NCBI RefSeq assembly: GCF_014078525.1
Contig: NZ_MU078696.1
Span: forward strand, 177,873 to 241,872
Origin: Nitrosopumilus sp. b3
GTDB taxonomy: Archaea; Thermoproteota; Nitrososphaeria; Nitrososphaerales; Nitrosopumilaceae
DNA length: 64,000 nucleotides
Reading direction: 5' to 3'
In this document: piece after piece, positions 1 through 64,000 of the stretch
Numbering within the stretch: the stretch's first letter is position 1
How the letters are laid out: each line of letters starts with the position of its first letter
The notes under the pieces: generated by a model
Databases searched by the model: none
Told to the model about the DNA's origin: nothing
Seen by the model: the letters and a program-made list of their open reading frames with translations, nothing else
Program-made: the position numbers and the translations under genes

Positions 1-591
1 ATCTCCTTCAGAATAATCATAAATTGCCTTGAGTCCTTTTTTATCAAATTTGACTTTCTCTTTTTTTGCAATCTCTTCTAATCTTTTGATAAGATCCTCT
101 TCAGGAATTGTTGTAAACTTGAAGGTAGCACATCTACTTTGAATTGGATCGATGATTTTTGATATGTTGTTTGCAATGAAAATAAATCTACAATATTTTG
201 CAGTGTCTTCTATAATTCTTCTAAGTGCTGTTTGAGCATCTGCAGTCATCTCATCTGCTTCATCTAAAATTATTATCTTGAATGGAACTTCTCCCATTCC
301 AGCAAATCTTGAAAATTTCTTTACTTTCTCTCTAACCATACCGATTCCTCTCTCATCAGATGCGTTTAGCTCTAACGTGTAATCTTTGAAATTTTCTCCC
401 AAAATTTGGTTTGCGATACATAATGCAGCAGTTGTCTTTCCAACTCCAGCAGAACCTGAAAACATCAGATGTGGCATATCAGTTGGATCTTTGATTAATG
501 CCTCCAAACTACCAATAATTTCAGTTTGATTTACAATTTCTGATAGTTTTGTTGGCCTATACTTTTCAACCCACATTCCACTATCCAACAT
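1..591 (-). CDS. rfcS: Replication factor C small subunit, 3' end outside window
   Basis: Small subunit of the clamp loader that places the PCNA ring on primed DNA. Reading the minus strand from ATG at 591 gives an open frame that runs off the window edge, so only the N-terminal ~197 residues are present. It starts with the family hallmark WVEKYRP, followed by a Walker A site (GSAGVGKT), the RFC box around LNASDERG, a Walker B DEAD motif and the SRC sensor motif (QSRC). All are typical of archaeal RfcS. It diverges from the gins23-mcm-hel308 operon, and the large subunit lies about 23 kb away. Identity is certain, but the C-terminal collar domain cannot be seen. Confidence 0.97.
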   Translation of the reverse strand, partial: MLDSGMWVEKYRPTKLSEIVNQTEIIGSLEALIKDPTDMPHLMFSGSAGVGKTTAALCIANQILGENFKDYTLELNASDERGIGMVREKVKKFSRFAGMGEVPFKIIILDEADEMTADAQTALRRIIEDTAKYCRFIFIANNISKIIDPIQSRCATFKFTTIPEEDLIKRLEEIAKKEKVKFDKKGLKAIYDYSEGD

Positions 592-681
592 GAGTCCTAA
601 GGGCTAATCCCCATTAATAAATCCGAATTGGTTATAGTATCATACCATATCTTAAAATCAAAATCTGGTCAATTCTCTTGC

Positions 682-778
682 GATCAGCCTGAAATTAATT
701 AGGATCAATTGATCTCACCAAATTGTTAACAGAATTGATCGATCCGATACTTGAGGATCTAAAAGAGGATAAGTGATC
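682..778. promoter_or_regulatory. Cluster of seven GATC sites between rfcS and gins23
   Basis: The 191 bp between the divergent rfcS and gins23 starts hold GATC at 682, 703, 711, 737, 741, 756 and 775. The pair at 703-714 forms a perfect 12-bp palindrome (GATCAATTGATC), and 737-744 is GATCGATC. In DNA of this composition fewer than one site would be expected. The cluster ends a few bases before the gins23 start. Its role is unknown. A methylation-sensitive or protein-bound control element for replication genes is an inference. Confidence 0.6.
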
Positions 779-782
779 TCGC

Positions 783-1313
783 ATGGAAATTGATAAAGTT
801 GAAAAAGTTCATTCTATTGGATACCGCCTAAAGGATGCTAAATTTACAGTAAATCAGGATTTTAAGTTTAATGTTACTGGAGTAAAAATTGAAGCAACTC
901 AGGGTGATACAAACAATATCCCTCAGTGGGTTGGAAAGATTCTATCTGACAATAATTTGGGAGTATTAGATTCTCCTGATATGATTACTGAATTAAAACA
1001 AGCACTATCAAAAGAAAAGATGGTTGGAGAATATCAAATATCAACACTTGATCCGCACTTTTACATTAAATTAAGAGAATCATTGAAAGAATTGAATCGT
1101 GATGATTTTGATAAAGTTGAAAGTATGATGCTTGAATTATTTAGAATGCGAAGAGGTAAACTCGTAAAGATGGCAGACTCTATCAAACTTAATTCTGAAT
1201 TATACAACAAACTTACCGTTGAAGAAAATATTTTCTACAAAACTATCTATGATAACAGCAAAGAATTTGAAAAACAAATAACAGGAGGCATAAATGAGCA
1301 CCAAACAAACTAG
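783..1313 (+). CDS. gins23: GINS complex subunit, Gins23 (Psf2/Psf3-like)
   Basis: GINS subunit of the archaeal CMG-like replicative helicase. The 176-residue protein has the B-A domain order of the Psf2/Psf3 branch: a short beta domain first (about residues 15-60, ending in the Psf2-like IPQWVGKIL), then the helical domain. The helical part carries the pattern L-x-P-x-F-Y-x-x-L near residue 97, then M-x-x-L-x-x-x-R-x-x-K-L and ADS near 120-140. These line up well with eukaryotic Psf2. It is the first gene of an operon: its 3' end overlaps mcm by 20 bp, so the two helicase components are translationally coupled. Calling it Gins23 rather than Gins51 rests on domain order read by eye. Confidence 0.85.
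   Translation: MEIDKVEKVHSIGYRLKDAKFTVNQDFKFNVTGVKIEATQGDTNNIPQWVGKILSDNNLGVLDSPDMITELKQALSKEKMVGEYQISTLDPHFYIKLRESLKELNRDDFDKVESMMLELFRMRRGKLVKMADSIKLNSELYNKLTVEENIFYKTIYDNSKEFEKQITGGINEHQTN
1283..1288 (+). promoter_or_regulatory. Ribosome binding site of mcm
   Basis: AGGAGG lies five bases before the mcm ATG and inside the 3' end of gins23. It supports the chosen mcm start and shows that this internal operon gene uses Shine-Dalgarno initiation. Confidence 0.8.
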
Positions 1314-3381
1314 TACTTTTACTGATTCTGCTTTATCTGATAAAGTAAAAGAATTTCTAACTAGATTCAAAGACAAGAATGGTGTCTACAAGTACGTAGA
1401 CGCAATTGATGAGATGATGCCAAAGAATACCAAATACATCATCGTAGATTATAATGATTTGGTAGTAGAACCACAAATCGAAGTAATTTTCTCTTCAAAC
1501 CCTGATAGGATATTTGATGCATTTTCTAGAGCCATCAAAGAAGCTCTACAAACAAGATTTCCTGATTATGCTGAAAAAATCAAAGATGAAGTTCGTGTAA
1601 GATTAATTAATTTTCCATTAGAACGAAGTTTGAGACAAATCAATGCTGAGACAATTGGACATATCACTAGTGTTTCCGGAATGGTAGTTAGAGCATCTGA
1701 AGTAAAACCACTAGCAAAAGAATTAGTCTTTGTATGTCCTGATGAACATACTACCAAAGTAATTCAACTAAAAGGCATGGATGTAAAAATTCCAGTTGTA
1801 TGTGATAACCCAAATTGTAAACAACGTGACTTTGAATTAAAACCTGAAGCAAGTAAGTTTATTGATTTTCAAATTCTTAGATTGCAAGAACTTCCTGAAG
1901 ATTTACCTCCAGGACAACTTCCTCACTATATTGATGTCACAATTAGGCAGGATTTAGTAGATAATTCGAGGCCTGGTGATAGAATTATTCTTACAGGTGT
2001 TGTGAGAGTAGAGCAAGAATCAGTAGCAGGAATTCAGAGGGGTCATAGTGGATTATATCGATTAAGAATTGAAGGAAATAATATTGAATTTTTGAGTGGA
2101 CGTGGTTCCAAAACTGATAGAAAAATTGGAAGAGAAGAAATTTCACCTGAAGAAGAAAAACTGATCAAATCTCTTGGTCAGAGCTCTGATGTATATCAAA
2201 GACTGATTGATTCATTTGCACCACACATTCAAGGACAAGCCTTAATCAAAGAAGCCATTTTGTTACTAATTGTAGGTTCTAATCAGAGATTACTTGGTGA
2301 TGGAAGTAAGATTAGGGGAGACATTAACGTATTTCTAGTTGGAGATCCTGGTACTGCAAAAAGTGAGATGCTAAAATTCTGTGCAAGAATTGCACCTAGA
2401 GGTTTGTATACTTCTGGTAGAGGTTCAACTGCTGCAGGACTTACAGCTGCTGTAGTACGTGATAAAACAGGAATTATGATGTTGGAAGCTGGTGCAGTAG
2501 TGCTTGGTGATCAAGGTCTTGTAAGTATAGACGAATTTGACAAGATGAAACCTGAAGATAGAAGTGCCCTGCACGAAGTCATGGAGCAGCAATCAGCAAG
2601 CATTGCAAAGGGAGGTATAGTTGCTACACTAAATGCTAGAACTTCAATTTTAGCAGCTGCAAACCCAATGTATGGAAAATATGATCCATTCAAAAATATC
2701 ACAGAAAATGTAAACTTGCCAATTCCATTACTTACTAGATTTGACTTGATCTTTGTTGTACGAGATATTCCAACCAAAGAAAGAGATGAAAAGATTGCAA
2801 GACACATTATTCAAAGAAACACAACACAGGGAACCGATAAAAAATCTGTTATTGAAGTTGATTTACTTACAAAATATCTATCATATGCAAAACGTGGAAT
2901 TCCTGAATTAACAAAAGAAGCAGAAGAGAAAATTCTATCATACTATCTCCAGATGAGAAATGTAGAGTCTGAAGAAATGATTACTGTAACTCCAAGGCAG
3001 TTAGAAGGAATTATTCGACTCTCTACTGCTAGAGCAAGACTACTCATGAAAGATAAGGTAGAAGAAGAAGATGCTGAGCGTGCAATCTTCCTAATTCAGA
3101 GCATGCTTCAAGATGCAGGAGTTGATGTCAATACTGGAAAGGTCGATCTTGGTGTCTTACAAGGAAAGCCAAGAAGTGAGGTCTCAAAGATGCAACTATT
3201 CATGGATGTGCTAAAAAGTCTAGAAGGTGACAATAAAGTTCCAGTAGAAGAAAGAACATTTGTTCAAGAACTTGAAAAGAGCGAAAAATTCACTGAAGAG
3301 GAAGCAAGAAACTATATTCGAAGAATGCTCAGAGAAGCATCTATTTATGAATCAAAACCCGGTCACTATAACCGAGTATGA
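1294..3381 (+). CDS. mcm: Replicative DNA helicase MCM
   Basis: The hexameric replicative helicase, 695 residues, a usual archaeal MCM length. It has an N-terminal domain with a zinc-binding module (Cys at about 148, then CDNPNC near 175), an AAA+ core with Walker A GDPGTAKS at 350-357, Walker B/MCM motif IDEFDKM near 411, the arginine-finger segment LTRFD near 483, and a C-terminal winged helix. It overlaps gins23 by 20 bp and hel308 by the ATGA tetranucleotide, so all three are probably one transcript. No key residue is missing. Confidence 0.99.
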   Translation: MSTKQTSTFTDSALSDKVKEFLTRFKDKNGVYKYVDAIDEMMPKNTKYIIVDYNDLVVEPQIEVIFSSNPDRIFDAFSRAIKEALQTRFPDYAEKIKDEVRVRLINFPLERSLRQINAETIGHITSVSGMVVRASEVKPLAKELVFVCPDEHTTKVIQLKGMDVKIPVVCDNPNCKQRDFELKPEASKFIDFQILRLQELPEDLPPGQLPHYIDVTIRQDLVDNSRPGDRIILTGVVRVEQESVAGIQRGHSGLYRLRIEGNNIEFLSGRGSKTDRKIGREEISPEEEKLIKSLGQSSDVYQRLIDSFAPHIQGQALIKEAILLLIVGSNQRLLGDGSKIRGDINVFLVGDPGTAKSEMLKFCARIAPRGLYTSGRGSTAAGLTAAVVRDKTGIMMLEAGAVVLGDQGLVSIDEFDKMKPEDRSALHEVMEQQSASIAKGGIVATLNARTSILAAANPMYGKYDPFKNITENVNLPIPLLTRFDLIFVVRDIPTKERDEKIARHIIQRNTTQGTDKKSVIEVDLLTKYLSYAKRGIPELTKEAEEKILSYYLQMRNVESEEMITVTPRQLEGIIRLSTARARLLMKDKVEEEDAERAIFLIQSMLQDAGVDVNTGKVDLGVLQGKPRSEVSKMQLFMDVLKSLEGDNKVPVEERTFVQELEKSEKFTEEEARNYIRRMLREASIYESKPGHYNRV

Positions 3382-5504
3382 AAATTGAAAAATTAGATCT
3401 TCCAAAATCAGCAATTGATTTTTTACAATCACAAGGTTTTGAAAAATTATACCCTCCACAAGCTGACAGTGTAAAGTCTGGATTGTTAGATGGTAAAAGT
3501 ATTCTAGTATCTGCTCCGACTGCAAGTGGAAAGACTCTGATTGCAATGCTTGCAATGATTAGTTATCTTTCAAAAAATGGTGGAAAGGTAGTTTATCTTA
3601 GTCCATTACGAGCACTTGCTGCTGAAAAGTTTTCTGAATTTAAAAAATTAGAAAAAGTATCATTAGGTAAAAAAATCAAAGTTGGAATCTCTACTGGTGA
3701 CTTTGAAAATATTGAAAAAAATCTAGAGAAAAGTAACGTATTGATTCTAACAAATGAAAAGATGGATTCGATTATTAGACATGGTATAGAATGGGTTGAA
3801 GAAATTGGTCTAGTAATTTCAGATGAAGTACATTTGATAGGAGATGAAAGCAGAGGTCCAACGCTTGAAATGATTTTGACTCAGCTAAAACTTTTGGAGA
3901 CAAAACCCCAACTTGTAGGTCTTAGTGCTACAATTACAAATTCTGACGAGATTGCAGATTGGCTAAATTGTAAACTAGTAAAAAATGACTGGAGACCAGT
4001 ACCTCTCTCTGAAGGTGTATGTGATGGAGGAGAGGTTACTATGAGTGATGGTAAAACCTTTCAAGTTGACCGTAGTCTACGTGGAACTCCTATTGATTTA
4101 GGCGTGCAATCAGTCCAACAAGGGGGTCAATCCCTAGTATTTGCCGAAACTAGAACTCGCTCAAAATCCTTAGCAACAAAGGCTGCTGATGCAATTTTTC
4201 AGATTTTAAAAAAAAATGAATTAAATGATTTAGAAAAAACATCAAAAAAAATTCTCTCTGAAAATGAACATACTGAATTAGTAAAAACTTTAGCAGTTCT
4301 TGTTAAAAAAGGAGTTGCATTTCATCATGCAGGCTTGAATCAAAAATGTAGAGAAATAATAGAGACTGAATTCCGTAAAGGAACAATCAAACTATTGTCA
4401 TCTACCCCAACTTTAGCTGCAGGGGTTAATCTTCCTGCAAGACGAGTTGTAATTTCAAATATTAATCGATATAATGCAAAGGTTGGAGCAAATAGACCAA
4501 TTAGCATCTTGGAGTACAAACAACTATGTGGTAGAGCTGGCAGGCCTCAATACGACGATTATGGTGAATCAATCATTGTTGGAAACGGAAACACTGAAGA
4601 TCTTATCGAATATTACATTAACGGAGAACCAGAACCAATTGTTTCAAAGATAACTGATGATAAATCTTTGAGAACCCATATTCTTAGTGTAATAGTAACG
4701 CATCCGGGAATTAAAAAAGAAGAAATTTTGGAATTCTTTTTGCAAACCTTGGGGGGATTGCAATCAAGAAAACCTACATTGAAATTTGCAATTGATATTT
4801 CTTTGCGCTTTCTTTCTAGCAAATATCTGATAATCAAAAAAGGAGAAAGATATGCAGCTACTGAATTTGGAAAAAAGACATCGATGTTGTATATTGATCC
4901 TTTAACTGCAACATATTTTAGAGATGCAATTGAAAATGTATCAAAAGAAAGAAATCATACTTTTGGATTTTTACATTTAATTTCAAATTGTAATGAATTT
5001 TTTCCAAAATTTTCACTACGACAAAAAGACTATGAATCAGCTAGTTTGATGATAGAAAATAATTCTTCAGAACTCCTAGAGCCAATTTCCGAATATGACT
5101 GTTCAAGAAGCCTTTTGGCCTTGCAGTCATGGATTACCGAGTCTTCAGAATTATCTCTCGCTGATAGCCTTGGAATAGAGTCTGGAGATATGCATAGAAT
5201 GGCTGAAAATGCTAATTGGCTTACATATTGCTTAAGAGAGATTTCAAAACACGTAGAGAGAGCTGATTTGCTTGATGAATTGGCTGATATACGAACAAGA
5301 ATTGTATATGGAATTCGGAGGGAATTACTTGATTTGGTTAAAGTTAAAGGAATTGGAAGGGTAAGAGCTAGAATTCTATACAAACATGGAATAAAGAATT
5401 TAGATGATTTGTCAAAAATTCCTGTGAATAAATTGGCAGAGATTGATAAAATTGGTTCAACCATTGCGGATAACATAAAGGCAGAGTTACGAAAGGTTAG
5501 ATAA
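3378..5504 (+). CDS. hel308: Ski2-family DNA helicase Hel308 (Hjm)
   Basis: A 3'-5' superfamily 2 helicase thought to act at stalled forks in archaea. The 708-residue protein has the Q motif (YPPQ, 25-28), Walker A APTASGKT (46-53), the DEVH box in SDEVHLIGD, motif VI QLCGRAGRPQYD and a C-terminal helix-hairpin-helix (VKGIGRVRARIL) typical of Hel308. The start overlaps the mcm stop (ATGA), which implies coupled translation with the replicative helicase. Length and motif set are complete. Confidence 0.97.
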   Translation: MKIEKLDLPKSAIDFLQSQGFEKLYPPQADSVKSGLLDGKSILVSAPTASGKTLIAMLAMISYLSKNGGKVVYLSPLRALAAEKFSEFKKLEKVSLGKKIKVGISTGDFENIEKNLEKSNVLILTNEKMDSIIRHGIEWVEEIGLVISDEVHLIGDESRGPTLEMILTQLKLLETKPQLVGLSATITNSDEIADWLNCKLVKNDWRPVPLSEGVCDGGEVTMSDGKTFQVDRSLRGTPIDLGVQSVQQGGQSLVFAETRTRSKSLATKAADAIFQILKKNELNDLEKTSKKILSENEHTELVKTLAVLVKKGVAFHHAGLNQKCREIIETEFRKGTIKLLSSTPTLAAGVNLPARRVVISNINRYNAKVGANRPISILEYKQLCGRAGRPQYDDYGESIIVGNGNTEDLIEYYINGEPEPIVSKITDDKSLRTHILSVIVTHPGIKKEEILEFFLQTLGGLQSRKPTLKFAIDISLRFLSSKYLIIKKGERYAATEFGKKTSMLYIDPLTATYFRDAIENVSKERNHTFGFLHLISNCNEFFPKFSLRQKDYESASLMIENNSSELLEPISEYDCSRSLLALQSWITESSELSLADSLGIESGDMHRMAENANWLTYCLREISKHVERADLLDELADIRTRIVYGIRRELLDLVKVKGIGRVRARILYKHGIKNLDDLSKIPVNKLAEIDKIGSTIADNIKAELRKVR

Positions 5505-6497
5505 TTGATTGAATTAATACTGCCAGCATCAGTCTCTTGTATTGTTGCATTTTTTGTAGTTTTTGTAACGACTCCTCCTTTAATTAAATTCCTTGAAAAA
5601 AGAAATTTTGCAGTAAAAGATGTTAATAAAAAAGAAGATGTAATGGTTGTAAGACCTGGAGGGATATCGATTATTGCAGGAATAATTGCGTCAGAAATTA
5701 TTCTTTATGCATTTTTACAACTAAATGAAATTCTTGCAATAATCATTACAACATTTGCAGCTTTTCTAATAGGATATGTAGATGACAGAAAAGTCATGGG
5801 TGGTTGGTTCAAACCTGTAGCACTTGCAATCGCTGCACTTCCAATCATTGCATTTGGTGTTTATGATACAGATCTTGCTTTTCCTATATTTGGTACAGTT
5901 CAAATTCCTGCATTATATCTTGGTTTGATTATTTTTATGATTCCAATTACTGGAAACACAATAAATTCAATTGATGTCCTAAATGGAGTTGCTAGTGGCT
6001 TTATGGTTATCGCAAGTTTTTCCTTGTCAGTATGCTTGTTTGTGATACAAAATTATGAAATTGCAATTATTAGTTTGCCATTAGGATTTGTTTCCTTGGC
6101 ATTTTACAAATACCATAAAGTACCAAGTAAAATATTTCCTGGAGATTCTGGCGCATTAACTTTGGGTGCAATGTATGGTGCAATTGCTATTGTAGGAGGA
6201 GTTGAAATTATAGCAGCTGTTGCACTATTGCCTGCTGTTATCAACTCGTTTTTGTTTCTTTCAAGCGTAAAACGAATAGTAGAACACAGACAAGTAAAGG
6301 GGAAACCTGTAGAGCATACCGATGATTTTAAACTAAAAGCAACTGATGACAAAACAGCTCCTGTAACTTTGGTCAGATTAATTCTTGCTGGAGGACCACT
6401 TACTGAAAAACAGGTTGGATTTGCAATATTCAGGCTAGCCATATTTTCAGGAATCTTGGCAATTATTACTGCATTTTTGATGGGAGTGTCCATATGA
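5505..6497 (+). CDS. Phosphoglycosyl transferase of glycosyltransferase family 4 (MraY/Alg7-like)
   Basis: Polytopic membrane enzyme (330 residues, about ten hydrophobic segments) of the family that moves a sugar-1-phosphate from a UDP-sugar to a polyprenyl phosphate. Family signatures are VDDRK near residue 92, the N-x-x-N-x-x-D-x-x-N-G segment near 151-160 and PGDSGAL near 211. In archaea such proteins start lipid-linked N-glycan assembly. The start is TTG at 5505, directly after the hel308 stop. A downstream convergent sugar-modification cluster fits a surface-glycan role. The exact sugar substrate cannot be read from sequence. Confidence 0.85.
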   Translation: MIELILPASVSCIVAFFVVFVTTPPLIKFLEKRNFAVKDVNKKEDVMVVRPGGISIIAGIIASEIILYAFLQLNEILAIIITTFAAFLIGYVDDRKVMGGWFKPVALAIAALPIIAFGVYDTDLAFPIFGTVQIPALYLGLIIFMIPITGNTINSIDVLNGVASGFMVIASFSLSVCLFVIQNYEIAIISLPLGFVSLAFYKYHKVPSKIFPGDSGALTLGAMYGAIAIVGGVEIIAAVALLPAVINSFLFLSSVKRIVEHRQVKGKPVEHTDDFKLKATDDKTAPVTLVRLILAGGPLTEKQVGFAIFRLAIFSGILAIITAFLMGVSI

Positions 6498-6724
6498 AAT
6501 CTGACTTGTATGGATTTTTGTTTGCAATGTGGATTTTGATTCTACTTGGTGGTGGAATTCTTGTTACAATTTTAGGACCAATCTCAATTTCTGGATTTGG
6601 TCAGTTAGATCTTTTCATTTCATCAATCATTAAAGCTATTATTGCTCTAGTACTTGTTGTAGTTTGGATTCTAATTTTGGCAAAATTAAAAAACTGGATT
6701 TTTAGAAAAGAAATTAAATCTTAA
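6494..6724 (+). CDS. Small two-helix membrane protein
   Basis: 76 residues with two strongly hydrophobic stretches (about 8-33 and 45-68) and a basic C-terminus ending in [11 protein letters not shown]. The start overlaps the stop of the phosphoglycosyl transferase by four bases (ATGA), so it is probably co-translated and may be a partner of that enzyme. The 3' end overlaps the convergent acetyltransferase gene by four bases. I do not recognise the family. Confidence 0.7.
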
Positions 6725-7197
6725 TTTTCTTTCCACTCTCTCTGCTTCTTATCGTATTCTTCTCTACTATATCTAATGGTTGCAGGCGAACCAATCACAA
6801 CTGAGTTTTCAGGAACATCTCTAGTTACTACTGCCCCCATTGCAACAACACTATTTTTTCTTACAGTAACTCCTGCTTTGATTACTGCACGTGCACCAAT
6901 TATTACATTGTCTTCAATTATCACTCCTACCATTTTATCACACATTGGATATGGATCATTCGTTAGTGCAGCTGCAGGACCAATGAAAACATTCTTTCCA
7001 ATTCTAGACAATGGTGGAATGTATGCCTGCCCTTCTATCTTTGTATTCTCACCTATTTTTACATCATAATCAATGTGTGCAAGAGAACCTATCTTGACAT
7101 TATTGCCAATCTCTACATTATCTCCTACATATGAGAAATGCCATATCTGAACATTCTCACCAATTTTTGCCTTATCTGAAACAAAATTTGTAACCAT
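6721..7197 (-). CDS. Hexapeptide-repeat sugar N-acetyltransferase (WbpD/WlbB-like)
   Basis: 158-residue left-handed beta-helix acyltransferase. Repeats of the [IV]-G-x-x-x hexad run from about residue 10 to 140 ([35 protein letters not shown]), and the C-terminus has the usual IGSPATIR turn. The pattern resembles WbpD/WlbB acetyltransferases that acetylate a 3-amino sugar nucleotide. The gene lies in a minus-strand run with a Trm112-like protein and a Gfo/Idh dehydrogenase. This is the dehydrogenase/acetyltransferase pairing seen in diacetamido-uronic acid pathways, although no aminotransferase of that pathway (WbpE-like) is in the window. Confidence 0.85.
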
Positions 7198-7201
7198 TAT
7201 C

Positions 7202-7471
7202 TTACAAATGCCATGGATTTCCTTGTGTTATAATTTTTTCAGGTAATCTCTCTTTGTAATTTTGTAGAAAATTAATCTCTTGTTTTTTATCTCTTAATTC
7301 ATCAGGAAGCATTATTGGAATTCCCTCTATGATTGGATAAAATCTTGAACATTTTTTACAAAATAATGCCCCTTCTGAAACCACATCATCTTTTTCTTTG
7401 ATCTCAAATAATTCTAAAGGATGATTTTTATCAATTGGACATGCCAATATGTCCATCATTGTTTTATTCAT
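7202..7471 (-). CDS. Trm112-like small protein
   Basis: 89 residues of the Trm112 fold ([14 protein letters not shown], then [19 protein letters not shown]). Trm112 proteins activate methyltransferases by binding beside their SAM domain. Only three of the usual zinc cysteines are visible (11, 38, 41). The first pair is CPID rather than CPxC, so zinc binding may be lost, as in other archaeal members. It overlaps the upstream Gfo/Idh gene by four bases and sits five bases before the acetyltransferase. It therefore appears to belong to a sugar cluster and not to a methyltransferase operon. Confidence 0.85.
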
Positions 7472-8403
7472 TTTAAATCCAGATAAATTGGAATTCCCTT
7501 TAAACTAGATAAAAGTGCCGCTTCTGCTATTTTTGTCACGTTTACTGCTTCTTGTGATTTTACAATGTGCTCATTTTTGCCTTCAATTGCTCCAAGGAAA
7601 CTCTTAATTTCTAAAAATAATGGCTCTTGTTTCTCATTTTGAATCGTTTCATTATCTTCATCTTTTTCTATTGTTATTTCTTGAGTAATAAAATCTGATG
7701 AGATGATTGCATCAGTACACACAGCATTAAATTTTCTTAGTTTTTTTGGAGTAATCCAATTTGATGAAATAATTGCAACCTTGTCATCTTTGTATCCTAA
7801 CATGATGCTTGCAAAATCTTCATGCTCATGTCTAATTTTACCTGCTCTTGCAAATACAACATGAGGCATGTCGTCAAATAACCAATTAGCAGTATCAATG
7901 TCATGAACTGATGTATCATAAATTATTCCTACATCTTTGATATGGAGAGGCATTCTATTTTCACGGTGAAATTCTAGCATTACTAAATCCCCAAATTTTT
8001 TTTCTTTGACATATTTTTTTACAACATCCACTGCTGGATTAAATCGTTCAATATACCCACATGTAAGAATCACTTTATTTTTTTCTGCAAGTTTTACAAG
8101 TACTTCTCCATCCTCAGATTTGTAGGTCATTGGTTTTTCAACAAATACATGTTTTTTTGCCTCTAACAATTTTTTTGCAATTTGTGTGTGTGTTGATGTA
8201 GGAGTTACAACAAATGCACCATCAAATTCTTCAGATTTTAGCAATTCATCTAATGAATCATAATAGTTGACAGAATATTTTTCTCCATACTCTTTGCTTT
8301 TTTTAAGATCCGCATCACATATTGCTGAAAGCACGCCCAATTGAGATAAAATTCTTGTGTGGTTTTTACCCCATCCTCCAGTTCCAATTTGAATAATTTT
8401 CAT
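7468..8403 (-). CDS. Gfo/Idh/MocA-family dehydrogenase (possible UDP-sugar 3-dehydrogenase)
   Basis: 311 residues. The N-terminal Rossmann fold begins IIQIGTGGWGKNH, and the family EKP motif is in HVFVEKPMTY near 94-96, with the active-site D-x-x-x-H region at YDTSVHDID. The closest biochemical analogy is WbpB/WlbA, which oxidises the 3-position of a UDP-HexNAc uronic acid. That reading depends on the adjacent WbpD-like acetyltransferase. It is the first gene of the three-gene minus-strand run and overlaps the Trm112-like gene. ilvE begins upstream and ends directly against it (8403/8404), so ilvE may lead the same transcript. Confidence 0.8.
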   Translation of the reverse strand: MKIIQIGTGGWGKNHTRILSQLGVLSAICDADLKKSKEYGEKYSVNYYDSLDELLKSEEFDGAFVVTPTSTHTQIAKKLLEAKKHVFVEKPMTYKSEDGEVLVKLAEKNKVILTCGYIERFNPAVDVVKKYVKEKKFGDLVMLEFHRENRMPLHIKDVGIIYDTSVHDIDTANWLFDDMPHVVFARAGKIRHEHEDFASIMLGYKDDKVAIISSNWITPKKLRKFNAVCTDAIISSDFITQEITIEKDEDNETIQNEKQEPLFLEIKSFLGAIEGKNEHIVKSQEAVNVTKIAEAALLSSLKGIPIYLDLK

Positions 8404-9321
8404 CTAATACACTTCCGTCAACCAATGCGCATAATCGATATTTTCGTTCATTACAATATCTGTATACTCTTGCATCATTTTCTTTGTGATGTTTCCTGGT
8501 TTACCATTTCCAATCTTTTTTGAATCCATTGATATAATTGGCGTAATCTCAGCTGCAGTACCTGTAAGAAAAATTTCTTCTGAAATAATTAACTCACTTC
8601 TACTAAGATCTCTCTCTACTACGTCCATATCCAAATCCTTTGCAATTTTTAATATTGCATCTCTGGTAATTCCTTCAAGTGCAGATGATGATAATGTTGG
8701 TGTTATCAATTGCCCCTCTCTAACAATAAAGATATTTTCCCCAGGTGCCTCACTTACATTTCCATTATGATCTAGTAAAATTGCCTCATCAAAACCATTT
8801 CTTTTTGCTTCCTGTGTTGCAATAATTGAATTGAGATAATTCCCACCCATTTTTGCTTGTGGAGGTGTAGACATGTCTGAGAATTTTCTCCAAGATACAA
8901 CTCCTGCGGTGATTCCATTTTTGTTAAATAAATCTCCGAAAGGAAATGTAAAAATTGCAACATTTGTTGGTGCCTTTTCAGTTACGTGTAGATTAATTCC
9001 ATAATCTCCTACAAAATAAAATGGTCTGATGTAACATGATTTTTTTATCTTATTTTTTCTACAAATTCCTATGATGGCGTTTGTGATTTCTTTGTCTGAG
9101 AAATTAAGTAAAATATTGTAAAATTGTCCCGATCTTCTAAACCGCTTGACATGCTCATCTAGTCTAAATATGAAAAGATTTTTTCCATTCCAGTATGCCC
9201 TAATTCCTTCAAAGATTGATGTCCCGTAATGAATTGCATGTGTCGTAATTGGAACTTGGGCTTTTTCTAAAATGACATACTTTCCATCAAACCAGACATA
9301 TTTTGAAAGTGGGAGTTTCAT
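8404..9321 (-). CDS. ilvE: Branched-chain amino acid aminotransferase
   Basis: PLP enzyme of fold type IV that performs the last transamination in Val, Leu and Ile synthesis. 305 residues, the usual length. The Schiff-base lysine lies in the KMGGNYL motif near residue 158. Other marks are the substrate loop YGTSIFEGIRAY near 33-43, the phosphate-binding GITRDAIL and the EIFLTGTAAEI strand near the C-terminus. The stop is directly next to the Gfo/Idh start, so co-transcription is likely. Confidence 0.96.
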   Translation of the reverse strand: MKLPLSKYVWFDGKYVILEKAQVPITTHAIHYGTSIFEGIRAYWNGKNLFIFRLDEHVKRFRRSGQFYNILLNFSDKEITNAIIGICRKNKIKKSCYIRPFYFVGDYGINLHVTEKAPTNVAIFTFPFGDLFNKNGITAGVVSWRKFSDMSTPPQAKMGGNYLNSIIATQEAKRNGFDEAILLDHNGNVSEAPGENIFIVREGQLITPTLSSSALEGITRDAILKIAKDLDMDVVERDLSRSELIISEEIFLTGTAAEITPIISMDSKKIGNGKPGNITKKMMQEYTDIVMNENIDYAHWLTEVY

Positions 9322-9406
9322 AGAAAAATTTTAGCAGTTGCGTATTAATCTATTTTCAATCTAATGAATCCACCATTTTGGTAATTGGAATGTACGGATT
9401 TCTTCT

Positions 9407-10018
9407 TTATTGAGATTTTTTTGACCATCCTTCTTTAGGAAATTTCATACCTACAACTCTGGTAGTCAAATCTTCTGAATTTGCATATTTCTCAACTGTT
9501 TTCCAATTATCCTCAATTATTTTGGCAATGTTTTCTGGAACGTGCTCTTTCCATGAAGGCTCTTTTCCAAGAGCAGCATCATATAATTTCTCTTTTACAG
9601 AAGCAGCAGAAAGTGCTTTTCTTTCCCCTATTTTGGGTTTCAATCTATAGATTTTCAACATATACCCTTCTGCCTTATCACCTGTGTATGAAAAAAATTT
9701 TCCCTCCACTCCTCTAAGAATTTGCTTCCTTAATCTCCATGATCTAGGTGCTAGTAGTGGTGGCAAGTATTTCTTGAATGGAGAGCAAAAAGCATAATCA
9801 TCAGTTATTTGAATTGAATCCCCAAAAACTGACAAAAGCATGTTCTTTCTAGTTTCAAAATTAAAAGGGAAACTTTTACTGTTGACTTCTTTTTCTCCAT
9901 CTTTGAAAACTACTGGCATGACTTTAACAATATCTGCCTCTTTTTTTAACTCAGAAATTATTTCAACATGAGCATTAGTTACAGGATTTAGGTGTGCAAG
10001 ATATAGAGCAGTAATCAA
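9407..10018 (-). CDS. Nucleotidyltransferase-superfamily protein (HxGH-like)
   Basis: 203 residues. The N-terminus ALYLAHLNPVTNAHVEII matches the first strand and HxGH helix of the cytidylyltransferase/NMNAT superfamily, but the motif reads N-A-H instead of x-G-H. A second family element, like the ISxTxxR motif, is LSAASVKEKL. The middle (PLLAPRSWRLRKQIL) is not typical of NMNAT. The substrate is not recognisable. It could adenylylate or cytidylylate a small phosphorylated molecule. It stands alone between ilvE and the FNR-like gene. Confidence 0.65.
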   Translation of the reverse strand: MITALYLAHLNPVTNAHVEIISELKKEADIVKVMPVVFKDGEKEVNSKSFPFNFETRKNMLLSVFGDSIQITDDYAFCSPFKKYLPPLLAPRSWRLRKQILRGVEGKFFSYTGDKAEGYMLKIYRLKPKIGERKALSAASVKEKLYDAALGKEPSWKEHVPENIAKIIEDNWKTVEKYANSEDLTTRVVGMKFPKEGWSKKSQ

Positions 10019-10081
10019 TTGATTTTCCTAAATGAATCTTCTATTTCAATGATTGATTTTTAGACTTGTCTTTTTAAAAAA

Positions 10082-10927
10082 TTATCCGTATGATTCGTAT
10101 TTGACTTCAAAGCTTCCATCCTCACGTTTATCGTGTTCTGTGACAAAGCCTTTTGGTTTCAAAAAGTCCATTACTCCATCTATTGTTCCCTGCCAACCAC
10201 AAACATAGAACATTGTGTTTTCTTTAGTGATAGTGTCACCAATCAATTCTTCTAGAGGTGACATTCCATTCTCTCTAGGTCTCAAAAATGTTTCAACCCT
10301 ACCAATTTGACCTGCCCATGATCTGTTAAACCATTCTTGAGGTCTACTGATTGCTGCCCTATATTTGAAATTCCATTCATCTTTGCCTCTTGCTATACTT
10401 TCATTTTCAAGATTCGTTAACAAATCTTTGTAACTTAATTCATCAACATAACTTGCACCGTGTAAAACTATGATTTCTCTCTTATCGCCAGTATCATGAA
10501 GATGTTGTGCAAAACTCACAAATGGTGCAAGACCTGTTCCACCACCAATACAAATAATTCTTCTGTTATCTTTTTCCCCGTTTGGCAGTTCTTCATTAAT
10601 TAACAATGCTCTACCTGTAGGTTTTAACCAGAGGATCTCATCTCCCTCTTTTGCATTAAATATTTGAGTAGTTAATCTGCCTGGAAGTGGTTTTCTTACC
10701 CATCTAATTACAAGCTCAATGTATTCTCTATTTTCTGGATGAGATGCAATTGAATATGCCCTTCTAACTATTTTGCCCCCTTCTGCAGGATTTGGTAATC
10801 CTAATGTGATAAATTGACCTGCTTGATAATCTGGAACTGGTCCTTCTTTTGGAACTAATCTAATTATGACAAGATCCTCTTTTAGTAATTGGACATAAGT
10901 GACAGTTGCTTTGTTATCTACTACCAT
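10082..10927 (-). CDS. Ferredoxin-NADP(+) reductase-like flavoprotein, copy 1
   Basis: 281 residues of the plant-type FNR superfamily. The FAD-binding motif is RRAYSIAS near residues 55-62, the NAD(P)-binding glycine motif GGGTGLAPF near 135, and the C-terminal catalytic strand includes FYVCGWQGTIDGV. It would move electrons between NAD(P)H and a ferredoxin or another carrier. A close paralogue lies at 21226-22068. Both have a TATA-like element about 30 bp upstream of the ATG (here 10953-10962). There are no operon partners. Confidence 0.9.
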   Translation of the reverse strand: MVVDNKATVTYVQLLKEDLVIIRLVPKEGPVPDYQAGQFITLGLPNPAEGGKIVRRAYSIASHPENREYIELVIRWVRKPLPGRLTTQIFNAKEGDEILWLKPTGRALLINEELPNGEKDNRRIICIGGGTGLAPFVSFAQHLHDTGDKREIIVLHGASYVDELSYKDLLTNLENESIARGKDEWNFKYRAAISRPQEWFNRSWAGQIGRVETFLRPRENGMSPLEELIGDTITKENTMFYVCGWQGTIDGVMDFLKPKGFVTEHDKREDGSFEVKYESYG

Positions 10928-11051
10928 AACGATTGAACCATCATTATCAAGGTTAAATATATTGTGTTAATTTTACAGGTGGATTACAACAAAACCGCTA
11001 AACGTTAATAACCAATTTAAAAAATCCTATTCAATCAGATTTCTGATAATT

Positions 11052-11125
11052 GGGCCGGTCGTCTAGTCTGGTAGGATAGGTGCATGGCATGCATCGGATC
11101 AAGGGTTCAAATCCCTTCCGGTCCA
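11052..11125 (+). tRNA. tRNA-Ala (GGC)
   Basis: A 74-nt cloverleaf. The acceptor GGGCCGG pairs with CCGGTCC and includes the G3-U70 wobble that identifies alanine tRNAs. The anticodon loop is ATGGCAT (anticodon GGC), and the T-arm is canonical (AAGGG-TTCAAAT-CCCTT). CCA is not encoded. A TATA-like AATTTAAAAAA lies about 30 bp upstream. The convergent HEAT-repeat gene ends on the next base. Confidence 0.97.
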
Positions 11126-11656
11126 CTATAATTTTAAAAGTAATTTTTTAATATCAGGATCGTCCTGTTTAATAATTTCCTTTTTTCTCTCTTCAGAAAC
11201 TGAAATTTTTAGATTAATTATTGCATGAAGTGCACTCTTTCTTACTTCTAAATTTGAATCTAGAAGTGATTCTAAAAAAATCTTTTTTGCATTTTTTGCC
11301 TTTAGGTGCCCTAATGCACCTATTGCACAAGATCTAACCATAGAACGCTTATCTTTTGTAAGTTTGATTATTTCTGGGATTGAATTTATTTCATTTCTGT
11401 TTGCCAATACTAGGGATGAAAAACCTCTAATGTTTTTGCTTGAAGATTTTAAGCTTTTAATTAAAAAATCAGAAATATTATTTTCATTTAAAATAAGTGA
11501 ACTAAAAGCTTCACCTCTTACTTGAATATCATCATCATCTAATTTTAAAATAATTTTTTCTAAAATTCTTGGATTGTTTATTTTATCCATAGTTTCTAAA
11601 ATCTTGATTTTCTCTTGACTGCTCCCTGATTCTAAAATTTTTGAAATGTTTTCCAA
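11126..11656 (-). CDS. HEAT-repeat protein
   Basis: 176 residues of tandem helical repeats of about 31-33 residues (for example SSKNIRGFSSLVLANRN, DKRSMVRSCAIGALGHL, SNLEVRKSALHAIINL), each with the HEAT/PBS-lyase pattern D-x-x-x-V-R-x-x-A. Such proteins are protein-protein adaptors. No catalytic motif is seen. Its stop codon begins on the base directly after the tRNA-Ala 3' end on the opposite strand, so the two transcription units touch tail to tail. The partner is unknown. Confidence 0.8.
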   Translation of the reverse strand: MENISKILESGSSQEKIKILETMDKINNPRILEKIILKLDDDDIQVRGEAFSSLILNENNISDFLIKSLKSSSKNIRGFSSLVLANRNEINSIPEIIKLTKDKRSMVRSCAIGALGHLKAKNAKKIFLESLLDSNLEVRKSALHAIINLKISVSEERKKEIIKQDDPDIKKLLLKL

Positions 11657-11740
11657 GTTGGCTAGAAATCCTCTTTTCTGGTTAATAATAGTTAAAATTT
11701 TTCAATATTTTTTCAACAAATTCAAAAAAACACTTTTAGC

Positions 11741-11748
11741 TTTAAATT
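11741..11748 (+). promoter_or_regulatory. TATA element of alba
   Basis: TTTAAATT is centred about 26 bp before the alba ATG, which places the transcription start at or next to the start codon. A leaderless mRNA is expected. No Shine-Dalgarno sequence is present. Confidence 0.6.
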
Positions 11749-11770
11749 ATCCTTAAATAGTAAATTTTCT

Positions 11771-12058
11771 ATGTCAAACGAAGCCAGAGACACCATATTC
11801 ATTGGTAAGAAACCATTGATGGCATATGTAACATCAACGCTAATTCAACTGGCAAACTTACCGGCCGTCAACATCAAAGCTAGAGGACTCAGCATTGGTC
11901 GTGCTGTAGATGTAGCTCAAATCATTGCAAGAAAAACGGAAAATGCAGGCTACTCTATCGGAGAAATCAAAATAGGCTCAGAATCACTAGAGTCACAAGA
12001 CGGTAGAACCAGAAACGTTTCAACAATAGAAATTGAAGTAAAGAGAAATACAGCATAA
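11771..12058 (+). CDS. albA: Chromatin protein Alba
   Basis: 95-residue Alba, a dimeric archaeal DNA/RNA-binding chromatin protein. It starts with the diagnostic IFIGKKPLMAYVTS, whose double lysine corresponds to the acetylated Lys16/17 of Sulfolobus Alba. It continues with KARGLSIGRAVDVAQI and the beta-hairpin region rich in Ser, Arg and Thr. It is monocistronic, with a T-rich stretch after the stop (12074-12090). Confidence 0.96.
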   Translation: MSNEARDTIFIGKKPLMAYVTSTLIQLANLPAVNIKARGLSIGRAVDVAQIIARKTENAGYSIGEIKIGSESLESQDGRTRNVSTIEIEVKRNTA

Positions 12059-12086
12059 CTGTATACTTTACTTGAAATTTTTTCTT

Positions 12087-12953
12087 TTATCTTCTCTTTG
12101 AAAATCCGTACTTCTTTTCCATCTTTCTAAATTTTGGAAGTTCTACTAAGTCATTGAACTGATCAAAATTTACAACTTTTTGTTTGAATTTTGCAGTGGT
12201 TCCCGTTTTCTTTAACTCTTGTAAAATGTTCATTGTAGCAAATGTATTTGCAAATAGTACAGATAGTGGGTATAGTATTATTTTAAATCCTATTTTATGT
12301 AATGTTTGAGCAGAACTAAGTGGTGTTGCTCCTCCCTCAATCATATTTGCAACAAGAGGTGCATTGATTGCTTTACCAATTTTTCTCATTTCATTTAATG
12401 ATCTTGGTGCTTCAATAAACACTGCATCAGCTCCTGTTTTTTTATTTTCAAGTCCTCGTTCAATTGCTGCATCTAATCCTTCTGTTGCTCTTGCATCTGT
12501 TCTAGCAACAATGAAAAAATCTTTACTTTCTCTTGCATCAATTGCAGCTCCCAATTTTTCTGTATATTCTTCTTGTGGTACAACTTCTTTTCCTTGCATA
12601 TGCCCACATCTTTTCGGCCATCTTTGATCTTCTAGAAAAATTCCAGATGCTCCTGCAGATTCTAGTTCTTTAACTAGCTTCCAAACACTTAATGCATTTC
12701 CATAACCTGTATCAGAATCAACAATTACTGGAACGGTAACTGCACTACAAATTCTTCTTGCATTATCTACTGTTTCAGATGCCCCGATAAAACCATAATC
12801 TGGCATTCCAAATAACGTTGCAGATGTTCCATAACCAGTTTGGAACATAGCATCAAATCCCACTTTCTCTGCAATCTTTGCACCAATTGCATCATAAACT
12901 CCAGGAATTACGATGGATTCATTAGATTTTAACATACTTTTCAAGTTTTTCAT
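12087..12953 (-). CDS. Isocitrate lyase / PEP mutase family protein
   Basis: 288-residue single-domain TIM barrel of the ICL/PEPM superfamily. The catalytic-loop motif is KRCGH (in QRWPKRCGHMQG), the lyase form with an active-site Cys. The phosphonomutase signature EDKxxxxxNS is absent. Mg-site residues are in DSDTGYGN and FLEDQ. Methylisocitrate lyase or a related C-C lyase is the best reading, and the actual substrate is not determined by sequence. It is followed by the padR gene upstream on the same strand with a 44-bp gap. Confidence 0.85.
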   Translation of the reverse strand: MKNLKSMLKSNESIVIPGVYDAIGAKIAEKVGFDAMFQTGYGTSATLFGMPDYGFIGASETVDNARRICSAVTVPVIVDSDTGYGNALSVWKLVKELESAGASGIFLEDQRWPKRCGHMQGKEVVPQEEYTEKLGAAIDARESKDFFIVARTDARATEGLDAAIERGLENKKTGADAVFIEAPRSLNEMRKIGKAINAPLVANMIEGGATPLSSAQTLHKIGFKIILYPLSVLFANTFATMNILQELKKTGTTAKFKQKVVNFDQFNDLVELPKFRKMEKKYGFSKRR

Positions 12954-12997
12954 ATCTGTATTCTTTTTCTAGATTATTTATGATTTTAATCAAATAA

Positions 12998-13507
12998 TTA
13001 TTCTATCTTGATTTCTTTTCCTTTCTTTTTTGAACTTCTTTCATCCATATTCTTTAGTTCATCTTGAAGGAATTTTCTATATTTTTGAGTTTCATCATCT
13101 GTCATATTTGATAAGTTGGAACTTAGAATAGATCCAATAGTCGAGATCTTCTCTAACAAATCTAAAGCAACAAATCTTCCAACATTTCCTAATCGAAAAA
13201 GAACTTCTAACTGTTTTTTCACAATATCATTAATCTTATCTACATCTTCGGCAGTATCTGATCCTTTTTTTGTTAGTTTGTATCTTCCATCTTTTGTTTC
13301 TTCAATAAGCTCCTCATCTAGTAATCTACCTAATAATGGATAGATTAATCCTGGAGATGGTTTCCAAATCCCATTGCTTTGTTCTACTGCATAATCTATA
13401 ATCTCCTTACCTGTGTGAGATTTTTTCTTCAATAACTCTAGTATGAAATACCGTGAAAATCCTCTGGGTACTGAACTTCCAACTCTTTGAAACCATTCAG
13501 ATACCAT
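12998..13507 (-). CDS. PadR-family transcriptional regulator
   Basis: A winged-helix regulator of about 169 residues if it starts at ATG 13507. A slightly longer in-frame start at 13522 would fall inside the operator. The N-terminal DNA-binding domain has the PadR pattern (YFILELLKKKSHTGKEII, then PSPGLIYPLLGRLLDEELI), followed by a helical dimerisation region and a basic KKKGKE tail. A TATA-like element (13528-13537) lies 26 bp upstream, with a tandem palindrome between it and the ATG, which suggests autoregulation. The ligand is unknown. The divergent neighbour is sdhA. Confidence 0.9.
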   Translation of the reverse strand: MVSEWFQRVGSSVPRGFSRYFILELLKKKSHTGKEIIDYAVEQSNGIWKPSPGLIYPLLGRLLDEELIEETKDGRYKLTKKGSDTAEDVDKINDIVKKQLEVLFRLGNVGRFVALDLLEKISTIGSILSSNLSNMTDDETQKYRKFLQDELKNMDERSSKKKGKEIKIE

Positions 13508-13529
13508 CACTAGTGATATCACTAGCGAT
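13506..13529. promoter_or_regulatory. Tandem 12-bp palindromic operator in the padR core promoter
   Basis: Two adjacent copies, ATCACTAGTGAT (13506-13517, a perfect palindrome) and ATCACTAGCGAT (13518-13529, one base off). The junction also makes a perfect 14-bp palindrome. Together they fill the space between the padR TATA-like element and its start codon. A dimeric repressor bound here would block padR transcription. An effect on the divergent sdhA promoter at 13567 is possible but less direct. Confidence 0.65.
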
Positions 13530-13566
13530 ATATTTTAATTTTTTGTGTTGTGCCTAACAATTACTA

Positions 13567-13574
13567 CATATTTA
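13567..13574 (+). promoter_or_regulatory. TATA element of the sdh operon
   Basis: ATATTTAT lies about 30 bp before ATG 13602. It argues for 13602 as the sdhA start, because the upstream in-frame GTG at 13545 would precede the promoter. Confidence 0.55.
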
Positions 13575-13601
13575 TCCCACATCAAGCAAGTTTGTCTGAA
13601 A

Positions 13602-15314
13602 ATGGTTGATTCCTTAGAATTTGATTTGATTATTTGTGGTTCAGGTCTTGCTGGATTAAGGGCTGCCATTTCTGCAGCAAAAAAGGGACCTCATCTCAAA
13701 ATTGGTGTTGTTTCAAAAGTACAAGTCATGCGTTCTCATTCTGTCTCAGCAGAAGGAGGAACTGCAGCAGTTCTTTTTGAGGATGAAGGTGATACCATTG
13801 AATCTCATGTTTATGATACTGTAAAAGGAAGTGACTTTCTTGCAGACCAAGATGTTGCTGAAAGACTTTGTGTTGAAATGCCAAAGGAAATTCATCAATT
13901 AGACCATTGGGGAATGCCTTGGTCTAGAAGATCTGATGGTAGAATTGATCAACGAAACTTTGGAGGCTATAGTTTTCCAAGAGCAACATATGCATCTGAT
14001 AAAGTTGGTTTCTTTGAAATGCAAACTTTGTATGACACATGTCAAAAATTCGAAAATATTGAGTATCTCAATGAATGGTTTGTTACATCTATTATACACG
14101 ATGGAAAAAAATTCATGGGTGTAACTGCAATTGAATTATCTTCAGGAACATTTTATACAATAAAAGGAAAGTCTCTCATTATCGCAACTGGTGGAGCTGG
14201 GCGATTATACAGTTTCTCAACTTATGCTCTTTCATCAACTCCCGATGGATTGGATATGGGATTACGTGCTGGCATGGCACTCAAAGACATGGAATTTGTA
14301 CAATTTCATCCGACAGGAATTATGCCTTCTGGAATTTTGATTACAGAAGGTGCCAGAGGAGAAGGTGGTTATCTTCTAAATAACAAAGGTGAGCGATTTA
14401 TGAAAACTTATGCAGCTGGAAAAATGGAATTGGCACCACGAGATATTGTATCTAGATCTATTATGACAGAAATTCAAGAAGGACGTGGATTCAAACATGA
14501 AACCGGTGTTGATTGTATGAAACTTGATTTGAGGCATATTGGTGATGAAAAAATTAAAGAGAAGTTAGGAGGAATAAGAGAAATTTCTATTAAATTTTCT
14601 GGCATTGATCCTGCTACGGATTTACTTGATATTAGACCTGTTTGTCATTATATGATGGGTGGGCTTCATACTGATATTGATGGTGCAACAGAAATCCAAG
14701 GTGTTTGGGCTGCTGGAGAAGCAGCTTGCAATAGTGTTCACGGATCAAATAGATTGGGTGCAAATTCCACATCTGAATGCATCGTTTGGGGAAAAATCAC
14801 TGGTGAATTAGCTGCAGAATATGCAATGAATGATACCTCGTCAAATCCTTGGCCACATCATTTAGTTGCTGCTGAAGAAAAGAGAATCTATGATGGAATA
14901 TTTAGAGGAAATGGTGATGTTAATCCATATGAGATTAGACAGGAACTCACTGACACCATGAATGAAAAAGCATATGTCTACAGAAATGAAACTGATCTTA
15001 TTGCTGGTCTTAAAAAAATTCGTGAATTAAAGACACAGACTTGGAAACATGTGGATGATAAAGCCAAAGAATACAATACTAATTTTGCAAATGTGATGGA
15101 ACTTGATTCAATGTTTAGAGTAGCAGAAATTGTTTTACTTGGGGCAATTAATAGAAAAGAATCTCGTGGTGCCCACGCAAGAACTGACTATACCAAACGT
15201 GATGATGCAAACTTTTTACATCATACACTTGCATATTATGATCCTAAAGAACCAATTATGAAAACACATCCTGTAACAATTACAAAATATCAACCAGTTG
15301 AGAGGAAATATTAG
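13602..15314 (+). CDS. sdhA: Succinate dehydrogenase flavoprotein subunit
   Basis: Catalytic FAD subunit of succinate dehydrogenase (complex II). About 570 residues from ATG 13602. The dinucleotide-binding motif is ICGSGLAGLRAA near the start. RSHSVSAEGGTAA contains the histidine that carries covalent FAD, and the active-site segment FHPTGI and the HGSNRLGANS motif follow. The frame is open back to a GTG at 13545, but that codon lies upstream of the likely TATA box. It is the first gene of sdhA-C-D-B and diverges from padR. Confidence 0.97.
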   Translation: MVDSLEFDLIICGSGLAGLRAAISAAKKGPHLKIGVVSKVQVMRSHSVSAEGGTAAVLFEDEGDTIESHVYDTVKGSDFLADQDVAERLCVEMPKEIHQLDHWGMPWSRRSDGRIDQRNFGGYSFPRATYASDKVGFFEMQTLYDTCQKFENIEYLNEWFVTSIIHDGKKFMGVTAIELSSGTFYTIKGKSLIIATGGAGRLYSFSTYALSSTPDGLDMGLRAGMALKDMEFVQFHPTGIMPSGILITEGARGEGGYLLNNKGERFMKTYAAGKMELAPRDIVSRSIMTEIQEGRGFKHETGVDCMKLDLRHIGDEKIKEKLGGIREISIKFSGIDPATDLLDIRPVCHYMMGGLHTDIDGATEIQGVWAAGEAACNSVHGSNRLGANSTSECIVWGKITGELAAEYAMNDTSSNPWPHHLVAAEEKRIYDGIFRGNGDVNPYEIRQELTDTMNEKAYVYRNETDLIAGLKKIRELKTQTWKHVDDKAKEYNTNFANVMELDSMFRVAEIVLLGAINRKESRGAHARTDYTKRDDANFLHHTLAYYDPKEPIMKTHPVTITKYQPVERKY

Positions 15315-15746
15315 ATGACGCGAGACGAACATAAAGAAGGAATCAAAGGGATGGCTAATCCTGGCCGATATGGGATTGAACGAGTAGCTTATTGGTTAAT
15401 GCGATTAAGTGGATTGGGGCTTTTAGCATATTTTGTAGCTCACATTTATGAAACAAGTAATATTTTGAGAGGTCAAGTTGGATGGGATGAATTTCTAGAA
15501 TTAACTCAAACTACTGAAGGACATGTTTTCTTGGCAATTGTAATTGCTATGTGTGTATTTCATACTGTTAATGGAATTAGAGTGATGTTGGGACATGGTG
15601 GTGTTGGTGTAGGAAAACCTGCAAGACCTGATTACCCATATGATCCAGCATCACAAAACTACAGACACAAAATTGGTATCTACTCTGCAATAGTTCTTGC
15701 TGCAATTGCTATGATGTATGGATTAGCTGTAATGTTTGGTGAATAA
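15315..15746 (+). CDS. sdhC: Succinate dehydrogenase membrane subunit C
   Basis: 143-residue membrane anchor with three hydrophobic helices (about 32-52, 70-93, 120-140). Histidines in VAHIYE and in FHTVNGIRVMLGH are candidates for haem or quinone-site ligands. It abuts sdhA with no gap and is followed one base later by the sdhD start. Family assignment rests on position and the SdhC/cytochrome b556-like pattern SGLGLLAYFVAHI. Confidence 0.92.
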   Translation: MTRDEHKEGIKGMANPGRYGIERVAYWLMRLSGLGLLAYFVAHIYETSNILRGQVGWDEFLELTQTTEGHVFLAIVIAMCVFHTVNGIRVMLGHGGVGVGKPARPDYPYDPASQNYRHKIGIYSAIVLAAIAMMYGLAVMFGE

Positions 15747-15747
15747 A

Positions 15748-16092
15748 ATGAGAGAAAGCACAATTATGAAAATTCACTATGGGACCGCTCTTGCAGCAGT
15801 AGGTTTAGTTGCAGTTCACATTTTAATGCGACTTACAATGGGATTTGCCGAGTCTTTAGAATATGAAACTGTTTTAGCAAATTACAAATTCATTCCATAT
15901 GCAATAATGTTAGAGTTGATATTGATTCTACTTTCTGTTCATGGATTTAATGGATTGAGAGTTATACTATTAGAATTAAAACAAGGACGTGTTTATGAAA
16001 AAGCTGTCTCATATGGTTGTCTTGCAGCAATGTTTGGTTTAATAGCATACGGTTCGAGAACAATTATTATGACTAACATGGGGATGATATAG
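15748..16092 (+). CDS. sdhD: Succinate dehydrogenase membrane subunit D
   Basis: About 114 residues from ATG 15748 (the frame is open from a GTG at 15736 inside sdhC, which is a less likely start). Three hydrophobic helices, with histidines in AVHILMRL and in SVHGFNGLRV placed like those of SdhC. Second membrane anchor of the sdhACDB operon. Confidence 0.9.
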   Translation: MRESTIMKIHYGTALAAVGLVAVHILMRLTMGFAESLEYETVLANYKFIPYAIMLELILILLSVHGFNGLRVILLELKQGRVYEKAVSYGCLAAMFGLIAYGSRTIIMTNMGMI

Positions 16093-16094
16093 AG

Positions 16095-16862
16095 ATGGCA
16101 CAAGTATCTCACATTGCAGATGAGCAAGCATCCTCTCCAGTATCCTCATCAAAATCAATTACACTCAGAATTGCACGATACAATCCAGAACATGATGATT
16201 CTAGTCAATTCATGGAATTCACAATTCCTTATGAACGCTGGACAACTGTTTTAGAAGCAATTTTAGAGGTCAAAAAACATTTTGATCATTCAGTTGCAGT
16301 TCGTTATTCATGTAGACAAGCTACATGTGGTTCATGTGGAATGATGATTAATGGAAAACCTCGATTGGCATGTTTTACAAAAATCAGTGAATTAAACTCC
16401 AACGTTGTTACAGTAGAACCTATGAATAATTTCCCTGTAATTCGAGATCTTGCAGTAAAATTTGAAAGATTATTTGACACTCATCAAAAAATCAAACCAT
16501 TTCTTATTCGAGATGATACTGAGTTAGAATCTGATGAAAAAGAATTTTTACAATCTCCTGAAGAAGTAGAGCAATATATTCAATTTGCAAATTGTATCAA
16601 ATGTGGGTTGTGTAATTCTGCATGTCCTACGATGGCAACTGATTCTTCCTTTGTTGGACCTCAAGCATTAGCTCAAGCATATCGATATGTTGCTGATAGT
16701 AGAGATAAAGGAAAAGATTCAAGACTAAAAATTATTGATGAGTCTCACGGAATTTGGAGGTGTCACTTTGCTGGCTCTTGTAGTCAGGTATGTCCAAAGG
16801 GTGTTGATCCAGCAATGGGTATTCAGCTTCTTAGAGGTTATTTGCTAGGTTTTAGAGATTAA
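16095..16862 (+). CDS. sdhB: Succinate dehydrogenase iron-sulfur subunit
   Basis: 255 residues. The N-terminal ferredoxin domain has the [2Fe-2S] ligands C73, C78, C81 and C93. The C-terminal domain has CIKCGLCNSACP (C167, C170, C173, C177) and a second cluster group CHFAGSCSQVCPKG (C223, C229, C233). It passes electrons from SdhA to the membrane subunits. Last gene of the operon. Its 3' end overlaps the convergent MIP18-like gene by four bases. Confidence 0.97.
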   Translation: MAQVSHIADEQASSPVSSSKSITLRIARYNPEHDDSSQFMEFTIPYERWTTVLEAILEVKKHFDHSVAVRYSCRQATCGSCGMMINGKPRLACFTKISELNSNVVTVEPMNNFPVIRDLAVKFERLFDTHQKIKPFLIRDDTELESDEKEFLQSPEEVEQYIQFANCIKCGLCNSACPTMATDSSFVGPQALAQAYRYVADSRDKGKDSRLKIIDESHGIWRCHFAGSCSQVCPKGVDPAMGIQLLRGYLLGFRD

Positions 16863-17182
16863 CCTAATTTCTTTGGGTTTGGACTGTTATTCACTTGATT
16901 GTTAATCTGCTCTGCCATAAAGTGATTTGAAACATTCACTTTAACATCATTAACTCCATCTACTTTCAAGAGATTATCATGAACATCTTGACAAATCTTA
17001 AAACCAAATACAGCAGGACAGAATGGACTGGTAAGATGCAAATCAACTTTGACATTACTGTCATTGATATCTACTTCATCAATCAATTCTAATTCTACGA
17101 TCGAAGTATTAATTTCTGGATCCACAATCTTTGATAATTCATCAAAGATTTTCACTCTAAGCAGTTTGATATCTTGACTCAT
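16859..17182 (-). CDS. MIP18/DUF59-family protein (SufT-like)
   Basis: About 107 residues from ATG 17182. The frame extends to 17215, but a shared TATA element at 17203-17210 makes the shorter start more likely. DUF59 pattern: FDELSKIVDPEINTSIVELELI near the N-terminus, then LTSPFCPAVFGFKI with the conserved Cys. Relatives act in iron-sulfur cluster delivery. Placement beside the Fe-S protein SdhB fits this, but the genes are convergent. Confidence 0.85.
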   Translation of the reverse strand: MSQDIKLLRVKIFDELSKIVDPEINTSIVELELIDEVDINDSNVKVDLHLTSPFCPAVFGFKICQDVHDNLLKVDGVNDVKVNVSNHFMAEQINNQVNNSPNPKKLG

Positions 17183-17202
17183 GTCGGCAAAAGCGTCGAT
17201 GC

Positions 17203-17210
17203 TATATATA
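17203..17210. promoter_or_regulatory. Shared palindromic TATA element for divergent argH and MIP18-like gene
   Basis: TATATATA, its own reverse complement, is centred about 25 bp from each of the two divergent start codons (17182 on minus, 17232 on plus). No other TATA-like sequence is found in the 49-bp gap. One TATA element could serve both directions and give leaderless transcripts. Confidence 0.65.
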
Positions 17211-17231
17211 ACCATTCTAGAACCTTAGATA

Positions 17232-18692
17232 ATGTATCGTTCACGTCTAGGTACTGATTTGAGTGATATTACTTTAGACTATGTTTCATCTATTAACGAT
17301 GATTCTGAAATCGCTTATTATGATATTATTGGAAGTCAAGCTCACACTTTGATGTTGTACCAAAATAATATAATTACCAAAAATGATGCAAAAAAGATTC
17401 TATCATCTCTGGATATTTTAAAAAATGAAAAATTTGATACATCTTCTGGAGCTGAAGATATTCATGAATTAATTGAATCACTTGTAATCAAAAAGGCTGG
17501 TATGGCAAGTGGTGGAAAGATGCATACTGCAAGATCTAGAAATGATCAAGTTGCTTTAGATATTAGAATGAAAATTAGAGATGATGTAAACATTATCTGT
17601 AATTGTCTTTTAGATACTATTGAAGCCCTAGTCTCTATAGCAAAAAATCATCAAAAAACAATCATGCCACTTTACACTCATCTTCAACAAGCTCAAGCTG
17701 GTTTATTTTCTCATTATCTATTGGCCCATGCAGATGTGTTGCTTAGAGACTTTCAAAGACTCTATGGAACCTTTGAAAGAGTTAATCAAAGCCCATTAGG
17801 TGCAGGTCCTGTTGGAGGAACTAGCATTCCAATCGATAGACAAAGTACTGCAAAAATGCTAGGTTTTGATGGTATTGTTGAAAATTCAATTGATGCTACA
17901 AGTACCCGTGATTTTGTAGCAGAATATGTTGCCATGATTTCAATTTTAATGACAAATCTAAGTAAGATCTCTGAAGATTTTGTGATATGGTCAACATCTG
18001 AATTTTCATTTATTGAACTATCTGATGAATTCACATCTCCTTCAAGTGTAATGCCACAAAAAAAAAATCCGGATATCTTAGAATTAACTCGTGGTAAAAC
18101 ATCTGAAATTATTGGAAATCTTACTGCAATTCTTACAACCATTAAAGGATTAGCTTCAGGTTATGGACGTGATTTACAACAGATAAAATCTTCAATATGG
18201 AATACATCAAAAATCTCTATTAGCGCATTATTGATTTTAAAATCCATTCTTCTTACGTTAAAAGTAAATGAAAAACAAATGAAAAAAGTTACAGAATCCA
18301 GTAATCTTATTGCACTTGATATTGCAGAAAAATTAGTACAGGAAGGAATTCCATTTAGAGTAACTCATAAAATTTCAGGCGTCTTAGTTCAATTAGCATA
18401 CCAATCAAAAAAACCCATCTCAAAATTAACTTTAGAACAAATAAAAAAATCTGTCTCTGATACTAAAGTAGATCCAAACATTGTATCTAAAATCATTTCA
18501 AGTACATCTGTTGTATCCTCCCTTAAAAATAGAAAATCTTTGGGTTCTTCAGGATATGATGAACAAAAGAGAATGATTTCTGATAGAATTCAAAAGATCA
18601 ACGAATATAGAACATTTGTGACTAAAAGAGAAAATAAAATTAGTTCTTCAATTGAATCCTTGACAAAGCAAGTCGACGAAATTATAAAATAA
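17232..18692 (+). CDS. argH: Argininosuccinate lyase
   Basis: Last enzyme of arginine synthesis, cleaving argininosuccinate to arginine and fumarate. 486 residues of the fumarase/aspartase superfamily. The signature SSVMPQKKNPD (near 270-280), which includes the mobile catalytic serine loop, is intact, as are TARSRNDQVA near 98 and THLQQAQ near 154. The start at ATG 17232 matches the TATA spacing. No other arginine genes are nearby. tRNA-Lys lies 13 bp downstream on the other strand. Confidence 0.97.
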   Translation: MYRSRLGTDLSDITLDYVSSINDDSEIAYYDIIGSQAHTLMLYQNNIITKNDAKKILSSLDILKNEKFDTSSGAEDIHELIESLVIKKAGMASGGKMHTARSRNDQVALDIRMKIRDDVNIICNCLLDTIEALVSIAKNHQKTIMPLYTHLQQAQAGLFSHYLLAHADVLLRDFQRLYGTFERVNQSPLGAGPVGGTSIPIDRQSTAKMLGFDGIVENSIDATSTRDFVAEYVAMISILMTNLSKISEDFVIWSTSEFSFIELSDEFTSPSSVMPQKKNPDILELTRGKTSEIIGNLTAILTTIKGLASGYGRDLQQIKSSIWNTSKISISALLILKSILLTLKVNEKQMKKVTESSNLIALDIAEKLVQEGIPFRVTHKISGVLVQLAYQSKKPISKLTLEQIKKSVSDTKVDPNIVSKIISSTSVVSSLKNRKSLGSSGYDEQKRMISDRIQKINEYRTFVTKRENKISSSIESLTKQVDEIIK

Positions 18693-18705
18693 ATAAAAAA
18701 AGTAG

Positions 18706-18779
18706 CGGGTCTAAAGGGATTCGGACCCTTGACAACCGGATTAAAAGTCCGGTGCGCTACCTGGCTGCGCCATAGACCC
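18706..18779 (-). tRNA. tRNA-Lys (TTT)
   Basis: Cloverleaf read on the minus strand: acceptor GGGTCTA with TAGACCC, anticodon loop CTTTTAA (anticodon TTT), anticodon stem CCGGA/TCCGG. No encoded CCA. The T-loop reads TCCGAAT, so position 55 is C where almost all tRNAs have U (modified to pseudouridine). The stems are otherwise fully paired. Confidence 0.95.
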
Positions 18780-18875
18780 TCATCAAAAATGCTTTTCGTG
18801 TATAATTTAGTCTTTTACAAAATATTTTCTTATGACAGAAACTTTTAATCTGGCAATTTTGTTCAAACAACTTGT

Positions 18876-18953
18876 GCCCTTGTAGTATAGCCCGGTCTAG
18901 AATTCGGCCCTGTCACGGCTGAGACGCGTGTTCAAATCCCGCCGAGGGCGCCA
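18876..18953 (+). tRNA. tRNA-Asp (GTC)
   Basis: Acceptor GCCCTTG with CGAGGGC, discriminator G, and an encoded CCA (18951-18953). Anticodon loop CTGTCAC gives GTC. Two stem positions do not pair: 12-23 is A-A in the D-stem and 52-62 is U-C in the T-stem (GCGTG against CCCGC). The rest folds well, so this is read as a real tRNA with weakened arms. Confidence 0.93.
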
Positions 18954-19077
18954 TTATTTTTATAATTTCAAAACTATATAGCGATCAATTTGACTTTCCG
19001 TGTTTGTTGATGAAAAATTCGTGATCACTTGTTTGTCTACAAGAATATTAAAATTCAGGCAATTTTAGTAAAATTTG

Positions 19078-19851
19078 ATGTCTGAAGAGAAAAAAGAATC
19101 TAAAGTAGACGCAAAATCTACAGAAGATTCATCCTCTGAAAAAGCATCTATTGAAGAACCAAAAGTCGATTCAAATGCGGTTGATAAAGTAATTGAAAAA
19201 GTAGAGGCATCTACAGAAGCTGCAGAAGCTTCAGCAAAAAAAGCCGAAGAAGCAAACGTAGCTGAAGAAGCAATTTTAAAAGCTGAAGCCGCTGCAAAAG
19301 CTGCAGAAGAAGCAGAAGCTGCAGTAAAAGATGCTCTTGCTAAAGCAGAAGCTGCCAAAGCAGAAGCAGAAGCTGCAGCCGAAGAAGAATACAAGGCAAT
19401 AGCTGCAGAAGTCAAAGCCGATGCAGCTAAGAAAGATGATTTTACATTCAAGCGACAAGGTGAAGAAATCTTTAGAAGGGAAATGGGTGAACCTGAATTT
19501 TTCTTAGATAAAAAAGATAGATTCCCAAGACCAATTCTTTCTCAAGATGAACAAGAGTCTTTAACTAGACAAGCTGAAATTCCGCAGGATCAAACTCCTG
19601 CATATGTTCCTGAACATGTTCTAAGTCCAGAATTTGGTGGGGTTTCAAATTATGAACGTGGTGTTGATTCATTTTTAGAAGAAGCAAAACTAAAACTAGA
19701 AAAATTAAAAAATAATCCAGAATCATCTCAAAAAGAAATTCAAGACACTGAAAATGAAATCATTTACTTGGAATCATTACATGAAAATTTCTATATTGGG
19801 ATGAATGTTTTTAGAACTGCTAAAGGTGGACGGGATAAAGTTAAGGCATAA
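19078..19851 (+). CDS. Ala/Glu/Lys-rich coiled-coil protein of unknown function
   Basis: About 257 residues from ATG 19078 (a TTG precedes it directly). Residues ~1-45 are acidic and Ser/Lys-rich. Residues ~45-120 are almost only Ala, Glu and Lys and form one long helix or coiled coil. The C-terminal half has mixed composition (DFTFKRQGEEIFRREMGE; YVPEHVLSPEFGGVSNYERG), ending in another helical segment. No signal peptide. Only three bases separate its stop from the GTG start of the GluTR-like gene, so the pair is likely coexpressed. I do not recognise the family. Confidence 0.8.
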   Translation: MSEEKKESKVDAKSTEDSSSEKASIEEPKVDSNAVDKVIEKVEASTEAAEASAKKAEEANVAEEAILKAEAAAKAAEEAEAAVKDALAKAEAAKAEAEAAAEEEYKAIAAEVKADAAKKDDFTFKRQGEEIFRREMGEPEFFLDKKDRFPRPILSQDEQESLTRQAEIPQDQTPAYVPEHVLSPEFGGVSNYERGVDSFLEEAKLKLEKLKNNPESSQKEIQDTENEIIYLESLHENFYIGMNVFRTAKGGRDKVKA

Positions 19852-19854
19852 TAG

Positions 19855-20940
19855 GTGAATGATGTGGGACAAGTATCTTTTGATGTAATGAATGCGAGAG
19901 TAACTTTCAAAAATGTTCCTATACATACATTGGCAAAATTTTCTTTCAAAGATGTTTCAGCAGCATGTCAAGAATTTAAAAAAATTCCTGGCGTAGAAGA
20001 ATGTGTAATTATTCAATCTGCAACTAGAGTGGAAATCTTCACAGTTAGTAATGTTGAAACTACTGATTCACCAGATGCAAGAAGACCTGAAGGTAAAACA
20101 CTAGTGTTAAATCAAATTAAGGATACTTGGGTTTCTTTATCATCATTAGAGCAAATTGACATTGATCATTTTGATCAAACCTTAGAAGTTTACAAGGGTG
20201 ATGATGTTTATCTCAATCTTTTAAGATTGGCCTCTGGATTAGATGCACTAGTTGTTGGATGGCAAAATGTTTTCGATGATGTGGTTAAGTCATTAGCAAA
20301 TGCAAAAAATGCAGGAACAACTGGTCCAATATTAAACAAATTATTTGAAAGTGTAATTCGATTATCTACTAGAATGAGAGAAACAACCGGAATTGCAAAA
20401 GATGTAGTTTCACTTGGTGATGTTGCTGTAAAACTTGTGGATGAAAAAGCCGGTCTTGATTCTAAGAAAAAAGTTTTGGTAATTGGAACTGGTGAATCTG
20501 CTGCAACGCTTGTAAAAGCTTTGGATAAAAAAAATATCTCTTTTGATGTCGCTAGTAGAACACTTGAACGTGCAACTGGTTTTACAACAATTCTAGGTGG
20601 AACTCCTGTAGATTTTAATGATGTTTTAACAGGTTTTGATAAATATGATATTATTTTTGTTGCAACTACGTGTGATTATTTCTTAATCACGTATGATAGA
20701 ATTAGATTAGTAATGGAAGAAAAGAAAAAAGGTACACTTGTTTTAGATTTATCAGAACCTAGAACTGTGGATGAAGGAATAACAGCTCTTCCTGGAATTA
20801 AATTATTGTTCAGAGATCAAATTGCAGAAATTTATGAAGAAAGTGTACGAACTAGAACAGGTATAATTCCTGCAGTTGAGAAAATTATTGAAAAAGAACT
20901 TCCTGTATTATCTGCTAGAATGAAAAGATTAGATGCTTAA
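19855..20940 (+). CDS. Glutamyl-tRNA reductase-like protein lacking catalytic residues
   Basis: 361 residues with the full GluTR layout: N-terminal domain, NADPH-binding domain (VLVIGTGESAATLVKAL near 207-223) and C-terminal helical dimerisation region. The hallmarks of the active site are altered. The TCNRxE motif with the catalytic Cys reads SATRVE (Ala56). The His of the HLxRVASGLDS motif is Asn121. The following GExQILGQV reads GWQNVFDDV (Trp136). It would therefore not be expected to form the thioester in the C5 pathway of haem synthesis. It may be a diverged paralogue with another role, or a thaumarchaeal GluTR with a different mechanism. Start is GTG, three bases after the coiled-coil gene. 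Confidence 0.8.
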   Translation: MNDVGQVSFDVMNARVTFKNVPIHTLAKFSFKDVSAACQEFKKIPGVEECVIIQSATRVEIFTVSNVETTDSPDARRPEGKTLVLNQIKDTWVSLSSLEQIDIDHFDQTLEVYKGDDVYLNLLRLASGLDALVVGWQNVFDDVVKSLANAKNAGTTGPILNKLFESVIRLSTRMRETTGIAKDVVSLGDVAVKLVDEKAGLDSKKKVLVIGTGESAATLVKALDKKNISFDVASRTLERATGFTTILGGTPVDFNDVLTGFDKYDIIFVATTCDYFLITYDRIRLVMEEKKKGTLVLDLSEPRTVDEGITALPGIKLLFRDQIAEIYEESVRTRTGIIPAVEKIIEKELPVLSARMKRLDA

Positions 20941-20944
20941 TTTT

Positions 20945-21112
20945 CTATAAACCTTGTTTTCTTAAGAGAAATTGCATTACTGCTTCTTTGGAATAATCAA
21001 TTCCATGTTCCTCATCGGTGTGTGTTCGAAAATCTTCAATTACTTGTTCCATTTCCCCATCTGCAACAAAATCACACTCAAAACCATAATCTCTGCATTT
21101 TAGTTGTGCCAT
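20945..21112 (-). CDS. DUF1059 small protein
   Basis: 55 residues from ATG 21112 (an in-frame ATG at 21133 is also possible). It matches the DUF1059 pattern: AQLKCRDYGFECDFVADG near the N-terminus, then a short helix with HTDEEHG and the C-terminal hydrophobic helix. Two cysteines lie in the first 15 residues. Function is unknown. It is convergent with the GluTR-like gene, four bases away. Confidence 0.75.
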   Translation of the reverse strand: MAQLKCRDYGFECDFVADGEMEQVIEDFRTHTDEEHGIDYSKEAVMQFLLRKQGL

Positions 21113-21225
21113 ACTTTGCTGAAAGATTATCAATATAAAAATCCACAGGTGTGTAACAAATTCAAATACACTAATTTGATATTCATAAAGACTAAACTCT
21201 AATTGATAATTATTTAATGAAAATT

Positions 21226-22068
21226 CTATCCGTAGGATTCGTATTTAATACCAAAACTCCCATCGGGCTTTTTTTCATGTTCAGTTACAAATCCTTTTGG
21301 CCCTAAAAATTCGATTACTCCGTCTATTGTTCCTTGATAGCCACAGATATAGATGATAGTATTATCAGGAGTTATTTCTTCACCTACCATCTCTTCGACG
21401 GGAGATAAACCCGTCTTTTTATCGGGCTTGAAAAATGATTCTACCCTTCCTACATGACCATTCCATGATCTATTGAAATATTCTTTTGGTCTGCTAATAG
21501 CTGCTCTGTATCTGAAATTCCATTTGTCTCTTCCTCTCCTTTCACTTTCTAATTCTAAGTCCGTTAAGAGACGTTTGTAACTTAATTCATCAACATAACT
21601 TGCACCGTGTAGTATTACGACTTCTCTTTTATCATTTGTATCGTGAAAATGTTTTGCAAATGCAATAAATGGTGCTAATCCAGTTCCTCCTCCGACACAA
21701 ATCACTCTTCTGTTATCTTTTTGACCGTTTGGTAATTTGTCACTAATTTGTAATGCTGCTCCTGTAGGTTCACCAAGAGATACCTCATCACCCACACTTA
21801 GATAAAATAATTCAGTAGTTACTCTACCTGGAAGTGGTTTTCTAACCCATCTAATCACAAATTCAAAATAGTCTCTATTTTCAGCGTGTGATGCAATTGA
21901 ATATGCTCTTCTAACAATTTTTTTTTCTGATGGGATTGGAAGCCCTATTGTTAAAAATTGACCTGTTTTGTATTGAGGCATTCCATTTTCTGGTACCAAT
22001 CTAATAATTACAAGATCTTCTTTTAGTAACTCTCTATAGACTACTTTTGCTTTCATCTCAGTTACCAT
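21226..22068 (-). CDS. Ferredoxin-NADP(+) reductase-like flavoprotein, copy 2
   Basis: 280-residue paralogue of the protein at 10082-10927, similar along its whole length. It has the FAD motif RRAYSIAS near 52-59, the NAD(P) motif GGGTGLAPF near 135 and YICGYQGTIDGV near the end. Differences include a charged PDKKTG insertion and replacement of WLKPTGRAL by LGEPTGAAL in the FAD/cofactor region, which may mean a different partner or cofactor. A TATA-like AAATATATTT (22095-22105) lies about 30 bp before the ATG. Confidence 0.9.
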   Translation of the reverse strand: MVTEMKAKVVYRELLKEDLVIIRLVPENGMPQYKTGQFLTIGLPIPSEKKIVRRAYSIASHAENRDYFEFVIRWVRKPLPGRVTTELFYLSVGDEVSLGEPTGAALQISDKLPNGQKDNRRVICVGGGTGLAPFIAFAKHFHDTNDKREVVILHGASYVDELSYKRLLTDLELESERRGRDKWNFRYRAAISRPKEYFNRSWNGHVGRVESFFKPDKKTGLSPVEEMVGEEITPDNTIIYICGYQGTIDGVIEFLGPKGFVTEHEKKPDGSFGIKYESYG

Positions 22069-22199
22069 ACTAGATGTTTTTTTGTGACTTTGGATAAATA
22101 TATTTCTGTTAGAATTTAATTCAAAAATTACATAATTGTTCTAATTTGGTAAAATACTAGTTAAATTAATCATAAAATTTGCAAAAATGATTCATTAAA

Positions 22200-23000
22200 T
22201 TATTGATCGATCAGTGATGTTATTTCATCAAGAATTTTCTTGTTTGCAGCTGCAATGAAAGAAACTCTTGTCTCATAACTAAGATCTGAATCAAGTGAAT
22301 TCAAATTTGTATCCATTAATAGTCCTCCAGCTTCTTTGACAATCAAATACCCTGCAGCAATATCTTGAATTCTGATTTTTCCTCTAAGATCAATAAAAAT
22401 GTCCATCAATCCTCTTGAAAAAAATGCCATTTCTAGAGCATTTGCTCCAAAGTGTCTTAGATGTTCATTTTTTTCAAAAATTGGAAGAAATCGTTTAACC
22501 AGATCACTTGATGCCCCTGAAATATTGATTCCTATTATTTTATAGATTGGAATATTTTTATGCACATTGATTCGTTTTCCGTTAAAAAATGAACCTTTGT
22601 TTTTTGAGGCCCAATACATTTCCCCATTTGCTAGATTTTTAATCACTCCGTCTGTAATTGAACTAAGTTTATTTTCTGTTGCAAAGGCTAATGAACTACA
22701 GAAAAAAGGAACTCCTCTTACAGCATTTGCAGAACCATCAATTGCATCCATAATTAAATATCCTTTAGGATTATCTGATAATTCGATGCGTCCACATTCT
22801 TCACCTAAAACAATACACTCAAAATTAATTTCCTTGAGAAATTCTATTACTGTTTTTTCTGCAATAATGTCTATGTTTCTAGAAATATCTCCCCCTGCAC
22901 CTCTACCAAAATCTCCAGCTGCATGTTCAGTTCCGGCAAGATCTTTTACATTTTCATAAATTCTATTTGATGCTTCTTGAAGAATTTCTATTACTTCCAC
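22200..23000 (-). CDS. Inositol monophosphatase / fructose-1,6-bisphosphatase family enzyme
   Basis: 266-residue Mg2+-dependent phosphatase. Metal-site motifs: GEECG (E67, E68), DAIDGSAN (D85, D88) and, near the C-terminus, the RIQDIAAGYLIVKEAGG motif with the third metal Asp. Archaeal members often hydrolyse both inositol-1-phosphate and fructose-1,6-bisphosphate, so the substrate is left open. The gene is monocistronic and diverges from the gene at 23083. Confidence 0.92.
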   Translation of the reverse strand: MEVIEILQEASNRIYENVKDLAGTEHAAGDFGRGAGGDISRNIDIIAEKTVIEFLKEINFECIVLGEECGRIELSDNPKGYLIMDAIDGSANAVRGVPFFCSSLAFATENKLSSITDGVIKNLANGEMYWASKNKGSFFNGKRINVHKNIPIYKIIGINISGASSDLVKRFLPIFEKNEHLRHFGANALEMAFFSRGLMDIFIDLRGKIRIQDIAAGYLIVKEAGGLLMDTNLNSLDSDLSYETRVSFIAAANKKILDEITSLIDQ

Positions 23001-23082
23001 ATTGAATATTTACCACTTCGTAATTTAAGTGAAGAAAATTTTTGTATTGAAAGCATAAATAACAATAAAGTAGCTTACGTTT

Positions 23083-24198
23083 GTGAGTGGAAAAGATCAA
23101 TCTGTCGTAAGCAAAGAAGCTTTGATGAGTACAAAACCTGGAAAACAAATAATGAAACAAGCATTATTCAAATCTAAAGGTTACAAATTATTTAATAAAT
23201 ACAAGGAAGAAACAGAAAATGAATTTCCAAACTTCGCAGAAAGATTTGCTAAGGGTTTACTGAATGAAATTAAATCTGATACAAACCCTAATTCTACCCA
23301 ACAGGCATTTGGAGATGAAGTAGGTTCATCTGAAATCATTCTAAATTCCTCTGAAATTGAACCAATAAAATCAAAATTAGAGAGCCTTGAAGTATTACAA
23401 GATAGAGTCAATCGAATTCTAAATTCTAATTTTGTAAAAATGACATTTCCTGTTTTCAATGGATTGTTTGATGCTGCAGCAGAATTTTCTGAAAGAAACG
23501 ATCCACAACTAAAACAGGATATGGTTGAAGGACATATTCTAGCAATTGATTTGAGTGAACCTATGGATCGAATTGTAGATAAAGATGAAGACTTAGACTT
23601 TCTTGATGATTATAAACTCATGAACCCATATATTCTCAAATTAGCTAGAGATAAAATTTCAAAAGGAGGAGAAAAAGTTCTAAAAGAATTTGAAGATGGA
23701 TTTAAGGATGCGCGAATTGGGCAATATTTGGATGAGAAATTAAAATCAAAGCCTACAACAATCACTGAAGAAGAAATGACTTTGTCTTACAAAAAATACC
23801 GAGCCGTAATGGGTACAGCAGGTAGAAACATGGCTCTGGCAGAACGACCCTTAGGAGAGATTTTCTATTTAGGAATGGCACGAGCTGCTGAAGGTGTTGG
23901 ATGTGGAAACGAAATCGAAGATTCGATAAAAAATGGTTTTGTGAAAATCCCTTCTTGGCCACTATACTATTCTTTATTGGCAAATGATGTGAAAAAAGGA
24001 TTTGATGTTACCATGGAAAAAAGTAATTTGTATTTACAAGATGCTAGGCTTACTCTGGATTTATTGCCTGAGAAATTCTCACATAAAGAATTTTTAGAAT
24101 TTTTATTTTTGACTGTGGAACATTACAATCAATTTTGGTATAATAAATTACAAAAGGCTAACAAGTGGTCTGAATTCCAATCAAAGCTTCCTAAGTGA
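23083..24198 (+). CDS. Conserved-looking protein of unknown function coupled to rfcL
   Basis: 371 residues, mainly helical and charged, without a signal peptide or membrane segment. The GTG start at 23083 is tentative. Parts include an acidic stretch (DKDEDLDFLDDYKLMNPYI) and MALAERPLGEIFYLGMARAAEGVG near residues 255-275, the most conserved-looking segment. Its stop overlaps the first possible start of rfcL (GTGA), so the two are almost certainly co-transcribed. I recognise no family. A replication-related role is only suggested by the neighbour. Confidence 0.75.
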   Translation: MSGKDQSVVSKEALMSTKPGKQIMKQALFKSKGYKLFNKYKEETENEFPNFAERFAKGLLNEIKSDTNPNSTQQAFGDEVGSSEIILNSSEIEPIKSKLESLEVLQDRVNRILNSNFVKMTFPVFNGLFDAAAEFSERNDPQLKQDMVEGHILAIDLSEPMDRIVDKDEDLDFLDDYKLMNPYILKLARDKISKGGEKVLKEFEDGFKDARIGQYLDEKLKSKPTTITEEEMTLSYKKYRAVMGTAGRNMALAERPLGEIFYLGMARAAEGVGCGNEIEDSIKNGFVKIPSWPLYYSLLANDVKKGFDVTMEKSNLYLQDARLTLDLLPEKFSHKEFLEFLFLTVEHYNQFWYNKLQKANKWSEFQSKLPK

Positions 24199-24206
24199 TA
24201 AAATTG

Positions 24207-25364
24207 ATGTGGTCTGAAAAATACCGACCTCAGATTATTTCTGATATGGTGGGAAATGAAGAACAACGAGCAGCAATTATGGAGTGGTTTGCTAAATGGA
24301 AAAAAGGTACAAAACCGCTTCTTTTAGTTGGTCCTCCAGGCATTGGGAAAACTACTATTGCATATCTTGTAGCCAAGCAATTTGGATATGATATGATTGG
24401 ACTTAATGCAAGTGATGTTAGAAGTAAATCTCGAATAAATGAAATCCTTATGCCTGTTTTGAGTAATGTAAGTGTCTTAGGAACTCCAATGATTTTTGTT
24501 GATGAAGTTGATGGAATTCATGGACGAGGTGATTATGGTGGTGCTTCAGCACTTGTTGATATTCTAAAAGAACCCACAGTACCGATAATTCTTGCAGCAA
24601 ATAATGACACATTAGATAAAATGAAAAATATCAAAAAAGTTGTAAAGACAATATCATTTAAAAAAATTCCTCCTCGATTACTTAGAGTTTATCTTGAAAA
24701 TATTTTAAAAAAAGAAAATGCAAAATTAAGTCCTGGTTCTCTAATTAAAGTCATTGATAAATCTAAAGGAGATATTCGTTCAATGATAAATTTCACACAA
24801 TCATTAGTTACTGGATTTAATCCACAAACAGAAACAACTTTTGAAAATATTAATGTTGAAGATGGTGTTAATGCTTTCTTTAAAGCAAATTCAATTGAAG
24901 AAGCTAGAATTGTTTTATACTCTATGCAGATTGATCCTAGAGAAAAAATTAATGCATTTTATTCTAGTATTATGACAAGTAATTTAGATAATTCAAGTCT
25001 GGCAAAATATCTAGAAACTATTTCAAATGCTGATATGCTTTTTGGAAAAATTATGAAAACTCAGAACTGGAGACTTTTACGTTATCTTAATGATATTTTG
25101 ATTAAATTATATCAAAATGATGATAGAATAAGATATGCACAATACAATCTATCGTGGCCATTACTTAATAGAATCCGCTGGGATGGTGCAAAAATTAAAG
25201 CACTGTCATCTATAATGGCAAGAAAATTACACATGTCTTCAAGTGCTTTTATAACTTTATGTTTACCATTTGTTTTACATTGTATCAAAAATAAAACTCT
25301 TGAATTGGAACTGCAGGAAACTTTTGGAGATATTATTGAAAAGGAGATTGAGATGATTCAATGA
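24207..25364 (+). CDS. rfcL: Replication factor C large subunit
   Basis: Large subunit of the PCNA clamp loader, about 385 residues from ATG 24207. A GTG at 24195 that overlaps the upstream stop is an alternative start. It has MWSEKYRP, Walker A GPPGIGKT, LNASDVRSK, Walker B in FVDEVDGI, and a sensor AANND motif. It is shorter than many RfcL proteins and has no long basic tail with a PIP motif, although its extreme C-terminus is acidic. It lies between the unknown 371-aa protein and a small Cys-rich protein whose ATG overlaps its stop. Confidence 0.95.
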   Translation: MWSEKYRPQIISDMVGNEEQRAAIMEWFAKWKKGTKPLLLVGPPGIGKTTIAYLVAKQFGYDMIGLNASDVRSKSRINEILMPVLSNVSVLGTPMIFVDEVDGIHGRGDYGGASALVDILKEPTVPIILAANNDTLDKMKNIKKVVKTISFKKIPPRLLRVYLENILKKENAKLSPGSLIKVIDKSKGDIRSMINFTQSLVTGFNPQTETTFENINVEDGVNAFFKANSIEEARIVLYSMQIDPREKINAFYSSIMTSNLDNSSLAKYLETISNADMLFGKIMKTQNWRLLRYLNDILIKLYQNDDRIRYAQYNLSWPLLNRIRWDGAKIKALSSIMARKLHMSSSAFITLCLPFVLHCIKNKTLELELQETFGDIIEKEIEMIQ

Positions 25365-25672
25365 GTTGGAGAAAAATACCGATGAAATTTCCTGGTACTT
25401 GTATAGTTTGTAATGAAAAAATTGAAATTAATGAGATTGGTTTATGGGCAAAAGGATTGGGAGTAAAACATGAAAAATGTGCTCAAATCAATGAATTACA
25501 ATGTAGTGTTTGTGGTGGTCCTGCTGGTTGTCTTCAGTGTGAATTTCAGGAAACTTGTGATATTTCTAATGTTTCTCAATTATGCATTTGTAAGAAATGT
25601 AGTGAAGAAAAAGATGCTTTTTACTCATATCAAAAATCAACAAACAAGAAATTTCCAATTCTTAACTCATGA
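25361..25672 (+). CDS. Small Cys-rich zinc-binding protein
   Basis: 103 residues with ten cysteines arranged as CxxC groups: CIVC near 12, C near 38, then CSVCGG, CLQCEFQETC and CICKKC. This suggests at least two zinc sites. The first part resembles a small archaeal zinc-ribbon module (PGTCIVCNEKIEINEIGLW). It overlaps the rfcL stop by four bases (ATGA), which implies translational coupling. Function unknown. Confidence 0.75.
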   Translation: MSWRKIPMKFPGTCIVCNEKIEINEIGLWAKGLGVKHEKCAQINELQCSVCGGPAGCLQCEFQETCDISNVSQLCICKKCSEEKDAFYSYQKSTNKKFPILNS

Positions 25673-25740
25673 AATTCTAAAAAAAACAATGATCTATGAT
25701 TTTTTTTAAAAATTCCATGATTTTTAATTCTCAAACTAAA

Positions 25741-25748
25741 TTAATATA
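25741..25748 (+). promoter_or_regulatory. TATA element of the acyl-CoA carboxylase operon
   Basis: TTAATATA is centred about 33 bp before the ATG at 25778, so the leader would be about five to eight nucleotides. No other promoter-like sequence occurs in this gap. Confidence 0.55.
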
Positions 25749-25777
25749 TGAAACCGTTTCAGACTTAGATTACTGTT

Positions 25778-27325
25778 ATGCATTCTGAAAAGATTGAGCG
25801 ATATTCTAAAAATAACAATACTGCATTTCAAGGCGGTGGACAAGATAGAATTAAGGCTCAGCATGAAAAAGGCAAATTAACAGCTCGTGAAAGAATAAGT
25901 CTTTTACTTGATGAAGGTACTTTTACTGAAATTGATCCTTTGACCACGCATCATTACCATGAATATGATATGCAGAAAAAGAAATTTTTCACCGATGGTG
26001 TAGTTGGCGGTTACGGAAATGTAAATGGTAGACAAATCTTTGTCTTTGCTTATGATTTCACTGTACTTGGTGGAACACTTAGTCAAATGGGATCTAAAAA
26101 AATTACTAAACTCATGGATCATGCAGTACGAAATGGCTGTCCTATTATTGGAATAATGGATTCTGGTGGTGCAAGAATTCAAGAAGGAATTATGAGTCTT
26201 GATGGTTTTGCAGACATATTTTATCATAATCAATTAGCTTCAGGAGTAATTCCACAAATAACTGCAAGTATAGGTCCTTCTGCAGGTGGTTCTGTATATT
26301 CACCTGCCATGACTGACTTTGTTATTATGGTTGAAAAAGTTGGAACAATGTTTGTTACTGGACCTGATGTTGTTAAAACAGTTCTAGGTGAAGAAATCTC
26401 ATTTGATGAACTTGGTGGGGCTATGACACATGGTTCAAAAAGTGGAGTTGCACATTTTGTTGCACAAAATGAATACGAGTGTATGGATTATATCAAAAAA
26501 TTAATCTCCTATCTTCCTCAAAATAATACTGAATCACCACCAAAAATAAAAACTGACGATGATCCTAATAGAATGGATCATAATTTGATTAACATTATCC
26601 CCGAAAATCCTCTGCAACCTTATGACATGAAAGAAATAATTAATTCAATTGTAGATAATCATGAATTCTTTGAAGTGCATGAACTCTTTGCACCAAATGT
26701 TGTGGTGGGTTATGGAAGAATGGATGGTCAAGTAGTTGGAATAATAGCAAATCAACCAATACATCTTGCGGGTGCACTTGATATTGACTCATCAAATAAA
26801 GCAGCAAGATTTATTCGATTTTGTGATGCATTTAACATCCCAATAATCACTCTAGTTGATACTCCTGGATATATGCCAGGTTCAAATCAAGAACATAATG
26901 GAATTATTAGACATGGAAGTAAGTTGTTGTATGCATATTGTGAAGCAACTGTACCAAGAATTACTTTAGTTATTGGAAAAGCATATGGTGGTGCATACAT
27001 TGCCATGGGAAGTAAAAATCTAAGAACTGATGTAAATTATGCATGGCCAACTGCAAGATGTGCAGTTTTGGGAGGAGAAGCTGCAGTGAAAATCATGTAT
27101 AGAAAAGAACTTGCAAGTGCAGATGATCCTGAAGCACTAAAAAAACAATTAATTGACGAATTTGCCGAAAAATTTGAAAATCCATACGTAGCAGCATCAC
27201 ATGGAACTGTAGATAATGTAATTGATCCAGCTGAAACAAGACCTATGCTTATCAAAGCATTACATATGCTTGCAAATAAGAGAGAAAAACAACTACCAAG
27301 AAAACATGGAAATATCAACCTGTGA
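25778..27325 (+). CDS. pccB: Acetyl-/propionyl-CoA carboxylase, carboxyltransferase subunit
   Basis: Transfers the carboxyl group from carboxybiotin to acetyl-CoA or propionyl-CoA. 515 residues with the double crotonase-fold carboxyltransferase: GKLTARERI near 31, DSGGARIQEGI near 127 and, in the second half, LVDTPGYMPG near 365 with GKAYGGAYIAMG near 408. In thaumarchaea this enzyme drives both carboxylations of the 3-hydroxypropionate/4-hydroxybutyrate carbon-fixation cycle. That role is taken from the lineage. First gene of a three-gene operon with the biotin carboxylase and carrier. Confidence 0.95.
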   Translation: MHSEKIERYSKNNNTAFQGGGQDRIKAQHEKGKLTARERISLLLDEGTFTEIDPLTTHHYHEYDMQKKKFFTDGVVGGYGNVNGRQIFVFAYDFTVLGGTLSQMGSKKITKLMDHAVRNGCPIIGIMDSGGARIQEGIMSLDGFADIFYHNQLASGVIPQITASIGPSAGGSVYSPAMTDFVIMVEKVGTMFVTGPDVVKTVLGEEISFDELGGAMTHGSKSGVAHFVAQNEYECMDYIKKLISYLPQNNTESPPKIKTDDDPNRMDHNLINIIPENPLQPYDMKEIINSIVDNHEFFEVHELFAPNVVVGYGRMDGQVVGIIANQPIHLAGALDIDSSNKAARFIRFCDAFNIPIITLVDTPGYMPGSNQEHNGIIRHGSKLLYAYCEATVPRITLVIGKAYGGAYIAMGSKNLRTDVNYAWPTARCAVLGGEAAVKIMYRKELASADDPEALKKQLIDEFAEKFENPYVAASHGTVDNVIDPAETRPMLIKALHMLANKREKQLPRKHGNINL

Positions 27326-27331
27326 TTAAAC

Positions 27332-28819
27332 ATGATTGAAAAAGTACTAATTGCAAATAGAGGAGAAATTGCTTTACGTGTTATTCGAACATGTAAGAGA
27401 CTTGGAATCAAAACAGTTGCTGTTTATTCTGATGAAGATTATGATTCTATGCATGTTAAACAAGCATCTGAAGCATACTATATTGGAGAAGCAGCTCCTG
27501 CAAAATCATATCTCAATCAAGAAAAAATTCTTGAAACCATTTTGTCTTCTGGTGCAGATGCAATTCATCCAGGATATGGATTTCTTTCAGAAAATTCTGA
27601 TTTTGCAACTACTTGTGAAAAAAATAACATAAACTTTATCGGGCCAACAGGAAAATCTATGGATCTTTGTGGTGATAAAATGCAATGCAAAGCTGCAATG
27701 CTTAAAGCTAAAGTACCAACAGTTCCTGGAAGTCCAGGACTCGTAAAAGATGTTGAAGAGGCATTAAACATTGCAAATGATATTCAATACCCTGTAATGT
27801 TAAAATCAGTTTATGGTGGAGGAGGTCGTGGAATTAGAATTGTTACAAATGATCAAGAATTACGTGAAGGATTTGAAACTGTTACAAGTGAATCTATTTC
27901 TGCAGTAGGTAAATCTGCAATCATTGTTGAAAAATTCCTTGAAAAAACTAGACATATTGAATACCAAATGTGTAGAGATAAACATGGAAATGCAGTTCAT
28001 ATATTTGAAAGAGAATGTTCTATTCAAAGAAGAAATCAAAAACTTATTGAACAAACACCTTCTCCCGTAGTTGATCAAGAAACACGAGATCGAGTGGGTG
28101 AATTAGTTGTTAAAGCATCTGAAGCAGTAGATTATACTAACTTGGGGACTGCTGAATTTTTACGAGCAGATAATGGTGAATTTTATTTTATTGAAATTAA
28201 TGCTAGATTACAAGTAGAACATCCAATCTCTGAGATGGTCTCAGGATTGGACTTTGTTAAACTCCAAATTGATATTGCAAATGGCGAACCATTACCCTTC
28301 AAACAAAAAGATCTTAAAATGAATGGTTATGCAATTGAATGCAGAATTAATGCCGAAGACACCTTCTTAGATTTTGCTCCTTCAACAGGGCCTGTTCCAG
28401 ATGTAACAATTCCATCTGGACCAAGTGTTAGATGTGATACTTACTTGTATCCAGGATGCACTGTTTCACCATTTTATGACTCTTTAATGGCTAAATTATG
28501 TACATGGGGTCAAACTTTTGAAGAATCTAGAACTAGAATGCTTTCAGCTCTTAATGACTTTTACATACAAGGAGTAGAAACATCAATCCCACTTTACAAA
28601 ACAATTTTGAATACTGAAGAATACAAAAAAGGTGAGCTGTCTACTGATTTCTTAAAGAGATATGGAATAATTGATAAATTAACTGACGATCTAAAGAATG
28701 AGAAAATTGAAAAGAGTGAAGAAGCTATTGCAGCTGCAATAATTCATTCTGAATATTTTAAGAGCCGTATACAAAATGATTCTAACTCAAGTTCTAATTG
28801 GAAATATAAACTGGATTGA
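27332..28819 (+). CDS. accC: Acyl-CoA carboxylase, biotin carboxylase subunit
   Basis: ATP-grasp enzyme that carboxylates biotin on the carrier protein. 495 residues. N-terminal KVLIANRGEIALRVIRTCK, ATP-binding glycine loop GGGGRGIRIV near 163, and the catalytic segment FIEINARLQVEHPISE near 287. The C-terminal ~40 residues extend past the usual biotin carboxylase core. It lies six bases after pccB and six before the carrier gene. Confidence 0.96.
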   Translation: MIEKVLIANRGEIALRVIRTCKRLGIKTVAVYSDEDYDSMHVKQASEAYYIGEAAPAKSYLNQEKILETILSSGADAIHPGYGFLSENSDFATTCEKNNINFIGPTGKSMDLCGDKMQCKAAMLKAKVPTVPGSPGLVKDVEEALNIANDIQYPVMLKSVYGGGGRGIRIVTNDQELREGFETVTSESISAVGKSAIIVEKFLEKTRHIEYQMCRDKHGNAVHIFERECSIQRRNQKLIEQTPSPVVDQETRDRVGELVVKASEAVDYTNLGTAEFLRADNGEFYFIEINARLQVEHPISEMVSGLDFVKLQIDIANGEPLPFKQKDLKMNGYAIECRINAEDTFLDFAPSTGPVPDVTIPSGPSVRCDTYLYPGCTVSPFYDSLMAKLCTWGQTFEESRTRMLSALNDFYIQGVETSIPLYKTILNTEEYKKGELSTDFLKRYGIIDKLTDDLKNEKIEKSEEAIAAAIIHSEYFKSRIQNDSNSSSNWKYKLD

Positions 28820-28825
28820 TGAAAA

Positions 28826-29338
28826 ATGGATTATAAAATATCTGACATTGAAAAATCATTTGAAGGAAAGATTCTTCAAAATCTTGGAAATAATGATTAC
28901 ATTATTAAAATAAATGACAATGAACACAACTTGAAAATCATAAATATGAATTCTCGTGGAATTGAATTTATTTTTGATCAAAAATATCACAAAGCAAAAT
29001 ATCTTGAACAATCGACTAATGAAATGAATATTGTAATTGATAATGTTCCAATTGTTATTAATCGCAACTCTCACCTTGATGAAGTTGTTTACAAGCATTC
29101 TGGTGGTGCTGGCTCTGGTAATGCACAGTTGTCACTAAAAAGTCAAATTCCTGGCAAGGTTGTTTCGATTGCAGTTGCAGAAGGAGATTCCGTTAAAAAA
29201 GGCGATGTGATATGTACCCTGGAATCAATGAAGATGCAGGTTTCTGTAAAAGCTCACAAAGACGGAGTTATAAAATCAATTAAAGTTAAAGAAACCGCAT
29301 CTGTCGCTAAAGGCGATGCTATAGCTGATATAGAATAA
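28826..29338 (+). CDS. accB: Biotin carboxyl carrier protein
   Basis: 170 residues. The C-terminal biotinyl domain (about 100-170) carries LESMKMQ with the biotinylated Lys at about 136. The N-terminal ~95 residues form a separate domain without familiar motifs and probably bind the other subunits. A short Gly/Ala/Ser linker (GGAGSGN) joins the two. Last gene of the carboxylase operon. It is followed by the convergent peroxiredoxin gene 13 bp away. Confidence 0.95.
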   Translation: MDYKISDIEKSFEGKILQNLGNNDYIIKINDNEHNLKIINMNSRGIEFIFDQKYHKAKYLEQSTNEMNIVIDNVPIVINRNSHLDEVVYKHSGGAGSGNAQLSLKSQIPGKVVSIAVAEGDSVKKGDVICTLESMKMQVSVKAHKDGVIKSIKVKETASVAKGDAIADIE

Positions 29339-29351
29339 AAAAGAAATTTTC

Positions 29352-29816
29352 CTATTTTAGGAAATTTTTAATTTCTTCATAGTTTGGTTCTTTCAATGGA
29401 TCTTCTGAAACCCATTTGTAACCAATTTTTCCATCTTCCATGATGATGAATACAGAACGTTTTGCAGCATTGTATCCTTTAATGTGAAGTAGATCTGGCA
29501 TCAATATGTCGTAGTCGCGAATTGTTTTACTTGAATAATCTCCCAATAAAGGAAATTTGAAGTTATTTTTTTCTGCAAATGCTTTATTAGCAAATGGGCC
29601 ATCGTTACTGATTGCAATTACTTGAGCACCTTGATCTGCAATTTCTTGCCATGAGTCTCGTAAAGTACACAATTCGGCTTCACAAACTGGTGAACTAGCA
29701 GCAACTATGAATGATAAAACAATTTTTTTACCCTTAAATTCATCCAAAGTCCGCAATTTCAATTCTGTATCTGGAAGTTCAAAGTTAGGAGCTGTATCTC
29801 CAATGTTCAAAGTCAT
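29352..29816 (-). CDS. Peroxiredoxin (AhpC/TSA family)
   Basis: 154-residue thiol peroxidase. The peroxidatic Cys is in SSPVCEAEL near 46, followed by a second Cys in ELCTLRDS, the layout of the Prx5/AhpE/Bcp-like branch. A conserved Arg for peroxide binding occurs in AKRSVFIIMEDG. It detoxifies peroxides in the cytoplasm. Monocistronic, and it diverges from the complex I operon. Confidence 0.93.
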   Translation of the reverse strand: MTLNIGDTAPNFELPDTELKLRTLDEFKGKKIVLSFIVAASSPVCEAELCTLRDSWQEIADQGAQVIAISNDGPFANKAFAEKNNFKFPLLGDYSSKTIRDYDILMPDLLHIKGYNAAKRSVFIIMEDGKIGYKWVSEDPLKEPNYEEIKNFLK

Positions 29817-29896
29817 GATCGCAGTAAGTTAATGGTCTATAAAGTACTTTAGAAAATAATTTTTTTCAAAACTTGATCGGAAAAAAGGAAGAATAC

Positions 29897-29906
29897 CTTT
29901 TTATAC
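29897..29906 (+). promoter_or_regulatory. TATA element of the nuo operon
   Basis: CTTTTTATAC is centred 28 bp before TTG 29930. Its position inside the longer nuoA reading frame (open from 29873) argues that translation starts at the internal TTG. Confidence 0.6.
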
Positions 29907-29929
29907 AAAAATCAGAGTCAGAAGATAAA

Positions 29930-30304
29930 TTGGTCGGGGAATTAGCGGGCAATTATAGTACCGTTGTATTGATGTTTGGCTTTGCTGTGGTAGCAATGGC
30001 TCCGGCACTAATTATTTCAAGAATGATTTCTCCGAGAAAAAGAAGTAATCCTGTAAAATTTTTACCAATGGAATGTGGCCAAGTTCCAACTGGTGAAGGA
30101 AGAACTCATTTCATGATGCAGTATTATCCTTACATTCTGATGTTTGTTGTTTTTGATGTAATGGCAATATTCTTGTATGCGTGGGGTAGTGCTCTTTTGG
30201 AGCTTCCCAAGAGTGCAACACTTCCTATGATGGGATTTTTAGCAATTATGTTTGGCGCAATGGCATTTGCATTATATCAATCAGGGAGGAGAAGAATATG
30301 GTAG
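29930..30304 (+). CDS. nuoA: NADH dehydrogenase-like complex I, subunit A
   Basis: Membrane subunit of complex I. About 124 residues from TTG 29930. The frame is open from another TTG at 29873, but the promoter lies inside that stretch. Three hydrophobic helices, with the subunit A hallmark PMECGQVPTGEGR and the conserved YYPYILMFVVFDVMA. First gene of an uninterrupted nuoABCDHIJKMLN operon. The NADH-input module (NuoE, F, G) is absent, as in other archaeal and chloroplast-type complexes. Confidence 0.93.
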   Translation: MVGELAGNYSTVVLMFGFAVVAMAPALIISRMISPRKRSNPVKFLPMECGQVPTGEGRTHFMMQYYPYILMFVVFDVMAIFLYAWGSALLELPKSATLPMMGFLAIMFGAMAFALYQSGRRRIW

Positions 30305-30344
30305 TTTTTTATATAAATTGCATTTACGAGGATAGGGGATAAAA

Positions 30345-30869
30345 TTGCTTAAAGATTTAGTTACACCAGAAAACGCAAATGTCTTTGTCGGAAAACTAGG
30401 GGACATTTTAGAAAAAGCAATTGATAAACCATTGGGCTATGCCATCAATTGGGGTAGAATTTGGTCACTCTGGCCTGTCCACATTGAAACAGCTTGTTGC
30501 AGTGTTGAATTTGGCGCAGCATCCAGTCCTAGATATGATGTTGAAAGATTTGGTATCATTGAAGCATTTGGTTCACTTAGACAATGTGATCTAGTTGTAG
30601 TTCAGGGAACTATTACACGAAAAATGGCACCACGTCTTAGATTAGTTTATGATCAAATGCCAGAACCAAAATATGTTATTGCTATGGGAGCTTGTGCAAT
30701 TACTGGGGGATTGTATTTTGATTCATATAATGTACTTCCAGGAATTGATGGAGTTATTCCAGTTGATGTATATGTTCCAGGTTGCCCACCTAGACCTGAA
30801 ACTCTGATTCAAGGATGTATGTTATTGCAAGAGAAAATTAAGAGAATGAAGGCTAGGAAGTTTGTATAA
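30345..30869 (+). CDS. nuoB: Complex I subunit B (N2 cluster)
   Basis: 174 residues. It holds the terminal [4Fe-4S] cluster N2: tandem cysteines 51-52 in TACCSVEFG, another Cys in AMGACAITGG and the last in VPGCPPRPE. Start is TTG 30345. The stop shares one base with the nuoC ATG. Confidence 0.96.
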   Translation: MLKDLVTPENANVFVGKLGDILEKAIDKPLGYAINWGRIWSLWPVHIETACCSVEFGAASSPRYDVERFGIIEAFGSLRQCDLVVVQGTITRKMAPRLRLVYDQMPEPKYVIAMGACAITGGLYFDSYNVLPGIDGVIPVDVYVPGCPPRPETLIQGCMLLQEKIKRMKARKFV

Positions 30870-31459
30870 TGAGTACTGATTCTGATAAACCTTCTGCAGA
30901 TGTTAAACCTGAAGAGAAAAAAGCCCCTCCTCCAACAAAAAAACCTGAAGAAAAGTCTATAGATTTACCTGCCTTTGAAAAAGGTATCTCTGATAAAATT
31001 ATTGAAAAATTTGGAGACAAAGTAGAATCCACATTTGTGAAAGAAGATAGAATTGGGATAAAAGTTGGAAAAGAAAATATTCATGATGTAGCTGAATTCA
31101 TTCGTGATGGATTAAATTTTGATCATGTAGAATCTGTTTCAGGTGTAGATTTTCCTCAAGAGAAAGAAATTGAGGTTGTTTATCATATAGGATCTTATAC
31201 TGACTCATCACTAGCAAGTCAAATTCTAGTTTTGTCCACTAGGGCACAAAGAGAAGAAAACCCAATTCCTGGAAATGATGCTACTAAACTACCGACTCTT
31301 AGAGATGTATTTTACAGTGTTGAATTTCATGAAAGAGAAGTTTTTGAAATGTTTGGAGTTTTCTTTGAAGGACATCCTGATAATAGACGATTACTTTTGC
31401 CAGAAGATTGGGCAGATTTACCACCACTTAGAAAGGACTTTGCAATAAAAGGAAGATAA
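30869..31459 (+). CDS. nuoC: Complex I subunit C
   Basis: 196 residues. The first ~40 are a charged Pro/Lys-rich extension (PEEKKAPPPTKKPEEK) not found in many NuoC proteins. The conserved 30-kDa subunit domain follows, with the signature FHEREVFEMFGVFFEGHPD and RRLLLPEDW near the C-terminus. It overlaps nuoB by one base and lies one base before nuoD. Confidence 0.95.
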   Translation: MSTDSDKPSADVKPEEKKAPPPTKKPEEKSIDLPAFEKGISDKIIEKFGDKVESTFVKEDRIGIKVGKENIHDVAEFIRDGLNFDHVESVSGVDFPQEKEIEVVYHIGSYTDSSLASQILVLSTRAQREENPIPGNDATKLPTLRDVFYSVEFHEREVFEMFGVFFEGHPDNRRLLLPEDWADLPPLRKDFAIKGR

Positions 31460-31460
31460 A

Positions 31461-32597
31461 ATGACTACTGAATTACCTCCAGGATTAGCACTCCAAAAAG
31501 TTGATGAGAGAATAATGACTCTCAATGTAGGGCCTCAACATCCAGGTTCTGGTCACATGAGAATTATTGTTCAAATTGATGGTGATTATATTGTTGCATG
31601 TGATCCTGATCCTGGCTATGTTCACCGCGGAGAGGAAAAAATGGCAGAATACAGAAACTACATTTTGAACATTCCTCACTTAGAAAGACCAGTTATTCAT
31701 GATTCATGTAATGTTCTTTATCCATATGTTTTGGGCGTAGAAGAGATTGTTGGTATTGAAGTTCCTGAACGTGCAAAATATGTTCGAGTTATTGCCTCTG
31801 AACTAAACCGATGTATTTACACAATGTATTGGCTTGCCATTTATGGAATTTTCTTAGGACATTCTACAATGTTTATGTGGCCTGCAGGTGACCGTGAACT
31901 CTTAATTGATCTAATGGAAAAAATGACTGGTGCAAGAGTAACACATGCTCATTTTGTTCCAGGTGGAGTAAGAAATGATTTACCACCAAACTTTGAGGAT
32001 GTTTGCCTACGTCAAGTCAATTACTTTGAAAAACGAATCAAAGAATATGCTGCAGTATTTTATGATAACCCGATTCTGATTTCTAGAACTCGTGATACTG
32101 GAGTTCTTTCACGTGAAGATGCAATTCGACTTGGCACAACCGGTTCTGTTCTTCGTGCAAGTGGTGTAGATTATGATCTTCGAATAAAGGAACCTTATGA
32201 TGTTTATGATGAATTAGATGTTCACACTAACGTTATGAAAGAAGGGGATTCTTATGCAAGATCAAAAGTTCCATGGCTTGATATGCTTGAAAGTTGTAAT
32301 ATTATCCGTCAAGCATTACAAAAAATGCCAAAGTCTGGTTCTGTTAGAACTAAACTTAAACCTAATCCAAAAGGAAAAGGACTAGATTCAGTTTACAAAC
32401 GAGTTGAATCTGGAAGAGGTTCTTTAGGATGTTATATTGTATCTGATGGAAAAACTGAGCCCTACCGACTAAAGATGAGTGTTGGTTCTTTTAGAAATTT
32501 AATTGCATTACCATATCTTCTAAAAGGTGAAAAACTTGGTAACATGCCATCCGTTTATTGGAGTCTTAACTATTGGCCAGTGGAGGCAGACCGATAA
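31461..32597 (+). CDS. nuoD: Complex I subunit D
   Basis: 378-residue 49-kDa-type subunit that forms the quinone site with NuoB. N-terminal NVGPQHPGSGHMRI, then DPGYVHRGEEK and the conserved RDTGVLSREDAIRLG. The C-terminus ends in the usual ...PVEADR, so the protein is complete. Confidence 0.97.
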   Translation: MTTELPPGLALQKVDERIMTLNVGPQHPGSGHMRIIVQIDGDYIVACDPDPGYVHRGEEKMAEYRNYILNIPHLERPVIHDSCNVLYPYVLGVEEIVGIEVPERAKYVRVIASELNRCIYTMYWLAIYGIFLGHSTMFMWPAGDRELLIDLMEKMTGARVTHAHFVPGGVRNDLPPNFEDVCLRQVNYFEKRIKEYAAVFYDNPILISRTRDTGVLSREDAIRLGTTGSVLRASGVDYDLRIKEPYDVYDELDVHTNVMKEGDSYARSKVPWLDMLESCNIIRQALQKMPKSGSVRTKLKPNPKGKGLDSVYKRVESGRGSLGCYIVSDGKTEPYRLKMSVGSFRNLIALPYLLKGEKLGNMPSVYWSLNYWPVEADR

Positions 32598-33896
32598 ATG
32601 TCTGTAATTGCACCAAAATTCAAACTAAGTGAATTTATCAAATCACTTCTTGATAATGTATTTTGGATACTTTTCATTTTGGTTTTAATTGGAATTCCAT
32701 TAGTTCAGGTCATTTTATTTGGAATTGAAATGCCTGTAATCAATGGTGAATTACTTACACCATTTTTGGCCTTAACATGGATAGCAGATCCATCGCGAAC
32801 TCTTCCAATTATCAAAGCATTCATGGCAACTGATATGTTTAGAGTAATGGCATTTCCAGGATTTGGTTTTGCAGCACTACTTGCAGCAGGAACCATATTT
32901 GTTGAAAGAAAAATGCTTGCAAAATTACAATTAAGAGTTGGTCCATTTTACTGTGGAAAATTTGAAGGTATTTTACAATTAATGGGTGATGGATTAAAAT
33001 TAATTTCAAAAGAAATTATTATTCCTGCAAAAGCTGACAAGCCAATTTTCTGGGCAGCACCAGTGATGTTTGTTGCAGCAGCTGCTTCATTTGTAGCACT
33101 AATTCCTGTTGCCCCTGGTTGGGTAGTAGCTGATGTGGACTTGGGATTGCTAGGCGTCTTTGCAGTAATTGGATTTTTTCCAATCATCACGATTCTTTCT
33201 GCATGGTCTGCAAACAGTAAATTCCCATTCATTGGGGGTATCAGAGCTTTGTTCCAAATGGTTTCATTTGAAATTCCTCTAATTCTTTCTTTGTTAGGAG
33301 TTGTAATTCTAACTGGAACTCTAAACTTATCTGAAATTGCAGCTAGTCAATCAAGTTTCCCTTGGATTGTATTTTTACCAGTTGGGGCTATTGTATTTTT
33401 CATTACAATGTTGGCAGAATTAGAAAGAATCCCATTTGATCTACCGGAGGCAGAAAGTGAAATTGTCGCTGGATGGCTTACTGAACTATCTGGAATGATG
33501 TATGGGCTTGTTCAATTAGGAACTTACCTGAAACTTTATGCATTTGCAGCTTTGTTTGTAGTATTATTCCTAGGTGGATGGAATGGTCCAATGGTAGTAC
33601 CTCCATTCCCAGCAGAAATTATTTCTGATGGTATTGAACTGGGACCTGTTACTGCTAATATTGCTGGTTTACCTGTATTTACACAAGAAATGCTTAATGG
33701 AACACTTTGGTTTGTTCTTAAAACTGTAGGCGTCATCTTTTTTATATTATTGCCAAGAGGTGTATTTCCAAGAATTAGAATTGATATGTTGTTAAGTCTT
33801 GGTTGGACCAAGCTTATTGGACTAGCATTCGTTAACATCTTTATTGCTCTAGGATTGCTTTACGCTGGAGTGTTAGGACCAGGAGGTTTACAATAA
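32598..33896 (+). CDS. nuoH: Complex I subunit H
   Basis: 432-residue membrane subunit linking the peripheral arm to the proton-pumping arm. Eight or more hydrophobic helices. Motifs are RVGPFYCGKFEGILQLMGDGLKL (the family's RxGPxxxG..Q.xxDxxK pattern) and AELERIPFDLPEAESEIVAG. It starts immediately after the nuoD stop. Confidence 0.97.
   Translation: MSVIAPKFKLSEFIKSLLDNVFWILFILVLIGIPLVQVILFGIEMPVINGELLTPFLALTWIADPSRTLPIIKAFMATDMFRVMAFPGFGFAALLAAGTIFVERKMLAKLQLRVGPFYCGKFEGILQLMGDGLKLISKEIIIPAKADKPIFWAAPVMFVAAAASFVALIPVAPGWVVADVDLGLLGVFAVIGFFPIITILSAWSANSKFPFIGGIRALFQMVSFEIPLILSLLGVVILTGTLNLSEIAASQSSFPWIVFLPVGAIVFFITMLAELERIPFDLPEAESEIVAGWLTELSGMMYGLVQLGTYLKLYAFAALFVVLFLGGWNGPMVVPPFPAEIISDGIELGPVTANIAGLPVFTQEMLNGTLWFVLKTVGVIFFILLPRGVFPRIRIDMLLSLGWTKLIGLAFVNIFIALGLLYAGVLGPGGLQ
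33881..33886 (+). promoter_or_regulatory. Ribosome binding site of nuoI
   Basis: AGGAGG lies nine bases before the nuoI ATG and inside the last codons of nuoH, an example of Shine-Dalgarno use at an internal operon gene. Confidence 0.75.
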
Positions 33897-34393
33897 TGGG
33901 AACTGCAACAGGTATCATTCGCGCATTAAACTCTGGAATTAAACATATTGCAGTAAAGCGATTTACTCTTCGTTATCCTGAAGAGAAACTAAAATTTGTA
34001 GGTGATGGTTATCAGTTTGATCCTTCTACTGGTGTTGGAATTGCTGGATTAAAAGGTCGTCACATGTTATTCCATGATCATTGTACTGGTTGTCAATTAT
34101 GTTCTATTGCATGTGAAGGAGTTGCAGAGGCAATTGCAATGGTCAAAGTTCCAGAAGAGCAAAAACAAAATAAAAAATCCATCATGCCACAAATTGATTA
34201 TGGAAAATGTGTCTTTTGTGGACTCTGTGTTGATGCATGTCCGTTTTATGCTCTATACATGACAAACGATTACGAACTTTCTTCATTTTCAAAAGAAGGG
34301 TTGATCTATACTCCTGCTCAACTTGCTGTAAAACCATATGTGGCACAAGATAGTGAAATCCAAATTACTGATAGAGGTGCATCACATGGCTGA
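33896..34393 (+). CDS. nuoI: Complex I subunit I (two [4Fe-4S] clusters)
   Basis: 165-residue ferredoxin-like subunit. Two [4Fe-4S] motifs, CTGCQLCSIACE near 63-73 and CVFCGLCVDACPF near 105-115, with the distant prolines in place. It carries electrons toward NuoB. With no NuoEFG, it is the probable docking point for the electron donor, perhaps ferredoxin. It overlaps nuoH by one base. Confidence 0.96.
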   Translation: MGTATGIIRALNSGIKHIAVKRFTLRYPEEKLKFVGDGYQFDPSTGVGIAGLKGRHMLFHDHCTGCQLCSIACEGVAEAIAMVKVPEEQKQNKKSIMPQIDYGKCVFCGLCVDACPFYALYMTNDYELSSFSKEGLIYTPAQLAVKPYVAQDSEIQITDRGASHG

Positions 34394-34898
34394 TGCAGCG
34401 TTTCTTGCATTAACTGTAATTACAATTGGTTCTGCAATCGCAGCACTTGAATTGAGATCATTGATTTATGGCTCAATTGCTTTGATGGGAACGTTAGGTG
34501 GTATAGCTGGCTTTTTCTTCTTACTTGATTCTCCATTTGTTGCATTATTCCAATTAGCTGTATATGTTGGCTCAATTGCTGTTCTGATTTTGTTTACCGT
34601 TATGCTAGTGAAAAGAGAATTAATTTTCAAAAAAATTGAAGATAAGAGAAGAAAATTTGCAGGTATTGGGTTAATGTTAGTAGTTATGGTGGCACTAGGG
34701 GCAGTATTCCTTGATTCAGGAATAAAAACAATAACTACTGATGAACCTCCAGTTAATTTCAGAGATATCGGTACAGACTTTGTAACATATTATTGGCCTG
34801 CATTGATTTTGATGGGATTGATTTTAGCTGGTTCTGTAACTGGTGCATTAGTTTTAGCCAAACGAGAGGATGTGGAGAATGACCAACGAACTAGTTGA
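34386..34898 (+). CDS. nuoJ: Complex I subunit J
   Basis: About 170 residues from ATG 34386, which overlaps the nuoI stop by eight bases. The frame is open further upstream, but that part is inside nuoI. Five hydrophobic helices. The conserved segment is ALFQLAVYVGSIAVLILFTVML, the family's region around the pi-bulge helix. Confidence 0.94.
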   Translation: MADAAFLALTVITIGSAIAALELRSLIYGSIALMGTLGGIAGFFFLLDSPFVALFQLAVYVGSIAVLILFTVMLVKRELIFKKIEDKRRKFAGIGLMLVVMVALGAVFLDSGIKTITTDEPPVNFRDIGTDFVTYYWPALILMGLILAGSVTGALVLAKREDVENDQRTS

Positions 34899-35184
34899 TT
34901 TTACACTTGTATCTGTTGCTCTGTTGGGCATAGGAATTTACGGTCTTGCAGTAAAACGTAATTTTATTCGAATGTTGTTTGCAGTTGAAATTATCATCAA
35001 TGCAGCAAATCTTAATCTTGTAGCATTTGGTAGATTTTTACCTCATAGTGGAGGTCAGACTTTGGCATTATTCTCAATTGCAATCGCAGCAGCAGAAGTG
35101 GCAGTTGGATTATCTTTGATTATTGTAGCATATAGAATGTATCATAATGTCGATATTGCAGACTTTAGGAGTTTGAAAGGATAA
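34879..35184 (+). CDS. nuoK: Complex I subunit K
   Basis: About 101 residues (ATG 34879; ATG 34870 also possible). Three helices with the two conserved membrane glutamates in VEIIINAANLN and AAAEVAVGLSL, as in NuoK/Mnh-type subunits. It overlaps nuoJ by 20 bp and nuoM by one base. Confidence 0.95.
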   Translation: MTNELVDFTLVSVALLGIGIYGLAVKRNFIRMLFAVEIIINAANLNLVAFGRFLPHSGGQTLALFSIAIAAAEVAVGLSLIIVAYRMYHNVDIADFRSLKG

Positions 35185-36737
35185 TGGAATATGCACTATT
35201 ACAGGCAGTATTCTTGCCGTTACTCTTATCCCCAATTGCATACATTATTGGAAGAAAAATGGGCCCAACACCCGCAATGTGGTTTACATTTGCTATTTTA
35301 CTTTACACTACAATCTTAGTAATCAATGCAGCATTATCTGGAACAGTAGAGGAACATTATCCATGGACTGACCAGTTTGGAGAATTTGGATTCTTGCTAG
35401 ATGGTTTGGCATCACCATTTGCAATAATGATCTATGTGTTATCTACAATCTTGGCACTTTATTCAAAACCATACATGATTCACAAATTCCATGAACAATT
35501 TGAAGAAGAACATAAAATGAATTCATCTTCAGGTGCTCAAACTTCAGTAGTTGAATCATCATCACTTTCAAATTATGTTAATGCTAAATCTGGTCTTTAC
35601 TTTGCATTGTATCTTGTTTTTGCAATGGGGATGCTTGGAACTGTTCTATCAACAAATCTAATCGAATTCTATATTTTCTTTGAGGTAATGTTGATTCCTG
35701 GTTTCTTCTTAGTTGCACTTTGGGGTGATGGTCCAAGAAGAAAAATCGGTTTAATGTTCTTATTCTGGACTCATGCTGGTGCAGTTGTTTTACTCTTAGG
35801 ATTTTTGATGATTGGTCTATCTTTGGGAAGTTTTGATTTTGCAGATATTCGTGAATCTGAGATTCCTCAAGACGTAGTAATGATTTCAGCAGTTGCAATT
35901 GCAATTGGACTGGGAGTTAAACTGGCAGTTTTCATGTTCCATATTTGGCTTCCATATGTTCACGGCTCTGCCCCAACACCAATCAGTGCGTTATTGTCAC
36001 CTGCTATGATCGGAATTGGCGCTTATGGTATTTTCAGATTAATTATTGAATTCTTACCTGCAACATTTGCAGAGCTTTCAATATGGTTCCACATTTGGGG
36101 ACTTGTTACAATGATTTATGGTGGTGCAATGGCATTAATGCAAGATGATCTTAAACGTCTTCTAGCATATTCAAGTATCAGCCAAATGGGCTATCTTTTG
36201 TTTGGTATTGGTTCGATGTCTGCATTAGGACTTACTGGTGCAGAGATGATGTATGTTACTCACGCCATTGGAAAAGGTATTCTCTTCATGATGGCTGGAA
36301 TAATTATTGTTAAAGTTGGAACTAGAAGTATCTCAAAACTTGGAGGATTAGCAGGAAAGATGCCCATCACGGCAGTTTGTGCAGTTATTGGTGCATTAAC
36401 AATAATGGGTGTTCCACCAACAAGTGGATTTATGGGTGAATGGATTTTGTTTTACGGTGCATTAGAGACTGCAATTGAAGAAGGCTCAACACTTAGAGCA
36501 GTAACTTTTGGTCTGGGTCTTGTAGCAACTGCTCTTACGATGTCTTACATGCTTTGGATGCTAAAGCGTGTGTTCTTTGGAAAAACTCCTGAACATCTTG
36601 AAAATGTGAAAGAAGGAAGTTGGTACATGACTGCACCAATGATGGTATTAGCAGGATTCTCAATTGTAGTTGGAATTTATCCAGATATCTTCTTGAAAAC
36701 AATAATTCCATACATGAATGGAGTACTAGGAGTTTAG
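35184..36737 (+). CDS. nuoM: Complex I antiporter-like subunit M
   Basis: 517 residues, about 14 helices. Proton-channel residues: the conserved membrane Glu in FFEVMLIPGFF near 160 and Lys in GVKLAVFMFHIWLPYVH near 243, with PTPISALL next to it. The KRLLAYSSISQMGY segment is diagnostic. A Ser-rich hydrophilic loop (NSSSGAQTSVVESSSLSNY, about 112-132) is an insertion after the third helix. Confidence 0.95.
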   Translation: MEYALLQAVFLPLLLSPIAYIIGRKMGPTPAMWFTFAILLYTTILVINAALSGTVEEHYPWTDQFGEFGFLLDGLASPFAIMIYVLSTILALYSKPYMIHKFHEQFEEEHKMNSSSGAQTSVVESSSLSNYVNAKSGLYFALYLVFAMGMLGTVLSTNLIEFYIFFEVMLIPGFFLVALWGDGPRRKIGLMFLFWTHAGAVVLLLGFLMIGLSLGSFDFADIRESEIPQDVVMISAVAIAIGLGVKLAVFMFHIWLPYVHGSAPTPISALLSPAMIGIGAYGIFRLIIEFLPATFAELSIWFHIWGLVTMIYGGAMALMQDDLKRLLAYSSISQMGYLLFGIGSMSALGLTGAEMMYVTHAIGKGILFMMAGIIIVKVGTRSISKLGGLAGKMPITAVCAVIGALTIMGVPPTSGFMGEWILFYGALETAIEEGSTLRAVTFGLGLVATALTMSYMLWMLKRVFFGKTPEHLENVKEGSWYMTAPMMVLAGFSIVVGIYPDIFLKTIIPYMNGVLGV

Positions 36738-36740
36738 ACA

Positions 36741-38819
36741 ATGGCAACTGAATCTTTTGGATTACCATTTGAAGTTGGAGCCTTAAGTGCTTGGTTAGTT
36801 TGGATATTACCATTTGCAGCTGCAATGATAATTCCTGGTATTGGAAAATTATCAAAACACGCAACTGGATATGTTGCAGTAGCATTTGCTTTGATGAGTG
36901 CTTTATCTGCAGCAACAATGATTCCTGTAGCTTTGGAGGCACACGAATTACACCATCAAGTTATGTGGATTGAGGCAATTGGACTAAAAGGTGGTGTCTT
37001 AGCAGATCCTCTTTCAATAATTATGGCAAACGTTGTAGGTTGGATTTCATTCCTCATTATGATTTACAGTACTGGATACATGAAAGGCGATAAAGACATT
37101 ACAAGATTCTGGTTCTGGATGATGTTCTTTATTGGTTCAATGCAATTAATTGTTTTATCTGATAATTTACTTCAAGTATTCTTTGGATGGGAAGGCGTTG
37201 GACTTGCATCATACGCTTTGATCAGCTTTTGGTATCGCGACAAGAAAAAAGATCATGTTGGTGTTGAAGGCAGAACTGTTCTTGGAATGTTAGATTACTA
37301 TGCACCCACACACGCAGGTATGAAGGCATTCATCATGACCAAAGTAGGTGATGTAATGATGATTGCAGGGATGCTTTTGATATTTTTGTTTGCAGGTACA
37401 TTTGGATTTAAAGAACTAATGAGTGATACTCAATGGGCTACTTCAATGGCTGCTCAAGGACTTTTAGTTCCTGCCTTTGTTTTACTCTTTGGAGGTGCGA
37501 TAGGAAAATCAGCTCAATTCCCACTAAACGAATGGCTCTTAGAAGCAATGACTGGACCTACTGCTGTTTCTGCATTAATTCACGCCGCAACAATGGTTAA
37601 AGCAGGAGTGTTCTTAGTTGCAAGAATTGGTCCACTTGTATTTGCATTAGGAGCTGCTGGAATTATGGCAGACCAGTTCTTTGAGATTGTTGCTTGGGTT
37701 GGTGCGATTACTGCATTATTACTTGCAACACAAGGAATGGTAAACCCTGAAATAAAGAAAGTACTTGCTTATTCAACTGGTTCCCAAATTGGTTATATGA
37801 TGATGGCCTTAGGTGTTGCAGGATTGTCTCATCAATACGTTGATGGATACACTGCAGGTTTCTTCCATCTTATTTCTCATGCAATGTTCAAAGCTTCATT
37901 ATTCATGGCAGCGGGTTCTTTGTTGCACATAGTAGGTTCTAGATTTATGACTGATATGGGTGGGCTTAGAAAACAAATGAAGAAAACATATGCATTCATG
38001 TGGGCAGCTGGACTTGGCTTAATGGGTGCACCATTTATCACTACGGGCTTTTGGAGTAAAGATGCAATATTTGCAGCAGTCTATGAATCAGGAAATGAAT
38101 GGGCATTACCACTTTATGCAATTGCAGTCTTAACTGCAGTAATAACAGCATTTTATACTACTAGAATGATTGGAATGGTCTTCTTTGGAAAGAAGAGTAA
38201 GCATATTGAAAAAATGGAAGAGGAAGGACATCATATACACGAAGCCTCATTATCAATGTGGGTTCCTTATGGAATTCTTGCAGTACTTACAATTGGAATT
38301 GGTCTTATTGGATTATCTGCAGAAGAGGGTCTACATCATGTATTTACTGATTACCTTGAACATTCATTTGGAATTCATTCTGAACATACAGCAGCAGAAG
38401 CTTCTATTCTTCCAGAGTTCTTACAAGGACTTAATCCTGTAGCATTAGGTTCATCATTAGTAGCATTTGCTACGGGAATTGGACTTGGTTACATATTCTA
38501 TATTGGAAGGTGGGTTGACCCTGTAAGATTTGTAAATTCAAATATCTTCTTTTATGCAATTCACAAAGTTATCTTAAACAGATGGTATCTAAATGCCATT
38601 ATCTATTGGTGTTTTGTTGTTGCACCATTATGGTTGGCAAGAGGAGTATTCAGATACTTTGAAAAGACGGCTATCGATTATGGTATGAATGATGGAGTTC
38701 AGAAAGCAGCTGGCTGGGGTGCAAAAGTTGTGCAAGGAACTCAAACTGGTGTGTCTCAATCATATCTTTTCGTATTTGGAGCAGGATTACTATTCGTAGT
38801 CTTGATATTGTTGATGTAG
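36741..38819 (+). CDS. nuoL: Complex I antiporter-like subunit L
   Basis: 692 residues, the longest of the three antiporter-like subunits, with the extra C-terminal helices expected of NuoL. Motifs: FFGWEGVGLASYALISFWY near 148, GKSAQFPLNEWLLEAMTGP near 255 and HAATMVKAGVF near 279. It follows nuoM by three bases. The order M-L-N differs from the bacterial L-M-N order. Confidence 0.96.
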   Translation: MATESFGLPFEVGALSAWLVWILPFAAAMIIPGIGKLSKHATGYVAVAFALMSALSAATMIPVALEAHELHHQVMWIEAIGLKGGVLADPLSIIMANVVGWISFLIMIYSTGYMKGDKDITRFWFWMMFFIGSMQLIVLSDNLLQVFFGWEGVGLASYALISFWYRDKKKDHVGVEGRTVLGMLDYYAPTHAGMKAFIMTKVGDVMMIAGMLLIFLFAGTFGFKELMSDTQWATSMAAQGLLVPAFVLLFGGAIGKSAQFPLNEWLLEAMTGPTAVSALIHAATMVKAGVFLVARIGPLVFALGAAGIMADQFFEIVAWVGAITALLLATQGMVNPEIKKVLAYSTGSQIGYMMMALGVAGLSHQYVDGYTAGFFHLISHAMFKASLFMAAGSLLHIVGSRFMTDMGGLRKQMKKTYAFMWAAGLGLMGAPFITTGFWSKDAIFAAVYESGNEWALPLYAIAVLTAVITAFYTTRMIGMVFFGKKSKHIEKMEEEGHHIHEASLSMWVPYGILAVLTIGIGLIGLSAEEGLHHVFTDYLEHSFGIHSEHTAAEASILPEFLQGLNPVALGSSLVAFATGIGLGYIFYIGRWVDPVRFVNSNIFFYAIHKVILNRWYLNAIIYWCFVVAPLWLARGVFRYFEKTAIDYGMNDGVQKAAGWGAKVVQGTQTGVSQSYLFVFGAGLLFVVLILLM

Positions 38820-38831
38820 GAGATTGATGAT

Positions 38832-40316
38832 TTGTTAGAAATTACCTCAACCCCATTGGTATTAATTGCAATATTGGGTACTGTAGGAGTCATTCTTCCG
38901 ATCATCAGTATTGCTAGAAAAGAAAAAGGCTCTAATTCATTTTATGCTGTAATTGCATTTGCTGCATTAATTGTATCTATGGGATATGTTGGATATCAAT
39001 TCATTAGTGAAAGTGTTTCTCCATCTGCTCTTTTTTCTGATGATGTTATAGTTGATGATGCATTTGGTGGATTCTTTGCAATTGCAATGTTAATTGTTGC
39101 GTTGTTCACAACAGTTGGATCATTCAATTACATGAGAAAACATAATTCCCCTGCAGTATACTATTCTCTAATTTTACTTGCCACTATTGGTATGGTGTTA
39201 GTGGCATACTCTACCGATTTGGTAATGTTATTTGTTGCATGGGAACTCATGAGTATTCCAACTTATGTTTTAGTTGGATTTATGAAAAAGAATCCAAGCT
39301 CAAATGAAGCTGCTCTAAAATATTTCTTGTTTGGTGCATTATCATCAGCAATTATCGTATACGGAATTTCAATTTCCTATGGATTAACTGGTTCAACAAA
39401 TATCGAAGAAGTGATTCAAGGTTACTCTACACTTGATCCTTCATTATTGCCTCTCGCATTACTTTCTGTTGGAATGTTTATTGCAGGATTCGGGTTCAAG
39501 ATGGGACTTGTACCTTTCCATCAATGGCTTCCTGATACCTATGAAGGTGCACCCTCACCAATCACTGCACTTCTTGCAGCAGCAACAAAGAAAGCTGGTT
39601 TTGCAGCAACAATTAGAATTGTAATTCTGGGAATGGTGGTTCTAAATCTTGATTGGACATTAGCTCTTGGTATCATTGCTGTGATGACCATGACTGTTGG
39701 AAATGTTGCTGCAATTATGCAAAAGAATCTATCAAGAATGTTAGCATATTCTAGTATTGCACATGCAGGATACATTTTGATTGGACTTGCTGTTGCCCCA
39801 CACAGCTCACTTGGATTACAAGGTTCTTTGTATCAGATTATGAATCATGCAGTAATGAAAGGAGCAGCCTTTATTGCAATTGCTGGAATTGTGACAACTC
39901 TTGCTGTAACTAATATTGATAAATTAAAAGGACTTGGAAGAAGAATGCCAATCACTGCTCTAGGATTGGTAATTGCTTTGTTTGCATTAGCTGGAATTCC
40001 TCCACTTTCAGGATTCTGGAGTAAACTCATGTTATTTGGTAGTGCATTAGATGCAAGTTCTGCTTTGTGGTGGGCACCATGGCTTGCAATCGCTGGAGTT
40101 CTAAACAGTGCATTATCTCTTGCTTACTATGGTTGGATTACAAGAAAAATGTACTTTGAAGGTGAAACTGAAAAAAGAGTTGCAGAACCAAAATCTATAA
40201 TGGCAATTATGATCTTCTCTACAATCTTCTTGGTAGGATTTGGTGTATATCCAGATCCGTTAATTAAATTGGTAGAGTTTGCAACACCTGTAATTAGTTT
40301 AGGTCTTATGCCTTAA
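38832..40316 (+). CDS. nuoN: Complex I antiporter-like subunit N
   Basis: 494 residues, about 14 helices, with VAWELMSIPTYVLVGF near 138, FGFKMGLVPFHQWLPDTYEGAP near 222 and the NLSRMLAYSSIAHAGY motif. Start TTG 38832 with a GGAGA element a few bases upstream. It closes the nuo operon. Its 3' end overlaps the convergent prenyl synthase by 11 bp. Confidence 0.95.
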   Translation: MLEITSTPLVLIAILGTVGVILPIISIARKEKGSNSFYAVIAFAALIVSMGYVGYQFISESVSPSALFSDDVIVDDAFGGFFAIAMLIVALFTTVGSFNYMRKHNSPAVYYSLILLATIGMVLVAYSTDLVMLFVAWELMSIPTYVLVGFMKKNPSSNEAALKYFLFGALSSAIIVYGISISYGLTGSTNIEEVIQGYSTLDPSLLPLALLSVGMFIAGFGFKMGLVPFHQWLPDTYEGAPSPITALLAAATKKAGFAATIRIVILGMVVLNLDWTLALGIIAVMTMTVGNVAAIMQKNLSRMLAYSSIAHAGYILIGLAVAPHSSLGLQGSLYQIMNHAVMKGAAFIAIAGIVTTLAVTNIDKLKGLGRRMPITALGLVIALFALAGIPPLSGFWSKLMLFGSALDASSALWWAPWLAIAGVLNSALSLAYYGWITRKMYFEGETEKRVAEPKSIMAIMIFSTIFLVGFGVYPDPLIKLVEFATPVISLGLMP

Positions 40317-41184
40317 ACGAAGTAAATTTTATTAAATTATCTAAATTTATTTTTGCTTCATTATCCGGAATTTTTCTTAAACCAACTCTTGCTTTTTCAG
40401 AATATTCCTTTAACAACTCTTCCATTTTATTAAAAACATCTCTTGGATCAGAGCTTTTCTTTATCAATAAATTAAACAACTTGTCCTCATTTTTCCAATC
40501 CAATAAATCATCTCTAATCTGATATGCAATTCCAATATTTTTTCCGTATTCAGTTAATGCTTCAATTTGTTCTTCAGAACCGTTTGCAATAATTGCACCT
40601 ATTCTAGCTGCTACCTCAAATGCAGTTGCAGTTTTGTATTCAATTACCTTGAGATAATCATCAAAAGTGACATCCTCACTTGTTTCTAACCTGTTTTCAA
40701 TCATTTCTCCTTCACTCATCAGCATGGCAGTTGTGGCTAAATCTTTTGTAATTCTGGCATTGTCTAATCTTGAAGATATTGCAAGGATTAACCCTAAAAC
40801 AAAGTCCCCTGTGAGAACACTAGTATTGTAACCATATTTTATATGAAATGGATCTTTTTGTCTTCTCATTGTTTCATTATCAATAATATCGTCATGGATG
40901 ATTGATTCCATATGTAAAAATTCAACAGCACAAGATGCAGACAATGTATTTTCATCAACCTTGCCTACACTCTCAGCTGCTAATGTCAAAATTATCGGCC
41001 TAATTCGCTTTCCACCATCTAATGAATATTTCAAAGGTTCAATGAATTCTGATTCTGAATAAAGAGACAACTCATTTTTTAATGCTTCATCAATTTTTTC
41101 AATATATTTTCCATAGGTTTCAAGTAATGGATTAATTTCAATATTTTTCCTGTCCAAAATTGCCTGATCAAAAAACTTTGTCAT
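40306..41184 (-). CDS. Polyprenyl diphosphate synthase (GGPP synthase-like), copy 1
   Basis: Head-to-tail prenyl transferase making an isoprenoid diphosphate for ether lipids or carriers. About 292 residues from ATG 41184. The frame extends to 41247, but that part lies in the tRNA-Glu gene. First Asp-rich motif HDDIIDNETMRR near 104, second RDDLLD near 222, and the GGKRIRP motif near 57. The second motif, DDLLDW, is degenerate compared with the usual DDxxD. A second family member lies at 61217-62197, so the two probably make different chain lengths. Confidence 0.9.
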   Translation of the reverse strand: MTKFFDQAILDRKNIEINPLLETYGKYIEKIDEALKNELSLYSESEFIEPLKYSLDGGKRIRPIILTLAAESVGKVDENTLSASCAVEFLHMESIIHDDIIDNETMRRQKDPFHIKYGYNTSVLTGDFVLGLILAISSRLDNARITKDLATTAMLMSEGEMIENRLETSEDVTFDDYLKVIEYKTATAFEVAARIGAIIANGSEEQIEALTEYGKNIGIAYQIRDDLLDWKNEDKLFNLLIKKSSDPRDVFNKMEELLKEYSEKARVGLRKIPDNEAKINLDNLIKFTSFKA

Positions 41185-41198
41185 TAGTAAATAAATCT

Positions 41199-41292
41199 TG
41201 GTGCTCCAGCCGGGATTTTCATCGATAGATTTTGAACCCGGGATCACTGCCTTGAAAGGGCAGTATGCTTGACCGGTCTACACCACTGGAAC
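41199..41292 (-). tRNA. tRNA-Glu (TTC) with intron in the T-loop
   Basis: On the minus strand: acceptor GTTCCAG with CTGGAGC, discriminator A, encoded CCA (41199-41201). Anticodon stem-loop CTGCC-CTTTCAA-GGCAG gives anticodon TTC. The T-stem CCGGG/CCCGG (41237-41241 and 41210-41214) encloses 22 nt instead of 7. Removing 15 nt (about 41216-41230) restores TTCAAAT, which places the intron at 59/60 or one or two bases earlier. Such noncanonical introns are known in archaea and are cut by the bulge-helix-bulge endonuclease. The tRNA ends 15 bp before the prenyl synthase ATG on the same strand. Confidence 0.93.
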
Positions 41293-41372
41293 CCATGAAA
41301 ATTCTGTGTTTTGACCATAAAATCTTTTGTAAACAACAAAGATTTTTTTATTGGCAATTTAGGAGTTGAGTT

Positions 41373-42005
41373 ATGAGTATAATTAAAAAAATTGATGAAA
41401 TGATTGAAGAAAGAAGTTTACTAAAACATCCATTTTACCAAATGTGGTCTGATGGTAAGTTAACCCAAGTATCTTTGGCAGGTTATTCAAAAGAATATTT
41501 TCAACTTGTAAAAGCTGTTCCAAAATTTATGACTCCAATTATAGAGAACGCTCCAGAAACAGTTGTTAGTGAATTAATTGAAAATCAGCAAGAAGAATCT
41601 GATCATATTAAACCCTGGATCTCCTTTGCAGGAGAACTTGGTATTTCTGAGGATGAATTAATTTCATATTCAGGAACATCAAAAACGAACAAAGCAGTAT
41701 CTGATCTTACTGCACTAATGGATACCTTTGAAGGTGGTGCATGTGCTATGTATGCTTTTGAAAAAGAAATCCCTAAAATTAGTCAGACAAAACTTGATGG
41801 GTTGGCTGAGTTTTATGAACTAACAAGTCATGATGCTACAGAATACTTTACACTTCACACAGAAGCTGATATCCGTCATGCTGCATCCTGGAGAAATATC
41901 TTGGAAAAATCTTCAACTGACACAAGTAACCTGATTGAAATTGCAGACAAATCCATTTCTGCACAAAATTTGTTACTTGATAGTTGTTATGAAGAATACT
42001 GTTAA
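41373..42005 (+). CDS. CADD-like haem-oxygenase-fold protein (possible self-sacrificing pABA synthase)
   Basis: 210 residues of the TenA/PqqC-like helical fold. It resembles Chlamydia CADD: LLKHPFYQMWSDGKLT at the N-terminus, a Glu/Asp-rich EESDHIKPW segment (H78), FEKEIP (E130) and H162-x3-D166-x2-H169 in LHTEADIRHA. These are candidates for the six di-metal ligands. In CADD a tyrosine of the protein itself is converted to p-aminobenzoate. Tyr22 of HPFY is in the matching place. A folate-related or pterin-related role is inferred from the family. The gene stands alone. Confidence 0.75.
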   Translation: MSIIKKIDEMIEERSLLKHPFYQMWSDGKLTQVSLAGYSKEYFQLVKAVPKFMTPIIENAPETVVSELIENQQEESDHIKPWISFAGELGISEDELISYSGTSKTNKAVSDLTALMDTFEGGACAMYAFEKEIPKISQTKLDGLAEFYELTSHDATEYFTLHTEADIRHAASWRNILEKSSTDTSNLIEIADKSISAQNLLLDSCYEEYC

Positions 42006-42046
42006 TCTCATAACATTTTAAACCTAAGACTAGATTCATCTGCTTA

Positions 42047-42120
42047 GGGCCCGTAACTCAGCTTGGTAGAGTAACCGGCTCATAACCGGTGAGCCAAGGG
42101 ATCGAAGCCCTTCGGGCCCA
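42047..42120 (+). tRNA. tRNA with CAT anticodon (elongator Met or Ile2)
   Basis: Acceptor GGGCCCG with CGGGCCC, discriminator A, no encoded CCA. Anticodon stem-loop ACCGG-CTCATAA-CCGGT. The G1-C72 pair and the lack of three GC pairs at 29-31/39-41 exclude an archaeal initiator. Elongator Met and Ile2 (C34 modified) cannot be separated here. The T-loop is ATCGAAG: position 54 is A, as in eukaryotic initiators, instead of U. Confidence 0.93.
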
Positions 42121-42171
42121 TATCTTTTCAATTAGTTTTAAAATAAGCCAATCCAAAATTCATTGGCCGCA

Positions 42172-42221
42172 ATGAAGAATCAGAGTTATATCTGAATGGT
42201 GATTGGAAGGCATTTGTCTGA
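42172..42221 (+). ncRNA. Candidate C/D box small RNA
   Basis: In the 112-bp gap after the tRNA there are, in order, box C-like ATGAAGA (42172-42178), a 13-nt spacer, box D' CTGA (42192-42195), C'-like GTGATTG (42199-42205), a 12-nt spacer and box D CTGA (42218-42221). The 12-13 nt guides and the 3-nt D'-C' spacing are right for an archaeal C/D guide RNA. Boxes C and C' each deviate from RTGATGA, so this is a candidate only. A GCCAAT/ATTGGC inverted repeat lies just upstream (42147-42167). Confidence 0.45.
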
Positions 42222-42232
42222 GCTGCCAATAC

Positions 42233-42838
42233 TCATTTGCTAATTTGCTTTTTCACTTTTTCCAGAACATTTTCATCTACTAAATTTTGCTCATACAACG
42301 CTTCTGTAATTTGTAAAATATTTAGAATTGAATGCATACTAACTCCCAATTCAGATAATGCTTTATCTGCACCTTCCATTCTATTGACAATTACATATGC
42401 ATCTTTTACTGAAATGTTGACTTCTTTTAATGATTTAATTGCATTTACTACTGAACCTCCAGTTGTTGCGACATCATCTATCATAACTACTTTCATTCCA
42501 TCATGAATTTTCCCTTCTACTGATTTTGAAGTACCATAATCTTTTGGTTTGCTTCTCACATAAATTAGAGGTTTTACCGTTTCTATTGCTAATGCTGAAG
42601 CAATCACCAAACCTCCTGTTGGAACAGAAACTATAGAATCAAAATTAGTTAATCCAACATTTTGAGCAATTTCATTTTCAAGATATTTTACCATTTTTCT
42701 AAATTCATGTGGATAGCTTGGAACTAGTCTTAAATCCACATAGTAAGAACTCTTTTTCCCACTTGCAAGAGTGAATTCTCCAAATTTTATTATGCCTTTT
42801 TCATGCAAAAAGGTCGCAAACTCTTTTACAAATTCCAT
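42233..42838 (-). CDS. pyrE: Orotate phosphoribosyltransferase
   Basis: Makes orotidine-5'-phosphate from orotate and PRPP in UMP synthesis. 201 residues. The PRPP-binding loop VVMIDDVATTGGS lies near 117-129, and the FTLASGKKSSYYVDLR segment near 22-37 is typical of PyrE. Monocistronic, and it diverges from the LarA-like gene with only 50 bp between. Confidence 0.96.
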   Translation of the reverse strand: MEFVKEFATFLHEKGIIKFGEFTLASGKKSSYYVDLRLVPSYPHEFRKMVKYLENEIAQNVGLTNFDSIVSVPTGGLVIASALAIETVKPLIYVRSKPKDYGTSKSVEGKIHDGMKVVMIDDVATTGGSVVNAIKSLKEVNISVKDAYVIVNRMEGADKALSELGVSMHSILNILQITEALYEQNLVDENVLEKVKKQISK

Positions 42839-42858
42839 ACCAAAATTAACTACACTGG

Positions 42859-42868
42859 ATTTATTTTG
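42859..42868. promoter_or_regulatory. Possible shared TATA element for pyrE and the LarA-like gene
   Basis: ATTTATTTTG (AAAATAAAT on the other strand) lies about 25 bp from both divergent start codons (42838 and 42889). It is less TATA-like than the element at 17203. Confidence 0.4.
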
Positions 42869-42888
42869 GTTTGTATTATCAATGAATT

Positions 42889-43971
42889 ATGCCTGAAATC
42901 TGGTTAAATTATGGTGTTACAGACGTTGTTTTAGATATAAGGGCCGAAAATTTAGAGCAAAAAATTGATTCTGATGGAAAAGTTTTGGAGGATTCAGCGA
43001 TCAATGAAAAACTAAATTCTCTTGATTTGTCAAAACCTATGGAAATCGTAGTCTTACATAATTCAAAATCTGTCCAAAAAATAATCTCTTCTCTGTTTAC
43101 CCTATGTGAGCAAAAATCAAAACCTTTTCCAAAAATTTTTGCTGAGAAAAAAATACTAAATTTAGTCAAAGCAGGACTTCCTGAAGGAAGTTCAATTAAT
43201 GAATTTGATGATGTCGATATTTCCAATTCAAATCTTGTATTTATGGGTGAGATGGAATTTGATGGGTTATTCGGTTACGAGACTATTTCAACACGTTTAA
43301 TCAAAAAATTTGGTTCAGATTCTATGCTTTCTGCATATGCCAAAAGACAAGGAAATCTGCCAGTACCTGGACAGCATCCTGAAAGTTTATCTGAAGCAAA
43401 AAAATTCACTGACAATTTTGAAATTCAAGGGATTGAAATAATTGCAAATTCCCAAGGCATACTTGATTTTTCAATTGGTCATCCATCTGAAACAGTTACT
43501 TCCACAAAAAAATTGGAATCCAACTCAATCAAAGATGTTGGGGAGCATAAAACTATGGTGATTAGTACGGGTAAGGATGCCAGTAACTTTGATTTAGGGA
43601 CATCACTATCATCCCTCTGGAATTGCTCTAATGCAATTAAAAAAGATGGTCTTGCAATTTTAGTGGCTGAATGCAAAGGTGGTTTAGGATCTGATGCAAT
43701 TCAACAATATATTGAAGACAGATTGACTTTGGATCAATTAAAAAATCCTACCAAATACATTGATGGAATGGAAGATTTGTTATTTCTTTCAGAAATACAA
43801 AAGAATTTTCAAATTGGACTGGTTTCAATATTGCCTGAATTTTATGCAAAGAAACTAAACATGATATCACTGCCCGGTATTAAATATTCTATGGATTATA
43901 TTTTAAAAACACAAGGAGGAAGACAAAAGGTTTCAGTCGTTTTAGACGGTGCTAGACTTTTACTAAGGTAA
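42889..43971 (+). CDS. LarA-like (nickel racemase superfamily) protein
   Basis: 360 residues. The C-terminal half resembles lactate racemase LarA: NCSNAIKKDGLAILVAECKGG with the Y-x-E region, then NPTKYIDGMEDLLFLSE, and GGRQKVSVVLDGARLLL at the end. The N-terminal half fits less well. The histidine pair that binds the nickel-pincer cofactor in LarA is not obvious: GEHKT near 224 gives one His, and GHPSE near 202 another. Enzymatic function is unclear. The 3' end overlaps the convergent protease gene by nine bases. Confidence 0.45.
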   Translation: MPEIWLNYGVTDVVLDIRAENLEQKIDSDGKVLEDSAINEKLNSLDLSKPMEIVVLHNSKSVQKIISSLFTLCEQKSKPFPKIFAEKKILNLVKAGLPEGSSINEFDDVDISNSNLVFMGEMEFDGLFGYETISTRLIKKFGSDSMLSAYAKRQGNLPVPGQHPESLSEAKKFTDNFEIQGIEIIANSQGILDFSIGHPSETVTSTKKLESNSIKDVGEHKTMVISTGKDASNFDLGTSLSSLWNCSNAIKKDGLAILVAECKGGLGSDAIQQYIEDRLTLDQLKNPTKYIDGMEDLLFLSEIQKNFQIGLVSILPEFYAKKLNMISLPGIKYSMDYILKTQGGRQKVSVVLDGARLLLR

Positions 43972-45069
43972 AAGATAAGGTAAGAAATCTGATGGCAATG
44001 GTGCACACAAAATTGCTAATCCTATAATTCCAATATATGCAAGTTTTCTGTTTCTAGAAAGAGGAGAGATGTCATCAAGTGGAGTTGCTCCGGGGTTTCT
44101 TGAACTCATAAAGAGAATTAGCAAAGCCATTAACCAATAATTTAACAAAACAAGGATTGCCATACTTCCAAAAGTTGCATATCTGTGTAGTTTTGGACCA
44201 AGCAATGTTCTTGCCATATGCCCTCCATCTAATTGCCATGCTGGAAGTAAATTCAAAAATGTGATTAAAAATCCAATCCATGCTGCAAACATAACTGGTG
44301 TCATAATTACCTCATGACCCTCTCCTCCTTTTCCAAATAGAGCCAAACTAGCAGTCATGAGTAATGGCTCGCCCTGATTCCATTCTATTAATTTCGATTC
44401 TGCAAATAATCCTGCTGCAATATCTTGTTCTAATACTGGTGCAGTGTATGCACCATAAATTGAAACTATCACTGCAATTACTAATCCTGCAATGGGTCCT
44501 GCAATAGCAACATCAAACAAAATTTCACGATTAATTGTCAATCCTCTTGATTGAATAAACGCACCAAATGTTGGGATTCCAATTACTGGTAATCCTGGAA
44601 TAAAATATGGCCAAGTCGTTTTTAGACTGTGTATTTTTGCAGCAATAATATGGCCAAGTTCATGAATCCCTAAAATTCCTAATAATGATAATGTGTAGAC
44701 TCCTGCCATCTCTAGAGGATCTCCAATTTCTATTATGGAATTAGTTCCTGATGTTCTATAATACCCATCAATCATTACAAATGAAATAACAACTGCAAAC
44801 AATATTCTGGGAGTCCATGAGGAACTCATCCATCTTCTTTGTTTTCTTGGTGAAAATTTCTGAATGACTACGTATTTACTATCATTCCTGGCTTCTAATT
44901 TTCCCGCATAACTCATATTTTCTAATTTTCTAGCTAAATCTTCAAACTTTAATTTAAAATCAAAGTCTTCTATTCTAAACTCTAAAGAAAATTCAGTCTT
45001 TGTAAAATCACTTACCTCGAATATAGATTTGACTAATGAGATGATCTCTTCTTGTGAGGCGTCTTCCAT
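43963..45069 (-). CDS. Site-2 protease family membrane metalloprotease (M50)
   Basis: 368 residues. A cytosolic N-terminal domain of ~80 residues is followed by six or seven helices. The zinc motif is HELGH at 136-140 and the third-ligand motif NLLPAWQLDGGH at 273-284, both intact. An ASP-like or thermolysin-like second domain is not seen. S2P enzymes cut transmembrane segments to release signalling domains. The substrate is unknown. It diverges from the acetyltransferase at 45144. Confidence 0.94.
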   Translation of the reverse strand: MEDASQEEIISLVKSIFEVSDFTKTEFSLEFRIEDFDFKLKFEDLARKLENMSYAGKLEARNDSKYVVIQKFSPRKQRRWMSSSWTPRILFAVVISFVMIDGYYRTSGTNSIIEIGDPLEMAGVYTLSLLGILGIHELGHIIAAKIHSLKTTWPYFIPGLPVIGIPTFGAFIQSRGLTINREILFDVAIAGPIAGLVIAVIVSIYGAYTAPVLEQDIAAGLFAESKLIEWNQGEPLLMTASLALFGKGGEGHEVIMTPVMFAAWIGFLITFLNLLPAWQLDGGHMARTLLGPKLHRYATFGSMAILVLLNYWLMALLILFMSSRNPGATPLDDISPLSRNRKLAYIGIIGLAILCAPLPSDFLPYLLP

Positions 45070-45143
45070 CTCTTAATTGGCGTACCTTTCCATTAAATGG
45101 TCTTTTGGTTTAAAAATAAATATTGATGCTCTTAATCTAAAGT

Positions 45144-45641
45144 ATGCAAGTAATTCTTAGACAATTGGGAGATTGTAATATTAGACGAGCTGAACCAAGC
45201 GATCTTATTTCTGTGATGGAAATTAATTTGAAAACACTACCAGAACATTATTCTGATTATTTCTATGAAAGCCTACTTGCAGAACTTCCAGAAGCATTCA
45301 TTGTTGCAGAAATTGGAGGAAAACATGTGGGATATATAATGTGTAAAACTGAATATGGTTTTTCGAATTTTAAAAAATTAGGGTTTGTTAAAAAAGGTCA
45401 TGTGGTATCCATTGCAGTTCTCAATGAATACCGAAAAAGAGGAATTGGAAATGCTCTTGTCGAGGAATCCGTAAATGGTGTAAAATTAAGAAAATGTGAT
45501 GAATTTTATTTAGAAGTTCGATGTAGTAACAATGAAGCTGTTAGACTCTATGAGAAATTAGGATTTGTAATTAGACAACAATTAAACGCATATTATCGAG
45601 ATGGCGAAGATGCATACCTTATGGCAATTGAATTAAATTAG
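45144..45641 (+). CDS. GNAT N-acetyltransferase (archaeal Ard1/RimI-like)
   Basis: 165 residues. N-terminal IRRAEPSDLISVMEINLKTLPEHY and acetyl-CoA-binding loop VLNEYRKRGIGNALVEE (Q/RxxGxG/A pattern) near 96-110, then EVRCSNNEAVRLYEKLGFVIR, typical of protein N-terminal acetyltransferases. It probably acetylates N-termini of proteins, possibly including Alba. A TATA-like TTTAAAAATA (45109-45118) is about 30 bp upstream. Confidence 0.9.
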   Translation: MQVILRQLGDCNIRRAEPSDLISVMEINLKTLPEHYSDYFYESLLAELPEAFIVAEIGGKHVGYIMCKTEYGFSNFKKLGFVKKGHVVSIAVLNEYRKRGIGNALVEESVNGVKLRKCDEFYLEVRCSNNEAVRLYEKLGFVIRQQLNAYYRDGEDAYLMAIELN

Positions 45642-45678
45642 TTCAAACCAATAAATAACTCTCAAAAAATTCTTCGCC

Positions 45679-45897
45679 ATGGATAAGCGTAAAGGTATGG
45701 GTGTTACAATTTTTGTTCTTTGCATTGGTGGTTTTTTTCTTTATGCGTATTTGTTAATGCTCTCTGAATGGAGTCCTATTGTATTACAACTATCTGTATT
45801 GATGATTGCAGGTGGTATTCTTGGAGTAATTGCATGGATTGGATATGTTATGGCAACAACCAAGCCATCTCCTGCATCAATCACTTCTGAAGATTAA
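45679..45897 (+). CDS. Small two-helix membrane protein
   Basis: 72 residues with hydrophobic stretches at about 8-28 and 33-55 and a short polar tail. TATA-like AATAAATA (45650-45657) lies 22-29 bp before the ATG, which supports an expressed leaderless gene. The stop is directly followed by the convergent trm5 stop. Family not recognised. Confidence 0.7.
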   Translation: MDKRKGMGVTIFVLCIGGFFLYAYLLMLSEWSPIVLQLSVLMIAGGILGVIAWIGYVMATTKPSPASITSED

Positions 45898-46725
45898 CTA
45901 TTTGAAAATTTTAACATCTACAACTGTTTGATAGTATCTAGGACCAACTGCCCTGACAATTTTTGAATTTAGAATTTCTGATTTGACCGGGGATACTTTA
46001 AGATAATGTTCTTCAGATAATTTTCCAGCGTCTGATTTTTTATCTGCATGAATATGTGAGTAGTAATGAATTATTCCCTCACTTTTTGTTGCATTAATTG
46101 CAGATTTTAAGAATTCATCAGATCTTTCTGGTAATAACATCAAGGTTCTATCTGATTTGTTCTCTAATTGCTCCTTAATGATATTTGAGGCATCTCCATT
46201 AATTGATATTATTTTTCCAACTAACTTGTTTAATCCAATATTTTTTTCACAGAGTTTTGAGGCAACCGGATTGATATCTAAACTGTAAACTGTACATTTT
46301 TTCTTTTTTGCAGCAATTATTGAAAACATTCCAACTCCAGCAAACATGTTAGTCACAGTTTCTCCTTCTTGAATCAAATTTGCAATTCTGTCCCTTTCTG
46401 TTGAAAGCCTAGGTGAAAAAAACGCTTTTTCCACATCTACAATAAATTTACATCCGAATTCTTTGTATTCGGTTTCGGTATTGTCTTCTCCTGCTATTAT
46501 CTCTAGATTTCGAGTACGAAAATCCCCCTCAACATCTGATGCTTGATAATATACACTACGGACAATTTTTACTTCATTTAGCAGGGTCTCCCCAATGATT
46601 TTCTTCTTTGATAGCAAGGTCTTTGGAATTCTCACAATAATTATGTCGCCAATTTGATCAAAAGCTGAGATTAAATCCTCACTTTCTTTTTCAGAAAGCA
46701 CACTCGCAAGTGATTTTTTAAGCAT
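45898..46725 (-). CDS. trm5: tRNA (guanine37-N1)-methyltransferase Trm5
   Basis: Methylates G37 next to the anticodon, which prevents +1 frameshifts. About 275 residues. Class I Rossmann methyltransferase with EKAFFSPRLSTERDRIA (Trm5 hallmark), SAM motif NMFAGVGMFSIIAA, DINPVASKLCEKN and the LPERSDEFL motif near 201. The ATG at 46725 is chosen; a TTG at 46734 overlapping the ABCE1 stop (TTGA) is an alternative. Probably co-transcribed with ABCE1. Confidence 0.93.
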   Translation of the reverse strand: MLKKSLASVLSEKESEDLISAFDQIGDIIIVRIPKTLLSKKKIIGETLLNEVKIVRSVYYQASDVEGDFRTRNLEIIAGEDNTETEYKEFGCKFIVDVEKAFFSPRLSTERDRIANLIQEGETVTNMFAGVGMFSIIAAKKKKCTVYSLDINPVASKLCEKNIGLNKLVGKIISINGDASNIIKEQLENKSDRTLMLLPERSDEFLKSAINATKSEGIIHYYSHIHADKKSDAGKLSEEHYLKVSPVKSEILNSKIVRAVGPRYYQTVVDVKIFK

Positions 46726-46730
46726 TCGAG

Positions 46731-48518
46731 TCAATGCTTGTAATAGAAATTACCTGATGATTTTTGATCCTTGTCTAATCTACTCTCTAGTTTGTTCACA
46801 CGAGGTCTGAGGCTTCTTTCGTCTCTTCTAAATGACATATCGAGGGATTTTAGAAATCTGTTCATTGCTTCAGCCTTTCGCATTGGAGTAGTAGCTGTTC
46901 CTGAAACTCCTGACTCTCCTTCAAAAATTACTATGGAATCTGAAATTAAATCCATTAGCTGTAAATCATGATCAATAATTATTGCTGATTTTCCAAACGA
47001 ACGTACAAATTTTTGAATAAACTTTGCAATTGCAATTCTATCTTCAACATCTAAAAATGCTGATGGTTCATCTAACGCATACAAATCTACTTTTTGTAAT
47101 AAACACGATGCAACTGCAACTTTTTGCAATTCTCCTCCAGAAAGATTTTTGATTGATTTATTGTATAGTTTTTTAATTTTAAGCGGTTCGAGTATTTGCT
47201 CTTCCTCCATACTCCCTTCTACAGAATTACCATTCGCTTTATCTAATACTGATATTACTTCTACATCAATATCGTTTTGTAGATATTGGGGTTTGTATGC
47301 AATCTTGATTTTTTTATTAACAGTACCTGAATCTGGATTTTCAACTCCTGCTATCATCTTCATCATGGTTGTTTTTCCAAGAGCATTAGCACCCATTATG
47401 CCTAAAACTTCACCTTTTCTTACCTCTCCTGCTTCAACTGTTACCAAAAATGTTGGATATTTTTTTACTAATTTTGGATATGTAACTATTGTACTTCCCT
47501 CTTCAAAAATATCTGTGGTAGATGATGATACATCAAAAGAAAATTTCTTGTCTCTAAATCTTACATTCTCATTTGGTAAATATCCATCAAGGAATACATT
47601 GATCCCAATTTTTGTAGATAGAATTGTAGATACAATTCCATATGCTCCTGGTTCACCATATAGAACTTCAATATAGTCACTAAGAAAATCAAGTAATGTT
47701 AGATCGTGCTCTACAACCATCACACTTTTTCCAATTTTTGCCAAGTTCTGAATTACTCTGGCAACACCTGTTCTTTGAAAAACATCATTGTATGACGATG
47801 GTTCATCAAAGAAGTAAAATTCTGTATCTTTTGATGCAGCAGCTGCTACTGCAATTCTTTGTAACTCTCCACCACTTAATTCTTTTAATCTCTGTTCCAT
47901 AGAATTTTCTAATCCTAATTCTTTGATTAATTCTCTTGATACGCCTCTTTCGTCATATTTATCAAGAAGTTCTTTTCCTGTTCCCTCAAATGCTTGTGCA
48001 ATATGATGAACTTGCTGTGGTTTGATTGATGCGCGAATTTGTTTTTGCTCAATTTTTTCAAAATGTTGTTTAAGTTCAGTACCACTATAATGTTTTAAAA
48101 TTTCATCCCATTCTGGAGGATTTTCATATCTTCCCAGGTTTGGTTTTAAATTTCCTGATAGAATATTGACAACTGTACTTTTGCCCATACCGTTTCTTCC
48201 CAGTAGACCCACTACTTCGCCTTTTTTTGGAGTAGGTAATTTGAATAATCTAAATGAATTATCCCCATACTGGTGAATTTTATCAGTAGCCAACTCACTT
48301 GCTAGATTTACAATAGTTATTGCATCAAAAGGACATACTTTAACACAAATTCCACATCCGTTACAGATTTCTTCATCAATCTTGGCTTTCTTTGATTCCT
48401 CATTGATAACAATACATTCTGCCCCTGATTTGTTAACCGGACAATACTTTATGCACTCTAAACCACATTTTTGTGGTTGACACAGGTCTTGATCTAAAAC
48501 GGCTACTCTGTGAGTCAT
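46731..48518 (-). CDS. abce1: Ribosome recycling factor ABCE1 (Rli1)
   Basis: ABC ATPase that splits ribosomes after termination. About 595 residues from ATG 48518, which gives the normal N-terminus MTHRVAVLDQDLCQPQKCG. The frame stays open upstream to 48623, but that extension runs antisense through 5S rRNA. Two [4Fe-4S] motifs (CGLECIKYCP and CNGCGICVKVCPF), two ATP sites (GLLGRNGMGKST and GIMGANALGKTT) and two LSGGE signatures are intact. A TATA-like element precedes 48518 by about 27 bp. Confidence 0.97.
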   Translation of the reverse strand: MTHRVAVLDQDLCQPQKCGLECIKYCPVNKSGAECIVINEESKKAKIDEEICNGCGICVKVCPFDAITIVNLASELATDKIHQYGDNSFRLFKLPTPKKGEVVGLLGRNGMGKSTVVNILSGNLKPNLGRYENPPEWDEILKHYSGTELKQHFEKIEQKQIRASIKPQQVHHIAQAFEGTGKELLDKYDERGVSRELIKELGLENSMEQRLKELSGGELQRIAVAAAASKDTEFYFFDEPSSYNDVFQRTGVARVIQNLAKIGKSVMVVEHDLTLLDFLSDYIEVLYGEPGAYGIVSTILSTKIGINVFLDGYLPNENVRFRDKKFSFDVSSSTTDIFEEGSTIVTYPKLVKKYPTFLVTVEAGEVRKGEVLGIMGANALGKTTMMKMIAGVENPDSGTVNKKIKIAYKPQYLQNDIDVEVISVLDKANGNSVEGSMEEEQILEPLKIKKLYNKSIKNLSGGELQKVAVASCLLQKVDLYALDEPSAFLDVEDRIAIAKFIQKFVRSFGKSAIIIDHDLQLMDLISDSIVIFEGESGVSGTATTPMRKAEAMNRFLKSLDMSFRRDERSLRPRVNKLESRLDKDQKSSGNFYYKH

Positions 48519-48540
48519 GCTTTTATCCCGTATTTTCTTT

Positions 48541-48550
48541 GTTTTATACC
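48541..48550 (-). promoter_or_regulatory. TATA element of ABCE1
   Basis: GGTATAAAAC on the minus strand, centred about 27 bp before ATG 48518. It supports the shorter start and a leaderless transcript. Confidence 0.65.
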
Positions 48551-48614
48551 TATTTTGAGCGTATTTGAAATCTGGCGTTAGGTTAATAGATGAGAATTCT
48601 TCATTAATTTTCAA

Positions 48615-48727
48615 GCCGGCCATAGCGTTAGGGTGCGACCCAATCCCATTCCGAACTTGGAAGTCAAACCTGACGTCGCTGTTGTGCTACTAAAATGCGA
48701 GAGCCTTTGGGAAGCAACAGTGCTGGC
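48615..48727 (+). rRNA. rrf: 5S ribosomal RNA
   Basis: About 113 nt. The terminal helix GCCGGC (48615-48620) pairs with GCTGGC (48722-48727). The core matches 5S RNA: CCATAGCG, GGGTGCGACCC, the loop C region CCCATTCCGAACTTGGAAGT and GCGAGAGCCTTTGGGAAG. It stands alone, away from 16S/23S, as is usual in thaumarchaea. Ends are set by helix pairing and may be off by one or two bases. Confidence 0.93.
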
Positions 48728-48776
48728 ATTTTCTAATTTATAATCAATCTTTTAATATCTAGAAACTTGGATTGAA

Positions 48777-48914
48777 ATGAATTCAATGCCTAATTGTAGC
48801 GTTTGTGGAGAAATGTGTGATAATGACATTAGATTATTGAATCACATGATGGATAAACATGGTTGGAGAAATCCAAACGTTGGAACCCCTGATAGAAATA
48901 GTAGAGGATACTAA
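48777..48914 (+). CDS. 45-aa C2H2 zinc-finger-like protein
   Basis: A short frame from ATG 48777 encodes a protein with C-x2-C-x13-H-x4-H (from NCSVCGEMC to HMMDKH), a clear single C2H2-type finger, followed by a polar tail. A TATA-like TTTTAATA (48750-48757) lies about 24 bp upstream, which fits a leaderless mRNA. A second ATG at 48786 is possible. It is convergent with pepA, two bases apart. A DNA- or RNA-binding role is inferred only from the motif. Confidence 0.7.
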   Translation: MNSMPNCSVCGEMCDNDIRLLNHMMDKHGWRNPNVGTPDRNSRGY

Positions 48915-48916
48915 TT

Positions 48917-50389
48917 TTATAATTTTTGCAAATAATCTAAGATTAATCTTACACCAAAACCTGTTGCTCCTTTTGGATTATATGATTTTTCTTTAGTAGC
49001 TATTTGAGTCCAAGCAACACCTGCAATATCAAAATGTATCCATGGTGTGTCATTAATTGCATTTCTCAAAAATGCAGCAGCTGTTATAGTTCCTGCAGCT
49101 CTTCCTATGCCCACATTTTTCATATCTGCCACATCTGATTTTATCATATCCATGTAGTTTTGATTAAGTGGAAGTTCCCACACTTCCTCACTTGTATTCT
49201 TTGACGCATCTTTGATCTTCTTTGTTAATTTTTCATTGTTTGATATAATAGCCGCAACATTAGTTCCTAATGCGACTATACATGCACCTGTAAGAGTTGC
49301 AAAATCAATTATTGCCTTTGGTGAATATTGTTTTTCTCCATATGACAACGCATCAGATAAAATCAATCTTCCTTCTGCATCAGTATTTAGAATTTCGGCC
49401 GTTTTACCACCATACAATTTTATGATGTCTCCCGGCCTGTATGATTCTCCTCCTGGCATATTTTCAACTGAGGGAATAATTCCTACAACATTGATTGGTA
49501 ATTTTAATTCTGAAACTGCTTTCATTATTCCTAAAACTGTACAACCACCACACTTGTCAAATTTCATTTCATCCATTTTGTCTCCCGGCTTTAAGGAAAT
49601 TCCCCCTGTATCAAATGTAACAGCTTTTCCAACAAGAACAATGGGCTTTTCATTTTTTCGTCCATTATTATATTCTAAAATAATTAGTTTAGGTTCATTT
49701 TTACTCCCTTGTCCTACAGCAGAAATTCCACCAAAACCTTTCTTTTTTAATTCAAGTTTAGAAATTACAGTGCATTTCATTTTATTCTTTTTCGAAATAT
49801 ATTTTGCAAAATTTGCTAAAGTTGTTGGAGTACATTCGTTTGGGGGTAAATTTGCAATACTTTTGGTAAATATTGCTCCATCTGCAATAATTTCAGAGAT
49901 TCTGATGGCCTTTGAAATGTTGTTAGATTTTGAAACAATAATTGTAAGATCTGGTGATTTCTCTATTTTCTCTTCTTTGAATTTATCAAATTTGTATAGG
50001 GCCATTTTGTAGCCTTCTACAATCTGTGAAACAGAGGAGATTGGATCGCATGCAAAACTAGGAGGAGATATAATTGAACATTGACTCAACTTTAACTCTC
50101 TTGCTTTTTGTGCAATTTTGCCTGAAACATATCTGATGGTATCGTTTGTCAGATCTTCTTTTTTTCCTAGCCCTGCAAGAAGCATTCTTTTTGCATACCT
50201 TCCTTCTGGAGTTGGAATTATGCTCAATTTTCCCAACTTTCCATCCATATCTTTTAGAGCTTGATTAATTGATGATGCTGTTTTCCCATCTGTTTTTGTT
50301 AATCCTAATACTTTGTTTGAATTTTCAAAGACAAACCCACAAAGAAATTCTGTTTTATTTTTTATGGTATTTTCAGTTTTTACTTTCAC
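48917..50389 (-). CDS. pepA: Leucyl aminopeptidase (M17)
   Basis: 490-residue cytosolic metalloaminopeptidase of the usual family length. The M17 signature NTDAEGRLILSDAL near 340 and the metal-site lysine segment VLVGKAVTFDTGGISLKPG near 255-270 are intact. It removes N-terminal residues from peptides. Monocistronic. A long antisense open frame inside it (49212-50012) is a shadow. Confidence 0.96.
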   Translation of the reverse strand: MKVKTENTIKNKTEFLCGFVFENSNKVLGLTKTDGKTASSINQALKDMDGKLGKLSIIPTPEGRYAKRMLLAGLGKKEDLTNDTIRYVSGKIAQKARELKLSQCSIISPPSFACDPISSVSQIVEGYKMALYKFDKFKEEKIEKSPDLTIIVSKSNNISKAIRISEIIADGAIFTKSIANLPPNECTPTTLANFAKYISKKNKMKCTVISKLELKKKGFGGISAVGQGSKNEPKLIILEYNNGRKNEKPIVLVGKAVTFDTGGISLKPGDKMDEMKFDKCGGCTVLGIMKAVSELKLPINVVGIIPSVENMPGGESYRPGDIIKLYGGKTAEILNTDAEGRLILSDALSYGEKQYSPKAIIDFATLTGACIVALGTNVAAIISNNEKLTKKIKDASKNTSEEVWELPLNQNYMDMIKSDVADMKNVGIGRAAGTITAAAFLRNAINDTPWIHFDIAGVAWTQIATKEKSYNPKGATGFGVRLILDYLQKL

Positions 50390-50424
50390 TGAATTTGGTA
50401 TCTTTGAAGCATTATTTAGATTTA

Positions 50425-50802
50425 CTAAAAATTAATTTTTTTGCTATTCGTTAGTAAACTAGCTGATCTAACAAAAACTGCTTTGGCTGTTTTACAATCT
50501 TGCTCACACGAATCATCAATATCAATTGAAGTAAATTTTTTTGTTTTTTTAGAAAAAAATGATTTTAATAATGGAAGTAATGCTGCTCTTCCGCCATATG
50601 CTCTTTTCTTATCAATAAACCAAAACATATCCAAAGCAGACTCGTCTAAAATTTCATCTCGTATCTTTTTTCCAAACTCTGAATAATGACCTATGATTGT
50701 GATTTTACCTCTTGCAAAAAATTTAACAATTTTTACAAATTTCATACACAAGTAACATTGATTATCAAAAACTACAATTGGAGTATGATCTTCAATTTCC
50801 AT
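50425..50802 (-). CDS. DCC-family (DUF393) thiol protein
   Basis: 125 residues. N-terminal strand IVVFDNQCYLCMKFV replaces the family's usual FDGxCxxC, keeping CxxC. The later HYSEFG and YGGRAALLPLL segments follow the DUF393 pattern. A C-terminal DSCEQDCKTA adds two cysteines. The fold is thioredoxin-like in related families, but the function is unknown. It diverges from the pentose-phosphate operon. Confidence 0.75.
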   Translation of the reverse strand: MEIEDHTPIVVFDNQCYLCMKFVKIVKFFARGKITIIGHYSEFGKKIRDEILDESALDMFWFIDKKRAYGGRAALLPLLKSFFSKKTKKFTSIDIDDSCEQDCKTAKAVFVRSASLLTNSKKINF

Positions 50803-50846
50803 ATTATTAGATAATCCCGATCAAATTAAAATATTGCAGAAGTAGA

Positions 50847-50854
50847 TTTTTATT
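50847..50854 (+). promoter_or_regulatory. TATA element of the pentose-phosphate operon
   Basis: The T/A-rich TTTTTATT segment is centred about 28 bp before ATG 50879. A leaderless or nearly leaderless transcript is expected. Confidence 0.5.
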
Positions 50855-50878
50855 CAATTTACAAAGATAACGTTCGAG

Positions 50879-52546
50879 ATGGGACTCAATTATTATCAAA
50901 TAAAGAAAAATATTCTAAGAGCCCGAAAATTAGTGATTAAAGGGACTAATGCTGCTGGCTCTGGACATCCTGGAGGTTCTTTTTCAATGGCAGAAATTAT
51001 GGGGTGTTTATTTGGTAAATATTTGAAATTTGATCCTCAAAACCCTCAATGGGAAGATCGAGATCGTCTAGTTCTTTCTAAAGGTCATGCATCTCCGGGA
51101 TTGTTTTCAAACATGGCAGTTGCTGGATATTTCCCTGAATCTGAACTTGAAACATTGAGAAAATTTGGTAGTAAATTACAGGGTCATCCTGATCTTAAAT
51201 GTCCCGGTGTAGAATTTTGTGGTGGTTCACTGGGAACTGGATTATCTTACTCTATTGGGATTGCTCTTGCAGCAAAAATTGATTCTAAAAATCATCATGT
51301 CTACACAATTATTGGTGATGGGGAATCTGATGAGGGGCAAGTTTGGGAGGCTGCAATGACTGCTGCAAAATATAAAGTTGATAATCTTACTGCTTTTCTT
51401 GATAGGAATTTTATCCAACAAGATTCTTACACTGAAAAAATTATGCCACTTGATGAAAAATTAGAGGGTGACGATCTTTCTGAGATGTGGAAAGATGCAT
51501 CACGTTGGAAGACCGGTGATAAATGGAGATCTTTTGGTTGGAATGTTATTGAAATTGATGGTCATAGAGTTGAACAAATTAGTGCTGCAATTACAAAAGC
51601 AAATGCAACAAAAGGTGTACCTACAATGATAATCTCTAGAACAATAAAGGGTAAATCTGTTGAACACATGGAAGATAATCCTCAATGGCATGGCAAAGCT
51701 CCTGACTCTGATGTGGTTCCTATAATTAATTCTGAATTGGATTCACAATTCATGATTGCACCATCAATAATTGCAGGAGATATGACAAATTTAGAAAATG
51801 AAATTAAAAGATGTGTCTCTGGGAGGGCAGACTATATTCATCTTGATGTAATGGATGGACAATTTGTATCAACAAAAACTTTTGATCATAATAAAATCAA
51901 AGAATTAAGACCTCTTACTGTGATTCCATTTGATTCTCACTTGATGATTAACGAACCCGTAAAACACGTTCAGGATTACATTGATGCAGGTAGTGACATA
52001 ATTACAGTACATGCAGAAGTAACTGATGAATCTAGTTTTGGAGAAATTCATGATTTACTAAAACAAAATCAAGTTGGTGTGGGATTTGCAATAAATCCTG
52101 ATACTGAAATACCTGAATGGTCATACAAATTCTTACCATCACTTGATCAACTAATTGTAATGTCTGTTGTACCTGGAAAATCTGGACAAAAATACATTGA
52201 AGAAACACACTCAAAGATGACTAGAATAAATTCTATTCTCAAAGAACACCATTTCTCAGGTTATATTGAGGCTGATGGAGGCGTAAATCTAGAAAATATA
52301 GGTTCAATTTTTGCTGATGGGGCCCGTGTATTTGTTGGAGGTGGAGCAATTATCGGACAACAAGATGTAAGATCTGCAATTAGGGATTTTAGGAATGAAG
52401 TTTTAAAATCTAGACGACGTATTTTACTAGACAAAGCAAATGAGTTAGGTGGTATTGACTTGGTGAAGAAATGGATTGGTTTACATGTTGTAGGAGAAAA
52501 ACAAGATCAAATTAAAAAAATTGCACAGGAGGTAGGATATCTTTGA
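50879..52546 (+). CDS. Transketolase N-terminal half fused to ribulose-phosphate 3-epimerase
   Basis: 555 residues with two enzymes in one chain. Residues 1-~280 are the TPP-binding half of transketolase: NAAGSGHPGG near 24-33, LSKGHASPGL near 66-75, and the TPP/Mg motif GDGES (146-150) to N177. The normal transketolase-N end (WHGKAP, 270-275) is followed by a ~15-residue linker. Residues ~292-505 are a complete Rpe barrel, with H321 and D323 in HLDVMDG, H354 in SHLMI, MSVVPGKSGQ (428-437) and D466 in ADGGV. These match the metal and acid/base residues of known epimerases. About 50 further residues follow. Both ends serve the same pathway, and the next genes are transketolase C-half and transaldolase. 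Confidence 0.93.
   Translation: MGLNYYQIKKNILRARKLVIKGTNAAGSGHPGGSFSMAEIMGCLFGKYLKFDPQNPQWEDRDRLVLSKGHASPGLFSNMAVAGYFPESELETLRKFGSKLQGHPDLKCPGVEFCGGSLGTGLSYSIGIALAAKIDSKNHHVYTIIGDGESDEGQVWEAAMTAAKYKVDNLTAFLDRNFIQQDSYTEKIMPLDEKLEGDDLSEMWKDASRWKTGDKWRSFGWNVIEIDGHRVEQISAAITKANATKGVPTMIISRTIKGKSVEHMEDNPQWHGKAPDSDVVPIINSELDSQFMIAPSIIAGDMTNLENEIKRCVSGRADYIHLDVMDGQFVSTKTFDHNKIKELRPLTVIPFDSHLMINEPVKHVQDYIDAGSDIITVHAEVTDESSFGEIHDLLKQNQVGVGFAINPDTEIPEWSYKFLPSLDQLIVMSVVPGKSGQKYIEETHSKMTRINSILKEHHFSGYIEADGGVNLENIGSIFADGARVFVGGGAIIGQQDVRSAIRDFRNEVLKSRRRILLDKANELGGIDLVKKWIGLHVVGEKQDQIKKIAQEVGYL
52527..52532 (+). promoter_or_regulatory. Ribosome binding site of the transketolase C-half
   Basis: AGGAGG lies 10 bases before TTG 52543 and inside the last codons of the fusion gene. 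It favours the overlapping TTG over ATG 52558 as start. Confidence 0.7.
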
Positions 52547-53517
52547 ATGATCCTGTAATGACTGATATGCGTTCAGCATATTCCAAATCTCTTGTACAAA
52601 TTGGAAAAGAAAATCCTAATGTTGTAGTTTTAGGTGCAGATACAACTGATTCTCTCAAGACTTCTGATTTTGGTAGGGAATTTCCTGATAGGTTTTTCAA
52701 TGTTGGAATTGCTGAAGCAAATTTAGTTACAATTTCTGCAGGTCTGGCAGCTTCTGGAAAGATTTCTTTTGCAAGTACATATGCTATTTTTTTACCGGGA
52801 AGGGCAGTTGATCAAATTCGAAATAATGTTGCATACCCTTCACCTCCTAATAAAAAGGGGCTAAATGTAAAATTAGTTTCATCACATGGTGGTTTATCTG
52901 TTGGACCTGATGGAGGTTCTCATCAACAAATAGAAGATATTGCAATAATGAGAGTAATTCCAAATTTTAGAGTTTTAATTCCAGCTGATACTATTGCAGT
53001 TTCTAAATTAACTCTATTGATGGCAAAAGAATATGGTCCATTTTACATGAGGATGGCAAGATCTAAAACTCCATTAGTTCATTCAGATTCTCAAGAATTT
53101 CAAATTGGAAAAGGTATTACACTAAGAGATGGCTCTGACTGCACTATTGCAGCTTGTGGAATAACAGTCCGTATGGCCTTAGAGGCAGCTGATTCTTTAC
53201 AACAAGAAGGTATTTCGTGTAGAGTTTTAGATATGTTTTCAATTAAACCAATTGATAATGAACTTTTAGAAAAAGCTGCACGTGAAACAGGATTTATTGT
53301 AACTACTGAAGAACATAACATTTTTGGAGGAATGGGCTCTGCAGTTTCAGAATCTGTTTCTGAATCATATCCTGTCCCAATAAAGAGAATTGGTGCCCAA
53401 GATATGTTTGGCGAATCTGCACGAGACAATGAGGTTCCATTACTCTTGGAAAAACATGGAATAACATCTTTTAATATAGCAAAACAAGTCAAAGAAATTA
53501 GGAGCAAAAAACTATGA
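52543..53517 (+). CDS. Transketolase C-terminal half
   Basis: 324 residues covering the pyrimidine-binding and C-terminal domains of split transketolases. It begins MTDMRSAYSKSL (after a TTG-initiated NDPV), with FFNVGIAEANLVTISAGLAASG near 56-75 containing the catalytic Glu, then SHGGLSVGPDGGSHQQIEDIA and the C-terminal TTEEHNIFGGMGSAVSE. It completes the enzyme with the N-half fused to Rpe. Start TTG overlaps the upstream stop (TTGA), and the transaldolase start overlaps its own stop (ATGA). Confidence 0.94.
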   Translation: MNDPVMTDMRSAYSKSLVQIGKENPNVVVLGADTTDSLKTSDFGREFPDRFFNVGIAEANLVTISAGLAASGKISFASTYAIFLPGRAVDQIRNNVAYPSPPNKKGLNVKLVSSHGGLSVGPDGGSHQQIEDIAIMRVIPNFRVLIPADTIAVSKLTLLMAKEYGPFYMRMARSKTPLVHSDSQEFQIGKGITLRDGSDCTIAACGITVRMALEAADSLQQEGISCRVLDMFSIKPIDNELLEKAARETGFIVTTEEHNIFGGMGSAVSESVSESYPVPIKRIGAQDMFGESARDNEVPLLLEKHGITSFNIAKQVKEIRSKKL

Positions 53518-54179
53518 AAATTTTTCTTGACACTGCTAATCTAGAATCAATTAAAAAATTCAATGATATGGGATTGCTTGATGGAATCACAACGAATCCA
53601 TCTCTTATGTCTAAGGAAGGTGGAAATCCTAAAAATGCAATGGAAGAAATCACAAAAATTATCAAAGGTGATGTAAGTTTAGAAGTTGTAAGTACCAATC
53701 ATTCTGGAATGATTGAAGAAGGTAAACGACTTCGTGAATATGGAGATAATGTTGTGGTTAAAGTTCCTATGACTCCTGATGGACTCAAAGCCTGTAAAAC
53801 ACTTTCATCTGAAAAAATCCCTGTAAATGTTACACTGATTTTTTCTGCCAACCAAGCTTTACTTGCGGCAAAGTCTGGTGCAAAATATGTCAGTCCATTT
53901 ATTGGACGATTAGATGATGTCGGTCAGGATGGTATGAATCTAATTAAAGAAATTAAAGAAATTTTCTCAAATTATCATTTTGAAACTCAAATCCTTGTTG
54001 CAAGTGTTCGTCATCCAGTACATGTTGTAGATGCTGCAAAAATTGGAGCAGATGTAGTGACTTTACCTCCAGCTGTTCTTGATAAGATGTTACAACATCC
54101 TTTAACAAAAATTGGCTTGGATAACTTTCTTGCAGATTGGGAAAAACTAAAAGCTGGTAATCCTGATATCAACATCTAA
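53514..54179 (+). CDS. tal: Transaldolase (TalC/MipB type)
   Basis: 221 residues, the short transaldolase/fructose-6-phosphate aldolase type. MKIFLDTANLESI and GITTNPSLMSKEGG at the N-terminus, the Schiff-base lysine in VVKVPMT near 84, and YVSPFIGRLDDVGQDG near 126. It exchanges dihydroxyacetone units between sugar phosphates. With the two genes before it, it forms a complete rearranging branch for making ribose-5-phosphate and erythrose-4-phosphate. Confidence 0.95.
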   Translation: MKIFLDTANLESIKKFNDMGLLDGITTNPSLMSKEGGNPKNAMEEITKIIKGDVSLEVVSTNHSGMIEEGKRLREYGDNVVVKVPMTPDGLKACKTLSSEKIPVNVTLIFSANQALLAAKSGAKYVSPFIGRLDDVGQDGMNLIKEIKEIFSNYHFETQILVASVRHPVHVVDAAKIGADVVTLPPAVLDKMLQHPLTKIGLDNFLADWEKLKAGNPDINI

Positions 54180-54213
54180 ACTAAAAATATCAAAAATAAA
54201 ATTTGAGGATTTT

Positions 54214-54486
54214 CTATCCTGAACCTTTGTTTCTACTCTTTCTTGAACTAGTTCCTCTACCTGTGCTTCGAGTCATTCCTTCTGTAGAAGGTCTTGCTTT
54301 TGGTTCAGGCATGTCGCCCAATTTTCTTGAACCTGTTCCTCTTCCGGTGTGAACCATTCTGTTTGCTGCTGCTTTCTTCCTAGCTTCTTGGATTTTTCTA
54401 TATTCATCTCCTGACCATTTAGTAGGATCATCGTCAACTTCAATAGTTCCTGTACCTCTACCGGTTCGTATTCTGATTTTCCCCAT
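54214..54486 (-). CDS. Small basic protein with repeated TGRGT motifs
   Basis: 90 residues, rich in Arg, Lys, Gly, Ser and Thr. The motif [RHS]-T-G-R-G-T-[GS] occurs three times (near 7-13, 46-52 and 74-80), the last two followed by SRK. Between the first two is an ordinary helix-forming stretch (SGDEYRKIQEARKKAAANR). The composition suggests a nucleic-acid-binding or disordered protein. Family unknown. A TATA-like sequence lies upstream around 54508-54515. Confidence 0.7.
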   Translation of the reverse strand: MGKIRIRTGRGTGTIEVDDDPTKWSGDEYRKIQEARKKAAANRMVHTGRGTGSRKLGDMPEPKARPSTEGMTRSTGRGTSSRKSRNKGSG

Positions 54487-54621
54487 ATTTTAGATTAAAA
54501 TATCTCATATTTATCTAAGCTTCTTTTTTTAGATCTACGGTATTTTTCAAAATGGATTAAAAACATAATCTATTTTTGTTACAGATCAAAGTAAATCCAT
54601 ATAAAATTTAAAATTATTTTC

Positions 54622-55647
54622 CTAACTACTAATCCAGCCTAATTTTCTAAAGTAAGCAAACATCAGAATTGCCGGAATTGCTGATGCAAGGATTATGATG
54701 ATAAATGATGTAAATGGACCTAGAAACATCAAATCTTCACCCATTCCACCTGGAAGATTAACATTCATTCCATAAAATGTACCAATAACAGTTGCTGGTA
54801 TTGCTAATGTGAAGATAATTGTTAATACTCCTAAAACTTTGTTTGTTTTTTCTGTACTTAACACAAAGTCTGTATCTTTGTAAATTTCCATAGTTTCCCT
54901 TGATTCTTCTAATGTTTCAATCACCTTATCGATGTGATCAATTACATCATCAAAATACAATGTAAGTTCGTCAAGTTCTCTATCTGAATATCTGTCAATA
55001 TTTTTTGCAATTTCTAATACAAATTTCTTTAATGGGTTTGCAATTCTTCTTAATCTGTTAATTTCCCTTCTTAAAAGTGAAATGCTTCTTGCAACAGATT
55101 TTCTTTCATCAAATACTCTGTCTTCCATCTCATCTAGATTTGCAATAATTTTTCTAGATGTGTGCAAAAGATCATCTACTAACACATCTATTATTTCATG
55201 CAGTAAATGTCCTGGGGATTTTTCTAATAGTCTCTTTTTTCTTTCCTGATCTGAGTCATTAAGGCATAATTCAACTAATTCTACTAATGGATTTAGATCT
55301 CCTTGATGTATAGTGATTAGAAAATCTTTACCAACAAAAATAGATAATTGACTATTTTTGGATATTCCTACTTTTTGTGAAAGTGGTGGAAAATGCAAAA
55401 TTACAAAGAAATGATCATCATAACTATCAAGTTTTGGAAGTTCAAATTTTGTCAAACAGTCTTCTAGGTTAAGTGTATTGAGATTGTAATCTTTAGCAAT
55501 TTGTTCCATTAGACCTCTGTCTGGATTCTGAAGATCTAACCAAGTAAATTTCTCTCCTTGGATTTTTTCTGTTTTACCTGCATTGACATCTTCTTCTTGG
55601 GCTCTTTTTCCTGATCGCAATTTTTTAGTAATGAATCCTTTTTTCAA
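54622..55647 (-). CDS. corA: CorA-family magnesium transporter
   Basis: 341 residues. A large cytosolic domain with long helices is followed by two C-terminal membrane helices. The selectivity motif YGMNVNLPGG near 290 sits at the end of the first helix, as in all CorA channels. Usual family length. The acidic region at the C-terminal end of other CorA proteins is replaced by RKLGWISS. No Mg-sensing leader is recognisable. Confidence 0.95.
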   Translation of the reverse strand: MKKGFITKKLRSGKRAQEEDVNAGKTEKIQGEKFTWLDLQNPDRGLMEQIAKDYNLNTLNLEDCLTKFELPKLDSYDDHFFVILHFPPLSQKVGISKNSQLSIFVGKDFLITIHQGDLNPLVELVELCLNDSDQERKKRLLEKSPGHLLHEIIDVLVDDLLHTSRKIIANLDEMEDRVFDERKSVARSISLLRREINRLRRIANPLKKFVLEIAKNIDRYSDRELDELTLYFDDVIDHIDKVIETLEESRETMEIYKDTDFVLSTEKTNKVLGVLTIIFTLAIPATVIGTFYGMNVNLPGGMGEDLMFLGPFTSFIIIILASAIPAILMFAYFRKLGWISS

Positions 55648-55744
55648 GTTGAAAAATACCCTGATACAACAAATTTAAAGCGATCGGCTTTATTTTATTG
55701 AAAAATCACTATTACTGAAAATTAAACATGTTTTGAAATTGAGC

Positions 55745-55825
55745 CTACTTGAATGGAAGCAAATAGTTCATTCCAACCCATGTTAATCCAATTGCAATTG
55801 CCATTGCTACCCACCATAATCTCAT
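55745..55825 (-). CDS. Possible 26-aa single-helix membrane protein
   Basis: An ATG-to-TAG frame of 26 codons encodes MRLWWVAMAIAIGLTWVGMN followed by YLLPFK: a single hydrophobic helix flanked by basic residues, in a 266-bp gap that otherwise holds only the tRNA-His promoter. It is too short to be certain. No Shine-Dalgarno element was seen. Confidence 0.4.
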   Translation of the reverse strand: MRLWWVAMAIAIGLTWVGMNYLLPFK

Positions 55826-55913
55826 ATTACAAATTTCACCTAGTCAATAATAAATCTACAGTCTAATTACCAGCTAAAAGATTATTACAGGATAAACAAA
55901 GTTTCTTCCTTGT

Positions 55914-55986
55914 GGCCTTCGTAGTACAGTGGTTAGTATAGAGGATTGTGGATCCTCGGACAGGAGTTCGATTCCCCTCGAGGGCC
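55914..55986 (+). tRNA. tRNA-His (GTG)
   Basis: Acceptor GCCTTCG with CGAGGGC plus an encoded extra G at -1 (55914) opposite C73, the identity element of histidine tRNAs. Anticodon stem-loop GAGGA-TTGTGGA-TCCTC gives GTG. CCA is not encoded. T-stem AGGAG against CCCCT leaves an A-C mismatch at 52-62. Confidence 0.94.
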
Positions 55987-55996
55987 CATCATACTT

Positions 55997-56344
55997 TTAG
56001 AATATTCCAAATTTGCTAGATTCCATCTCTTCTTTAATGGCAATTTTGAATCTGGGTGATTTATTATCTAGATTCTTAGTTAACCACGTAAGAAACTTTT
56101 TTTCCATTCCTTTTCCTTTTAATCGCTCAAAATCAGATCCCATCATCTCTGCTAATTTTTGCACTAGTGATCTATTCACACTAAGTACGAAAAAATGCCA
56201 TCCAAAAGCAAATTCTGAATCTGTCATTACAAAATCCTCTTCACCATGAACCATCTCTTCTAATAGTGATAATTGATGAGTCAATGCTTTACTAGTTTTA
56301 TCATAATCTACAGCAGAAACGTTGATGTTTATTTTGCCTTCCAA
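55997..56344 (-). CDS. Hypothetical protein, 115 aa
   Basis: 115 residues, soluble and helical, with INVSAVDYDKTSKALTHQLSLLEEMVHGEED at the start and EFAFGWHFFVLSVNRSLVQKL in the middle. No cysteines and no recognisable motif. The gene ends 10 bp from tRNA-His and lies 41 bp from the methyltransferase-like gene on the same strand. I do not recognise the family. Confidence 0.65.
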   Translation of the reverse strand: MEGKININVSAVDYDKTSKALTHQLSLLEEMVHGEEDFVMTDSEFAFGWHFFVLSVNRSLVQKLAEMMGSDFERLKGKGMEKKFLTWLTKNLDNKSPRFKIAIKEEMESSKFGIF

Positions 56345-56385
56345 TACTTAGTTAATTTCAAAACAAAATAAAAGGATTACACGAA

Positions 56386-57147
56386 TTATTCATTTAATAG
56401 ATGTTCAAAATCGATATCAAAATTCATTTTCATTAATTTTATGTATGTTCGAATAGATTCTGGAATTTCCTCTCCACATGCAACTCCTAATTTTTTTGCA
56501 TTTATCCAAATCATCAAAGTTTGAATTATTGTCAAAAAACGATCATTTTGAATTTCAGGCATTCCAATAGATTTGGTATATCTTTCAGCAAATTCCCAAG
56601 CAGTTACGAAATCTATACACTTTACCCCAAAAATTGATAATAATTGCTCTTGCATATTTTCAGCTTTTTTGAATGGTGTCTTATTGATAATGTATGGAAA
56701 ATTAACTTTATCTGGAAGGCAATCTGGAAGAGGCCCCCAAATTGTAATTATTTTTGTTTCTGGTTTAAGATTCTCAAACTTTTCCATCATGTTTGCAATG
56801 ACATTCTCTTCTGTAAACCAAAATAAAATAACTGTTGCATCTGAGATATCTGAATCATCTACACTACTACAAATGAATTCTCCTTGGAGATTTTTTTCTT
56901 TTAGCTTGTCCTTTGATTTTTGAATTTTTTCAGAATTATTGTCTATTCCAACTGCTTTTTTTACTTTGAATTCATTAATTGCAATCTCAATTCCTTTTTC
57001 ATCTCCACAACCTAAATGATAAAAAATATCGTTTTCTCCTAAATCTGCAAATTTGAAAATCTCTCTAAATGATTTCTCTGGAAGCTGAACATCTTCACCG
57101 CTAAGTAAGTTTTCAGGAAGTGTTTCTAGATACTCTTCGATTTTCAA
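56386..57147 (-). CDS. SAM-dependent methyltransferase-like protein
   Basis: 253 residues. Class I methyltransferase core: motif I DIFYHLGCGDEKGIEIA near 41-57, acidic strand-2 end AVGIDNNSEKI near 65-75, and a motif like DATVILFWF near 103. It resembles archaeal lysine methyltransferase-like proteins (aKMT/Dot1-type core) more than RNA enzymes. The C-terminal ~110 residues are of unknown fold. Substrate unknown. Confidence 0.75.
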   Translation of the reverse strand: MKIEEYLETLPENLLSGEDVQLPEKSFREIFKFADLGENDIFYHLGCGDEKGIEIAINEFKVKKAVGIDNNSEKIQKSKDKLKEKNLQGEFICSSVDDSDISDATVILFWFTEENVIANMMEKFENLKPETKIITIWGPLPDCLPDKVNFPYIINKTPFKKAENMQEQLLSIFGVKCIDFVTAWEFAERYTKSIGMPEIQNDRFLTIIQTLMIWINAKKLGVACGEEIPESIRTYIKLMKMNFDIDFEHLLNE

Positions 57148-57172
57148 TATTCAGTCTAACGTAAACAGGAAT

Positions 57173-57442
57173 TTATTCTCTTATGCTTTCTAACTTTGAA
57201 ACTGCTTGCCATAACTGTGTTCTTACATATGATGGCATGTTGGGATCTTGTGTAACATCATCTAAAAGACTAATTGTATTTGCAGCTCTTACTGATAAAG
57301 AATATTCCTCGTTATTCAAATCTGCAATTAAATCTGTAATTGATTTTTTGATTGTCTTTGGTGTTGAATTGCTAGCAGCAATCTGATTCAGTGTGTCTAT
57401 TGCTTCTTTCATGGATTCTTTATTCTGAGCGTTATCAGCCAT
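57173..57442 (-). CDS. UPF0147 family protein
   Basis: 89-residue helical protein matching the archaeal UPF0147 family: KEAIDTLNQIAASNSTPKTI followed by VRAANTISLLDDVTQDPNMP and the C-terminal VRTQLWQAVSKLESIR. Function is unknown. In this window it lies between the methyltransferase-like gene and the Rieske protein gene, all on the minus strand. Confidence 0.88.
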   Translation of the reverse strand: MADNAQNKESMKEAIDTLNQIAASNSTPKTIKKSITDLIADLNNEEYSLSVRAANTISLLDDVTQDPNMPSYVRTQLWQAVSKLESIRE

Positions 57443-57478
57443 ATTATTACATTTTATTAAAAATTAGGAGGTATATAG

Positions 57479-57787
57479 TTACATCTCTACAAATACACTA
57501 TCTGATTCAACAACAACATTGTATGATGTTAAATCTCTTATTTTTGCTGGGAATTTTTCCAGTTTTCCTGTTTTACAATCAAATTGTGCTCCGTGCCATC
57601 CGCATGTTATAGTACACCCATCTAATTTTCCTTCAGATAAACTTGAGCCAGAATGAGTACAAGAATCATCTGTAGCATAAAACTTCCCATCGATATTAGC
57701 AACTAAAACGTCTCTTCCGTCAATGGAGACTTTAATCATTTTTCCTGGAGGAATATCAGATGTTTTTCCTACTATGATTTTCCCCAT
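57479..57787 (-). CDS. Rieske-type [2Fe-2S] ferredoxin
   Basis: 102 residues with the Rieske ligands C43-T-H45 and C62-G-W-H65 and the usual two-loop spacing. No signal peptide or membrane anchor, so it is a soluble ferredoxin of the NirD/BphF type and not a cytochrome bc subunit. It could donate electrons to an oxygenase or another redox enzyme. The partner is not evident here. Confidence 0.93.
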   Translation of the reverse strand: MGKIIVGKTSDIPPGKMIKVSIDGRDVLVANIDGKFYATDDSCTHSGSSLSEGKLDGCTITCGWHGAQFDCKTGKLEKFPAKIRDLTSYNVVVESDSVFVEM

Positions 57788-57835
57788 TGCAGTTATTATC
57801 TGACTATTCTTAATATTTTTTCGTATACGGTGAAA

Positions 57836-58624
57836 ATGATGATTAGAGTTGCTAAAAATAAAGATAAAATTAAAATTTTAAACTTTTGTAAAAATACTTT
57901 TTCTTGGGGAGATTATATTGAATATGTTTGGGATTTTTGGCTATCTGAAGATTATCTTTTTGTATTTGACAAAAAGTCCCCTGTAGGAATTTGTCATGCT
58001 TTTTACTCAAAGGATCAGGTATGGATTGAAGGAATTAGAATAGATCCTAATTTCAGGAGACAAAAAATTGCTTCAAAACTTGTAATGCACGCTGAATCAA
58101 TCGGTCAAAAAAAGAATGCTTCTTTTTCCCATATGTTAATTGATACTCAAAACTCATCATCTATAGAAATGGCACAATCTTTAAACTATGAAATTTTTCA
58201 AACCTGGAATTTTTACTCACTACTTCCGAGAATAAACCTAAACCATAAAATAAAATACGCAGAATCAATTTGTCCCAAATTTTTCACCCATTATGTAAAA
58301 TCATGGAGATGGCTTCCTATTGATGATTCTACTCTTTCTCAATTATGTGAGAACAAAAAAATTATCCAATCTTCAGGTTTTGATACTGATTCAATTGCAA
58401 TCTTTACTGATTCAGAACATTTTGATAATACTTTAATTGTCACATTATTTCCAGGTTCGAAAAACTCTGTATTGGAAATTTTTTCATTTTTACAAAACTA
58501 TGCAATTAAAAAAAAATATGAAAGGATACAAATTTTAACAAAAGATCTTTTGCCAACATTTGATTCGTTAGAACATAAACTTTCATTTTATTTGATGAAA
58601 AAATCGTTGATTAATCTAAATTAA
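57836..58624 (+). CDS. GNAT-family acetyltransferase
   Basis: About 262 residues (GTG 57830 or ATG 57836/57839). The N-terminal half is a GNAT domain with acetyl-CoA loop RIDPNFRRQKIASKLVMHA near 83-101. The C-terminal half (from about 150) is diverged, possibly a second GNAT-like lobe. Substrate unknown. Its 3' end overlaps the convergent FAH gene by 14 bp. Confidence 0.8.
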   Translation: MMIRVAKNKDKIKILNFCKNTFSWGDYIEYVWDFWLSEDYLFVFDKKSPVGICHAFYSKDQVWIEGIRIDPNFRRQKIASKLVMHAESIGQKKNASFSHMLIDTQNSSSIEMAQSLNYEIFQTWNFYSLLPRINLNHKIKYAESICPKFFTHYVKSWRWLPIDDSTLSQLCENKKIIQSSGFDTDSIAIFTDSEHFDNTLIVTLFPGSKNSVLEIFSFLQNYAIKKKYERIQILTKDLLPTFDSLEHKLSFYLMKKSLINLN

Positions 58625-59480
58625 CAAATTTTATTGTATTGTTTAATTTACCTAAACCTTCAATTTCCATCTCGACTTTATCCCCATCTTTTAAAAATAT
58701 TGCATTAGGTTTGTTTAGCATTACTCCAGCTGGAGTACCTGTGGAAATAATATCTCCTTTTTCTAACGTCATTACCTTAGAAATTTTTGAAATGATTTCT
58801 GGGATTTTAATGAACATATTACTTGTAGAGGAATTCTGTCTAATTTCACCATTAATTTTAGTGGTTAGCTTTAGATTTTGTGCATCTTGGATTTCATCAT
58901 ATGTTGTAATCCATGGGCCACATGGTGCAAACGAATCAAAACTTTTCCCTCTTGTGAATTGTTTATCTTTGAATTGAATGTCTCTTGCTGATACATCATT
59001 GAAAATCATATATCCAAAAATTGCACTTGAAGCTTCTTCTATGCTAATATTTTTACAGTTTTTTCCAATTATCAAAGCTAGTTCTATTTCATAGTCTAGT
59101 TGTTTTACAAAATCTGGGCATACTATATCTGATTCAGTGCTGTTTAGTGCAGTTCTTGGTTTAATTACAATTGCTGGATCCTCTGGTGCTTCTAATCCCT
59201 GTTCTTTTGCATGATCCACATAGTTAAACGCCAAACAGATAATTTTATTCGGATTTGGTATTGGAGGTAATATTTTGAATTTTGAAATGTTTTCATCATA
59301 TGGTAAATCCTTAATTTTATTTTTAATTTCATCAAACCAACCGTCAAAAAGAAAATCTTTCACATTTTGTGGGATTGGAACTCCTGTTAGGTATGTTATT
59401 TCATCTTTAGTTGATACTTTATCTCCCTTTACAAAACCATATGTTTCATTGTTTCCATAAGATAATCGTGCTATTTTCAT
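58611..59480 (-). CDS. Fumarylacetoacetate hydrolase family enzyme
   Basis: 289 residues. The C-terminal FAH domain contains the metal ligands in LDYEIELALIIGKN and NDVSARDIQFKDKQFTRGKSFDSFAPCGPW, followed by the family's STGTPAGV motif. Relatives split acylpyruvates, hydrate 2-oxo-enoates, or decarboxylate oxaloacetate. The exact reaction is open. It lies six bases before the gltX stop on the same strand. Confidence 0.9.
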   Translation of the reverse strand: MKIARLSYGNNETYGFVKGDKVSTKDEITYLTGVPIPQNVKDFLFDGWFDEIKNKIKDLPYDENISKFKILPPIPNPNKIICLAFNYVDHAKEQGLEAPEDPAIVIKPRTALNSTESDIVCPDFVKQLDYEIELALIIGKNCKNISIEEASSAIFGYMIFNDVSARDIQFKDKQFTRGKSFDSFAPCGPWITTYDEIQDAQNLKLTTKINGEIRQNSSTSNMFIKIPEIISKISKVMTLEKGDIISTGTPAGVMLNKPNAIFLKDGDKVEMEIEGLGKLNNTIKFVNLD

Positions 59481-59486
59481 AACTCA

Positions 59487-61196
59487 TCACTTGTGTGTAA
59501 AGATTGCTTGATTCTGTGAATCTTTCCTACAATATCCAAATCTAACAAATTGAATTTCTTCACCTTCTTTTAATTGTAGATAATATGGTTCTGTGTAGAC
59601 ATCTATTTCCTCTAAACTATCTTCATTAAATTCTTCTTCAATAAACAACATCTTTGGTATGATCATTTTAATTTGATGAGCGGTTTTTTGTGGAACCCAT
59701 TGAATTTTTGCAATTTCTTTTGTATCTTCATCATTGGTTAACTCTCCTTCAAATTCATCCCCGATTTTTTTAATTAGTATGTTGCCTAATCCTAATAGTC
59801 TTACTCTTGCTCCTTCTTTGAAATCCTTAGCATCCTCTCCAGAAATATAGAATTTTTCATCTATCTCAATTTTTCTTTTTCCCTTGTCATTAATTGGATG
59901 ATTTGGAATTTCTACTGATGAAATTGATAGGTTTCTTACTAGCAGTTTTTTTGCATCACTTACCATGAATAGTCTAATACTTTGGGCATCTACAAATTTT
60001 CGATTAAATGCTTCAAGAGAATCAAAAGGAGCAAGAGTATTTGCTTTTGTTAATCCCAATGACATGATGAATTTTCTAATTGCTTCAGGTTTTATTCCTC
60101 TTCTTCTTAGTGCCTCAAGAGTTGGTAATCTTGGATCGTCATACCATGAAACCTTGCCTTCTTCAATCAATGGCTTGATGATTCTTTTTGAAATAGGCAT
60201 CCCTTTGAACTCTAATCTTGAGAAAAAGCCTTGCTGGGGTTTACGCATTTTTAGTGTATCTAATATCTCATCAATCAATTCCTTTCTAAGTTCAAATTCT
60301 TTTGAACGAAATGCATGGGTAACACCATCAATACTGTCTTCGATTGCTACTGCCATATCATAGCTAGGCCAAACTCTAAATTTTTCGCCTAATGTGTAAT
60401 GTTTCTCATCGATGATCCTGAATAATACTGGATCTCTCATTACTGCATTATCTGCTTTCATATCCCCTCTGAATCTAACAATGGCTTCACCTGCTTTGTA
60501 TTTTGAATTCATTTTTTCCCAATTCTTATGATTTTTACCAATGTCACTCATACTGCATTTACAGGATTTTCTTTCTCTTCGATTCTTACTGATGTCTTCT
60601 CTTTTGCAGGTACAAATGTAGGCTTTTCCCAAATTTATTAATTCCAAACCTTTTTCATAAAATATTTCCATATCATCTGAAGTATTTTTTACCAAATCAA
60701 ATTCAATACCTAACCATTCCAACCCAACTTTTATAGCTGCATGATATTCCATTCTCTCTGCTTCAGGATTGGTGTCATCCATTCTTAGAATGAATTTTCC
60801 ACCATACATCTTTGCATATTCAGAATTAATTATTGCAGCTTTTGCATGTCCTATATGTGGATATCCATTAGGTTCTGGTGGGAATCTTGTGATAACTTTG
60901 CCCTGAATTGCATCTTTTAATTCTGGCAATCCTTCTCTTCCCTCAATTTTTTCTTTTGGGACTAAAAGTTCTGGAAAATTTTCATTGATTTCTTTTTCTT
61001 GCTCTTCAGGTGATAACTGATTAATTAAATTGACAATTTCCGAGATATCTTTTGCAATCTCTTTTACTTTGGTTCGATATTCTGGCTTTGTTCCAAGAAT
61101 TTTTCCTAAAATTATTTTGTCCTGAGTTTTCCCTCCGTGCTCAAATGCGTTTTGAAGTGATAATTTTCTAACTTCTTTTCTTAATTCTTCATCCAT
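59487..61196 (-). CDS. gltX: Glutamyl-tRNA synthetase (archaeal type)
   Basis: 569 residues. Class I signature HIGH in PHIGHAKA (114-117) and a KMSKS-like MPISKR near 325. A Cys-rich insertion (CTCKREDISKN, then KSCKCSMSD) may hold zinc. The C-terminal beta-barrels show the archaeal/eukaryal GlxRS type. In archaea this enzyme often charges both tRNA-Glu and, indirectly, tRNA-Gln. It is 20 bp downstream of the prenyl synthase on the same strand. Confidence 0.96.
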   Translation of the reverse strand: MDEELRKEVRKLSLQNAFEHGGKTQDKIILGKILGTKPEYRTKVKEIAKDISEIVNLINQLSPEEQEKEINENFPELLVPKEKIEGREGLPELKDAIQGKVITRFPPEPNGYPHIGHAKAAIINSEYAKMYGGKFILRMDDTNPEAERMEYHAAIKVGLEWLGIEFDLVKNTSDDMEIFYEKGLELINLGKAYICTCKREDISKNRRERKSCKCSMSDIGKNHKNWEKMNSKYKAGEAIVRFRGDMKADNAVMRDPVLFRIIDEKHYTLGEKFRVWPSYDMAVAIEDSIDGVTHAFRSKEFELRKELIDEILDTLKMRKPQQGFFSRLEFKGMPISKRIIKPLIEEGKVSWYDDPRLPTLEALRRRGIKPEAIRKFIMSLGLTKANTLAPFDSLEAFNRKFVDAQSIRLFMVSDAKKLLVRNLSISSVEIPNHPINDKGKRKIEIDEKFYISGEDAKDFKEGARVRLLGLGNILIKKIGDEFEGELTNDEDTKEIAKIQWVPQKTAHQIKMIIPKMLFIEEEFNEDSLEEIDVYTEPYYLQLKEGEEIQFVRFGYCRKDSQNQAIFTHK

Positions 61197-61216
61197 GACA
61201 GTTTTCCTTTTTGCAA

Positions 61217-62197
61217 CTATACACTTCTTTTAACTACAAAATCCAACAATGATATGAGTTCTATTTTGGCAGGTCCTGAGTATCTTGATAGTGATTTTTC
61301 AGCTTTATCTGCATATTTTAGTGCCTGTTTTCTTACATTTTCTTCGATATTTAGCGAACGAATTACCTCTACCGCCTTATTTAGATCATTTTTTGAAACT
61401 TTAGAATTTCCAAATGCTTTTAAAATTATTTTTTTGTCTTTTCCTTTTGCTGACTTTATTGCCATTAAAATTGGAAGTGATTTCTTACCTTCTCTGAGAT
61501 CATTCCCTACAGGTTTTTTTGTAATCTTTGGATCTCCCATCACTCCGATTAGATCATCTGTTATTTGAAATGCTATCCCTAAATTTCTTCCAAATGAGGA
61601 CAGATTTGATATGTCACTAGCTTTGTTTGTTGCACATATTGCCCCCATTGCACATGAAACATCAAACAATGCTGCTGTTTTTTTGCTGACCATTGTAATA
61701 TAATCTGCCTGTGTTGGAATTCTTCCCTCTTCTGCCATTTTAACATCAAGTAATTGCCCCTCACAGACATCTACACATCCTTTTGCAAGTCTCGAAACTA
61801 ACTGGGTAATGGCAATAGGTGATAATTTGGAATCTGAAATAACTTGGAATGCTTTTGAAAATAAGACATCTCCTGCAAGAATTGCAATTGGCATTCCAAA
61901 TTTTTTGTGTACTGTAGGGACACCGTGACGCATTTCATCATTGTCCATGATATCATCGTGAACTAATGTAAAGTTGTGAACCATTTCTACTGCACTGGCA
62001 GCCGGCATTGCATTGGAACTTTTCCCCCCTAAAATCTGACAACTTCTAATTACCATGTAAGGTCTAAGTCTTTTTCCTCCATTTACAATTAGATGTCCTG
62101 CTGCATCATAGAGTTTTTTTGGATTTCCTTTTAGTTTTGATTTAAGATATTTGTTAACTGTGATGGCATTTTTTTCAATTTGTTTAGTTTTTTTCAT
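61217..62197 (-). CDS. Polyprenyl diphosphate synthase (GGPP synthase-like), copy 2
   Basis: 326 residues. The Asp-rich motifs are both complete: VHDDIMDNDEMRHG near 94 and FQITDDLIGVMGD near 224. GGKRLRPYMV lies near 37-46. This copy keeps the canonical second DDxxD better than copy 1. It sits in the isoprenoid cluster and overlaps the IDI stop by 14 bp, so it is the likely main C20 synthase for archaeal lipids. Confidence 0.94.
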   Translation of the reverse strand: MKKTKQIEKNAITVNKYLKSKLKGNPKKLYDAAGHLIVNGGKRLRPYMVIRSCQILGGKSSNAMPAASAVEMVHNFTLVHDDIMDNDEMRHGVPTVHKKFGMPIAILAGDVLFSKAFQVISDSKLSPIAITQLVSRLAKGCVDVCEGQLLDVKMAEEGRIPTQADYITMVSKKTAALFDVSCAMGAICATNKASDISNLSSFGRNLGIAFQITDDLIGVMGDPKITKKPVGNDLREGKKSLPILMAIKSAKGKDKKIILKAFGNSKVSKNDLNKAVEVIRSLNIEENVRKQALKYADKAEKSLSRYSGPAKIELISLLDFVVKRSV

Positions 62198-62834
62198 TTA
62201 CTAATCTCCATTTTTCCTTTGGTAAATGAACCTTGATTGCTTTTTGCAATCCTTCATGGATTTCATTACTCATCCATGTTGATAAAATATCTGAATACTT
62301 TTCAAGCATAGGTTGTTCGGATTTCTCAAGTAATTCTAATGCTATTAGCATCCATGGACAATAATTTTGTGGGTTTGTGTTTAGTTCTGAGATAAGTTCT
62401 CTTGCTGAAATCCATTTTATTTCATCTATTTCACCATCAATTTCTTTTAACTCTGTCGATTTGTCAATTATCCCAACTAATGTCCCACAAATTTCATTTT
62501 CTGAGCCTACATCTTTGTATGGAACATGATACTCAAATTTATGAAGATAGTCTAGCTTTCCAGTAATTCCTAATTCTTCAGGCATTCTCCTTTCCCCAGA
62601 TGAGACATATGTCTCTGATTCTCTTGGATGACTTGCAAATGTTCCGTCCCAATCATTTGGCCAGAGCATCTTTTCTTTTGCACGTCTTGTAAGAACAAGC
62701 CTTCCATCTTTATCGAATAATAATGCTGTAAATGCTCTGTGAAGTTTTCCGTTTGGCAAGTGACACTTTACTTTCTCTTCAGTACCTATTGGGTTGTCTT
62801 TTTCATCTACTAAAATCACTAATTCTTCAGACAT
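62184..62834 (-). CDS. idi: Isopentenyl-diphosphate isomerase type 1 (Nudix), altered active site
   Basis: About 216 residues from ATG 62834 (the frame extends to 62864 inside the IPK gene). It has the type 1 layout: KCHLPNGKLHRAFT with two metal histidines, WPNDWDGTFASHPRE, RRMPEELGI and SENEIC. In E. coli the catalytic Cys67 lies in a VCGHP motif. Here the same place reads FASHP, so Ala replaces it. All metal ligands and the aromatic of the C-terminal PWM remain. Either catalysis works without the Cys, or the protein has a different reaction. It shares the operon with IPK, the prenyl synthase and mevalonate kinase. Confidence 0.85.
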   Translation of the reverse strand: MSEELVILVDEKDNPIGTEEKVKCHLPNGKLHRAFTALLFDKDGRLVLTRRAKEKMLWPNDWDGTFASHPRESETYVSSGERRMPEELGITGKLDYLHKFEYHVPYKDVGSENEICGTLVGIIDKSTELKEIDGEIDEIKWISARELISELNTNPQNYCPWMLIALELLEKSEQPMLEKYSDILSTWMSNEIHEGLQKAIKVHLPKEKWRLVNEKN

Positions 62835-62835
62835 T

Positions 62836-63579
62836 TCATTTACTCCTAAACAATGTACCTTCAAATTTCCTATTTTTAACCGCTTTTACAATTCTTTCAG
62901 GATTGTTTCCATTCACAAAGAATACATTCACTCCCATTCTCGAAATTTTTGTTGCTTCCTCAACTTTTCTTGTCATCCCGCCAGTTACATCCATCTTGTT
63001 TTCTGAAATTGACGGATGTTCTCCCTTTAATTCATAAATTAATTTTTTAGATTTTAGATCTGAATACAACCCATCTTCGTTTAATGCAAAAATACAGAGT
63101 CGAGGCTTTAGTATTTTTGCTAGATGAGTCATAATTTTATCTCCTGATAAAATGAAAGTTTTACCCTGTCCGTACCATAGAGCATCTCCATATGTCACTG
63201 GAATTAATTTTGATTTAGAAATTTTTTCAATCTCTTTGATTTTTTTAATTATTGGTTTGTTTCCTGACATGAAATCAGTTGGTGGCAAACAATATGGATT
63301 TAGTTTATTTTCTAACATTGAATCTAAAATTATTTTGTTTAATTCTATCATTGAATTTTTAACAATTGCAACACCTTTTGGATCATACTTTTTCTCTTTG
63401 GTATGCATATCATATTTAACAGACCAATAATGTCCATAAGAGCCACCCCCATGAACAATTACTATTGGTTCGCTGATCTTCTTTAAACTCTTTGTAAGAT
63501 TATCGATTGTTTTTTTCCTAGGTGATAACGGTTTTTCCTTGTTTGTGATGATGGAACCTCCTAATTTTATTAGAATCAT
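62836..63579 (-). CDS. ipk: Isopentenyl phosphate kinase
   Basis: 247-residue amino-acid-kinase-fold enzyme that phosphorylates isopentenyl phosphate, the last step of the archaeal mevalonate route. MILIKLGGSIITNK at the N-terminus, HGGGSYGHYW with the catalytic His near 45-54, and DVTGGMTRKV in the ATP region near 207. It lies between mevalonate kinase and IDI with very short gaps. Confidence 0.95.
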   Translation of the reverse strand: MILIKLGGSIITNKEKPLSPRKKTIDNLTKSLKKISEPIVIVHGGGSYGHYWSVKYDMHTKEKKYDPKGVAIVKNSMIELNKIILDSMLENKLNPYCLPPTDFMSGNKPIIKKIKEIEKISKSKLIPVTYGDALWYGQGKTFILSGDKIMTHLAKILKPRLCIFALNEDGLYSDLKSKKLIYELKGEHPSISENKMDVTGGMTRKVEEATKISRMGVNVFFVNGNNPERIVKAVKNRKFEGTLFRSK

Positions 63580-63602
63580 GATGTTCGAAATTATTTAGTC
63601 AA

Positions 63603-64000
63603 TTAAAAAGTATGCAGTCCTACGAAATCGATTTTTACTGAAAAACAATCATACTTTTTCTCTTCGAATTGTTTAATGGTTTTATCTAAATTCGATTCAT
63701 CTGCTAATGCAAAAATACAGCCTCCTCCACCTGCACCTGTGATTTTTGCCCCATAAGAAACACTATTTCCTGTTTTGATCATGTCTCTTAATTTGTCGTT
63801 TGATACTCCTATTTTTTCAAGATATGCTTGATTTTGAATTACTTTGTTTCCAATTTCTTTGATGTTGTTTTCTTTAATTTCTTTTAAGGCCTCTCCGACT
63901 AATTTTGATTCATTGTTACATAATGTGGCAAATTCCACCTCGTTTTTTTCTTTAAATTCATTTACTTTTGCAACTACAGATTTCGTTGAATGCTCGATGT
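63603..64000 (-). CDS. mvk: Mevalonate kinase, C-terminal part only
   Basis: The frame enters from the right window edge and ends at 63603, so only about 131 C-terminal residues are present. HSTKSVVAKV at the start of the visible part and the GHMP-kinase motif KITGAGGGGCIFAL near the end identify mevalonate kinase. It is the first enzyme here of the mevalonate branch with IPK and IDI. An internal GTG (63938) is not the true start. Confidence 0.93.
   Translation of the reverse strand, partial: IEHSTKSVVAKVNEFKEKNEVEFATLCNNESKLVGEALKEIKENNIKEIGNKVIQNQAYLEKIGVSNDKLRDMIKTGNSVSYGAKITGAGGGGCIFALADESNLDKTIKQFEEKKYDCFSVKIDFVGLHTF

Follow-up and report, generated by a model that had tools for sequence, protein, structure and literature searches.

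A fusion of the transketolase N-domain to ribulose-5-phosphate 3-epimerase (Tkt-N::Rpe) has been reported in 73 of 98 Thaumarchaeota assemblies, as cluster 341.1 of an archaeal fusion and fission survey (mSystems 2024; PMC11237513). The main text of that survey covers the fusion in two sentences and infers a functional non-oxidative pentose-phosphate pathway; it reports no experiment, and the junction, the tail, a single origin, the gene order of unfused relatives and a reverse fusion do not appear in it. A literature search for an experimental study of the fusion found none. The transketolase part has a solved and assayed counterpart in the split enzyme of Carboxydothermus hydrogenoformans (6yaj/6yak), an alpha2beta2 heterotetramer that lacks the ~70-residue linker joining the PP and Pyr domains in full-length transketolases (PMC7661550), and the epimerase (Rpe) part can be compared with the solved structures 2fli, 1rpx and human 3ovp.

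We analyzed a 64,000-nucleotide stretch of the Nitrosopumilus sp. b3 genome (the window), in which positions 50879-52546 (+ strand) form one uninterrupted ORF of 555 codons with an ATG start; the opposite strand there is stop-rich. In its 555-residue product a transketolase N-domain precedes Rpe, as in the published Tkt-N::Rpe family, and the organism likewise belongs to the Thaumarchaeota; this is the fusion of cluster 341.1, found again in the lineage for which it was described. The fusion itself is thus already known, having been published in 2024 (PMC11237513), and a claim of novelty for it is not borne out. What we add is its single origin, a fixed junction, a series of gene orders leading to it, a C-terminal tail, the overlap with the following gene, and a reverse-order fusion that joins these enzymes. 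The locus comprises the following features:

50879..52546, + strand: fused gene TktN-Rpe-tail, 555 aa (ORF, Pfam, fused relatives)
50879..51733, + strand: transketolase N-subunit (TktN; PP/TPP-diphosphate domain), residues 1-285 (PF00456 over residues 13-284; 6yak)
51734..51754, + strand: junction, residues 286-292 (ELDSQFM), without a spacer (WHG-to-APS distance)
51740..52402, + strand: ribulose-5-phosphate 3-epimerase barrel, residues 288-508 (PF00834; PDB alignments; Foldseek)
52403..52543, + strand: two-helix C-terminal tail, residues 509-555 (AlphaFold; no Pfam match)
52527-52533, + strand: Shine-Dalgarno-like AGGAGGT before the TktC start
52543..52546, + strand: TTGA, in which the TktC start TTG overlaps the fused-gene stop TGA
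52543..53517, + strand: transketolase C-subunit (TktC; Pyr and C-terminal domains), 324 aa (PF02779, PF02780; 6yaj/6yak)
53514..54179, + strand: TalC/MipB-type transaldolase (Tal), 221 aa, starting in a 4-bp ATGA overlap (TAL_FSA; TIGR00875)

The original prediction, made from the sequence, held that one 555-residue chain combines the N-half of a split transketolase with an Rpe, and that the next two genes, with overlapping stops and starts, encode the transketolase C-half and a transaldolase. A Pfam search upholds both statements. Transketolase_N matches residues 13-284 of the fused protein (E 3.5e-49), and Ribul_P_3_epim matches residues 293-492 (E 1.1e-49) over profile positions 2-198 of 198, that is, as a complete domain. 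TktC consists of Transket_pyr and Transketolase_C domains, and the TktC and Tal genes each overlap the preceding gene by 4 bp. Residues 14-282 of the fused chain match the N chain of 6yak (E 4e-75) and TktC matches the C chain of 6yaj/6yak (E 4.5e-97), so that both are homologous nearly end to end to the chains of the C. hydrogenoformans enzyme (PMC7661550), whose N chain, however, carries no epimerase and stops where the archaeal Rpe starts. Like the alpha subunit of a split transketolase, the N-terminal part of the fused chain has the PP domain, the GDG...N motif and the active-site histidines without a Pyr domain, and the Pyr plus C-terminal partner expected of a beta chain is encoded nearby (52543-53517). 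Tal scores above the TIGR00875 cut-off; its nearest solved proteins are annotated as transaldolases (1vpx, E 1.2e-81; 3s0c, E 8.9e-76), and its match to E. coli F6P aldolase 1 (1l6w, E 1.5e-32) is far weaker.

The Rpe part matches solved epimerases (1rpx, E 1.5e-38), and H321, D323, H354 and D466, which we take from established knowledge of Rpe to be the metal and acid/base residues, align with the corresponding conserved residues of those structures. All four are identical in 35/35 fused homologs from two families, as are the TktN residues H30, H70, H103, GDG146-148, N177 and H271. The predicted Rpe barrel with intact catalytic residues is therefore complete, as judged by the full Pfam profile and these 35 sequences. 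An AlphaFold model of the fused chain (42-row alignment) reached a mean pLDDT of 80.4 and a pTM of 0.83, with blocks at pLDDT 35-50 where the TktN part is weak. A Foldseek search with this model returned 6yak for TktN (TMt 0.80) and 2fli for Rpe (TMt 0.91, rmsd about 2 A). Compared with 2fli, 1rpx and 3ovp, the archaeal Rpe thus has the same complete barrel and the same metal and acid/base residues, but differs in being fused at its N terminus, in an extended C-terminal helix followed by an extra helix, and in substitutions of the phosphate loop.

The reading frame is shared widely. The best 80 matches in named genomes, mostly of Nitrosopumilus-type archaea and including Nitrosopumilus, Nitrosarchaeum and Nitrosotenuis, are all fused single frames (80/80, one of them truncated by a contig end), and the 4-bp overlap between the fused-gene stop and the TktC start recurs in nearly all of the 80 homologous loci. 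The class-wide matches listed for the window's own family, f1, number about 150; all are free of stops, and many lie in one-contig genomes. In comparisons with six relatives, TktN gave a dN/dS of 0.02-0.08, Rpe 0.05-0.09 and the tail 0.07-0.2; each of the three parts is under purifying selection. A stop lost, or a frame shifted, through sequencing or assembly, with the two halves separate in close relatives, was the outcome named as fatal to the original prediction. Because the relatives are fused (80/80), many in single-contig genomes, and dN/dS is about 0.02-0.2, we rule this out; the constant length of the junction, described below, also speaks against it, and the chance of an artifact is negligible.

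The distance from the WHG motif of TktN to the APS motif of Rpe is a constant 24 residues in every fused member scored; only L211 dropped out, because the search for its motif misfired. In split relatives of families f2 and f3, TktN stops 21 residues after the start of WHG. The join hence sits where a standalone TktN ends, as had been proposed.

A survey of the fusion across the lineage, suggested with the original prediction, found it in two families. In the neighborhoods that we read, the genes are fused in 25/25 f1 loci and 10/10 f8 loci and are followed by TktC and then Tal. The sister families f2, f3, f9 and f10 (12 loci) have separate genes in the order TktN-Rpe-TktC, mostly abutting or with overlaps of a few bases, with Tal after TktC where the contig extends that far. 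Family f22 has Rpe near the TktN-TktC pair but outside it, and f14 has TktN and TktC adjacent with Rpe elsewhere. This gene-order series suggests that Rpe first came to lie between the transketolase halves and then fused to the first of them. The fused sequences are monophyletic in trees of the concatenation (SH-aLRT 100), TktN (97) and TktC (98). A quick Rpe tree that included f14 gave no single fused clade, whereas an Rpe tree without this long-branch family recovered one (100/97.9), and the disruption is probably a long-branch effect. The simplest reading of the trees, taken with the unchanging length of the junction, is that the fusion arose once, in an ancestor shared by f1 and f8.

Two further features of these genomes were recorded. 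Four genomes of the fused families that are 85-95% complete (G186, G221, G260 and G274) yielded no match to the fused protein, and a profile search added none; sequence missing from the assembly or a true loss would each account for this. Some f1 genomes (G132, G252, G176 and G289; loci L204-L207) carry a second, unfused TktN+TktC pair besides the fused copy; this second TktN is ~40% identical to the fused one, and no Rpe was found beside the pair.

Outside this class, the two enzymes occur in one chain in the opposite order, in two genomes (G554 and G628) of one genus from another class of the same phylum:

L233:3596-5212 (G554:C22), - strand: reverse fusion Rpe-TktN (Pfam)
L240 (G628:C3:318189-319796): reverse fusion Rpe-TktN, 83% identical to the G554 frame

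The G554 frame encodes 538 aa, with Rpe (Pfam, 8-196) preceding TktN (268-523), and TktC and then Tal lie downstream; this neighborhood was read in G554. Across the two genomes the reverse fusions are 537-538 aa long and keep the catalytic motifs of both enzymes (HIDIMD, FHWM and DGG; SGHP, QGHP and WHG). They resemble the window's gene in uniting both enzymes ahead of TktC and Tal (G554), but differ in their domain order, in a linker of ~60-70 aa and in the class that carries them. The reverse-order fusion is an independent event, and this convergence supports a functional link between TktN and Rpe. The original prediction knew of no example outside the lineage; as far as we searched, which for bacteria covered plasmids, this stands for the TktN-Rpe order and fails for the pairing as such, given the reverse-order fusion in another class. 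No fusion was found in viral contigs. Six records from bacterial plasmids cover 80% of the query, but we rejected them as fusions, since their annotations, where given, show separate tkt and rpe genes. In a Mycobacterium intracellulare plasmid that we read closely (NZ_CP012886.2, L227), rpe precedes a full-length tkt as a separate gene with a 4-bp overlap. The pair on that plasmid adjoins a phosphoribulokinase gene, a tight but unfused coupling.

After the Rpe barrel the fused chain continues into a helical tail of ~47 residues (509-555), a feature absent from the original prediction. In the AlphaFold model the last Rpe helix is prolonged (497-534) and followed by a further helix (540-552), with pLDDT mostly 89-95 and one block at 75. 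Both fused families have 42-51 residues beyond the matched barrel, versus 6-16 in unfused Rpe (28 in one case). The tail has no Pfam match at E up to 10. Aligned by hhalign, the f1 and f8 tails matched out of register with 58% probability, and their end-to-end profile score was equaled by 9/300 shuffles; one tail tryptophan is aligned in 35/35 fused homologs. Our guess is that the tail is a docking element toward TktC.

The fused chain contains the sole Rpe and the sole Transketolase_N found in the genome, and the fused copy must therefore do both jobs; RpiA is present and encoded elsewhere. The genome lacks 6-phosphogluconate dehydrogenase (6PGD), which the same search finds in 9 control genomes, and has no RuMP isomerase over the cut-off (43 bits versus 160, inside longer frames). 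With no 6PGD, a RuMP isomerase match only below cut-off and a Tal of the transaldolase type, F6P and GAP are the expected source of ribose, through transketolase and transaldolase. By the established stoichiometry of net ribose synthesis from these sugars, each transketolase step releases xylulose-5-phosphate (Xu5P), which reaches ribose-5-phosphate via Rpe, as ribulose-5-phosphate (Ru5P), and then RpiA.

We therefore favor, as likely, the reading in which the fused chain and TktC form an active, bifunctional split transketolase with one Rpe per active site, 1:1 coupling and flux toward ribose. The gene would encode the alpha subunit of an alpha2beta2-type split transketolase, with Rpe placed between the PP-domain and Pyr-domain subunits, and this chain would pair with TktC into an active transketolase bearing one epimerase per active site. 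Flux would run from F6P and GAP toward ribose in an autotroph in which neither an oxidative pentose-phosphate nor a RuMP route was found. Each turnover of transketolase would put out one Xu5P, which the attached Rpe would turn into Ru5P for RpiA. As all Xu5P made by transketolase must pass Rpe, the matching ratio would be 1:1, fixed by the fusion, which would also provide proximity for two near-equilibrium steps. In this we infer the heterotetramer assembly, both activities and the direction of flux. A stronger version, in which TktN-Rpe, the tail and TktC form a compact two-fold complex that passes Xu5P from transketolase to epimerase, and in which the pairing evolved twice because such coupling would draw ribose synthesis onward when metabolite pools are small, strikes us as unlikely.

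The fusion could instead be neutral, with overlapping operon genes losing a stop through a small deletion and the product being bifunctional with no kinetic gain beyond equal dosage. This is quite possible, if short of probable: TktN and Rpe are already adjacent or overlap by a few bases in split relatives, the junction joins nearly complete genes with a tiny net deletion, and one event explains all members. The sampled members of both fused families nevertheless include no return to separate genes, the conserved tail is confined to fused forms, and the same two enzymes were fused independently in reverse order. The channeling envisaged in the original prediction runs the other way, with Rpe making Xu5P from Ru5P and handing it to transketolase as donor. 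Xu5P is indeed the metabolite common to both enzymes, and the Rpe catalytic residues are complete, but we found no net source of Ru5P beyond pentose recycling, with 6PGD absent and RuMP isomerase below cut-off, and both transketolase steps release Xu5P in net ribose synthesis. The proposed direction is probably backwards, and we consider this alternative improbable.

The Rpe-like domain might also differ in the sugar phosphate that it accepts, or serve chiefly as structure, taking the place of the ~70-residue PP-Pyr linker that split enzymes lack (PMC7661550). In the window's family the phosphate loop reads PGKSGQ instead of the usual PGFGGQ (52172-52189, residues 432-437), and residues 330-336 of the Rpe in the window (51866-51886) are FVSTKTF, as against FVPNKTF in the majority of relatives; judging from the phosphate-loop substitutions, specificity or kinetics could differ. 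The domain also misses the cut-off of the TIGR01163 Rpe equivalog (177.1 versus 212.6 bits). It passes, however, that of the NF004076 Rpe subfamily (186.5 bits against 165), retains the metal and acid/base residues in all 35 homologs and has the Foldseek similarity to Rpe given above, and no second Rpe was found in the genome. We hold a changed or structural role to be very improbable.

Returning to the bifunctional split transketolase that we favor, the conserved fusion of two consecutive enzymes offers a natural and testable setting in which enzymes are coupled at a near-equilibrium node. From Rpe encoded elsewhere to adjacent, overlapping and finally fused genes, the series provides, along with the convergent reverse-order fusion, a clean example of the passage from operon to fusion. 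Ammonia-oxidizing archaea, which rank with the most abundant cells on Earth, appear to make their ribose without the oxidative pentose-phosphate pathway.
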